This document shows, piece after piece, positions 1-43,447 of a DNA stretch of 43,447 bases. Source of the DNA: Fidelibacterota bacterium (lineage in GTDB: Bacteria; Fidelibacterota; Marinisomatia; Marinisomatales; Marinisomataceae). The position numbers and the translations under genes were made by a program. The notes beneath the pieces were generated by a model that searched no databases, had not been told where the DNA came from, and saw only the letters and a program-made list of their open reading frames with translations. The stretch's first letter is position 1; each line of letters starts with the position of its first letter. Location: positions 21,982 through 65,428 of the forward strand of contig NZWP01000022.1 in the NCBI GenBank assembly GCA_002701645.1, written 5' to 3'.

Positions 1-1622
1 CCGCCGTATGATGCAGAAATAGCAGTTCCTGTAGTTGCAATATCAGTAATACCTGCAGTGATAGATGATACGTCAGAAGGAGTGCCTCCTCCATACCAAA
101 CATATGCATGCCCGCCATCATGTGCTTGATCGATAACATGCTTAAGCTTTTCACCCTGCATGCCCATGATAATACAATACTGTAATAAAAGATCTGGATC
201 AAAATCTTGTATATTTAGCTTATTTTCCTGTAAAGCATCGCCAAATGCATGCCATCTTAAATGCAATTCTCTGCCCTTTTTAGATAATCTTGATCCCATA
301 AGAATAATAAGAAATAGTATAGATGGTATAATGCTAAGAAATGCCCAAAATGTTTTATAAAAAATACCCAATCCAATTATTGAGAAAAAAAGAATTATTT
401 GAAGAGATTTCGCATTTCCTCTTTCTTGATCCCCAGAAGTATCAATCCATTCTAATTTCTTAATTTCTTTAGCACGATTTTGATTCCATTTAGAATTTGA
501 AAATGAATATTTTTGCCATATTTTTGAGAAATAGGTGTTAGTTCCAATAGTTAAAATTCTATCAAGCAATAACTTTGAAAAACTATTAGATAAATCGGAT
601 GTATCTGGATTGATAACATCTACCTTTAATTTCTTTGATTTAAAAATCCACTTACCCGATTCAACCGTTTCAAGATGAACTTTTTTCTTACTAGCTAATT
701 CAAATAAGGTTGCCAGAATGCCAAATGGACTAACGCTTGGATATCGCCATATAAGCCATCCTATTAAGACTGGATGATGGTTGGATGGAAATTCTGTAAA
801 GTTTTGATTATCATCGATTGATATTTTTTGTTCAATCAAATATTTTCTAATAAAGCTTATTCCAAACAACAAAGAAAGCAATGCCATTGCAATAACGCCA
901 TAAGAGACTGTTCTTTGATTCTTTTCTTGCAATAGTAATCCAGCAAGCGAAAACTTGTCATTATTTATAGACGAATTTGATAAGTATGACGTCGGAAATA
1001 TTGTTCGTAATTGTAAAACAGTATTACCAGTAAAAGTATCAGAATATAGCTCAAAAAGACCATTCTCTTTTATTGAAGATTCATACTTCTTAGATCTAAT
1101 TGGTTGTTCAACAGAATAGTATAGCGTATTAGTATCTATATCACCATCAAATTTTTGTGTCAAATTTAACTTTCCTGGACGCTTGTCAAACTTATCATCT
1201 AAATACACCCAACGAAATTGTGCATCTGTTTTTCCAACTGTAAAAGGATTCTTTAGTTTATACTTTAAGGTAAATGTTTTATCCTCATCTATAGACGAAT
1301 GATACCAATAAATACGGTAATATTTATCTCTTGATTCAATTCTAAAATTTCCTTCTTCTTCTGTTTCAGTATTTAAATAAGGTTTGTCTCCTTCAAATAC
1401 TTGAATATCATACAATTGGTCATACCCTTTTTTACGAATATCTCTGTATACAAAAGAATAAGTTCCCTTGAAACTAAATACTCTTGTTTCTTGTATTTCA
1501 ACTATTCCTTCTTTCAGGATATTTGATTCAATATTTGTACTGAGAATTTTGTAAGACTTACCTTGTGCTTGTAGGAAGGTAATTGATAGAAGTAAGTATA
1601 ATAGTATGTTTTTGAATTTCAT
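1..1622 (-). CDS. DUF2207-like membrane protein with N-terminal signal peptide; partial, C-terminus runs off the window
   Basis: Open frame from ATG at 1622 to the window edge: MKFKNILLYLLLSITFLQAQGKSYKILSTNIESNILKEGIVEIQETRVFSFKGTYSFVYRDI..., later TM segments and WRYPSVSPFGILATLFELASKKKVHLE. Absent from the ORF track because no stop lies in the window. Confidence 0.75.
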   Translation of the reverse strand, partial: MKFKNILLYLLLSITFLQAQGKSYKILSTNIESNILKEGIVEIQETRVFSFKGTYSFVYRDIRKKGYDQLYDIQVFEGDKPYLNTETEEEGNFRIESRDKYYRIYWYHSSIDEDKTFTLKYKLKNPFTVGKTDAQFRWVYLDDKFDKRPGKLNLTQKFDGDIDTNTLYYSVEQPIRSKKYESSIKENGLFELYSDTFTGNTVLQLRTIFPTSYLSNSSINNDKFSLAGLLLQEKNQRTVSYGVIAMALLSLLFGISFIRKYLIEQKISIDDNQNFTEFPSNHHPVLIGWLIWRYPSVSPFGILATLFELASKKKVHLETVESGKWIFKSKKLKVDVINPDTSDLSNSFSKLLLDRILTIGTNTYFSKIWQKYSFSNSKWNQNRAKEIKKLEWIDTSGDQERGNAKSLQIILFFSIIGLGIFYKTFWAFLSIIPSILFLIILMGSRLSKKGRELHLRWHAFGDALQENKLNIQDFDPDLLLQYCIIMGMQGEKLKHVIDQAHDGGHAYVWYGGGTPSDVSSITAGITDIATTGTAISASYG

Positions 1623-1696
1623 TCAATAAATCTAACGATTATTCAGAGTAGATGTCTATTGGAATAATAAGATGAGGATTAGTCTTTGTAGATAAG

Positions 1697-1773
1697 GATA
1701 AAAATAGGGATTAGAAGATAGTTATGCTAAAACTGGTAGCCATGCTATCCCAACTCTAAGCCCTATTTTTATC
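1697..1773. repeat. Imperfect inverted repeat, 18-nt arms with 1 mismatch, about 41-nt loop
   Basis: gataaaaatagggattag (1697-1714) against ctaagccctatttttatc (1756-1773); nested gatag/ctatc pair inside. Confidence 0.6.
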
Positions 1774-2105
1774 TATGAAAAATAAACTTTGGCTTTGGTA
1801 AAATTTAGAATGGTGGAGTGTCCATGAAACAAATATAAGGATAAAATATGACAAACGAAAATCTGAGACTACTGATGGGGGTTGAGAATTAGTATTTTGA
1901 TGAGGATTAAAAAAATAAAATCCACAAGGCGAAAAGGAATATTGTAATACCACTAATAGTAGAAAGTGCAATTATAATTTGTCCAATATTCATAACTAAA
2001 TATAAGGATAAAAAATGAGTAAAGAAAAAAACCTAAAACCTTTTGAAAAGCCACTATGCAGATACTATGCATATCAAAGTCGCTTTCAGACGAGAGAAAT
2101 GTCGC

Positions 2106-2140
2106 AAAAAAAAGGGCTTAGAAATTAATCTAAACCCTCT
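2106..2140 (-). terminator. Rho-independent terminator downstream of tRNA-Val
   Basis: Minus strand AGGGTTTAGA-TTAATT-TCTAAGCCCT followed by TTTTTTT. Confidence 0.8.
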
Positions 2141-2160
2141 TTTATCCAGTTTTGTCGTCG

Positions 2161-2234
2161 TGGGCGATGAGAGATTCGAACTCCCGACCCTCTACATGTC
2201 GAGCAGATGCTCTAACCAGCTGAGCTAATCGCCC
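2161..2234 (-). tRNA. tRNA-Val(GAC)
   Basis: GGGCGATTAGCTCAGCTGGTTAGAGCATCTGCTCGACATGTAGAGGGTCGGGAGTTCGAATCTCTCATCGCCCA folds as a cloverleaf; anticodon loop TCGACAT; CCA not encoded. Confidence 0.88.
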
Positions 2235-2252
2235 AAATTTTTAAACTATAGC

Positions 2253-3119
2253 TTAACCTGTAACTTTTACAATCAACTTGTCAAACCATTTGTCCGATAA
2301 TATACTTCTCATTGTTAAAAGTATCCAGCTATATGCACCAGCTGAATACCTTGTTTTAGGATTTTTAGCACTTATTGCTTTTTCAATGACTTTCGCTATT
2401 ACTATCGGATCAGAATAATCGTCAAAGCTGTTTTCTTCTGAATCATCTGGAGAGCCATAGAAATTTTTATATTCCGAGTTTTTACTATACTTTTCATAAT
2501 ATTTTGCTGAAGCATTGCTGATGTTTGTTTTGATTAAGCCTGGCTCAATGATTACTACATCTATTCCAAACTGTTTCACTTCTAATCTAAGTACATCAGA
2601 CCAACCTTCAAGAGCATGTTTGGATGCAACATACCATCCCAAAAGAGGATTATATACTTTACCTAATACTGAAGAAATGTTGATAATAGTTCCACTTCCT
2701 TGAGCTCTCATGTGCGGCAATACTGCTTTAACAGTTCTACCAATACCAAATAAATTTACTTCAAACTGATACATCGCATCCTCCATTGATACATCCTCAA
2801 TAGCACTGCCAACAGCAATTCCAGCATTGTTCACTAATACGTCTATTCTACCCTGTTCCGCAATTATTCTTGAAATAGCATTGTCAACGTGCTCTTGATT
2901 TGTAACATCCATCTCTAATGCTATGCCACCAATATCATTTAGATATAGATTTTCATCCACTAAAATATCTCCACCATAAACAATATGGCCCTTATCTAAT
3001 AAATATTTAGCTGTAGATTTACCGATTCCGTGGGCAGTTCCAGTAATCAATACAACCTTTGGTGTATTTGCTGATATAAATCCAATCATTAGAAATGATA
3101 ATAATATTTTTTTAAGCAT
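2253..3119 (-). CDS. Short-chain dehydrogenase/reductase (SDR) with signal-peptide-like N-terminus
   Basis: TGTAHGIG cofactor motif, NNAG motif, YVASK active site in 288-aa ORF. Confidence 0.9.
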   Translation of the reverse strand: MLKKILLSFLMIGFISANTPKVVLITGTAHGIGKSTAKYLLDKGHIVYGGDILVDENLYLNDIGGIALEMDVTNQEHVDNAISRIIAEQGRIDVLVNNAGIAVGSAIEDVSMEDAMYQFEVNLFGIGRTVKAVLPHMRAQGSGTIINISSVLGKVYNPLLGWYVASKHALEGWSDVLRLEVKQFGIDVVIIEPGLIKTNISNASAKYYEKYSKNSEYKNFYGSPDDSEENSFDDYSDPIVIAKVIEKAISAKNPKTRYSAGAYSWILLTMRSILSDKWFDKLIVKVTG

Positions 3120-3194
3120 TAGAAGCTCCTTTATTTATTTTTTGAGTTAATGATAAGCCAAGCAAAAAAATGCATGACCTTATTTAATGTTTTT

Positions 3195-3563
3195 TCAAAC
3201 ATCTTTTGAATGCCAATATGCCAATCCAATAAATAGGAATTGGAATGGAAGTCTTCCCCATGCAACTGCTGCTGTAGTTCCCATTGCATCTCCATTAGTC
3301 AATGCAAGGTATATGTTAGCTGGAAATACTGCAATTAAGAGCAAAATAAGCCCCCAGGCAGCATAATATCGTGTTTTAGGTATCAGAAGTAAGAAACCAA
3401 ATGAAACCTCGAAAAATCCACTAATATAAACTGATGCTAAATGAAACGGAAAACAAGGTGGCATAATTTGTACAAACCATTCCGGCTCAATAAAATGCTT
3501 CGCTCCTACATTCATATAAAAACATGCCATCAATACAATAGTTAATAACTTAATTTTTTTCAT
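3195..3563 (-). CDS. DoxX-like small membrane protein
   Basis: 122 aa, about 4 hydrophobic segments, GFFEVSFGFLLLIPKTRYYAAWGLILLLIAVFPANIYLA. Confidence 0.7.
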   Translation of the reverse strand: MKKIKLLTIVLMACFYMNVGAKHFIEPEWFVQIMPPCFPFHLASVYISGFFEVSFGFLLLIPKTRYYAAWGLILLLIAVFPANIYLALTNGDAMGTTAAVAWGRLPFQFLFIGLAYWHSKDV

Positions 3564-5290
3564 TATACCGATATAGATCCTTTTCGAAAATCTGTTTTTC
3601 CGATACGAACATTTACTAATACTGGATGTCCGTTTTTTACATCTTCTTTTGCTTGCAATAATACATTCTCTAATTCACTTGTATCGTCTACAGCATAACC
3701 TTTTCCACCATAGCCGATTGCTACTTGATGATAAGCGGTATTTGCAAGATTTGTCCCTATGGGACTTCCAAGCATATCAACTTGTTCTCGCGCAATTTGT
3801 TGCCACGAAGCATCATTTCCTACAATTGCAATAACCGGCAACTTATGGCGAACAAATGTATCAAATTCAGCTAAACTAAATGCGCATGCTCCATCTCCAT
3901 AAATAATCCAAACTTCTTTATTTTTATATGCACTTTTTGCTCCCAAAGCAAATCCGCCCCCAACGCCTAATGTTCCAAATGGGCCTGGATCTAACCAACT
4001 TAAAGGTCCTCTAGGTCGAACAACATATGATGCTGTACCTACAAAATCTCCACCATCTGCTATTAAGATACTATTGTCATCTAGAAGGTTGTTAATTGTA
4101 GTACATAATTTGATAGGATTAACAAAATCCGTTGTCATTTCAGATTGTTGTATAATTTCGTCATCGCGATTCTTTTCAAGAACATTTAACTCTTGTAACC
4201 ATTCTGTGCATTTTGGAGGATTAATAACTTTAGCAATTTCACAAATTGCTCGTGTTGGATCCCCGTTAATTCCAATAAATGGTTTTCTATTCTTTTTCAT
4301 ATCTGTTTTGCTTTTATTAATTGCAATAATCTTTGCATTTGTATTAATAGAAAATCCATATCCCAATCGAAAATCTAATGGCACACCTACAGTTAGTACG
4401 ACATCAGCATTCTTTAAAGCATATTTACGATTATGACGCATAAAAAATGTATCATTTTCGTTAAAACATCCTCGTGACATTCCCGATGTATAAGTAGGAA
4501 TAGAAAGCTTGTTTAGACTCTTAATAAACTGCGGTAAAGCCGCTTTATTTTGTGTCACTTGATTACCAAGCAATACAACAGGTTTTTTAGCATTTACAAT
4601 TGCTAATGCTGCACTATCTATATCTTTTTGTTGTCCAAGAAATCTTGTCTTTTTTCTAATTTTTATCGATGATTTTTTATCAGAAAACATGTTGTTTAAA
4701 TGTCGATTTACATACCATGTCATTACTTTGCCTACAATCCCGTTCGATGGCAATTGATTTGCATGCTGTTCTCGAATACTATCTTCTGGATACAATAAAT
4801 CAATAGGGAGTTCTACAAATACTGGCCCAGGAACCCCTGACGTTGCTGTGTTTAAAGCATTGGTAAGTGATGGCACTATATCACGCGTTTTACTAACGCT
4901 TACAGCCGACTTAACATGAGGTTTTATTAAGGCCATTTGATCAATATCTTGCAAAGACCCCTTGCCACGTAAAAGTGTTGCTGCTGCTCCACCAATCAAT
5001 ATTAATGGTGATTGTGCTAATTGAGCATTCTTAATTGCGGTAATAGTATTAGTCACTCCGGGCCCAGCAGTAACTATAGCAACTCCTACACTATCAGTCA
5101 ACCTAGATACAGCGTCAGCTGCAAATACTGTCGAAACTTCATCGCGAACTTCTATAATATCAATTCCTTCCGATTCACATCCAACGAGAATTGGAGATAT
5201 ATGTCCTCCACATAATGTAAAAACAGTATTGATATGATTGTTTTTAAAAAAAGAACTTACACTAAAACCTGCATGCATTTTAGATGTCAT
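3563..5290 (-). CDS. ThDP-dependent acetolactate-synthase-like enzyme, ILVBL/2-hydroxyacyl-CoA lyase type
   Basis: [40 protein letters not shown]; ThDP motif [30 protein letters not shown]-terminus [12 protein letters not shown]. Confidence 0.88.
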
Positions 5291-5296
5291 AAATAA

Positions 5297-6970
5297 TTAA
5301 CTTTTGATTGCTGCAACCTGATTAGGTTCAGGTACTGTTAAGAGTGACGAATAAATAGAATTATCCATTAAAATCTCTAGCGCTTTAATGACTACTTTAT
5401 CGTCTTTAAGATATAGTTCATATTTTCCATTATTTCCATCATAGTAGAAAGCAAATTCCCCTAAAATCATTCTTTTAATCACATCATTTTCAATTTCAAA
5501 CATTTCTGATTTAGTTTTATCAATTTGTCTCTCTATGACACTGAAAGCATTTTTTAAGAAAATATTATCCTTATCTTCTTTTGATAATTTTTCTTTCGCT
5601 ACTTCTAGATCTTCTTGCCCATCAACATAACCTTTAATGTCACTATCATTAATAAAAGTCTTAAAATTTTTCATTAAACTATTATCAGCTATTACTTCAT
5701 CGATAGATATATATTGATCGCTAGATTGTTGTACAAATCGGAAATAGCCTCCATTTCTTAGAATAGAAGCTGCTAATGGGTAAGAACCTTCATCTTTTAC
5801 TACAATATCTGGTGAAATACCTCCACCGCCCAAGACAGTTCTTCCTGCTATTGTTTGATATAATGAATCTGCAACTAAACTATTATCTGCTATCAATTCT
5901 TCATCTATAAATTTTCGTTTTTGAATAGAGCGACCACTTGGAATATAATATTTAGAATTAGTAATTTTTAAAGCAGTATCTTGATTGATTCCTATTACAG
6001 TCTGAACTAATCCTTTTCCAAAAGACTGATCTCCCAATACAACAGCTCTATCATGGTCTTGTAAAACTCCAGCAACAATCTCGCTCGCTGAGGCACTACC
6101 ACCATTAATCAACACTGCTATACCTATCGAGCTTGGTACAAATGAATTATTTAATGACTTATAATTTTTTAGATTTCTTTCTTTTCGCCCTTTTGTTGAA
6201 ACCATCTCTACATCTTTTGGTAAAATCAAATCTAAAACATCTAATGAAGATGACAATAACCCACCTGGATTATCCCTTAAATCAATGATAATATTATCAG
6301 CACCTTCATCCATTAAAGACAGTAAAGCATCTCTGGTTTCGCCTGCAGTATTATTTGAAAAATTTGTAATTCTAAGATAACCAACTTCTGGATTTGCCAT
6401 CCCATAGTAAGGAATATCTTTGATTGTAATGATATCTCTAGTGATAGCATAATCTTCTGTTTCACCTGTAATTGGTTTTTTAATCGTTAATATGACGTCT
6501 GTGCCTTTATCGCCTCTAATTTTGTTAGTAGCTTCTTTTAATTCTAACCCCTTAGTAGATTCTCCGTCAATATTCATAATTTCATCACCCGTAAAAATAC
6601 CAGCACGTGATGCTGGAGATCCTTCAATAGGACCTACAACGGTTAACTGATCTTTATACATATATATTTGAAGACCTACTCCACTAAATTTACCATCTGT
6701 TTTCACCGCTAAATCTTCTAGATCTTTTTTTTCATAGTATTCCGTGTATGGATCAAAATTTTCTAACATAGATTTAATAATTCTAGAGGTTAACTTTGGC
6801 ACATCAAGTTCATGCACATACTCTGTTAATAAATATTTATATACTGTCATAATCTGTTGTTGTGATCGTGCAATATCACGATAAACATCCAGTTGCTGAC
6901 TACGCAATATTCCAAAAAAACATACTACCAAAACCATAAAAATAATCGATGCTTTTTTTAAATATCTCAT
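5297..6970 (-). CDS. S41 family C-terminal processing peptidase with PDZ domain
   Basis: PDZ region GVGLQIYMYKDQLTVVGPIEGSPASRAGIFTGDEI; catalytic GGSASASEIVAGVLQDHDRAVVLGDQSFGKGLVQT. Confidence 0.93.
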   Translation of the reverse strand: MRYLKKASIIFMVLVVCFFGILRSQQLDVYRDIARSQQQIMTVYKYLLTEYVHELDVPKLTSRIIKSMLENFDPYTEYYEKKDLEDLAVKTDGKFSGVGLQIYMYKDQLTVVGPIEGSPASRAGIFTGDEIMNIDGESTKGLELKEATNKIRGDKGTDVILTIKKPITGETEDYAITRDIITIKDIPYYGMANPEVGYLRITNFSNNTAGETRDALLSLMDEGADNIIIDLRDNPGGLLSSSLDVLDLILPKDVEMVSTKGRKERNLKNYKSLNNSFVPSSIGIAVLINGGSASASEIVAGVLQDHDRAVVLGDQSFGKGLVQTVIGINQDTALKITNSKYYIPSGRSIQKRKFIDEELIADNSLVADSLYQTIAGRTVLGGGGISPDIVVKDEGSYPLAASILRNGGYFRFVQQSSDQYISIDEVIADNSLMKNFKTFINDSDIKGYVDGQEDLEVAKEKLSKEDKDNIFLKNAFSVIERQIDKTKSEMFEIENDVIKRMILGEFAFYYDGNNGKYELYLKDDKVVIKALEILMDNSIYSSLLTVPEPNQVAAIKS

Positions 6971-7608
6971 AAACTAAATTTTTCCTTCATTATGCTCCAT
7001 ATATCTTCAAAAACTTTATCAATAGATTGTTCCCCATTAATTAAAATTACTCTCTCTGGCTCTTTGGTATTCATGGCCAAATATTGATCGCGCACTCTTT
7101 GTTGAAAATTTGCACCTTCTCTTTCAATTCTATCTCTTGAAACAGACATTCTTTCATTTGCTTTTTCGACAGGAATATCAATAAAAAATGTGATATCAGG
7201 TTTTAACGTATATGTTCCAAAATTGTTTATTTCTTCTAATGCATTAACACTTAAACCTCTTCCACCACCCTGATATGCTAATGTAGAATCTGCATATCGA
7301 TCGGCTACAACCCATTTTCCATTAATAATATGAGGTAAAATAACCTTGTCAGTAAGTTGGGCTCTACTTGCAATCATAAGTAATGCTTCAGCACGATCTG
7401 ACATAGATTCTTCAGCATGAAGTAATAATTTTCGAATAGATTCAGATATATGATCGCCGCCTGGCTCTCTAACCGTCACTGCTGATATATCAGTTTCAAA
7501 AAGTTTTTCAACTAATTTGTCAGCTTGTGTAGATTTTCCACATCCATCAACACCTTCAAGCGTAATAAACTTTCCGTTAGAAATAGATTTTGTCATGATT
7601 TTTTCCAA
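6967..7608 (-). CDS. tmk: Thymidylate kinase; start may be the internal Met at about 7596
   Basis: ITLEGVDGCGKSTQ P-loop, VREPGGDHISESIRKLLL, DRYADSTLAYQGGGRGL. Confidence 0.95.
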   Translation of the reverse strand: MEKIMTKSISNGKFITLEGVDGCGKSTQADKLVEKLFETDISAVTVREPGGDHISESIRKLLLHAEESMSDRAEALLMIASRAQLTDKVILPHIINGKWVVADRYADSTLAYQGGGRGLSVNALEEINNFGTYTLKPDITFFIDIPVEKANERMSVSRDRIEREGANFQQRVRDQYLAMNTKEPERVILINGEQSIDKVFEDIWSIMKEKFSL

Positions 7609-8269
7609 TAATAATTACTAATTCACCTTTAATTTTTTTTGATTCAAAAAATTCTATTATACTGTTAAAATTACCTCTAATAATTTCTTCATACAACTTT
7701 GTTAATTCTCTAGCAACAACAACAGGTCTTTCACCTAATGCTTCCTTTAATTGAATTAACGTCTTCATTAGTCGGTGAGGACTCTCAAATAATACTATAG
7801 TAGTATCTATATTTTCTAAAGAAGAAATTTTCTTCTGTCTTCCTTTCTTTGCTGGTAAGAACCCTATAAATGTAAAAGCGTCTGACGGTAACCCTGATGC
7901 ACTAACAGCAGTAGTCAGAGCAGATGCTCCTGGAATTGGAACAATATCAATACCTTCGCTAATACATTCTCTGATTAAACTATATCCGGGATCGCTAATA
8001 GTTGGTGTTCCAGCATCAGAAATCAATGCAACATCTTTATTGTCATTTAAAATATCTAAGACACGAGCAATTTCCTTATCACTACTATGATCGTGATAAC
8101 TATATAATTTTGTATCAATATCATAATGATTGATTAATTTTTTTGAGGTTCGCGTATCTTCTGCAAAAACACAATGAACATTCTTTAGAGTTTCTACTGC
8201 TCGAAATGTAAAATCTTGTAAATTGCCAATTGGTGTAGCAACGACAAATAATTTGCCTTGACCTGACAT
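7577..8269 (-). CDS. rsmI: 16S rRNA (cytidine-2'-O)-methyltransferase RsmI
   Basis: LFVVATPIGNLQDFTFRAVETL...ALISDAGTPTISDPGYSLI...PIPGASALTTAVSASGLP. Confidence 0.95.
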   Translation of the reverse strand: MSGQGKLFVVATPIGNLQDFTFRAVETLKNVHCVFAEDTRTSKKLINHYDIDTKLYSYHDHSSDKEIARVLDILNDNKDVALISDAGTPTISDPGYSLIRECISEGIDIVPIPGASALTTAVSASGLPSDAFTFIGFLPAKKGRQKKISSLENIDTTIVLFESPHRLMKTLIQLKEALGERPVVVARELTKLYEEIIRGNFNSIIEFFESKKIKGELVIIIGKNHDKIYF

Positions 8270-9618
8270 TATGCCAGCTTATTTAATGCACGCTTAAAAC
8301 AGTCCATTCCAAAATCAATATCTTCGGTCGTAACATTTAAATGTGGTCTAAAGCGTATTGAATAATTTCCAGAACCTAATAGAATTGAACCTTCATCCAT
8401 AAGAAGCTCTGATAATTTGTCTCTTTTATCGCTTGAAGGCAAATCAAAGGCACAATACAGCCCTTTTCCTCTTGCGTTTGATACAAAACCAGGGTATTCA
8501 TTTTGAAGCTCTTTCATGCTATTTAAAAGGTATAGTCCATTTTTAGCTGCTTGATCTACTAAATTATCTCGTTCAATCAGTTCTAAATAAATAGTTAATC
8601 GTACCATATCAACTAAACTTCCACCCCATGTAGAATTAATACGACTTGATTCTTGAAACACATTACCTTCTACTTCATCTACGCGAGTACTAGCAGCAAT
8701 ACCGCAAACCTGTGTTTTCTTACCAAATGAGATGATATCAGGTTTAGCTGACAAACCATCTCCACAGTCACATTCAGATTCACAACTTCCTGATGAGAAG
8801 TGTTGATGGGCCCACATTTTTCCTGTGATACCAATACCGGTCTGTACTTCATCATAAATAAGCATAATATCGTTTTCGTTGGCAATCTCTCTTAATGCCT
8901 GCATAAACTCGCATCTGAAATGATTGTCTCCACCTTCACCTTGTATAGGCTCTAAAATAATAGAAGCAATATTATCTGGATTTGCAGCAATAGCTTCTTT
9001 GATTTCATGCAATGATTGTTTCTCTAATGCTTGAACGTGCTCTAGATTATCTTTTAAAGGAAATGTAATCTTAGGGTTACTAACCCTAGGCCAATCAAAT
9101 TTTGGAAAATACATTGTTTTTCTTTTATCTGGAGAATCAGTTAGAGACATGGTATATCCTGTTCGTCCATGAAAGCATTGCTTAAAATGAAGGACTTTCT
9201 CTCCTTTAGCGCTACTTCCTTTTGCTAAATTTTTTCTACGTTTCCAATCAAATGCAACTTTTAAAGCATTTTCAACTGCCAGACCGCCACCCTCTATAAA
9301 GAAAGTATGTGGTAAATAATCTGGTTGAGCTACACGCTTAAAGGTTTGCATGAATTCTGCCATTTCTTGTGAATAAACATCTGAATTTGTTGGCTTGTTA
9401 ATTGCAGCAATACGCAATCTTTCGGATTGTTCTAATACGTAAGGATGGTTATATCCAACAGAAAGAGATGCAAACATAGAAAATAAATCTAAATACTCTT
9501 TACCACTAACCTTATCAACTAACCAAGATCCATGGGATTTTTCTAAATCAATAATTGGAGACATTCCATCTGCAAGAATACTTTGAGAAATTACTTTCCT
9601 AATATCCGCTTTATTCAT
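8269..9618 (-). CDS. lat: L-lysine 6-aminotransferase (class III, PLP-dependent)
   Basis: Class III aminotransferase with LAT-like SMFASLSVGYNHP, FIEGGGLAVENALKVAFDWKRRKN, CFHGRTGYTMSLTD, PLP Lys region ISFGKKTQVCG. Confidence 0.87.
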   Translation of the reverse strand: MNKADIRKVISQSILADGMSPIIDLEKSHGSWLVDKVSGKEYLDLFSMFASLSVGYNHPYVLEQSERLRIAAINKPTNSDVYSQEMAEFMQTFKRVAQPDYLPHTFFIEGGGLAVENALKVAFDWKRRKNLAKGSSAKGEKVLHFKQCFHGRTGYTMSLTDSPDKRKTMYFPKFDWPRVSNPKITFPLKDNLEHVQALEKQSLHEIKEAIAANPDNIASIILEPIQGEGGDNHFRCEFMQALREIANENDIMLIYDEVQTGIGITGKMWAHQHFSSGSCESECDCGDGLSAKPDIISFGKKTQVCGIAASTRVDEVEGNVFQESSRINSTWGGSLVDMVRLTIYLELIERDNLVDQAAKNGLYLLNSMKELQNEYPGFVSNARGKGLYCAFDLPSSDKRDKLSELLMDEGSILLGSGNYSIRFRPHLNVTTEDIDFGMDCFKRALNKLA

Positions 9619-9621
9619 TTA

Positions 9622-10395
9622 TTAACCTTCCTTTTTTTCAGGATTTTGGAATGACCAAAAACCTAGTATAACTACAACAAACAACATCATCCAAAACGTT
9701 CCATAGTTATAATCAGGAGAAGAAAATAAAATTAGATCATTAAAACGACCAATTAATAATGAAATACGTCCCATAACCGCAAAACCAAACGATGCTCCAA
9801 AACTGATCATTAAAAAATAAATTCCTAATCGCGTAAATTTTCCATAAGAACCGGTCTGTTCTCTTGAGAAATAAAAATACATTAATGCGCTAATTGTACC
9901 TACTAAGATAACAATATTATTAAATACGCTGTCTCCTGACATATTAAAAAATGGTAGAGAACCACTAAATATATCTACGGCACTTGCGCTGATTTGACTC
10001 AATACATTAGAGCTTAAATATCCATATGTCTTTAATCCAGCTGCAATCCCTACTGTGTAAGCGATACCCCATCTTGCCATCCAGTTAAACTGCTTAAAAA
10101 TACTAAGCAACATCATTACACCTAATAATAATGGAAAGAAATAAAGAACATTAAATTCATGATTAAAGTCAACTTCGGCAATAAATGCCAAAGGACCGTC
10201 TTTAGGAAATAGTCTCCCAAATAGATTAGGATAAATTTGTGTCCAATAGAAAGTAGCTGCCCAGTAAGCTGCTGACACACCAACAAAAACATGTTCTGCA
10301 ATCTTATAAAAAGGATTATCTCTATATAGGTAAGATAAAATACCTAATGTCAAAAATGCTGCAATCCATGCACCGAGAATTGTAGAAAATGCCAT
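9622..10395 (-). CDS. Conserved multi-pass membrane protein, part of the GlmL/DUF6754 cluster
   Basis: 257 aa with about 7-8 hydrophobic segments; 1-nt gap to the upstream gene. Confidence 0.75.
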   Translation of the reverse strand: MAFSTILGAWIAAFLTLGILSYLYRDNPFYKIAEHVFVGVSAAYWAATFYWTQIYPNLFGRLFPKDGPLAFIAEVDFNHEFNVLYFFPLLLGVMMLLSIFKQFNWMARWGIAYTVGIAAGLKTYGYLSSNVLSQISASAVDIFSGSLPFFNMSGDSVFNNIVILVGTISALMYFYFSREQTGSYGKFTRLGIYFLMISFGASFGFAVMGRISLLIGRFNDLILFSSPDYNYGTFWMMLFVVVILGFWSFQNPEKKEG

Positions 10396-10396
10396 A

Positions 10397-11239
10397 CTAA
10401 TATTTCCTCTCTCTTCTCTCTGTTATAAAATATGCTAGATTACCTAGAACGATAAAGAATACAATAACCAAATGTGCAAATGATTGTGCAGCCATTCCTT
10501 TAATTGCAATACCTGGCGTACCAATTAACTTTTCGTACTCTGCTGCTCCTGGCATTCCAGCAAGAATTCCTCTTACTTGCCCACTCTGAACATAAGGCAT
10601 CACTTCATTTACTTGAATTGATGTTGTTCCAGACGATAATGGCACACCGGTTGGATCTCCGCCATATTGCACCCATTCAAAAGTACCTGGATACCCAGCA
10701 GAACCAGTAAAGATAAATTGAAAATCTTTTAAATTATTTACACCATCCATCATAGGTATGTCTGCAAGCATTGTTCCTTTAGAGTCTACGGTATAAACCT
10801 TGCGTAAATCACTAGCAAGCCCCTTAACAATCGCTTCATTTCCTGGTCTAAAACCTAATAATACATAGTCTTCATATTCTACTAATTCAAATTCTTTATT
10901 AATCTCCTCTAATGCATCAAGAGCCATATATAGTCCGTCAGGCCATAAACAAGTAATATATATCTGATGGTCTTTGCGTAAAAGCTGTCTCATTACCCCC
11001 AATGTCATTGGATGAATCTCAGGTTTAGTACTTGGACCATAATCAAATGACATCAATACTTTTGAATTTGCAGGAATTGCATCAATTGCATTATAAACTT
11101 TTTCAGTAGTTGGTGTCGTTCTAATCGGTAGGTCTATTGGACGTAAAAGCGGTATGAATACTGCTAAACCAATTAATAGGAAGATAAATCTTCTATCAAC
11201 AGAACCAAACTTTAATATCATATCTTCTAAAAATTTCAT
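10397..11239 (-). CDS. Membrane-anchored protein with large extracytoplasmic domain flanked by two TM helices
   Basis: N-terminal TM FIFLLIGLAVFIPLL, soluble middle, C-terminal TM SFAHLVIVFFIVLGNLAYFI then RRERKY. Confidence 0.75.
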   Translation of the reverse strand: MKFLEDMILKFGSVDRRFIFLLIGLAVFIPLLRPIDLPIRTTPTTEKVYNAIDAIPANSKVLMSFDYGPSTKPEIHPMTLGVMRQLLRKDHQIYITCLWPDGLYMALDALEEINKEFELVEYEDYVLLGFRPGNEAIVKGLASDLRKVYTVDSKGTMLADIPMMDGVNNLKDFQFIFTGSAGYPGTFEWVQYGGDPTGVPLSSGTTSIQVNEVMPYVQSGQVRGILAGMPGAAEYEKLIGTPGIAIKGMAAQSFAHLVIVFFIVLGNLAYFITERRERKY

Positions 11240-12141
11240 TATTGGTCACCTATATATGATTTTTCTAATCCAAAGATGTAACGTAAACTAGTTACAATAA
11301 TTCCTAAACCAATCCCAATCATAATTGCTCTTGCTCCAGCTAAATTTGGAACCGTATAAACCCACTCTTGTAGTGATGGTAAGAAGAATATTGCAGGTTC
11401 GGTTGGATTCCAATCCATGCTCATACCTAATACAGTAACACCTAATAGACCTAAAACAAATGAACCAAAAATAAGTTTACGGTCTTTGAAGTAAGTACTC
11501 ATAAATATTGTCCCAACAAATACTAGTAGATACATTATCATCCAAGGTGTAATTAAACTACCTATAGGTACTCTACCTAACATAATAATAATACCAGCTA
11601 ACAATAATAATGTAGCTTCAAAATTTCTTGCTCTAAATGCACGATATGAAGCCGAAGCAACATAAAACGCAAGCAATGCAAACATGGTTGCAGATAAAGG
11701 AGTAAAAATACTGTCAAACATCCATTTGAATAAACCACCTTCTGCAGAAATATGTGCTCCCCATTCCACTGCTCTCACAGCTTCTGAAGATCCAGATACT
11801 AAAATAGCTTGTTCGGCTGCCTTTTGTGTAAAGTATACATCTTCACCTACAAAGAAAGCTCCTTTCATAAAGAAACCAATTGTAAAAGCAAAAAAGAAAG
11901 ATGAGATAGCAACGACACTATACTGCCATCCTGACTGTCTTTTTGCTACTTTTAAAAATTGTAATTTTAATAAGTTTAATGCTCCAAGGAAAATTGCAAA
12001 ACTTGCAATAATATCATACCACTGGGTCGCATCGTCATTTACAAACGACTCAATTGACTCATTCTCAATAAACCATCCAAACAAAGTTAAAGATCCAAAG
12101 AATGCAACAATTCCAATTGGAATATATCTCTTTAAAAACAT
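11239..12141 (-). CDS. Conserved multi-pass membrane protein, part of the GlmL/DUF6754 cluster
   Basis: 300 aa with about 8 hydrophobic segments; overlaps the neighbouring gene by 1 nt. Confidence 0.75.
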   Translation of the reverse strand: MFLKRYIPIGIVAFFGSLTLFGWFIENESIESFVNDDATQWYDIIASFAIFLGALNLLKLQFLKVAKRQSGWQYSVVAISSFFFAFTIGFFMKGAFFVGEDVYFTQKAAEQAILVSGSSEAVRAVEWGAHISAEGGLFKWMFDSIFTPLSATMFALLAFYVASASYRAFRARNFEATLLLLAGIIIMLGRVPIGSLITPWMIMYLLVFVGTIFMSTYFKDRKLIFGSFVLGLLGVTVLGMSMDWNPTEPAIFFLPSLQEWVYTVPNLAGARAIMIGIGLGIIVTSLRYIFGLEKSYIGDQ

Positions 12142-12142
12142 C

Positions 12143-13021
12143 CTATAAACCCAACCATGTTAAAAGATTAAAATTAGTTAACCCTAAGTCTGATAAAGCG
12201 CGTGATAACAAAGCAACTCCAATAAAACTAATCAGCATAAGCTTAACCATATCTTGCGTTTTTACACCTGCAATTAATTCAGGTTTTCTTGAAAGATACG
12301 CGCTTGCTGCAAAATATTCTTCACCCATCAATGTATAGTCACAAGCAGTCACAAAGAAAGGAATTTGCGCCTGGGATGCAGTACCTGCAATCTGAATTGC
12401 GCCAATACTATTACCAGTCTCTGCAAATAGCAACGATTCTGCATAAAACTTACCCATATACATACATGCAGCTGGTTTATCTCTTTGCATTATACCATTT
12501 ACTCCTGCCGCATAAGCAAACTGATCATCTGTAATATAATGGACCATATCTTCATTAAACATTTCTGGACGTCCTTGCGTTAAATAAGCTTCTTTACAAG
12601 ATTCTCTAGCAGCTTGCATTACAATAGATCTTGCAACAGGAACATCTAGGCCTGTTTCGTATTGTGCGGTCATTTGAGCTACATGACCTAGAATAATTAC
12701 ACCAGCAACAGTTTCCACCTCATTCATGTCCATAATACCTGGGACATAAAGAATAGGTCGGCCCATTTCAGTAGAACGACCAACAGCTTCTTCTACTGCT
12801 TTTAATCCTGGAATAGTACGTAAAAAAATTGAATCAGTAGAAATTCTAGCTTCCTTGACTTCATTTAACATTACCATTATGATAGTAAGTAAAAGAATAA
12901 ACATTACTGCTCTGTCTGATTGAAAAATATGAATAGAATCTGGAAGTTGAGTCAAAACAAAGGTAAAAAGAGTGATACCTAAAAATCCTAAAGAGTATGT
13001 TTGTATTTGCTTGTTATTCAT
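12143..13021 (-). CDS. DUF6754-like membrane protein
   Basis: N-terminal TMs then RTIPGLKAVEEAVGRSTEMGRPILYVPGIMDMNEVETVAGVIILGHVA, C-terminal TM; family recalled from memory. Confidence 0.7.
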   Translation of the reverse strand: MNNKQIQTYSLGFLGITLFTFVLTQLPDSIHIFQSDRAVMFILLLTIIMVMLNEVKEARISTDSIFLRTIPGLKAVEEAVGRSTEMGRPILYVPGIMDMNEVETVAGVIILGHVAQMTAQYETGLDVPVARSIVMQAARESCKEAYLTQGRPEMFNEDMVHYITDDQFAYAAGVNGIMQRDKPAACMYMGKFYAESLLFAETGNSIGAIQIAGTASQAQIPFFVTACDYTLMGEEYFAASAYLSRKPELIAGVKTQDMVKLMLISFIGVALLSRALSDLGLTNFNLLTWLGL

Positions 13022-13286
13022 TTTTGCCTAATCGCTCTAATTCACTAATTAAAAATTCTACGCTGGAATGCTGTTCAAATAATTCAGCAGCCCTATAATA
13101 ACTATCTGCTTTGACAAATGCACTAATTATTGGCCCAAAAAATACCATTGTTTGACTTCCAATGAAATTTAGAGGCTTTACCATCTCTAAAAAAAAGATT
13201 GAAGGAGTTATTAATTTTAACTTTACTATCTTATTAGCAAGCTTTGATAGGAAAGCTTTGTCGGAATCGGTTAATATATAACTCAC
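13014..13286 (-). CDS. Small 90-aa conserved protein in the GlmL cluster
   Basis: Overlaps both neighbours (13283-13286 and 13014-13021); FFLEMVKPLNFIGSQTMVFFGPIISAF. Confidence 0.65.
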   Translation of the reverse strand: MSYILTDSDKAFLSKLANKIVKLKLITPSIFFLEMVKPLNFIGSQTMVFFGPIISAFVKADSYYRAAELFEQHSSVEFLISELERLGKNE

Positions 13287-14407
13287 TGCAATTCAACCAT
13301 TTCAAGGTTTGCTCTTGGGATAAGAGTATCTATTCCATCTATAGAAATCTCAGCTACTCTTACCATTGTTTCTGATTCCATCTTCTTTAATTCTGATGGC
13401 AAAGAACTTACCGTTCCAATCTTTCCAAAATTTGGTGAACGAATCACTCTAACAGTACTACCTTCTTGAATACCTTCCGGCTCTTTAGAGAAAGAATCTT
13501 CTGATTCAGACGCACTGCTTATAGGAATTACAATCTCAGGACGAATTACACCCGCTCTTATTTGTGTTGCACCATTCACTGACGCTTCATTTCCATGATT
13601 ATTTTTTAACAAATCAAATGTAGCATCACTCATTGGAATAGATCCATAGCCTTCTGTAAGAATTAACGCTGTAGGTAATTGTTCTGTACCCGTAATCGCC
13701 ACACCTAAATCATACCCTAATACTGCTTTTAAATCATAATAGTTAAATCCGCCTACTACTATTGCGGCCACATTACAGCTCATTGCTTTTTTATAAGCTT
13801 CAAGACTAAGAAATGATCCGCCTATTAAAATTTTTCCTGCCATTTCTTTTGTAATTTGATCAGGTGTTAATTCATCGGAACAACTATTAGATACTAATAC
13901 TAGTTCTCCTCTTTTTTCACCTGCAATTCCAAAAATACCTTGAATAAATGCTGCATCACACTTTAAGATAATTCCTTCTTTTTCAATTACTTTATCTACT
14001 GTACCGCTCACATAAGCATCTACTTCTACTGGTATAGGAACTTCTCTTACTATAACACGTCCTGTGCTTTCAGATATAGACTCAATCGTTCCATCTACAG
14101 GACAATCAACGGAAGATTTAAACATACCAAAAATTCCTGCTGTTTCAGCAATCATATCGCCTTTTTTAACGCTATCGCCTTCTTTGACTACTAAACAATC
14201 AACTACATCCCTAGGTTCAATATTTAAGATATTATTTACTTTTAACATCTGAACATTACCAGGAAGATTAGTAGAAGCAACGATAGTATCAGGAGATAAC
14301 TTATCGCCTTTCTTTACAAGAACTTTACCTTTTAGAGGTAGAATGCGCTCTTTTCTAAAGAGTGTCTTTTTTAATACTTTTAATCCGGGCGTATAGGAAT
14401 GTGCCAT
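13283..14407 (-). CDS. Barrel-sandwich-hybrid (lipoyl/biotinyl-like) protein with C-terminal KOW-like motif
   Basis: LPLKGKVLVKKGDKLSPDTIVAS; LVVKEGDSVKKGDMIAET; CPVDGTIESISESTGRVIVREVPIPVEV; C-terminal VRVIRSPNFGKIGTVSSLP. Confidence 0.75.
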   Translation of the reverse strand: MAHSYTPGLKVLKKTLFRKERILPLKGKVLVKKGDKLSPDTIVASTNLPGNVQMLKVNNILNIEPRDVVDCLVVKEGDSVKKGDMIAETAGIFGMFKSSVDCPVDGTIESISESTGRVIVREVPIPVEVDAYVSGTVDKVIEKEGIILKCDAAFIQGIFGIAGEKRGELVLVSNSCSDELTPDQITKEMAGKILIGGSFLSLEAYKKAMSCNVAAIVVGGFNYYDLKAVLGYDLGVAITGTEQLPTALILTEGYGSIPMSDATFDLLKNNHGNEASVNGATQIRAGVIRPEIVIPISSASESEDSFSKEPEGIQEGSTVRVIRSPNFGKIGTVSSLPSELKKMESETMVRVAEISIDGIDTLIPRANLEMVELQ

Positions 14408-16234
14408 TTAAAATAAATCTCCTTTAGGATATTCATCTACTGCGCTAGACCAATTCAATAAACTGTCAATTCTTTCTGATGGATCAGCTGATAATGTAAT
14501 TGGTCTGTTACGTCCATCAAAGATTAAACCAACTACTCCTCCGTATATAACAGAATCAACTGGCTCTCCTTTTCCGGCACCAACATCTACTCCTCTTGAT
14601 GGTACTACATTAATCTTTACTTCTTCGTAAGGAACCTCAAGCATTTCAAGTGAACCTTCTAAAATTTCTATTTCTTTTGTTGACCCATCTTTAAAGGTTA
14701 GTGACACCTGAGCCATCTTAGATTTTGGCTTAACTTTACCTACTGGAGATACGCATGTTCCAAGCCTAATTAAACAATCGTTATCAAATACCTCTAAAGC
14801 TGCTTGACTTGCATCATCTTTTAATTCCTCTTTATCGATATTTGCAAGCACGCCTAATTGAGGCATCATAAAAATGGAATCCACTGCTAATTGCGTAATA
14901 CCTTCAGGCATGAAAGCATCAATAAGCATTCTAGCAGATTGTTGACGACGTGGAGCATGTGATAATACACCACCCGATCCTACTAACAAATCTAAATCCA
15001 TCATATTCACCAAAGATTTTCCGCTAGAAGACTGTTCAAATGCGTCAGATATAGTACGCTCTGATTGAACCCCTTTAAGACTAGTAGCAAAAGCTTTATG
15101 CTGAATAAAAGATAATCTCAATGCTTCTCTAGCAATTGCCTGTTCGATTACTAATTCTTCTAATGATTGTGGCACTGTAGTTGGACGTATCATCTTGTTA
15201 CCAATACGATTCGTTAATTCGCTACGATCAATATCAAAAGGTACCCATCTTAGTACATTATCCAACCCTGATTCAGCCAATACATTACAGATAGAATAAC
15301 TCATCCCAAGATTAGCACTTACTGTACGATTAAATTTTTCTTCAAATACAGAAAAAATATCTGTTGTTGCGCCACCAATATCAACTCCTACAACAGAAAT
15401 ACCTTCTTTCTTTGCAATCATTTCAATCAATGAACCTACTGCTCCAGGTGTCGGCATAATAGGAGCGTCTGTCCAAGACATTAATTTTTTATATCCAGGT
15501 GCCTGTGCCATAACATGCTCCATGAATAAATCATGAATCTTATCGCGTGAAGGCTCTAAATTTTCTCTCTCAAGAACTGGTCTAATATTATCAACAATAT
15601 CTAAATCTGATATCTCACCAAGTGTTGATTGAATAGAATCTTGTGCCTTATTATTTCCAGCATAAATAACTGGTAATTTATAATTTTGTCCTAAACGAGG
15701 TCGTGGATTTGCAGCTGCTAAAATTTCAGCCAATTCCATTACATGAGTTGTAGTTCCGCCGTCAGTTCCACCGGATAACAATATCATGTCGGGTCTTAAC
15801 TGTCTTATGCGTGTAATCTTCTCATGTGGCAACCTACCATCATTGGATGCTAAAACGTCCATTACGATTGATCCTGCGCCCAATGCAGCTCTTTCTGCGC
15901 TCTCTCCTGACATAGATTTTACTACCCCAGCTACCATCATTTGTAATCCTCCACCAGCAGAGCTTGTAGAAACATAAATATCTACTCCTTTTTCCCCACT
16001 ATCTGGTGTGATAATTTGATCCCCATTTAGAATAGTTCTACCAGACAGCTCTTCGACTTCCATTACGGCATTTAATACACCCTTAGTAACATCTTCAAAA
16101 GGAGCTTCAACGGTTGTAGGGGCTTCCCCTCTAAAAGTGAGTCTATAGCGGCCTTCTTTCCATTCAATTAGAATAGCTTTAGTGGTTGTACTGCCACAAT
16201 CTGTTGCCAATATAGATTTAATTTTTTTACTCAT
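14408..16234 (-). CDS. GlmL/MutL-family ASKHA ATPase
   Basis: ILATDCGSTTTKAILIEW phosphate-1 motif, VVGVDIGGATTDIFSVF phosphate-2 motif, ISTSSAGGGLQMMVAGVVKSMS-like region (read as YVSTSSAGGGLQMMVAGVVKSMSGESAERAALGAG). Confidence 0.88.
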   Translation of the reverse strand: MSKKIKSILATDCGSTTTKAILIEWKEGRYRLTFRGEAPTTVEAPFEDVTKGVLNAVMEVEELSGRTILNGDQIITPDSGEKGVDIYVSTSSAGGGLQMMVAGVVKSMSGESAERAALGAGSIVMDVLASNDGRLPHEKITRIRQLRPDMILLSGGTDGGTTTHVMELAEILAAANPRPRLGQNYKLPVIYAGNNKAQDSIQSTLGEISDLDIVDNIRPVLERENLEPSRDKIHDLFMEHVMAQAPGYKKLMSWTDAPIMPTPGAVGSLIEMIAKKEGISVVGVDIGGATTDIFSVFEEKFNRTVSANLGMSYSICNVLAESGLDNVLRWVPFDIDRSELTNRIGNKMIRPTTVPQSLEELVIEQAIAREALRLSFIQHKAFATSLKGVQSERTISDAFEQSSSGKSLVNMMDLDLLVGSGGVLSHAPRRQQSARMLIDAFMPEGITQLAVDSIFMMPQLGVLANIDKEELKDDASQAALEVFDNDCLIRLGTCVSPVGKVKPKSKMAQVSLTFKDGSTKEIEILEGSLEMLEVPYEEVKINVVPSRGVDVGAGKGEPVDSVIYGGVVGLIFDGRNRPITLSADPSERIDSLLNWSSAVDEYPKGDLF

Positions 16235-16878
16235 AAATAATACGCAATAACATAGAACAATGTGACCGGAGTTGTCAATATTAAAGAGTCCAACCTATCT
16301 AACATGCCTCCATGACCCATTAATAGACGAGAAGAATCCTTTATATTTACTCTACGCTTCAAAGACGACTCAAAAATGTCGCCAAAAAATCCAATAATAT
16401 TCAGTATAACAATAAATACACACTTATCTATGAGTGTTAGGTTGAATATAAATTTATCGAATAAGAAGATAAATAATACAGCACTGATAAGTCCTCCAAT
16501 TAAACCAGAATATGTTTTATTTGGACTAATTGATGGTGCAATTTTCTTACCACCAATCCACTTACCAAAAATATACGCAAAAGAGTCATTTACCGAGATG
16601 CCTGCAAATAACATTAATGTAAAATAAGAACCTAGCAATGTATCAATATCTCGCAGTACTAATAAACAAAAAAGACTTCCTAATACATATATAGAACCAA
16701 ACAATACCCATAGTATTGTATTATCATTTTCTGATTTTAGCGATAAAAACTCTTTGAAAGCGATTGCTGCGGATAATACTATAAGAGAATTAAAAATCCA
16801 TCCTCCATTCAATACAGCTAAAACAACGAGAGGAAATCCTGTTAATCCTATAGCTAATCTTGACTTTAAAGCACTCAT
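16231..16878 (-). CDS. cdsA: Phosphatidate cytidylyltransferase
   Basis: SPNKTYSGLIGG...FGDIFESSLKRRVNIKDSSRLLMGHGGMLDRLDSL signature. Confidence 0.93.
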   Translation of the reverse strand: MSALKSRLAIGLTGFPLVVLAVLNGGWIFNSLIVLSAAIAFKEFLSLKSENDNTILWVLFGSIYVLGSLFCLLVLRDIDTLLGSYFTLMLFAGISVNDSFAYIFGKWIGGKKIAPSISPNKTYSGLIGGLISAVLFIFLFDKFIFNLTLIDKCVFIVILNIIGFFGDIFESSLKRRVNIKDSSRLLMGHGGMLDRLDSLILTTPVTLFYVIAYYL

Positions 16879-16904
16879 TAGGGCAAACTAATCAAAGTTT
16901 AGAA

Positions 16905-17795
16905 TTATACCAAAAGCTTAATTGTCTTTGGAAGTATTTGCGTAGAAACTTTTCTACTTTTTATTATTTCTCCATCAACATTGAAATATGAATCTTTTAA
17001 TGCATCGATAGAGAATGATTTTACTTGGCTCATATGAACATATGGTAGATCAACATGCTCGCCTGTATATACCTTCTTGAATATTGCAAATAACTGCAAC
17101 CTACTTACGTCGTCTTTTACAATCACCATATCAATCATTTCGTCGTAAAAACCTCCTAAAGGCGCTATTTTCATGCCTTTGCCGGTATGAATACTATTAC
17201 ATCCAACCATAAAAGCGCATGAAATATCAGATGTCTCACCATCGATAGAGATTTTTGCCTTATAAAGTGTCTTTTCTAATAATTTTATAACAGAGGCTAT
17301 ATCGTATCTAATTGTACCTAGAAATCTCAACTTATCTGCTAGTACATTACCGAATGAAAACATTCCCCATCCTATGATACTAACGCTCAATCTCACTTCA
17401 TTATCAAAAATAGCTTTGTTTACATCCATTAATCGGATATTGTCAGATAAGGCTCTTTTTATGGCAATATTATAGTCTAAACAGTCTATATCATGGACAA
17501 TAGAATTTCCTGATCCGGTAGGGATAATGCCAATAGGAAAAAATGAACACAAATCTGATTGATATAGTCCATTAACCACTTCATTAACTGTTCCATCTCC
17601 ACCAAATATCAAAATACGATTAAATTGATTTAATTTTAATTCTGAGACAACTTTTTTTGCATGACCCGCATATTCAGTCTTTAATAATTCGGAGGTAAAT
17701 CCGTGACTTTCAATAACATCTTTAAGTTCATAATATACTTTAAGTGATTTCTTTAACCCACTTACAGGGTTAACGATACAGAGAATATTTTTCAT
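16905..17795 (-). CDS. Diacylglycerol/sphingosine kinase family (LCB5/YegS-like) lipid kinase
   Basis: ILCIVNPVSGLKKS, ILIFGGDGTVNEVVNGL, GIIPTGSGNSIVHDI. Confidence 0.92.
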   Translation of the reverse strand: MKNILCIVNPVSGLKKSLKVYYELKDVIESHGFTSELLKTEYAGHAKKVVSELKLNQFNRILIFGGDGTVNEVVNGLYQSDLCSFFPIGIIPTGSGNSIVHDIDCLDYNIAIKRALSDNIRLMDVNKAIFDNEVRLSVSIIGWGMFSFGNVLADKLRFLGTIRYDIASVIKLLEKTLYKAKISIDGETSDISCAFMVGCNSIHTGKGMKIAPLGGFYDEMIDMVIVKDDVSRLQLFAIFKKVYTGEHVDLPYVHMSQVKSFSIDALKDSYFNVDGEIIKSRKVSTQILPKTIKLLV

Positions 17796-18238
17796 TTATG
17801 ATACTTGTTATCACCAAGTCTTAAGACTTCAATTCTCACCTTCGTAGTACCTTCATTTACAAAACCTAATTTCTGTGCTGCTTTGTATGAAAGATCGATA
17901 ATGCGACCCTTAGCATAAGGACCCCTATCATTAATTGTCATAGTTAAAGATTTTCTATTTTTTAAGTTAATTACTCTTACTTTAGTTCCCAGTGGTAATG
18001 TTTTGTGCGCAGCACTCACTTTATACATATTAAAAATTTCACCATTTGCTGTGCGCTTTTTATGAAACTTACTTCCATAATACGACGCAATACCTACTTG
18101 AACCTTAGGATGGTTCTTTATAGCCTCAATTTGCTTGCGACTCATGCCTTTAGAATTAACATAGTCGCCATAAGCTATGCTTGGACCACAGCTCATGATA
18201 CAGAAGATAATTAGAGTAAATATTATATTACTTTTCAT
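17792..18238 (-). CDS. RlpA-like septal lytic transglycosylase (double-psi beta-barrel)
   Basis: GIASYYGSKFHKKRTANGEIFNMYKVSAAHKTLPLGTKVRVINLKN...INDRGPYAKGRIIDLSYKAAQKLG. Confidence 0.93.
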   Translation of the reverse strand: MKSNIIFTLIIFCIMSCGPSIAYGDYVNSKGMSRKQIEAIKNHPKVQVGIASYYGSKFHKKRTANGEIFNMYKVSAAHKTLPLGTKVRVINLKNRKSLTMTINDRGPYAKGRIIDLSYKAAQKLGFVNEGTTKVRIEVLRLGDNKYHK

Positions 18239-19292
18239 CTGATAACTTACTATTAATTTGAGGAATCTGAAATGGATCTATCACCAACTGACTAGCCATT
18301 CCCACTAATGTAGCGCCTTTTTCTAAAACTAGCTTTACATCTTTATAAGTTGAAATACCTCCTGTTGCAATAATAGGGATATCAAAATTAGATGCTATCA
18401 ACTCAACATTTCTTGATGTCATATCGAATAGCCCTACTCCGCTTAATCCACCGCCATCCTTAGAAAAAGTCTTCTTATTTAATCCTACAGACTCTGCAGT
18501 GATATATTTTGTATTACCTAGATTAATAGCACATCTATCAACATTAACTAAAGCCTCACAAATTTTGAACATATTGTCTTGTGTGCTATCGGGGGACACT
18601 TTTACAACAATGACATTCGAACAAGATTCTCTCATCTTATTCAACAATATTAGTAATCCCTCCATATCATCACTTAAGCATTTCCCATCGTCCGTATTTG
18701 GACAGCTAATGTTTAATTCATAAAAAAACTGATCAAATGATGCATTTTTTACTTTAGAATTAATCGTATTAAATACTTCTAAATATTCTTCTACCCTATT
18801 TCCTCCGATACTAATACCTATAGGTCTATTAAATGATAGTAGTTTTTTATTTTGAAAATGATTAGCAAAGTACTCAACTCCTTTTGTAGGAAGTCCAAGC
18901 GAGTTGATTAAACCATACCCTCCATTGTACTTAATTTCCTGTATTCTAGGCCTTTTATTGCCCTCTGACGGTCTTTTTAGAACGGTTTTATATGTCATTC
19001 CACCTAGACCTACTAGTTGCCACTGATATAGAGAGCTTATGTCATCCTTAAAAGAAGCTGCAATTAAGGGCGATGGAAAAGAAAGGTTGTAAAGTTTTGT
19101 ATCTATATTTTTTGGAATTTTGAATTTGAAAAAATATCGTAATGGAGAAATCATTAAGATATGATTCAATGAGTCGCCTATTGTAATTGCTCTCTCTAAA
19201 TCTTTTGGCCAACGTGAAAAAATAACAATCACTGTTCGACGAATAAATTTGAAATTGAATGATAGTAGTTTTGCTCTCGCTTTATTGAACAT
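18228..19292 (-). CDS. Dihydroorotate dehydrogenase-like flavoprotein
   Basis: NGGYGLINSLGLPTKGVEYF, ELNISCPNTDDGK, VVKVSPD, GGGLSGVGLFDMTSRNVE, IIATGGISTYKDV. Confidence 0.85.
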   Translation of the reverse strand: MFNKARAKLLSFNFKFIRRTVIVIFSRWPKDLERAITIGDSLNHILMISPLRYFFKFKIPKNIDTKLYNLSFPSPLIAASFKDDISSLYQWQLVGLGGMTYKTVLKRPSEGNKRPRIQEIKYNGGYGLINSLGLPTKGVEYFANHFQNKKLLSFNRPIGISIGGNRVEEYLEVFNTINSKVKNASFDQFFYELNISCPNTDDGKCLSDDMEGLLILLNKMRESCSNVIVVKVSPDSTQDNMFKICEALVNVDRCAINLGNTKYITAESVGLNKKTFSKDGGGLSGVGLFDMTSRNVELIASNFDIPIIATGGISTYKDVKLVLEKGATLVGMASQLVIDPFQIPQINSKLSDEK

Positions 19293-20907
19293 TTAAGTTC
19301 TCTAATCTTTTCTGCGCTAACTCACCTTGTTTAGAATCTGGATGATTACTAGCTAACCATTGATAATAAACGATTGCACTGTCTGAATCTGATAATTCAT
19401 AATCATAGTAATATCCTAAGAAATATGCTGCAATATTAGATGACTCTGTAGAAGAATCTATATTCAAAATACTTCTATAGATCTTAAGAGACTCGTCAGA
19501 ATTCTTAGACCATAAACTTTCTGCTTCTAGCAACATTTCTGACGGCTTATGAGATGTGTTTAAATTCTGATCTTTAATAATAAATTTTGCAAAATCTGAA
19601 TCAGGATACATGCTTAAAATTGTATCTTTATACTTACTTGCACGACTATTATTTTGTGTATTATATATGGAATAGAGCGCAAATGTTGCTGAGGGAAAAA
19701 CAGAAGACTCTTCAAAATTATTCACGATATTCTCAAAGTAATTAATCGAGTCATTTAAATTGCCTAAATCAAATGCCAATATCTCTCCCAACCTATAAAA
19801 TGTGTCGGACTTATCTACAGTGTCATCTTCTTTCAATAATTGATCTAACTTAATCAGATTGGCAACGGCGTCAAGCTTATTTGAAATTAAAACTTTATGA
19901 CTGGAATTTGCGTTTTGCTTCATCGCTTCATTCATAAAGAAGCTAGATTTTGAAAAATCTAAATTTGGACTTTCTAAGTATAAAGTAGAAAGAATATAAT
20001 ATGCCTCAATCGCAATTTTTGTATTGACATAATCTTGTGCAATTATATCTAAACTTTCGATAGCAAATGCTACATTACCCTGATTCAATTCTATCTTAAT
20101 TAATTCTAACCTTAAGTCAGCTTTTATTGATGAAAAATCATCATTTAATAAAAGCTTCTCAATTCTACTTTTAGATTGCTCGATTTGACCCAATAAACGA
20201 TATGTCTGAATAATTTTTAAATTAGATTCACGAATTCTATTTATTGATACGCTATTATTAAGAACTTTCTTATAACTATCTAAAGCTTGTTCATATATTT
20301 TTTTATCATAAGAAAGTTCTGCAATTTGAAAATAAATTTGCTCCCTAGTCAACCGATCCTTACTAGTTTCTGCTCCCAGATTTAGAAAATGAAATGCATT
20401 ATCAGAGTCTTCATTCGCAAGATATATCTCTCCTAATACTAAATAAATACGTGACTTTAAATCAACAGAATCGGTATCAGAAAGCAAATTCTTTAGATCA
20501 TTAATTGCTGGTTGAGGCTTGAAATCTTTCCATTTACATAATGCTAACCAATATCTTGTCTCATCAACAAAGAACTGTTCTTCAGAATCCTGTAATTGAG
20601 TAAATACTTCTTTTGCGCTATCATACTCTCTTCGAAAGAAGTGAGATTTTCCTTTCAATAGCATAGCATCTTTCACGTAATCGCTATCACTGTAATCACT
20701 TAATACCTTATCAGACTTTTCAATAGCCTTACCATATTCTTGAATTGCCTTTGCTGGCAACGAGCTACCAAGGCTCTGAATTCTTAGTTTTTCAGCATTA
20801 CTATAGTGCTCTTCTGCGTTATAAAAAGTATTAAAATATGCACAAGCCTGTAAAAAGACTAAAAGACATAAGTATTTTATGATTTTTGAATTAAATTCAG
20901 ATATCAT
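19282..20907 (-). CDS. TPR-repeat lipoprotein
   Basis: Lipobox-like CLLVFLQACAYFNTFYN, repeated TPR-like segments. Confidence 0.8.
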   Translation of the reverse strand: MISEFNSKIIKYLCLLVFLQACAYFNTFYNAEEHYSNAEKLRIQSLGSSLPAKAIQEYGKAIEKSDKVLSDYSDSDYVKDAMLLKGKSHFFRREYDSAKEVFTQLQDSEEQFFVDETRYWLALCKWKDFKPQPAINDLKNLLSDTDSVDLKSRIYLVLGEIYLANEDSDNAFHFLNLGAETSKDRLTREQIYFQIAELSYDKKIYEQALDSYKKVLNNSVSINRIRESNLKIIQTYRLLGQIEQSKSRIEKLLLNDDFSSIKADLRLELIKIELNQGNVAFAIESLDIIAQDYVNTKIAIEAYYILSTLYLESPNLDFSKSSFFMNEAMKQNANSSHKVLISNKLDAVANLIKLDQLLKEDDTVDKSDTFYRLGEILAFDLGNLNDSINYFENIVNNFEESSVFPSATFALYSIYNTQNNSRASKYKDTILSMYPDSDFAKFIIKDQNLNTSHKPSEMLLEAESLWSKNSDESLKIYRSILNIDSSTESSNIAAYFLGYYYDYELSDSDSAIVYYQWLASNHPDSKQGELAQKRLENLNVQ

Positions 20908-20921
20908 AATGCAAATTTACA

Positions 20922-21215
20922 ATGAAGCTTGAAGAATTACAGAACATAATTTCTAAAAAAATATCTGACATGATTACCGTTGAGTCAATTCATGTCTACG
21001 ATTATACTGCTCAGCACGAGAATCACGCTACTTTTGATGGAAATTTTCATCTAAGCATGACATTAGTCAGTCCAAACTTTGAAGGAATGAGCTTGATTGA
21101 AAGACATCAATTAGTCTATAAAGCTGTTGATGAGTATATGCATGTTGAGATTCATGCGTTAACCATGAAAACTCATACTCCTGAAGAATATCAAAAAATA
21201 TTAGATAATTCTTAG
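20922..21215 (+). CDS. BolA/IbaG family protein
   Basis: HLSMTLVSPNFEGMSLIERHQLVYKAVDEYMHVEIHALTMKTHTPEEY. Confidence 0.88.
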   Translation: MKLEELQNIISKKISDMITVESIHVYDYTAQHENHATFDGNFHLSMTLVSPNFEGMSLIERHQLVYKAVDEYMHVEIHALTMKTHTPEEYQKILDNS

Positions 21216-21233
21216 TGAAAATTGGCAAAATCT

Positions 21234-21809
21234 TTATTCAGCATAATTAGGTGTAGGAGGAATTCCTAGAGTAATCTCGAATAAATCGCTTTCAAGCGTT
21301 GCTGTTCCAGATGATGGTGATTCAACAATACGTCCTATTTCTTGATTATCTTTACTAACAATCAAAGTTGGAACATATCGAATATCTTTACCTTCCTGTT
21401 CTCTGTTCGGGCTAATCTTATCGCGATCAACAGTTACAATTGAAACATCGTTGATATCAACGCCCATTTCATTGAATATTTTAGCAATTCTCGGAAATTC
21501 TCTTCTACTATCTCCGCACCAGGTACCAAGAAATACTTCGTAGGTATACTCTTCTGGACTATCAATAGCGTTGATTAATTCAGTATCAACCTCATAAGTA
21601 TCAAATCCATCTGAATACCATTCACTAAAAGGATCTTGTTTTAAATCTTGAACTGTAATTTCACCCAATAACATTGGATTTCCAGTCTTAGGATCTTCAA
21701 ACATCCCCTCAGGGATGCTTGAAGAATTGAACATAGGAGAAGTCATATATATAGCTACTAGAGCTACTCCCAATCCTAATAATTGAAGTAATTTATTATC
21801 GCTTTTCAT
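21234..21809 (-). CDS. Thioredoxin-like protein, N-terminally membrane-anchored
   Basis: N-terminal hydrophobic segment; YEVFLGTWCGDSRREFPRIAKIF and a cis-Pro region VPTLIV. Confidence 0.8.
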   Translation of the reverse strand: MKSDNKLLQLLGLGVALVAIYMTSPMFNSSSIPEGMFEDPKTGNPMLLGEITVQDLKQDPFSEWYSDGFDTYEVDTELINAIDSPEEYTYEVFLGTWCGDSRREFPRIAKIFNEMGVDINDVSIVTVDRDKISPNREQEGKDIRYVPTLIVSKDNQEIGRIVESPSSGTATLESDLFEITLGIPPTPNYAE

Positions 21810-22695
21810 TATAGTATTTGAATATCAAGTATGTACCTAATATAGTGCAACACAGCGAAACAACCGAGCCTTCTATACCGAAAGCTCCTCCAGAAATAAC
21901 ATCTGGTACATTTCCTGTATTTTCATGAGCAATCATTTTCCATGAGTCAACACCCATGCCACTGATTTCAAAACCAAATAATCCTTGGAAAAAATTCCAT
22001 CCAAAATGGAAAAATGTTGGTAGCCATAAGTTTTTAGTAAATGTATAGCTAATTCCGAGAATAAATCCTGCAGCAAATAGCTCTGTCATTGGAACCCATG
22101 TACTCCAAACACTTGGGTTTCCAGAATGCACTAATGCAAAGAAGACTGAAGAACCAGCTAATGCAATCCATCTATTATCTGTTTCATCCATCATGTTTTT
22201 TAAAAGATATCCTCGAAAAACAATCTCTTCATTAAATGCAGCAATAAATAACATAATGCTTACCATAAAGACTTCGGCTTTAAATCCAACTGATCCTGTT
22301 ACCGTAATAGCGCCTAAAACCCATAAAATAAGGAATATTCCTCCAATAAATAGTAAAGCGCCTCCTAGGCCAGCTAACATCTCTTTACCGCGATTTTCAA
22401 CGGATAATCCAATATTCATTAATGGCTCTCTATTAACAACAGCCATCATAAACCAAATTGCAGCAAAACTTGATAAAATTCCAAGGGCTGTCATCAGTAG
22501 CATCATCGGTGATCCAAAGCTCATCCCTTGCATACTTGCCACAAATGCATCAGCAGCAGCTGGATCGCTCACATCGACTCCGCTAGAAATCATTATTACA
22601 GCAATTCCAACACCTTGTACGATTGCCTGAGCAAAAAACCATATCGGCATAAATAATACCGCTCTAAGCCAACCATTTTTAATTCTTGGTTCCAT
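21796..22695 (-). CDS. CPBP family intramembrane metalloprotease
   Basis: FNEEIVFRGYLLKNM, FFALVHSGNP, HFGWNFFQGLFG. Confidence 0.9.
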   Translation of the reverse strand: MEPRIKNGWLRAVLFMPIWFFAQAIVQGVGIAVIMISSGVDVSDPAAADAFVASMQGMSFGSPMMLLMTALGILSSFAAIWFMMAVVNREPLMNIGLSVENRGKEMLAGLGGALLFIGGIFLILWVLGAITVTGSVGFKAEVFMVSIMLFIAAFNEEIVFRGYLLKNMMDETDNRWIALAGSSVFFALVHSGNPSVWSTWVPMTELFAAGFILGISYTFTKNLWLPTFFHFGWNFFQGLFGFEISGMGVDSWKMIAHENTGNVPDVISGGAFGIEGSVVSLCCTILGTYLIFKYYNEKR

Positions 22696-22808
22696 TGAAC
22701 CCTCCTTTTTTATTAAAAAATATTACTCTAAATCTATGAAAAAAATTGACTCTAAGTCTTTCTTAAAAAAAAATGCTTAAATTGCACCAATCAAATCAAA
22801 GGAAAAAA

Positions 22809-24203
22809 ATGAAACAGATATATATATTAGCCATCACCATTTTATTTTTTAATGGATGCAATACAACGCAAGATAAACAAATTGAAAATAAATTCAATAT
22901 CTACATTAGCAAGTTATCAAATGAAGAAATTGAGCACAATTTATCTAAAGGCTTAAAACCAATCGCCATTAAAGACAATATCGATGTAAAAGGATTTGCA
23001 AATACTGCTGGATCGCTAGCATTAAAAGACAATCGCCCTTCTAACAATGCTTTCCTTATTCAAAAACTTGTAGATAATGGATATTTTGTCATTGGCAAAA
23101 CTAATCTATCTGAATGGGCTAACTTTCGTTCTTCTTCATCAACAAGTGGTTGGTCTAGCATGGGCGGTCAAACAATTAATCCTTATGGGTCAATGCGCAC
23201 CCCATGTGGTTCTAGTTCTGGCTCAGGTGTCGTGGTTGCAACTGGGTTGATTGATGTTGCAATTGGAACAGAAACAAATGGATCAGTAAGTTGCCCTTCT
23301 TCTGTCAATGGTATTGTAGGAATCAAACCTACTGTAGGCCTTGTCAGTAGATCTGGTATTATTCCTATTTCACATACACAGGATACCGCAGGACCAATGG
23401 CAAGCTCTGTACAAAAAGCAGCTGAAATATTAGAAATTATTGCAGGAGAAGATATAAATGACCCTGCTACATTAAACATTCCAAAAGATTTTAATTTTGA
23501 TTTTACGTCCGAATTAAATCAAGAGTCATTACAAGGAAAAAGATTTGGATTGCTTTCCACTGGATCGCACGATGAAGATGGAGAAAAAGCGATTGGAAAG
23601 ATAAAAGAATTGCTTGAAAATTCTGGTGCTATAGTGATTGAAGTTGATGATAAAAGAGAGTATCCTGGAGAAGCAGAACTATTGGTGTTAATGTATGAAT
23701 TCAAGGAAAATCTTGAAAAATACCTATCTACTTCAAATTCTCCTTTTAAAACTCTTCAAGAACTCATCGAATTCAATGACGCAAACAAAGAAAAAGTTTT
23801 AAAATATTTTGATCAAAGTATTTTTGTTGATAGCGACAAAACTACCTCTCAAAAAGAACAATATCTTGTTGCATTAGATCAAATACTAGATACTAGAAAT
23901 GGTATTGATAGTCTGCTTGAAGAAAACAATGTTGATGCGCTTGTTGGTTTATCATGGAGCCCTGCTTGGGCAATCAATCATGATGGTGGCGATGATGAAG
24001 CGATTGCAGCATATAGATTCTGGGTCAATGGAAGTTATGCTGCTATGGCAGGATATCCACATGTTACCGTTCCTTTAGATTATATTGATAGCCTTCCTAT
24101 TGGAATGTCATTTATTGGAACAGCATGGTCTGATAAACAATTAATAGAGTATGCACATTCTTTTGAACAATTAAATAATTTTCACCCAACACCCGCGCTC
24201 TAA
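22809..24203 (+). CDS. Amidase-signature enzyme with lipoprotein signal peptide (track ORF starts at 22773; 22809 preferred)
   Basis: MKQIYILAITILFFNGCNTT lipobox; KPIAIKDNIDVKG, TPCGSSSGSGVVVATG, IGTETNGSVSCPSSVNGIVGIKPT. Confidence 0.9.
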   Translation: MKQIYILAITILFFNGCNTTQDKQIENKFNIYISKLSNEEIEHNLSKGLKPIAIKDNIDVKGFANTAGSLALKDNRPSNNAFLIQKLVDNGYFVIGKTNLSEWANFRSSSSTSGWSSMGGQTINPYGSMRTPCGSSSGSGVVVATGLIDVAIGTETNGSVSCPSSVNGIVGIKPTVGLVSRSGIIPISHTQDTAGPMASSVQKAAEILEIIAGEDINDPATLNIPKDFNFDFTSELNQESLQGKRFGLLSTGSHDEDGEKAIGKIKELLENSGAIVIEVDDKREYPGEAELLVLMYEFKENLEKYLSTSNSPFKTLQELIEFNDANKEKVLKYFDQSIFVDSDKTTSQKEQYLVALDQILDTRNGIDSLLEENNVDALVGLSWSPAWAINHDGGDDEAIAAYRFWVNGSYAAMAGYPHVTVPLDYIDSLPIGMSFIGTAWSDKQLIEYAHSFEQLNNFHPTPAL

Positions 24204-24205
24204 TA

Positions 24206-24328
24206 ATGAATATTGTCTTAGAAAAAATCCTTATCGCTATAATCGGCTTTATGTTGATTCTGTTAATCTTTATTATTCTAAGAGATTTGATTAAAACTCT
24301 ATTGACAAAAATTAAGAAATTACTTTAA
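24206..24328 (+). CDS. Candidate 40-aa single-TM small protein
   Basis: MNIVLEKILIAIIGFMLILLIFIILRDLIKTLLTKIKKLL, starts 3 nt after the amidase ORF. Confidence 0.45.
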   Translation: MNIVLEKILIAIIGFMLILLIFIILRDLIKTLLTKIKKLL

Positions 24329-24358
24329 GTTAAGAGAATGAGATAATTTCTATTTATA

Positions 24359-25717
24359 ATGAAAAATAATACATCACACAGCAAAGGCTTAAAATGGGGT
24401 CCATTTGTAACAAGAATTCCATTTATACACATTAAGCTTAGAGCAGCAGAATTTTTTCAGGGGATAGTTATATCTGGCGCAACAGCCTTTGCCGGCATTC
24501 CTATTGCAATGGGGATGGGTCTAACTTTTGAAGAAGGCGTTGCTCTTTCTTTAATAGCCGGAACGCTAATTGCTGCAGGCCCTATCATTTTCGGGGTCCC
24601 GTTTGCTCCGGGATGGGTTACGCCGGCCTACCCAATCGTTATAGGCGTATTTGCAACGATGGGATATTATTCACCAGCTGGGGCAGAATATCAAGTTGAA
24701 ACCTTTCAGTTTATGTCTGCTTTGTGTATAGAATTTACCTTGTTAACTGCCATTTTAGGAATGACAGGCTTAAGCAGTAAAATTGTTAATTATATTCCCA
24801 ATACATTAAAGTCAGGTATTATTCTGGGAGCCGCAATAGCAGCGTTCTACCAAGTATTTTTTAAAGAATTTGATTCCAAGTATATGGAGCAACCCGTGGC
24901 CATGACTATTGCTTTAGCTATATGTATACTTACTACTTTTTCAGAGCCGTTTAAAAAATTAGCAAGTTCAAATAAAAACTTTCAGAAATTAAGCTCACTA
25001 GGTCTCCTTCCAGGCTTTGTAATAGCAGCAACAGTTGCTTATGTTATAGGTGAAGCTACATTAAATATTACTTGGGGTTTTAAATTTCCAGACGTTGTTA
25101 CGCTGTTTGAAAGAACCTCTCCTTTTTCAATTGGATTTCCAACACCAGATATGTACCTAAATGCTTTGCCGCTAGTAATAATTGGATACATTCTTCTTTT
25201 TGGTGACATTATTACGGGAAAAGCAATTTTAAATGATGCCCAAAAAGAAAGACCGGATGAGGTACTAGACGTTAACGTTAATAAGGTCCATTTATCAATA
25301 GCGGTTAGAAATTTTCTTGGGTTAATTATTAACCCAAACTTTCCAACACAGGGAGCCTTGTGGACAGGTGTTCATGTTGTTGTTGCTGAAAGATGGAGAA
25401 AAGGCCCCAAAGAAATGCCCTCAATATTTGATGGATTAGGATCTTATTATTTGATGGCGATTCCACTTTTGTATGTAACGATGCCTTTTGTAACTCTTAT
25501 GCAACCCCTGATGAATATAGCCCTAAACCTAACATTAGTACTCACTGGGTTTGCATGCGCCTATGTGGCACTTGCCATTCCCAAAACGAACGCCGAAACA
25601 GCTTGTGCCCTTCTAATAGGTCTTCTTGTGGCTTTTTCAGGAGAATATGTTTGGGTTGCTTTATTAGTTGGTATACTGCTTAGTGTTTTTGTGGTTGGGC
25701 TTCACAAAAAACAATGA
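24359..25717 (+). CDS. Multi-pass permease, possibly NCS2/uracil-xanthine-permease-like
   Basis: 452 aa, many TM segments; family assignment tentative. Confidence 0.65.
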   Translation: MKNNTSHSKGLKWGPFVTRIPFIHIKLRAAEFFQGIVISGATAFAGIPIAMGMGLTFEEGVALSLIAGTLIAAGPIIFGVPFAPGWVTPAYPIVIGVFATMGYYSPAGAEYQVETFQFMSALCIEFTLLTAILGMTGLSSKIVNYIPNTLKSGIILGAAIAAFYQVFFKEFDSKYMEQPVAMTIALAICILTTFSEPFKKLASSNKNFQKLSSLGLLPGFVIAATVAYVIGEATLNITWGFKFPDVVTLFERTSPFSIGFPTPDMYLNALPLVIIGYILLFGDIITGKAILNDAQKERPDEVLDVNVNKVHLSIAVRNFLGLIINPNFPTQGALWTGVHVVVAERWRKGPKEMPSIFDGLGSYYLMAIPLLYVTMPFVTLMQPLMNIALNLTLVLTGFACAYVALAIPKTNAETACALLIGLLVAFSGEYVWVALLVGILLSVFVVGLHKKQ

Positions 25718-27072
25718 AACCATCAATCAGCCGCCGAGACTTTGTTAAAACAACTACAATGGCTGGGGTTGCCGCATCTATAGCACCAACTATTCTATTT
25801 GGTAGTCCTTCTCAAAGATTGCAAGTAGGGATAATTGGCACAGGATTTCGTGGTCAATGGGTTTCACAACTTTTGTTGAACCGTCCCGATGTGGACATTC
25901 CTGTAATTTGTGATATTGATGATATTATGATTGAAAGAGTTTTAAAAATCTTTGAAAAAGCTAATCGTCCTTTGCCAAAAATATACAAAAATGGTCCAGA
26001 AGATTTTCGAAACATGGTTGCAAACGAAGACTTAGATGGAGTATATATTGCTACCCCATGGGAATGGCACCATCCTATGGCTGTTGCCGCCATGAAAAAT
26101 AATATTCATGTAGGCACAGAGGTTCCAGCAGCCCTTACCGTTAAAGAGTGTTGGGATTTGGTTAATATATCTGAAAAAACCGGCAAACTGTGTATGATTA
26201 TGGAAAACGTAAACTATCGAAGAGATGTTATGGCGGTTCTCAATATGGTTCGTCAAGGACTATTTGGCGAGCTGCTTCACTGTCAAGGCGGATATCAGCA
26301 TGATTTACGGCATGTGAAATTTAATGATGGTGTTGGCGCCTATGGGGGTGGTGTAGAATTTGGTGATAAAGGTTTTTCAGAAGCACGATGGAGAACACAA
26401 CACTCTGTAGATCGTAACGCTGATCTTTATCCTACCCACGGACTAGGGCCTGTAAGCACCATGTTAGACATTAATCGTGGCAACAGAATGCTTTCCCTCA
26501 CCTCTACAGCAACCCAGTCCCGCGGACTTCATAAGTATATTGTAGACTTGGGAGGGGAAAATCATCCCAATGCAAAAATAGATTTTAAGTTAGGCGACAT
26601 AGTTACAACAGTTATTAAGTGTGCCAAAGGACAAACAGTTGTACTAAGCCACGATACAAATTCACCTAGACCGTATTCTTTAAATTTTCGCGTTCAAGGT
26701 ACTCAAGGACTGTGGATGAAAGACAACCGTTCTATTTATATAGAAGGCACAAGCCCAAGCGAACATCAATGGGAATCAGATGAAGAGTATTTAAAAAAAT
26801 ATGACCACCCTCTTTGGAAAAAATTTGAAGATCAAGCCGCTGGCTCAGGCCATGGAGGCATGGATTTTTTTATTGTCCGCGCATTTATAGAAGCACTAAA
26901 AGACAACCAAACACCGGTAATTGATGTCTATGATGCTGTCAGTATGAGCGTAATAGTTCCTTTGTCAGAAAAATCCATTAAACTAAATAGCACTGCAGTG
27001 AAAATTCCTGATTTTACACGAGGGAAATGGAAAACAAATCCACCTATTTTTGGTTTAGATGAAAGATATTAA
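25714..27072 (+). CDS. Gfo/Idh/MocA-family protein with TAT signal, GH109-like
   Basis: SRRDFVKTTTMAGVAAS twin-arginine signal; VGIIGTGFRGQ Rossmann motif; GVYIATPWEWHHPMAVAAMKNNIHVGTEVPAALTVKECW; YPTHGLGPVSTMLDINRGNRM; VPDFTRGxW-like PDFTRGKWKTNPP. Confidence 0.87.
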   Translation: MKPSISRRDFVKTTTMAGVAASIAPTILFGSPSQRLQVGIIGTGFRGQWVSQLLLNRPDVDIPVICDIDDIMIERVLKIFEKANRPLPKIYKNGPEDFRNMVANEDLDGVYIATPWEWHHPMAVAAMKNNIHVGTEVPAALTVKECWDLVNISEKTGKLCMIMENVNYRRDVMAVLNMVRQGLFGELLHCQGGYQHDLRHVKFNDGVGAYGGGVEFGDKGFSEARWRTQHSVDRNADLYPTHGLGPVSTMLDINRGNRMLSLTSTATQSRGLHKYIVDLGGENHPNAKIDFKLGDIVTTVIKCAKGQTVVLSHDTNSPRPYSLNFRVQGTQGLWMKDNRSIYIEGTSPSEHQWESDEEYLKKYDHPLWKKFEDQAAGSGHGGMDFFIVRAFIEALKDNQTPVIDVYDAVSMSVIVPLSEKSIKLNSTAVKIPDFTRGKWKTNPPIFGLDERY

Positions 27073-28806
27073 ATGATTTTATCTCCATTGGATTGGGCCA
27101 TTGTTTCCGCCTATTTGCTATTTTCGCTTATTGTGGGTATTTGGGCCTCAAAACAAGCTGGCCACGATACAAAATCATTTTTTTTAGCTGGTAGAAATAT
27201 GCCTTGGTGGCTTTTGGGTATTAGTATGGTAGCAACTACATTTTCTACGGATACGCCAAACCTAGTAACAGACCTGGTCCGCAGAAACGGTGTAGCAGGA
27301 AACTGGACTTGGTGGGCGTTTTTGTTGACCGGCATGTTAACAGTTTTTGTATATGCCAAGCTTTGGCGACGCTCTGGCGTGCTTACTGATATTGAATTTT
27401 ATGAACTTCGTTATAGTGGAAAAGCTGCAACTTTTCTACGAGGATTCCGTGCTTTGTATTTAGGGTTGGTTTTTAATGTTTTGGTGATGGGTGCCGTCAG
27501 TTTAGCGGCTGTAAAGTTTGGTGAGATTGTGTTAGGCCTCCCTGGATGGATAACGCTTTGTATCGCTTGTTCCGTTACGTTAATATATTCGACATTAGGA
27601 GGGCTTAAAGCTGTTATTATTACAGACTTTGTTCAATTTGCCATAGCTATGATTGGTTCAATCTGGGGGATGCTTTATATTGTTAGATTGCCAGAAGTTG
27701 GAGGGTTGTCCAAACTAATTTCGCACCCAAACGTAATTGACAAGATCGCATTAATCCCTGATTTATCTGATCCAAACCTATGGGTTCCAGTGTTATTGAT
27801 TCCTTTATCGGTGCAATGGTGGGCCAGCTATTATCCTGGTGCGGAACCTGGTGGTGGCGGATACATTGCCCAGCGTATGTTTTCTGCTAAAGACGAATCC
27901 AATGCTGTTAAAGCTACTTTTCTATTCAATGTAGCTCATTATGCTTTGCGCCCGTGGCCATGGATTCTTATAGCCTTATCATCTCTTATTATTTTTCCAG
28001 AACTAACTGATATCCAAACTGCATTTCCTACTCTTTCCAGTGATAAACTTGGTCATGATGTGGCTTACCCCGCTATGCTTACTTTGTTGCCGCCAGGGCT
28101 TTTAGGATTGGTTGTTGCATCGCTTATTGCTGCTTTTATGAGCACCATGTCTACCCAATTAAATTTAGGCGCCAGCTACTTGGTAAATGATTTTTATCAT
28201 CGGTTTATTAATCCTGATGCATCAGAAAAACAATTGGTCCTAGCTGGACGACTGTTTACGGTAATTTCTGTCTTTTTAGGTGGCGGGCTAGGCCTGTTGC
28301 TCACCAGCGCTGGACAAGCCTTTACACTATTACTTATGATAGGTGCTGGTACGGGTCTCATTTATATCTTGCGGTGGTTTTGGTGGCGAATTAATGCCTA
28401 CACTGAAATCGTTGCAATGATTAGTTCGATTGTTATTGCAGGATATTTTAATTTTGTTAACACAGGACTAGAAGATTGGGAAAAAATTACTATTGGTGCA
28501 GCGCTTACTACTGTTGTTTGGCTGCTTGCAACCTATTTGACGCCACCAGACAATGAAGAAACATTACGAAACTTTGTAAAAAAAGTTAATCCTGGTGGCC
28601 CTGGATGGGCAAAATATACCGATGAAACTCCAGAGGAACCTTGGCCAGTTCCAAATGGAATCCTTTGTATGGTGTTGGGTTGTATAGCCACCTACAGCTT
28701 TCTTTTAGGCGTCGGCCAATTAATTTATGGACAAATAGAATTGGGAATCCTAATTTGTAGTCTAGGGCTCATTTCATCTTTCGGCCTATTTAAATTATGG
28801 AAATAA
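27073..28806 (+). CDS. Sodium:solute symporter (SSS) family transporter
   Basis: KSFFLAGRNMPWWLLGISMVATTFSTDTPNLV; IAAFMSTMSTQLNLGASYLVNDFYHRFI. Confidence 0.92.
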   Translation: MILSPLDWAIVSAYLLFSLIVGIWASKQAGHDTKSFFLAGRNMPWWLLGISMVATTFSTDTPNLVTDLVRRNGVAGNWTWWAFLLTGMLTVFVYAKLWRRSGVLTDIEFYELRYSGKAATFLRGFRALYLGLVFNVLVMGAVSLAAVKFGEIVLGLPGWITLCIACSVTLIYSTLGGLKAVIITDFVQFAIAMIGSIWGMLYIVRLPEVGGLSKLISHPNVIDKIALIPDLSDPNLWVPVLLIPLSVQWWASYYPGAEPGGGGYIAQRMFSAKDESNAVKATFLFNVAHYALRPWPWILIALSSLIIFPELTDIQTAFPTLSSDKLGHDVAYPAMLTLLPPGLLGLVVASLIAAFMSTMSTQLNLGASYLVNDFYHRFINPDASEKQLVLAGRLFTVISVFLGGGLGLLLTSAGQAFTLLLMIGAGTGLIYILRWFWWRINAYTEIVAMISSIVIAGYFNFVNTGLEDWEKITIGAALTTVVWLLATYLTPPDNEETLRNFVKKVNPGGPGWAKYTDETPEEPWPVPNGILCMVLGCIATYSFLLGVGQLIYGQIELGILICSLGLISSFGLFKLWK

Positions 28807-29849
28807 CTACTCCAGGGCGAATTTGTCTTTTCGGTGAACACTCCGATTATTTGGGGTTGCCCATTATTGCAATGGCCATTTCTTTGCGCGCCAAAATTTC
28901 AGGACACAAAAGAACCGATAATCAAGTGATCATTCATCAACCCGACATCAATGAAACAGAAACATTTTCCCTCGAGGATTTACGTTACACTAAATCCCGC
29001 GACTATTTCAAAAGTTGCATTAAGACATGTCAAAATGAAGGGCTTATTTTTTCATCTGGTTTTGAATGTGAGGTGAGCAGCCAAATACCTATTCGTGCAG
29101 GCGCTAGTAGTTCATCTGCTATTAATGTGAGTTGGATTCATTTTTTGTCTAAAATGGCTGATAATCCTATTGAATGGACACAAGAAAAAATTGGAGAATT
29201 AACTTATCAAGCAGAATCAACCGAATTCAATGAACCGGGCGGTATGATGGATCAATATACAACTGCTATGGGCCACATTATACATTTGGAGTCAGAACCA
29301 AATATCTCCATCCAATCGTTAAACCCAAAATTGGGCTCATTTGTGTTGGGAGATTCAGACCAGCCGAAAGACACAATGGGAATTTTAAAACGCTTAAATG
29401 ATTCGCGAGTAGAAATACTAAATACATTACGAACCAAAAATCCAACAATTAATATCCATACGATGAATAATGACATTAATCTTTCTGATTTAAATAATGA
29501 ACAAAGAAAGATGTACAAGGGAACAGTTCAAAATAGAAACTTGCTGCAAAAAGCATTAGTAGAGCTAGAAAAAAATAAGCCAAACTATGAATTAATTGGT
29601 ACGCTTCTTACCGAACTTCATGTGGTGCTAAGAGATATATTTGATATAAGTACCCCTAAAATTGAATCGATGCTTGATGCAGCAATGAATGCAGGCGCCT
29701 TGGGAGGGAAAATTACTGGATCAGGTGGTGGTGGTTGTATGTTTGCTTACGCGCCAGACCATCCAGAAAAAGTTGCTGAAGCCATCGAACAAGCAGGAGG
29801 AAAAGCATATATTGTTTATTCAGATGATGGCACACGGTATAAAAAATAA
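28797..29849 (+). CDS. GHMP-family sugar kinase (galactokinase-like)
   Basis: TTPGRICLFGEHSDYLGLPIIAMAI, IPIRAGASSSSAINVSW, EFNEPGGMMDQYT, GGKITGSGGGGCMFAY. Confidence 0.9.
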   Translation: MEITTPGRICLFGEHSDYLGLPIIAMAISLRAKISGHKRTDNQVIIHQPDINETETFSLEDLRYTKSRDYFKSCIKTCQNEGLIFSSGFECEVSSQIPIRAGASSSSAINVSWIHFLSKMADNPIEWTQEKIGELTYQAESTEFNEPGGMMDQYTTAMGHIIHLESEPNISIQSLNPKLGSFVLGDSDQPKDTMGILKRLNDSRVEILNTLRTKNPTINIHTMNNDINLSDLNNEQRKMYKGTVQNRNLLQKALVELEKNKPNYELIGTLLTELHVVLRDIFDISTPKIESMLDAAMNAGALGGKITGSGGGGCMFAYAPDHPEKVAEAIEQAGGKAYIVYSDDGTRYKK

Positions 29850-29861
29850 AATTGCTATTTT

Positions 29862-30089
29862 TCACTCATCTCTATCATCTTTTTTTTCTGCATTATCAAT
29901 CCAAGCACTAAAACCTGATGGCTTTCTCTTTGCTTCGCTTTTCTTAGATCTCTTCGCCCAATCAATCATCCATTGTCCTTTTGTCTTTCCGTTCTTTTCC
30001 TCATAATATTCTACACAGTCATAAAAGTCATTATGTTCAGGAGTTCCCTCAAAACCGCATGTGCAATTTTTAGTCATTTTTTTAAACAA
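29862..30089 (-). CDS. Small hypothetical protein (75 aa)
   Basis: CTCGFEGTPEHNDFYDCVEYYEEKNGKTKGQWMIDWAKRSKKSEAKRKPSG; overlaps the end of the adjacent ORF. Confidence 0.55.
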   Translation of the reverse strand: MFKKMTKNCTCGFEGTPEHNDFYDCVEYYEEKNGKTKGQWMIDWAKRSKKSEAKRKPSGFSAWIDNAEKKDDRDE

Positions 30090-31372
30090 GACATTAGGTG
30101 TTCATATAACATTAACATTGCCAATGTATCTAACTCGCAATAGTTAAGCAAACCCTTTCTTAGTCCTTTTTTTTCTGTTTCAGAAATTTGTGAAAATTGT
30201 AATACTTGAAATGCTTTCATTGCACCCGATCCATCCTTCAAAGAATCTTTATGGAAAAGAGCCCTATCTAGGTCTTGAGAAGTTAAATCTTTAAGCTTAG
30301 GCAATATATCATAAGGATCAATTACATTACCGTTGACTTCTTTGAAAAGAATATAATCATTTAAGTTAGTACCAAATGACAAGGGAGTTGAGTATTTGTG
30401 TTTTAAAATTTTGCTTGTTGACATTATTGCTGGTAAAACCGCTTTTAAAGAATTTGATCCATTAGTCAAAGGATGATAATAATTATTTTCCACAAATTTA
30501 CACATATCAACCATAGCTCTTTCTGGCTCATGCTCTCCTCTTGTAAAAGTAATTGAATCAATAAAATCTATTTCATCTTTGAATTTATTTTTATGAGCAA
30601 GCATCCTTTGTTTAGCAGACTTTAATACAGCATTTTCATGATTAGCATACATAAAAATTGTACCGCTATCATTTGATAAAATATTTTTTAGTTCTTTAAC
30701 AAATTGTATAGTAGGATCGATTGGAGACTTATCAGCTAACCATTCAAAATGTTTTATATCACCATTTTCGAACAAAGTATGAATAGAATATTGCGATGCA
30801 ATAACAGCATAAGGAAATTCATTTTTATGAAATGGTAATGGAACAGTACAAGTTTCAAAGTCTATGAAATGTAGAGGAAAATTCCACTCATTCATTATTT
30901 CAAAAATATCATCACTAAACCATTCCGATGCATTTTTTCTTGCTGAAAGTTTTATTTGTAAAGATTGTCTTTTATAACGTTTAGTATCAGGATTTAAAGG
31001 ATTAAGTTTAGGATTATTATGCAAATCTTTAATTGAAAAAATATTTTCGTTAAATAATTCCGGTATTTTATTTTTTGGAAAATTCCAAATAGATGATATG
31101 TAATTTTCACTTTTGCTATAATTTGGAATGATTTCTTGATAGCAAAAAGGACACATAGAACAACATGCTCCAATATCGCTATCAGATTTATCTAAAGATA
31201 CACCGTTTTTATAGGAATCAGATAACTGATGAGCAGACTCAATGAACGTTGAACTATTATCAGTTCCAAACTCAGATAAAGGACGATTTAATAAATCAAA
31301 AAAATTATCATTGCCTAATGGCTGATCATACAAAATTGAGTTTACAACTCTTTTTACATTTACATCCTGCAA
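30074..31372 (-). CDS. DUF2779 C-terminal part, DEDD/RNase H-like exonuclease module (TTG start assumed by the ORF track)
   Basis: HFIDFETCTVPLPFH, GACCSMCPFCYQE cysteine cluster, LNYCELDTLAMLMLYEHL. Confidence 0.75.
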   Translation of the reverse strand: MQDVNVKRVVNSILYDQPLGNDNFFDLLNRPLSEFGTDNSSTFIESAHQLSDSYKNGVSLDKSDSDIGACCSMCPFCYQEIIPNYSKSENYISSIWNFPKNKIPELFNENIFSIKDLHNNPKLNPLNPDTKRYKRQSLQIKLSARKNASEWFSDDIFEIMNEWNFPLHFIDFETCTVPLPFHKNEFPYAVIASQYSIHTLFENGDIKHFEWLADKSPIDPTIQFVKELKNILSNDSGTIFMYANHENAVLKSAKQRMLAHKNKFKDEIDFIDSITFTRGEHEPERAMVDMCKFVENNYYHPLTNGSNSLKAVLPAIMSTSKILKHKYSTPLSFGTNLNDYILFKEVNGNVIDPYDILPKLKDLTSQDLDRALFHKDSLKDGSGAMKAFQVLQFSQISETEKKGLRKGLLNYCELDTLAMLMLYEHLMSCLKK

Positions 31373-31390
31373 TACGGTATCTTTAATTTT

Positions 31391-32056
31391 TTATTTATTT
31401 AGATTTATTTCTTCCTCGTTTACTTCTACCCCTAATCGACTTTCACCATTCTCTGTATCTGTTTTAATAATGGTAAACAGTTGGTTTAGGCCGTCCATAT
31501 TCGTTTCTTTGCTTTTATTTACAAGCATAAGGTATGGTGTAATTGACCATTCAGGAAAAGCCTGAGATGTAACATAAGTTTGGAAGGCAACATCTGCTAA
31601 GTAAGGCCTCCATGTGCTATTGATAGATACGCCAGATTTTTTAAAACTTAAAAAATCATGTTCATCATCTGAAGTGCACGATTTTGCTTTAACTTCAACC
31701 AATTGAATAGTATTCCCTTTTTTAACTAAAACATCTACCCTAATGAAAAAATTATCAAAAGTAATAGCTGGCTCAGCAATTACAACATTCCTATGCTCAA
31801 GGGCTTTATTGGTAGCTTTAATTGACTCTTCATAACCTAGTGAGGTGATATCTACATAATGATATTCTGGAAAGTGAAACTTGTAATAATATTTGGCAAG
31901 CTCACCAACTTGATATCCTCCTTCAGCCAAAATCTCTAAAAATTCATTACCACTGTCTTGATTTTTATAGTCATCATAATAATAAAGTTTTTTTGGACAT
32001 TCGAGACCAATTTTCATTCTTGATTTCGTTAAATAACGTTCTTTACTCTTGCTCAT
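31391..32056 (-). CDS. DUF2779 N-terminal part, Cas4/RecB-like PD-(D/E)XK nuclease module
   Basis: LTKSRMKIGLECPKKLYYYDDYKNQDSGNEFLEILAEGGYQVGELAK; VDVLVKKGNTIQLVEVKAKS. Confidence 0.75.
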   Translation of the reverse strand: MSKSKERYLTKSRMKIGLECPKKLYYYDDYKNQDSGNEFLEILAEGGYQVGELAKYYYKFHFPEYHYVDITSLGYEESIKATNKALEHRNVVIAEPAITFDNFFIRVDVLVKKGNTIQLVEVKAKSCTSDDEHDFLSFKKSGVSINSTWRPYLADVAFQTYVTSQAFPEWSITPYLMLVNKSKETNMDGLNQLFTIIKTDTENGESRLGVEVNEEEINLNK

Positions 32057-32600
32057 CTGGATTATTAATATCTTTTTTTTGATAAATTATCTTACCAAAT
32101 CTTTTGATTTGTTCTAGTTGTATAGCAATAGTTTGTAAATCAGCTTCAACTTCGTCTTCTAAATCATCTTCTCCAAAAATATCTCTTGTTTGCTGAATCC
32201 ATAATCCACGATCTTCATTAACTTGTTCATCTGGATAGTGGGATACATCTTTCCAATCTTCAAGAATTTCATCAAGAATTTCTTTTTTTGTCATATCAGC
32301 TATTCCATACTCTGAGGACATAAGATTTCGCCATACTTCAATGATTGAATCTTTAGGAACTTTTGCCTTTTTACTGTCCCCGACATATTCGATTTTAGGA
32401 TTTCTTTTCACAGAATAAAGCCAACCTTCTTCCCTTTTAATATTTAACTCAGCAACCATAGGAGCTTTATATCCTTTGGATTTTGGGCCCATTGTAGTTT
32501 CATACAAGTTTCCATCAGCTCCTATGTAATACAACTTTCCTAATTCTGGTGTATGATCAGTTTTTAAAACAAATTCTTCTACTCTGTATCGGTGTTCCAT
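32043..32600 (-). CDS. Hypothetical acidic protein (185 aa)
   Basis: Single long ORF overlapping the next gene start by 14 nt. Confidence 0.6.
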   Translation of the reverse strand: MEHRYRVEEFVLKTDHTPELGKLYYIGADGNLYETTMGPKSKGYKAPMVAELNIKREEGWLYSVKRNPKIEYVGDSKKAKVPKDSIIEVWRNLMSSEYGIADMTKKEILDEILEDWKDVSHYPDEQVNEDRGLWIQQTRDIFGEDDLEDEVEADLQTIAIQLEQIKRFGKIIYQKKDINNPDEQE

Positions 32601-32658
32601 CTTATTTTATTTCATATTCCTTTTCTATCTTAGTTAAAAATATCATACAATTCTCTCT

Positions 32659-33042
32659 TTATCTAGTATCTAAAAATCTATTTAAACCGTAATCAATATT
32701 ATCTGGCAAACGATTCAAAGAAAAATAACCCCAATCTGTGTGTTCTTTATTTATTATTGGAATAATTTTGATATCAGAGTGATAATGATAGATATATAAA
32801 ATAGATCCTGTTTTGTTTTTAGTACGATGCAAAAATCTGATATTGTTTTTAATTTCTAATTGTGTTTCTTCTTTCAGCTCTCTAAGCATACCTTCATAAG
32901 CTGATTCGCCTTCTTTAATATGTCCTTTAGGAATAGCCCATGTCCCCTGAGGTCGCTGTAGAAGTAATATTTTTTCCTCAAATTCAATAATGATACCCGC
33001 TGTTTCATTGGTATCATTTTTATCTATATCATCATATCTCAC
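32659..33042 (-). CDS. NUDIX hydrolase
   Basis: Nudix box GHIKEGESAYEGMLRELKEETQLEI. Confidence 0.93.
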   Translation of the reverse strand: MRYDDIDKNDTNETAGIIIEFEEKILLLQRPQGTWAIPKGHIKEGESAYEGMLRELKEETQLEIKNNIRFLHRTKNKTGSILYIYHYHSDIKIIPIINKEHTDWGYFSLNRLPDNIDYGLNRFLDTR

Positions 33043-33120
33043 TTACTCTAATTCAATTCTTCCTTTATTTCTTCCGTCTCTCACTCTTTGTAATTATGGA
33101 TGGACTACTTCTCCATTTAT

Positions 33121-33504
33121 TTAATAAGATTCCTCTTTATCATATGATGATGCAGAGTGAACATACTGATTTTCACAATATAAGTAAGTGGTGTTAATAA
33201 AATATTCACATGTACACCCTTCTTCGCAATCATCACAATCATCTTCCTTTAACTCTTCTGTATATAGCTCTGCTTCTTCTTTATTCAAATCTGCTTCTTT
33301 TTGTGATAAAATTGAAGCAAAAGCATCCCAATCTCCGGCATCTATGCGACCTATCTCTTCTAAATTGTCGCTATTTTCATTTAGTAAGTCTTCTTTGTTA
33401 ATATTAAAAATTAAAATTTCTTTATAAAGATTATCAGTAAAGCCACCTAGATCAAATGTCCAATAATCAATATCAATATCGTCTAAATTTAATTTTTCAC
33501 TCAT
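33121..33504 (-). CDS. Hypothetical very acidic, Cys-containing protein (127 aa)
   Basis: LKEDDCDDCEEGCTCEYF; many D/E residues. Confidence 0.55.
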   Translation of the reverse strand: MSEKLNLDDIDIDYWTFDLGGFTDNLYKEILIFNINKEDLLNENSDNLEEIGRIDAGDWDAFASILSQKEADLNKEEAELYTEELKEDDCDDCEEGCTCEYFINTTYLYCENQYVHSASSYDKEESY

Positions 33505-33611
33505 TTCTCACTCCTTTATATTGATTCTATATAAGTTTACGATATTTTTGAAGATGTGTGGTAGAAAAAAGAGTATGGATAAGGTAAAAAATACTATGTT
33601 GTCGACGAGTG

Positions 33612-33697
33612 CGGAGAGAGAGGGATTCGAACCCTCGATACAATTGCTCGTATAACACCTTATTATGTTGCCAATCCAAATCTACCCATCATCCCGG
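33612..33697 (-). pseudogene. Decayed tRNA-Ser copy or att-like remnant
   Basis: 32 bp identical to the tRNA-Ser 3' end (33611-33642 = 34424-34455), plus shared cgtataacacctta; no indel (constant offset 813); 5' half diverged. Confidence 0.8.
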
Positions 33698-33701
33698 AAA
33701 C

Positions 33702-33723
33702 AAAAAACCCCACGAATGTGTGG
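33702..33723 (-). terminator. Possible weak terminator
   Basis: Minus strand CCAC-ACATTC-GTGG followed by GGTTTTTT; short stem. Confidence 0.3.
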
Positions 33724-33766
33724 CTTGATGTTGTATAATTAGTTAGGCTTATCTATGGTGCCTTTA

Positions 33767-34321
33767 TTAACATTTATTTTCTATTCTCTGAATCCATTCT
33801 TTATCATCCGGGAATCCATAATTTTTATCATCTAAATAACCTAGAAAATTCTCGTAATCCTCTGAACTTGAGCATAATTCTTCCATAAATTGAAGAGCTT
33901 CCTTGTTGATAGGTTTTAAAACTTTATTAAATCCTTTATATTTTTCATCTTCTTCATTAAAAAATGGTGTATACCAATCTTCCATATGATTGTAAGCGCA
34001 TTCTTCAGGACTATCCCACAATCCGTGATTATCTTCACCATCAGCAAAATCTTCAGAAATCTTTTCAAATCCCTTATAATGAACTCTACCAAACCACTCA
34101 TAATCTGAAGTGTGTTCTGATATAGTTTCAGAAATTTTAACATAATTATCCAAATGGACAGCTGCATCTTCAGCTCTGCGTAACAATTCAATTGCTGCTT
34201 TTTCATCATATTCAAATAAAGCATCTGCTAACGAAGGTATTTCGTTAAAATCTTCATCGTCATTAAGATTAGATATCTTTAAAAGCAGTTCATCTTTTGT
34301 CATTTTATTTCTCCTTTTCAT
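33767..34321 (-). CDS. Hypothetical acidic protein (184 aa)
   Basis: Sole long ORF between the tRNA-Ser and its decayed copy; aggagaaa upstream of the start. Confidence 0.6.
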   Translation of the reverse strand: MKRRNKMTKDELLLKISNLNDDEDFNEIPSLADALFEYDEKAAIELLRRAEDAAVHLDNYVKISETISEHTSDYEWFGRVHYKGFEKISEDFADGEDNHGLWDSPEECAYNHMEDWYTPFFNEEDEKYKGFNKVLKPINKEALQFMEELCSSSEDYENFLGYLDDKNYGFPDDKEWIQRIENKC

Positions 34322-34378
34322 TGCTCTTTCAGTTCAGTTTTGGTCATTTCATTGACTTTCTGACACTATTCAATTCCT

Positions 34379-34416
34379 TAAAATTAATCATAATAAATAA
34401 AATTAATCATAATAAA
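34379..34416. repeat. Perfect 19-bp tandem direct repeat x2
   Basis: taaaattaatcataataaa at 34379-34397 and 34398-34416. Confidence 0.9.
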
Positions 34417-34424
34417 GTTTATCG

Positions 34425-34511
34425 CGGAGAGAGAGGGATTCGAACCCTCGATACAGTTTCCCGTATAACACCTTAGCAGGGTGCCGCTTTCAACCACTCA
34501 GCCACCTCTCC
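34425..34511 (-). tRNA. tRNA-Ser(GCU)
   Basis: GGAGAGGTGGCTGAGTGGTTGAAAGCGGCACCCTGCTAAGGTGTTATACGGGAAACTGTATCGAGGGTTCGAATCCCTCTCTCTCCG; long variable arm, anticodon GCT. Confidence 0.95.
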
Positions 34512-34538
34512 AAACATGGGGAATTTACATTAAGAATA

Positions 34539-35516
34539 CTATGAACTCGATAAAAAAGATACAAGTCGGTCTTTCAATGTATCTAATCCGACATTACTTA
34601 CTGATGAAATGTCTATATATTCTTCTGAAAAATCATTCCAATTCTCTAAATCTTCTACCTTATCCATTGTATCGCGCTTTGTACGTATTACCAATTTTGG
34701 CTTATCCATTAACGTCTTATTAAAACTAGACAGCTCATTTGATAACTTGTCAAATGTATCTTGTGGGTCAGGGTCTAAAATATCAATTAAAAATAATAAA
34801 ATTCTATTACGCTCTATATGTCTCAAGAATTGATGCCCCAATCCTTTACCTTGACTAGCGCCCTCAATAAGACCTGGAATATCGGCCATGACAAATGATT
34901 GATATTCTCCATATTTTACAATTCCTAAGTGAGGTTGTAAGGTTGTAAATGGATAGTCTGCGATCTTCGGTTTTGCCGTGGTCATCACAGATAATAAAGT
35001 AGATTTTCCAGCATTCGGTAAACCAACTAAGCCTACATCTGCTAAAATTTTTAGCTCCAGCTCAACTTGTAATGACTCTCCGGAAATTCCTTGCTGTGCA
35101 AATCTAGGAGTTTGTTGTGTAGAAGACTTGAAATTATAATTTCCTCTACCTCCAATACCACCCCTACAAACCACGCGATGCTCGTTTTCTTTAACCATAT
35201 CAACAACAACTTCGTTTGTATTTAAATCTTTAATAATTGTACCGCAAGGTACTTGAATAATAAGATCTTCTCCTGATTTACCTGTGCGCTTATTTGCTCC
35301 TCCAGATTTACCATTTTGAGCTTTATATAGACGACGATATCGAATATCTTGAAGTGTGTGTAAATTAGGGTTGGTTAAAAAAACAATGTTTCCGCCTTTT
35401 CCACCATTGCCGCCACTAGGACCACCTTTATCTATATATTTTTCTCGATGAAAAGCAACGACGCCTGTGCCACCGTTTCCGGCTTGCAATTTTATTTTTG
35501 CATAATCAATAAACAT
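34539..35516 (-). CDS. obgE: GTPase ObgE/CgtA (short form without long C-terminal extension)
   Basis: Gly-rich Obg fold GGPSGGNGGKGGNIVF; GLPNAGKSTLLSVMTTAKPKIADYPFTTL; DIPGLIEGASQGKGLGHQFLRHIER. Confidence 0.95.
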   Translation of the reverse strand: MFIDYAKIKLQAGNGGTGVVAFHREKYIDKGGPSGGNGGKGGNIVFLTNPNLHTLQDIRYRRLYKAQNGKSGGANKRTGKSGEDLIIQVPCGTIIKDLNTNEVVVDMVKENEHRVVCRGGIGGRGNYNFKSSTQQTPRFAQQGISGESLQVELELKILADVGLVGLPNAGKSTLLSVMTTAKPKIADYPFTTLQPHLGIVKYGEYQSFVMADIPGLIEGASQGKGLGHQFLRHIERNRILLFLIDILDPDPQDTFDKLSNELSSFNKTLMDKPKLVIRTKRDTMDKVEDLENWNDFSEEYIDISSVSNVGLDTLKDRLVSFLSSS

Positions 35517-35525
35517 AATAAAAAC

Positions 35526-36788
35526 CTAAAAGTTGTTAATAATTTCGTCGCCAAATTCTGAACATTTTAACAGTGTTGCTCCAGACATTAAACGTTCAAA
35601 ATCGTATGTGACTCTCTTCTTATGAATTGCCATTTCTAGTGCTCTCTCAATAAGAGCAGCTGGCTCTGTCCATCCCATATACTGTAGCATCATGACACCA
35701 GACAAAATCACTGAAGAGGGATTAACCTTATCTAGTCCAGCATATTTTGGAGCCGTCCCATGGGTTGCTTCAAAGATAGCATGACCAGAACTATAATTAA
35801 TATTTGCTCCAGGAGAAATTCCTATACCACCAACCGCTGCCGCTGCAGAATCTGATAAATAATCACCGTTTAAATTCATCGTGGCTATTACATCATATTC
35901 ATCAGGTCTTAATAGAATTTGCTGAAGAAATGCATCGGCAATCACATCCTTAATAATAATCTTTCCTTCTGATTCAGCTTTAGCTTGAGCGGCATTAGCA
36001 GCATGGGCATCTTTCTTGTCTTTAATTCTGTCATATTCCATCCATGTAAATACCTTATCAGCATAGTTAGCTTCAGCATGTTCATAAGTCCATTTTTTAA
36101 AGTACCCTTCTGTGAACTTCATAATATTGCCTTTGTGAACTATCGTAACTGATCTTCTATTATGCTCAATAGCATACTTCAAGGCAGAATCAAATAGTCT
36201 TATTGAACCTTCTTTTGATATAGGTTTAATCCCAATAGAACTTGAGTCTGGAAATCTAATCTTGTGTCCTTCACCCAATTCATTTAATAAAGCAATAATT
36301 CGTCTTGCTCCATCAGAATCTTTTGGAAATTCTATTCCACTGTATACATCTTCTGTATTTTCTCTAAACAACACAAAATTAACCCTATAAGGGTCCACAA
36401 TCGCTGCAGGAGCGCCTCGAAACCATCTTACAGGACGTACACAAGCATATAGATCTAATTCTTTCCTTAATGTTACATTTAATGAGCGCATTCCACCCCC
36501 AACAGGAGTAGTCAGCGGACCTTTGATTCCTACGTAATGAGATTTAAGAATATCTAATGTTTCAGATGGGAGCCATTCCCCTGTTTTATTAAACGCTTTT
36601 TCTCCGCATAAAACCTCTAACCATTCAATTTTTTTTGAACCTTTATAACAATGCTCAACTGCAGCATCAATTACTTTTTGTGCAGCATTCCAAATATCTG
36701 GTCCAATACCATCTCCCTCTATAAATGGAATAATCGGATTATCGCTTACAATCAATTGATTATCTTTATAAGTTATCTTATCAGCCAT
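35526..36788 (-). CDS. icd: Isocitrate dehydrogenase (NADP-type)
   Basis: [78 protein letters not shown]. Confidence 0.95.
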
Positions 36789-37281
36789 TGTTCTCTTTCA
36801 TTTTTTCTATCAATCTATTTTCAACACTTTTTGGTACAAACTTAGATAAATCAGTATTGTATTTAGCCAATTCTCTAATAATGGTAGAATTCAAATGAAG
36901 AAATTTCTCATTTGATACCATTAAAATAGTAGAGATATCAGGATTAATGCCATAATTTACCATTGCCATTTGAAATTCTAATTCAAAATCGCTCACATGT
37001 CTCAACCCTCTAATAATAGCCACAGCACCATGCTCTTTTGCAAATCTTATTACTAAATTTTTTGGATTAGAATGCACATAAACATTTTCAATATCATGAA
37101 CACATTCTTCTATCATATCCATTCTTTCTTCATGAGAAAATAATGGATTTTTATGCAAATTATCTGAGATACAAATATGTACTTCATCAAACAACTTTGC
37201 TGCTCTTTTTGTGATATCAAGATGTCCATAGTGAAGTGGATCAAAAGTGCCTGGATATATTATTCTTTTCATGCTTCCCAA
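36781..37281 (-). CDS. coaD: Pantetheine-phosphate adenylyltransferase
   Basis: [55 protein letters not shown]. Confidence 0.95.
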
Positions 37282-37775
37282 TATAGTAGTTGTGTGTCCC
37301 CAAATTTACCAATTTTATGATACCCTGCAAGCGATTCATTTTTACTGCATTCAAGGACAAAAATTCCTCCAGGATTTAGTTTTTTACAAGCCAAATCAAT
37401 AAGTGCGGGTAGATTAGCTAGTCCATATGGTGGATCAGCAAAGATAACATCGTATTTATCGCATTTTTTAAGAAATCTTAATGAATCTCTCACCAGAAAA
37501 TTAAAATGGTTATAATTGATTGATTCTGCGCTCTTCCTAATTTGACTCATATGCTGCTTATTCATCTCTATAAAAGTAACGGTATTTGCTCCCCTACTAC
37601 TCGCTTCAAAACCAACGATACCAGATCCTGCATATAAATCTAAAAAATCTTTATTCTCAAGAGATCTTAGTGTATCAAAAAGACTTTTTCTAACAATAGA
37701 TGTAGTTGGTCTATATAAAAACCGAGGATTTATGATAATTGATTGATTTTTAAATGTACCAGCTAATATCTTCAT
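37269..37775 (-). CDS. rsmD: 16S rRNA (guanine966-N2)-methyltransferase RsmD
   Basis: RPTTSIVRKSLFDTL, FLDLYAGSGIVGFEASSRGA, VIFADPPYG. Confidence 0.92.
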   Translation of the reverse strand: MKILAGTFKNQSIIINPRFLYRPTTSIVRKSLFDTLRSLENKDFLDLYAGSGIVGFEASSRGANTVTFIEMNKQHMSQIRKSAESINYNHFNFLVRDSLRFLKKCDKYDVIFADPPYGLANLPALIDLACKKLNPGGIFVLECSKNESLAGYHKIGKFGDTQLLYWEA

Positions 37776-39196
37776 GACCTCAAAGCTGTAATATATAAAT
37801 GAACTGAATTATTGGTCTTGGTATATAAAATCTTTCTTAGGATTAAATTATTATACTGCTTTACATCTTGAAGAATTTTTATTGATGTATCTATGCTTTC
37901 GCATCTAATAACAATATTATCAGATATTTTATCAAAAAATGAACCGTCAGTTCGTTCAAATTGACTAGTATTATCTATGCTAGAGATTAAGCTTAATAAA
38001 TCATATACCAATATAGAGCTTTCTATCGATGGGACTGTAGATAATGTGACAGTATATGCGCCACTTATACCATCGTTAGCATTAGTATTGATATTAATTC
38101 GACTATCAACAATAACTATGCTTTGAATTTTATCCATATTGTCAGAATTGGTAATCATTTCAAATTCATTAATAGCGGCATATGAACTAGTACGATATTT
38201 TTGTACCTGATTGACGGGAGGTTTAGTTTGTATCTCTTTAATTTCCTGTATATTTAACGGAGTTTCATTATATATAAAATCAAAGTCACTTATTGCTGCT
38301 AAAGTAAAGATTAGTAATCCTAAGGTTAATAATCCTGCAACAATATTTTGTAAATATTGAGAGAAGTTAAAATGACTGCTTTTATCAAGAACAATTCTTG
38401 CCTTGCTATAATTTTGATTATCTAAAATTTGCACCCCAAAAGGTTTAACAAAATTTAATATAGGCGATGAATCTTTTATGATTTTTGCAAAAAATTCTAC
38501 AATCTTTACATCGTTAAACATAATATGTTTAAGATTGGCATTTTTAAAATCTCTCTCTTTAAACTTAGCCGTATCAGTTAATCCTACAATTCTTCTAAAT
38601 CCTTTATCTTTTCCAGTAAAACTTCCCCTATAGAAAGAAAATCCTTTTTTTGAATAATTAAAAATCGAATATATGCGCGATGACTTAGTAACGGCATATT
38701 GAGTACTTTTAGTCCCTGAAAGAACAATACTAGATATTGGAACAAGAAACTTAATATCTACTCCAGAATTATTAAAATTCAACTTAATCTTCTCTCTTAA
38801 ATAATGATTCATTTCTGCTGTATGAAATATATTTTTTGAAGATTTCTTACTCTCCGATATTGAAAAATAATTTCTAAACAACTCTTTCCACTTACCTTGC
38901 AATTCTTGCTTAATTTTCTGAGATAAATTTGACTGATTTTTTTTAGATATAACACTCAAAGAATGAGATAATATCGAGTCATCTATAGCGATAGCTGCTT
39001 TTCTATTTTCTAAATCTATTTTTTCGCCTAACTCGTCAAGCGCTTGTGCAATCACGCTACTTAATAGTTTAGAATTATTATCTATTGATATAAGATTATG
39101 ATGAAATTTTATTTTGAGCTCTAAGTGTGCTGAATCAGTTTCAGAGCTTTTTTTAAATACAGAAAGAGTATCGCTATATACTATAAAGTACAGCAA
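37772..39196 (-). CDS. Hypothetical protein with one central TM; possible PilM/PilN-like architecture
   Basis: 474 aa; soluble N-half, TM NIVAGLLTLGLLIFTLAAI, soluble C-half. Confidence 0.6.
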   Translation of the reverse strand: MLYFIVYSDTLSVFKKSSETDSAHLELKIKFHHNLISIDNNSKLLSSVIAQALDELGEKIDLENRKAAIAIDDSILSHSLSVISKKNQSNLSQKIKQELQGKWKELFRNYFSISESKKSSKNIFHTAEMNHYLREKIKLNFNNSGVDIKFLVPISSIVLSGTKSTQYAVTKSSRIYSIFNYSKKGFSFYRGSFTGKDKGFRRIVGLTDTAKFKERDFKNANLKHIMFNDVKIVEFFAKIIKDSSPILNFVKPFGVQILDNQNYSKARIVLDKSSHFNFSQYLQNIVAGLLTLGLLIFTLAAISDFDFIYNETPLNIQEIKEIQTKPPVNQVQKYRTSSYAAINEFEMITNSDNMDKIQSIVIVDSRININTNANDGISGAYTVTLSTVPSIESSILVYDLLSLISSIDNTSQFERTDGSFFDKISDNIVIRCESIDTSIKILQDVKQYNNLILRKILYTKTNNSVHLYITALRS

Positions 39197-39200
39197 TCAA

Positions 39201-39998
39201 TTAATTATCCCAACTTCTAGTTCCGTCTATGATATACCCATGACTTCTAGTCTTTAGAGAAAAGAATCCATATCTATTATCTCTATAAGAACGAATTGGA
39301 CTTGACACTCTAACAGAGTTTGCTTCTTCGTTTATTTCGATAATATAAGGATCTCCTGTCAAAGGACATACAAGCTGAGATGCATCTGGAAGAAATACAA
39401 AGTTATAAGGGCTAGTTTCTTTTCTAAATCTTCTATCAAAATATGATATAGTTTCTACGCGCTCAAATGTTGCTTCTTTAACAACGCTTAAGAATAATGG
39501 ATCTTCTTGTATTTCAAAAAGATTTCTCTTCTGAACATATAAAGTATCTTCTAATCCAGTATCTTCAGAAAGCATTACTACGGTCACTGTTGTATCTACA
39601 ATCGTTTCTTTTGCAACTCTTCTCTGTCCAAAAGTTGTATCATATTCTACGTCAAAACCTCTAGGAACATTAACAAGAAATTCTTCGCCATTTAATTTTA
39701 CTGATTGATCTCCTAGAAATGTGGAATCTGCCATCACTGAATCTCTGACAGCGTTGACAAGTGTTACAGCTTTTAGGCCATCTTCTTCATATTTTCCTAT
39801 CAAAATATTATGAAAGTTTTCAACGTTGTATAATGCTTGCATGCGAGATCTACTTTCATTCTTATACATATCTTCTTCTTCCCATATCAGACTAGGGACA
39901 TAGATTACAAGCAAGGTAAGTAGGAACACAAAGAAAGTAATTATTTCTAAGTAGTCGTTAAAAAATTTTTGTCTGGCTTTATTCATTTTAGGCTCCAC
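39201..39998 (-). CDS. Hypothetical membrane-anchored protein (265 aa)
   Basis: N-terminal TM FFVFLLTLLVIYVPSLIW followed by soluble domain containing CPLTGDPYIIEI. Confidence 0.6.
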   Translation of the reverse strand: MEPKMNKARQKFFNDYLEIITFFVFLLTLLVIYVPSLIWEEEDMYKNESRSRMQALYNVENFHNILIGKYEEDGLKAVTLVNAVRDSVMADSTFLGDQSVKLNGEEFLVNVPRGFDVEYDTTFGQRRVAKETIVDTTVTVVMLSEDTGLEDTLYVQKRNLFEIQEDPLFLSVVKEATFERVETISYFDRRFRKETSPYNFVFLPDASQLVCPLTGDPYIIEINEEANSVRVSSPIRSYRDNRYGFFSLKTRSHGYIIDGTRSWDN

Positions 39999-40032
39999 AG
40001 AATTTACAATAAATCAAGAACATAGCAATATA

Positions 40033-41115
40033 TTAATCCTCAAATTTTTCAAATTTAATGTCTTTATCTTTTTCTATTTCATAGTACTCTTTAATAATTC
40101 TTTTTTCGTCTTTAGAAAGGCTTTTAGGCACGTCTACTTGAATCTTAACAAGTTGATCTCCTCGACTTGTTTTTCCAAGCTTAGGAAACCCTTTACCTTT
40201 AATTCTTAGAATCTGACCAGGTTGAAGCCCTGAAGGAATTTTTAAGCTAGCATGGCCATTAATCGTTGGAATATCAATCTTATCCCCAAAAACAACCTGA
40301 GAATAACCAATTTTTACCTGCAATAAAACATCGTTTCCATATCTTGAAAAATGCTCATGCTCTTCTTCTTCAAAAAAAACATATAAATCGCCTGCATTAC
40401 TATTAATATCTTCATGCCCTTGTGAGTCTAAAGTCATATAATTGCCATTTTCCACTCCTACTGGAATTTTAATTTTGATTGTTTCTTCCTTTTTAATCAT
40501 ACCATTTTTATCTGCACCTGATGGAATTTTCTCAATAGTCTTTCCATATCCTTTACATTGAGGACAAACTGACGTAGATCTCATTTGACCTAAAAATGAA
40601 TTGGTGACTCTTGTTACTTGCCCTACACCATTACATACTGTACAATTAGAGAAGGTTGCCCCATCTGCCAACTTCAGTCTTTTCAGTTTAATTTTCTTTT
40701 CACCGCCATTAACAATTTCAGCATATGAGACTTCAATCTTAACCTTAACATCACCACCGCTTCTTGGCTTAGATGAAGATCTTCCTCCAGAAAAGAATGA
40801 TTCGAATGGATTTTTTCCTCCAAAAATATCTCCAAACTGATTAAAAATATCATCCATGTTCATTGAATTAAAGCCTGCTTGTCCTCCACCCATTCCATTA
40901 AATGCAGAATGACCAAATTGATCATATTGCTGTCTTTTTGACGCATCACTTAATATTGAATATGCTTCAGCGGCTTCCTTAAACTTCTTTTCAGCGTCTT
41001 TATTATCAGGATTTTTGTCTGGATGATACTTCATAGCAATCTTGCGATATGCACGCTTTATATCGTTATCATTAGAGCCTTTTGATACACCTAATATATC
41101 ATAGAAATCTTTCAT
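40033..41115 (-). CDS. dnaJ: Chaperone DnaJ with reduced zinc-finger region
   Basis: J domain DFYDILGVSKGSNDNDIKRAYRKIAMKYHPDKNP; G/F region; two CxxCxGxG motifs CTVCNGVG and CPQCKGYG. Confidence 0.93.
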   Translation of the reverse strand: MKDFYDILGVSKGSNDNDIKRAYRKIAMKYHPDKNPDNKDAEKKFKEAAEAYSILSDASKRQQYDQFGHSAFNGMGGGQAGFNSMNMDDIFNQFGDIFGGKNPFESFFSGGRSSSKPRSGGDVKVKIEVSYAEIVNGGEKKIKLKRLKLADGATFSNCTVCNGVGQVTRVTNSFLGQMRSTSVCPQCKGYGKTIEKIPSGADKNGMIKKEETIKIKIPVGVENGNYMTLDSQGHEDINSNAGDLYVFFEEEEHEHFSRYGNDVLLQVKIGYSQVVFGDKIDIPTINGHASLKIPSGLQPGQILRIKGKGFPKLGKTSRGDQLVKIQVDVPKSLSKDEKRIIKEYYEIEKDKDIKFEKFED

Positions 41116-41618
41116 TTTTTATTTACCACTACTTTTGCATGCCTAACAATCAAATCTTTATATTTAAATCCTAATTCATAAACCTCTACTATCTCATCAT
41201 CTTTTTTATCTTCTAAATTAGTAGTAGTAAGCGCTTCATGTAATTCTGGATTAAAAATCTCCCCTGTTTTTCCAAATTCTTTGATTTCTTTATTATTCAT
41301 CTTTTTTAAGAAATCTTCTCTAATTAGCAATAATGCTTTCTTGGTATTTTCGTCCTTATAAGATTCAATCCCTCTATTGATATTGTCTAATATAGACAAA
41401 AAATCAAGAATAAAACTTTTACCATCATACTTAAAAAGCGCAGATATTTCAGATTCTTTTCTTTTTCGAAAATTATCAAATTCTGCTTTCAGTCTAAGCT
41501 GTTTATCCTCGAGAGATTTAATGACATCTTCTAAATCTTTTTTTGTCATTCTCTTCTTTGGAGCAACTTTTACGCGAGCAGAAGAACTACCTGACCCATT
41601 TTTTACTTTTTTGCTCAT
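41112..41618 (-). CDS. grpE: Nucleotide exchange factor GrpE
   Basis: LKAEFDNFRKRKESE, FLSILDNINRGIES, GEIFNPELHEAL, GFKYKDLIVRHAKVVV; next to dnaJ. Confidence 0.92.
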   Translation of the reverse strand: MSKKVKNGSGSSSARVKVAPKKRMTKKDLEDVIKSLEDKQLRLKAEFDNFRKRKESEISALFKYDGKSFILDFLSILDNINRGIESYKDENTKKALLLIREDFLKKMNNKEIKEFGKTGEIFNPELHEALTTTNLEDKKDDEIVEVYELGFKYKDLIVRHAKVVVNKK

Positions 41619-42472
41619 AATAATATCCTCTTCATTGCTTTATTGGATGCATAAATACCTATTATTAAAGATAAGCCAATCATCCAAACCCATAAAAAAT
41701 TATCAATTTGTATATTCAAATTGAAGTAGGAATTTATTACAATGAAACTATAATTCACTAATAAAAATGCAATAAGTGATCCTATGATAGATTGCAATAT
41801 TGATTCAATAAAGAAAGGTATCTTAATAAACATATTTGATGCACCATTGTATTGTAATATTTCAATAAAATCACTTCGATTGGACATAGAAAGTTTGACC
41901 GTATTTGATATCATTTGAATTGAAATAAAAACAATTGCAATTACGAGTATCAGAAAAAAGAAAATAAAAAGATTAATTTTATCCTCAATATTATCAATAT
42001 AAACACCTCGATACTCTATACTATCTACAAAATCATACTTTTCTATTTCACTAATTAATAATTCTATCTTATTCAAATCAAAGTTGCTTTTTTCTAGCGA
42101 AACTTTTAATGACATTGGAAGAGGATTGTATCCCAACATATCTACAACATCCTCTCCAAACTCTTCTAAAAAAATATCTGCAGATTTATCTTTATCAATC
42201 AATACAATAGAAGATATAACAGGGTTTGATTCTAACTGCTTAATTATAGCATTAGATTGATCTAAGTCTACCTTCTCTTGTAAAAAAACCTCAAAAGTAT
42301 ACTTTGAACGAAAAAAATTAATAAGACTGTCTGTATTAAATCCAGCAATAAAGAAAGTTCCAAGAATGGTAAAATTGATTAAAATTGTTATTATACATAA
42401 AAAATTGGTCAATTTATTTCTCAAAAAACTCTTTAATCCTTCGGCAAAAAGAAAGGCTACTTTATCAATCAT
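41615..42472 (-). CDS. ftsX: Cell division ABC transporter permease FtsX
   Basis: N-terminal TM, extracytoplasmic domain, three C-terminal TMs; adjacent to ftsE. Confidence 0.9.
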   Translation of the reverse strand: MIDKVAFLFAEGLKSFLRNKLTNFLCIITILINFTILGTFFIAGFNTDSLINFFRSKYTFEVFLQEKVDLDQSNAIIKQLESNPVISSIVLIDKDKSADIFLEEFGEDVVDMLGYNPLPMSLKVSLEKSNFDLNKIELLISEIEKYDFVDSIEYRGVYIDNIEDKINLFIFFFLILVIAIVFISIQMISNTVKLSMSNRSDFIEILQYNGASNMFIKIPFFIESILQSIIGSLIAFLLVNYSFIVINSYFNLNIQIDNFLWVWMIGLSLIIGIYASNKAMKRILL

Positions 42473-43122
42473 TCGCTCACCATTCTTCCTTGGTCTAGTT
42501 CTATCACCCTATAAGACTTCTCCGCTATTAATTTATAATTATGTGTAGCCATTATTACACATGTACCTTCTTTATTAATTTGCTCTAGTATTCTTAAAAT
42601 TCTATGTCCAGCTGTTGGGTCAAGATTTCCAGTAGGTTCGTCTGCTAGTATTATATCTGGATTCTTTACAATTGCACGTGCAATACACACTCTTTGCTGT
42701 TCTCCTCCAGACAATTGATTAGGAAATTTCTTAGAATAACGAGATAGCTCTGTTAGCTCTAAAGCTTCGTTTACAAGGTTTGATATCTTTTTTCTTCCGA
42801 CACCATTGATATGCAAAGGCAGTGCTATATTCTCATAAACTGTCCTTTGTTTCAGCAATTTATAATCTTGAAAAATAACTCCAATTTTTTTTCTTGCTCT
42901 ATGAATATCCCTATTCTTTATCTTTGAAGAAGAGTATCCTAATACATTTACTTTTCCCTTATCAGGAAAAAGATCAAAATATAAAAGTTTTAATAGGGTG
43001 CTTTTTCCAGATCCTGTAGGGCCAACTAAAAAACAAAACTCATCATCTTGAATATTTAAGTCAATGTTATAAATTCCAGATTTTGAGGAGTAATTATATG
43101 TAATATTTTTAAACTCAACCAT
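42469..43122 (-). CDS. ftsE: Cell division ATP-binding protein FtsE (track start 43149; internal Met at 43122 preferred)
   Basis: [60 protein letters not shown]. Confidence 0.93.
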
Positions 43123-43447
43123 AGAACTGAAGGTAAAGAAATAAGACATATATTGATACCAATAAAAAACCAGATAGCTTATTCAATCCTTTATAAAAGA
43201 AACTTAAGAATGCTAGCAAAAAGAGTAATCCAACCCCAAAGAACAATTCAAAAGAAACATCGCTCACTGTTAATGGATTTACTAAACCTACTACACCTAA
43301 AACAAATAATATATTGAAAATATTCGATCCAATGATATTTCCTAGGGATATACCCACCTCTTTCTTAGAAAGTGCCATCATGGTCACAAATAACTCAGGC
43401 AAGGACGTTCCTATGGCAACAACAGTCATACCAATTGCTTTTTCAGA
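43115..43447 (-). CDS. Na+/Ca2+ exchanger family protein, C-terminal part; continues past the window edge
   Basis: SEKAIGMTVVAIGTSLPELFVTMMALSKKEVGISLGNIIGSNIFNILFVLGVVGLV. Confidence 0.85.
   Translation of the reverse strand, partial: SEKAIGMTVVAIGTSLPELFVTMMALSKKEVGISLGNIIGSNIFNILFVLGVVGLVNPLTVSDVSFELFFGVGLLFLLAFLSFFYKGLNKLSGFLLVSIYVLFLYLQFYG

Follow-up and report, generated by a model that had tools for sequence, protein, structure and literature searches.

In iron-staple nucleases such as Cas4, AddB and DNA2-like enzymes the RecB-type motifs are framed by one cysteine on the N-terminal side and three on the C-terminal side, and replacing these cysteines with alanine rendered Sso0001 insoluble and Bad labile (PMC3466216, PMC7430649). 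The structure 3L0A has been described as a RecB-like nuclease with four cysteines arranged around zinc (PMC3466216). DUF2779 proteins have been placed as family F.17 in the 3′-5′ exonuclease clade of the RNase H-like superfamily, where they co-occur with, or contain, the PD-(D/E)XK-like domain DUF83 (PMC3985635). Here we describe a member of this family encoded on the minus strand at positions 30074-32056 of a 43,447-nucleotide stretch of DNA (“the window”) from the genome of a marine Marinimicrobia bacterium (720,841 bases in 23 contigs, 81% complete). Like the iron-staple nucleases Cas4, AddB, DNA2 and Bad, it has D, E-x-K and Q motifs with a single cysteine N-terminal and three cysteines C-terminal to them, but it differs in having neither cas neighbours nor a helicase domain, in being fused to a DEDDy exonuclease and in being broken. 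With the DUF2779 (PF11074) family it has in common a two-domain architecture and conserved DEDDy residues; in contrast to its relatives, its frame is broken by one TAA, and the spacing of its last cysteines is shorter than in long-form members.

A single in-frame stop codon interrupts the gene

Translation of the locus gave 221 codons, one TAA and 438 open codons ending in TGA, which bears out the first-pass annotation of the window in joining the minus-strand ORFs 31391-32056 and 30074-31390 into a single reading frame with one TAA at 31391-31393 (codon 222 in the read-through frame). The upstream part (221 amino acids; 31394..32056, minus strand) holds most of a PD-(D/E)XK nuclease domain, including C20, D108, E121-x-K123 and Q159, and the downstream part (438 codons; 30077..31390, minus strand) holds the end of that domain with three cysteines, followed by the DUF2779/DEDDy exonuclease domain. 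The frame contains no second stop and no frameshift; the TAA is flanked by runs of A and is a substitution, not a homopolymer indel. Neither an ATG nor a ribosome-binding site was found at the junction. The nearest common alternative start past the stop is a TTG at 31370..31372 (minus strand), 18 nt beyond the TAA, a candidate reinitiation site that lacks a Shine-Dalgarno sequence, as do most start sites in the window. In the downstream part no in-frame ATG occurs before codon 79 (31156-31154), in agreement with the earlier remark that none lies near the junction, and the ATG at 30895 adjoins the DEDDy domain.

A shared frame is by itself uninformative and proves nothing about there being one gene: in four other neighbouring ORF pairs of the window (≥100 amino acids) both members lie in one frame, separated by a single stop, and all of these are ordinary, separate genes. 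That the two nuclease halves belong to one gene, beyond chance, follows from relatives in the phylum, which are single open frames spanning both. A PF11074 profile search of 245 genomes of the phylum recovered 20 genes in 17 genomes, 18 of them single open frames of 461-782 amino acids without an internal stop; the two exceptions were the window gene and a gene in genome G008, whose contig begins inside the gene. Long-form relatives aligned with both halves of the window gene, and the possibility that the two ORFs are unrelated genes elsewhere was contradicted by all 18 intact frames. At the position of the stop, which is variable in the family, the relatives have N, E, D, V, A or a gap, and a TAA in none of the 18 that can be read there. 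The G008 gene is the closest relative by sequence (84% amino acid identity over 272 codons), and its contig starts 166 codons past the stop, leaving the junction unreadable in it.

The stop codon lies inside the first nuclease domain

Assignment of the protein to DUF2779, already suspected in the first reading, was upheld by a match of the downstream part to PF11074 (E = 2.2e-23, 83.3 bits against a curated cut-off of 23.3 bits; residues 174-314 of the downstream part). In an alignment of 21 sequences, D399, E401 and E474 were invariant and Y639 and D643 nearly so; we take D399/E401 (DFE), E474 (motif II) and Y639/D643 (Y-x3-D) to be the acidic motifs of a DEDDy exonuclease. The upstream part itself matched no Pfam family, and intact relatives matched Cas4 profiles weakly (L019, residues 14-218, E = 1.1e-4; L018, residues 18-275, E = 6.7e-3). 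Positions equivalent to the stop (∼169 in L019 and ∼209 in L018) both fall inside the Cas4-like match. Across 18 aligned sequences C20, D108, E121, K123, Q159, C299, C302 and C305 were invariant (window read-through numbering); with one cysteine ahead of the D, E-x-K and Q motifs and three behind them, this is the pattern of a putative iron-staple nuclease. The cluster CCSMCPFC (31129..31162, minus strand) supplies C299, C302 and C305, which with C20 make up the presumed set of staple ligands, and the four together are expected to hold an Fe-S (or Zn) staple. The last three cysteines are spaced C-x2-C-x2-C in the window and C-x2-C-x13-19-C in long-form relatives, the intervening loop being missing.

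Because C20 and the cysteine cluster beyond the stop form one four-cysteine pattern, codon 222 lies inside the PD-(D/E)XK domain. Where the first-pass annotation had put the stop between the two domains, both this pattern and the span of the Cas4 profile place it within the first; the cysteine cluster, which had been counted with the exonuclease, likewise belongs with C20 to the first nuclease. Its recognition of a Cas4/RecB-like and a DEDD-like part was sound, the catalytic motifs and the DEDDy residues both being conserved in the alignments. Judged by these residues, the protein is a DUF2779 nuclease with a predicted Cas4/AddB-type PD-(D/E)XK domain and a predicted DEDDy-type exonuclease domain. 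The TAA divides the four invariant cysteines, with C20 before it and C299, C302 and C305 after it, so that the four do not stand in one polypeptide in this genome; by cutting the first nuclease domain, it leaves an upstream product without three of the four predicted metal ligands.

An AlphaFold2 model of the read-through protein, with the TAA read as Q and 21 sequences as input, had a mean pLDDT of 84.2 and a pTM of 0.84. In this full model the blocks covering residues 211-240 around the stop averaged 90-93 (∼92 near residue 222), residues 221-225 forming a short helix and 229-233 a strand; when residues 1-350 were modelled alone, the same blocks scored 79-92, with about 79-86 around residue 222. 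A fold search with the whole read-through model returned weak matches only, and the family profile, run against the sequences of solved structures, returned nothing relevant. The model of the nuclease domain matched 3L0A, Cas4 complexes and MGME1 with probabilities of 0.95-0.96 for the top matches, E-values of at least 1.6e-3 and low TM-scores. The best of these, 3L0A (probability 0.96, E = 1.6e-3, TM-scores 0.28/0.35), is a putative exonuclease of Eubacterium rectale (DUF3799) whose resemblance to the modelled domain is one of general fold only. As model-based matches they lend support to the Cas4/AddB-type reading and are not decisive for it.

Neither half shows decay

Over the last 272 codons, the comparable downstream stretch, dN and dS between the window gene and its G008 relative were 0.086 and 1.42 (NG86) or 0.083 and 0.61 (LWL85). 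The dN/dS of this half, a check proposed at first reading, was ∼0.06 for those 272 codons, the 166 codons directly past the stop having no close relative. In a tree of the same stretch the window branch (0.110 substitutions per site) was not clearly faster than that of G008 (0.082). With genome G005 as outgroup, nine derived changes fell to the window and eight to G008, and no significant imbalance was seen with any of nine outgroups. In partitioned trees the window branch did not exceed that of the intact G005 gene in length for the downstream stretches, and for the upstream half it was the shorter of the two. The single lesion, the low dN/dS and the lack of significant rate imbalance do not fit an old pseudogene.

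These results uphold the earlier statements that the halves are otherwise intact and that, with no second stop, frameshift or decay, any disruption would have to be recent. As a clock for the stop, decay of the downstream half was uninformative, since the counts give no useful lower bound on its age, nor do they tell a young stop apart from continued constraint on the downstream gene. Given no decay and no second lesion, the stop is recent unless the downstream part remains under constraint. Taken together, the substitution patterns show no long neutral period; they fit if the stop is recent, if it is a sequence error or if selection still acts on the downstream gene.

An accessory gene in a variable island

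Within the genus, 3 of 24 genomes had a match, and the three genomes closest by Obg (99, 94 and 89% identity) yielded no copy of the nuclease gene; the gene is accessory. Two queries of viral contigs and a search of phage records yielded no relatives, and plasmid records yielded 25 distant ones, annotated as DUF2779 proteins, with at most 39% identity among the matches listed. No window protein matched a PADLOC model.

The gene is flanked on one side by tRNA-Ser(GCT) (34424..34511, minus strand) and a conserved block containing Obg, and on the other by transporter and kinase-like genes. The tRNA forms the conserved edge of a variable island: in genome G023 (Obg 94%), the gene ending at 27072 is followed by ∼0.4 kb and then the tRNA, 27073-34423 being absent, and in G014 (Obg 99%) the 756 bases available next to the tRNA are different DNA. 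A partial second copy of the tRNA-Ser 3′ end (33611..33672, minus strand; 62 nt, 89% identical) resembles an attachment-site scar. This copy, which corresponds to 34424-34485 of the intact gene, lies 813 bp away with a gene for a 184-amino-acid protein between the two, and a perfect tandem duplication of a 19-bp AT-rich unit occupies 34379-34416, just outside the tRNA 3′ end. From the duplicated 3′ end, a sign of integration events, the locus looks like a site of repeated integration; no integrase was noticed in the island, which was looked at without a dedicated integrase model. Between the window and G008 the nuclease had a dN of 0.086 against 0.239 for ten neighbouring core genes, which transfer within the genus, or different constraint between genes, would explain. 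It is also worth noting that the Obg match in genome G001 (G001:C3:29573-30550) is reported at 61% identity with 11 internal stops, so that it is a broken copy or else the alignment crosses frames.

Directly 3′ of the nuclease, and sharing an ATGA overlap with its stop, lies a gene for a small cysteine-containing protein of 71 amino acids (MTKNCTCGFEGTP...; 29862..30077, minus strand). A relative (60% identity; L014 792-1007) also stands directly 3′ of the nuclease in G008, and a partnership of this protein with the nuclease is possible. The genes beyond it differ between the window and G008. On the other side, a gene for a 185-amino-acid protein with an N-terminal YYIxxDGN-type domain (32043..32600, minus strand) overlaps the nuclease start by 14 nt. 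Its N-terminal ∼60 residues (YYIGADGNLY...) resemble an insert in the G005 nuclease (L015 6416-8734; 44% over 57 amino acids) as well as small ORFs in 22 of the 24 genus genomes, and the segment belongs to no Pfam family. The gene directly after the intact relative in G005 is of the GmrSD/DUF262 type (PADLOC HEC-05, E = 2.4e-125), and a KAP-type NTPase gene comes next, a defence-like setting. The whole G005 stretch (L015 1567-12739) runs from an ATP-dependent DNA ligase-like gene through the DUF2779 nuclease and GmrSD/HEC-05 to the KAP NTPase, and a ligase-like ORF, identified by eye, also adjoins the nuclease gene in G024.

Origin of the interruption

The first-pass annotation had left four options side by side, namely nonsense mutation, readthrough, a two-subunit split and sequence error; these can be ranked, with nonsense mutation first, sequence error second, a split third and readthrough last. 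We favour a recent nonsense mutation in an accessory island nuclease gene of this Marinimicrobia (SAR406) lineage, and thus a probable young loss-of-function allele, at a probability of a little under 0.6. An error of sequencing, amplification or assembly, with the real gene an intact open frame, would also account for one changed base in AT-rich surroundings with no other lesion, conserved halves and intact frames in all readable relatives. However, no premature stop was seen in ten genes nearby (2,857 codons) when these were set against the nearest genome, whose DNA differs by 3%, so such errors are not common here, and the stop, although set between runs of A, is a substitution and no homopolymer indel; we regard an error as possible yet unlikely.

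Doubtful, and somewhat more so than an error, is a true split, in which the halves are made separately and reassemble with an Fe-S cluster bridging two polypeptides. The absence of decay in either half is also what a functional split predicts, which counts against the nonsense reading; both halves look intact and are constrained where this could be measured, and a TTG 18 nt past the stop would suit reinitiation where most starts lack a Shine-Dalgarno sequence. Yet no readable relative shows a split, and the junction offers neither an ATG nor a ribosome-binding site. The interrupted segment of the domain is, moreover, predicted with good confidence (pLDDT ∼92 in the full model, ∼79-86 when the domain was modelled alone), and another chain would have to supply the three C-terminal cysteines. 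A natural split iron-staple nuclease in its complete form, with both ORFs translated and a staple built from one cysteine of the first product and three of the second, is improbable. Programmed readthrough yielding some full-length enzyme is in keeping with a frame open on either side, but the stop is conserved in no relative and occupies a variable position in the family, and TAA is normally the tightest stop in bacteria; we consider readthrough very improbable.

Under a recent nonsense mutation, the normal form would most likely be one polypeptide in which a metal-stapled PD-(D/E)XK nuclease is joined to a DEDDy 3′-5′ exonuclease, with the intact enzyme presumably acting on DNA ends or foreign DNA in the proposed role of an accessory, defence- or repair-like nuclease. 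The single nonsense codon would end translation inside the first nuclease domain, stripping the C-terminal end of that domain and everything beyond it from the main product. The upstream product would keep its catalytic residues and lack three of the four staple cysteines; it would probably be unstable, given how Sso0001 became insoluble and Bad labile once staple cysteines were lost. An exonuclease-bearing fragment could arise only by a putative restart at the TTG at 31372 or at an ATG further down, e.g., 30895, such internal initiation being possible because window starts mostly lack a Shine-Dalgarno sequence.

Rather than a new kind of gene, this is most likely a member of a known family affected by a disabling mutation or a sequence error. 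Accessory nuclease genes in variable regions linked to a tRNA commonly end in this way, and the allele is a likely case of young loss of function. What the locus adds is mainly anatomical: in this clade DUF2779 proteins have a Cas4/AddB-like nuclease domain with four cysteines, and the stop lies inside that domain. If both pieces were functional, the locus would serve as a natural experiment on whether two chains can form a metal-stapled nuclease.
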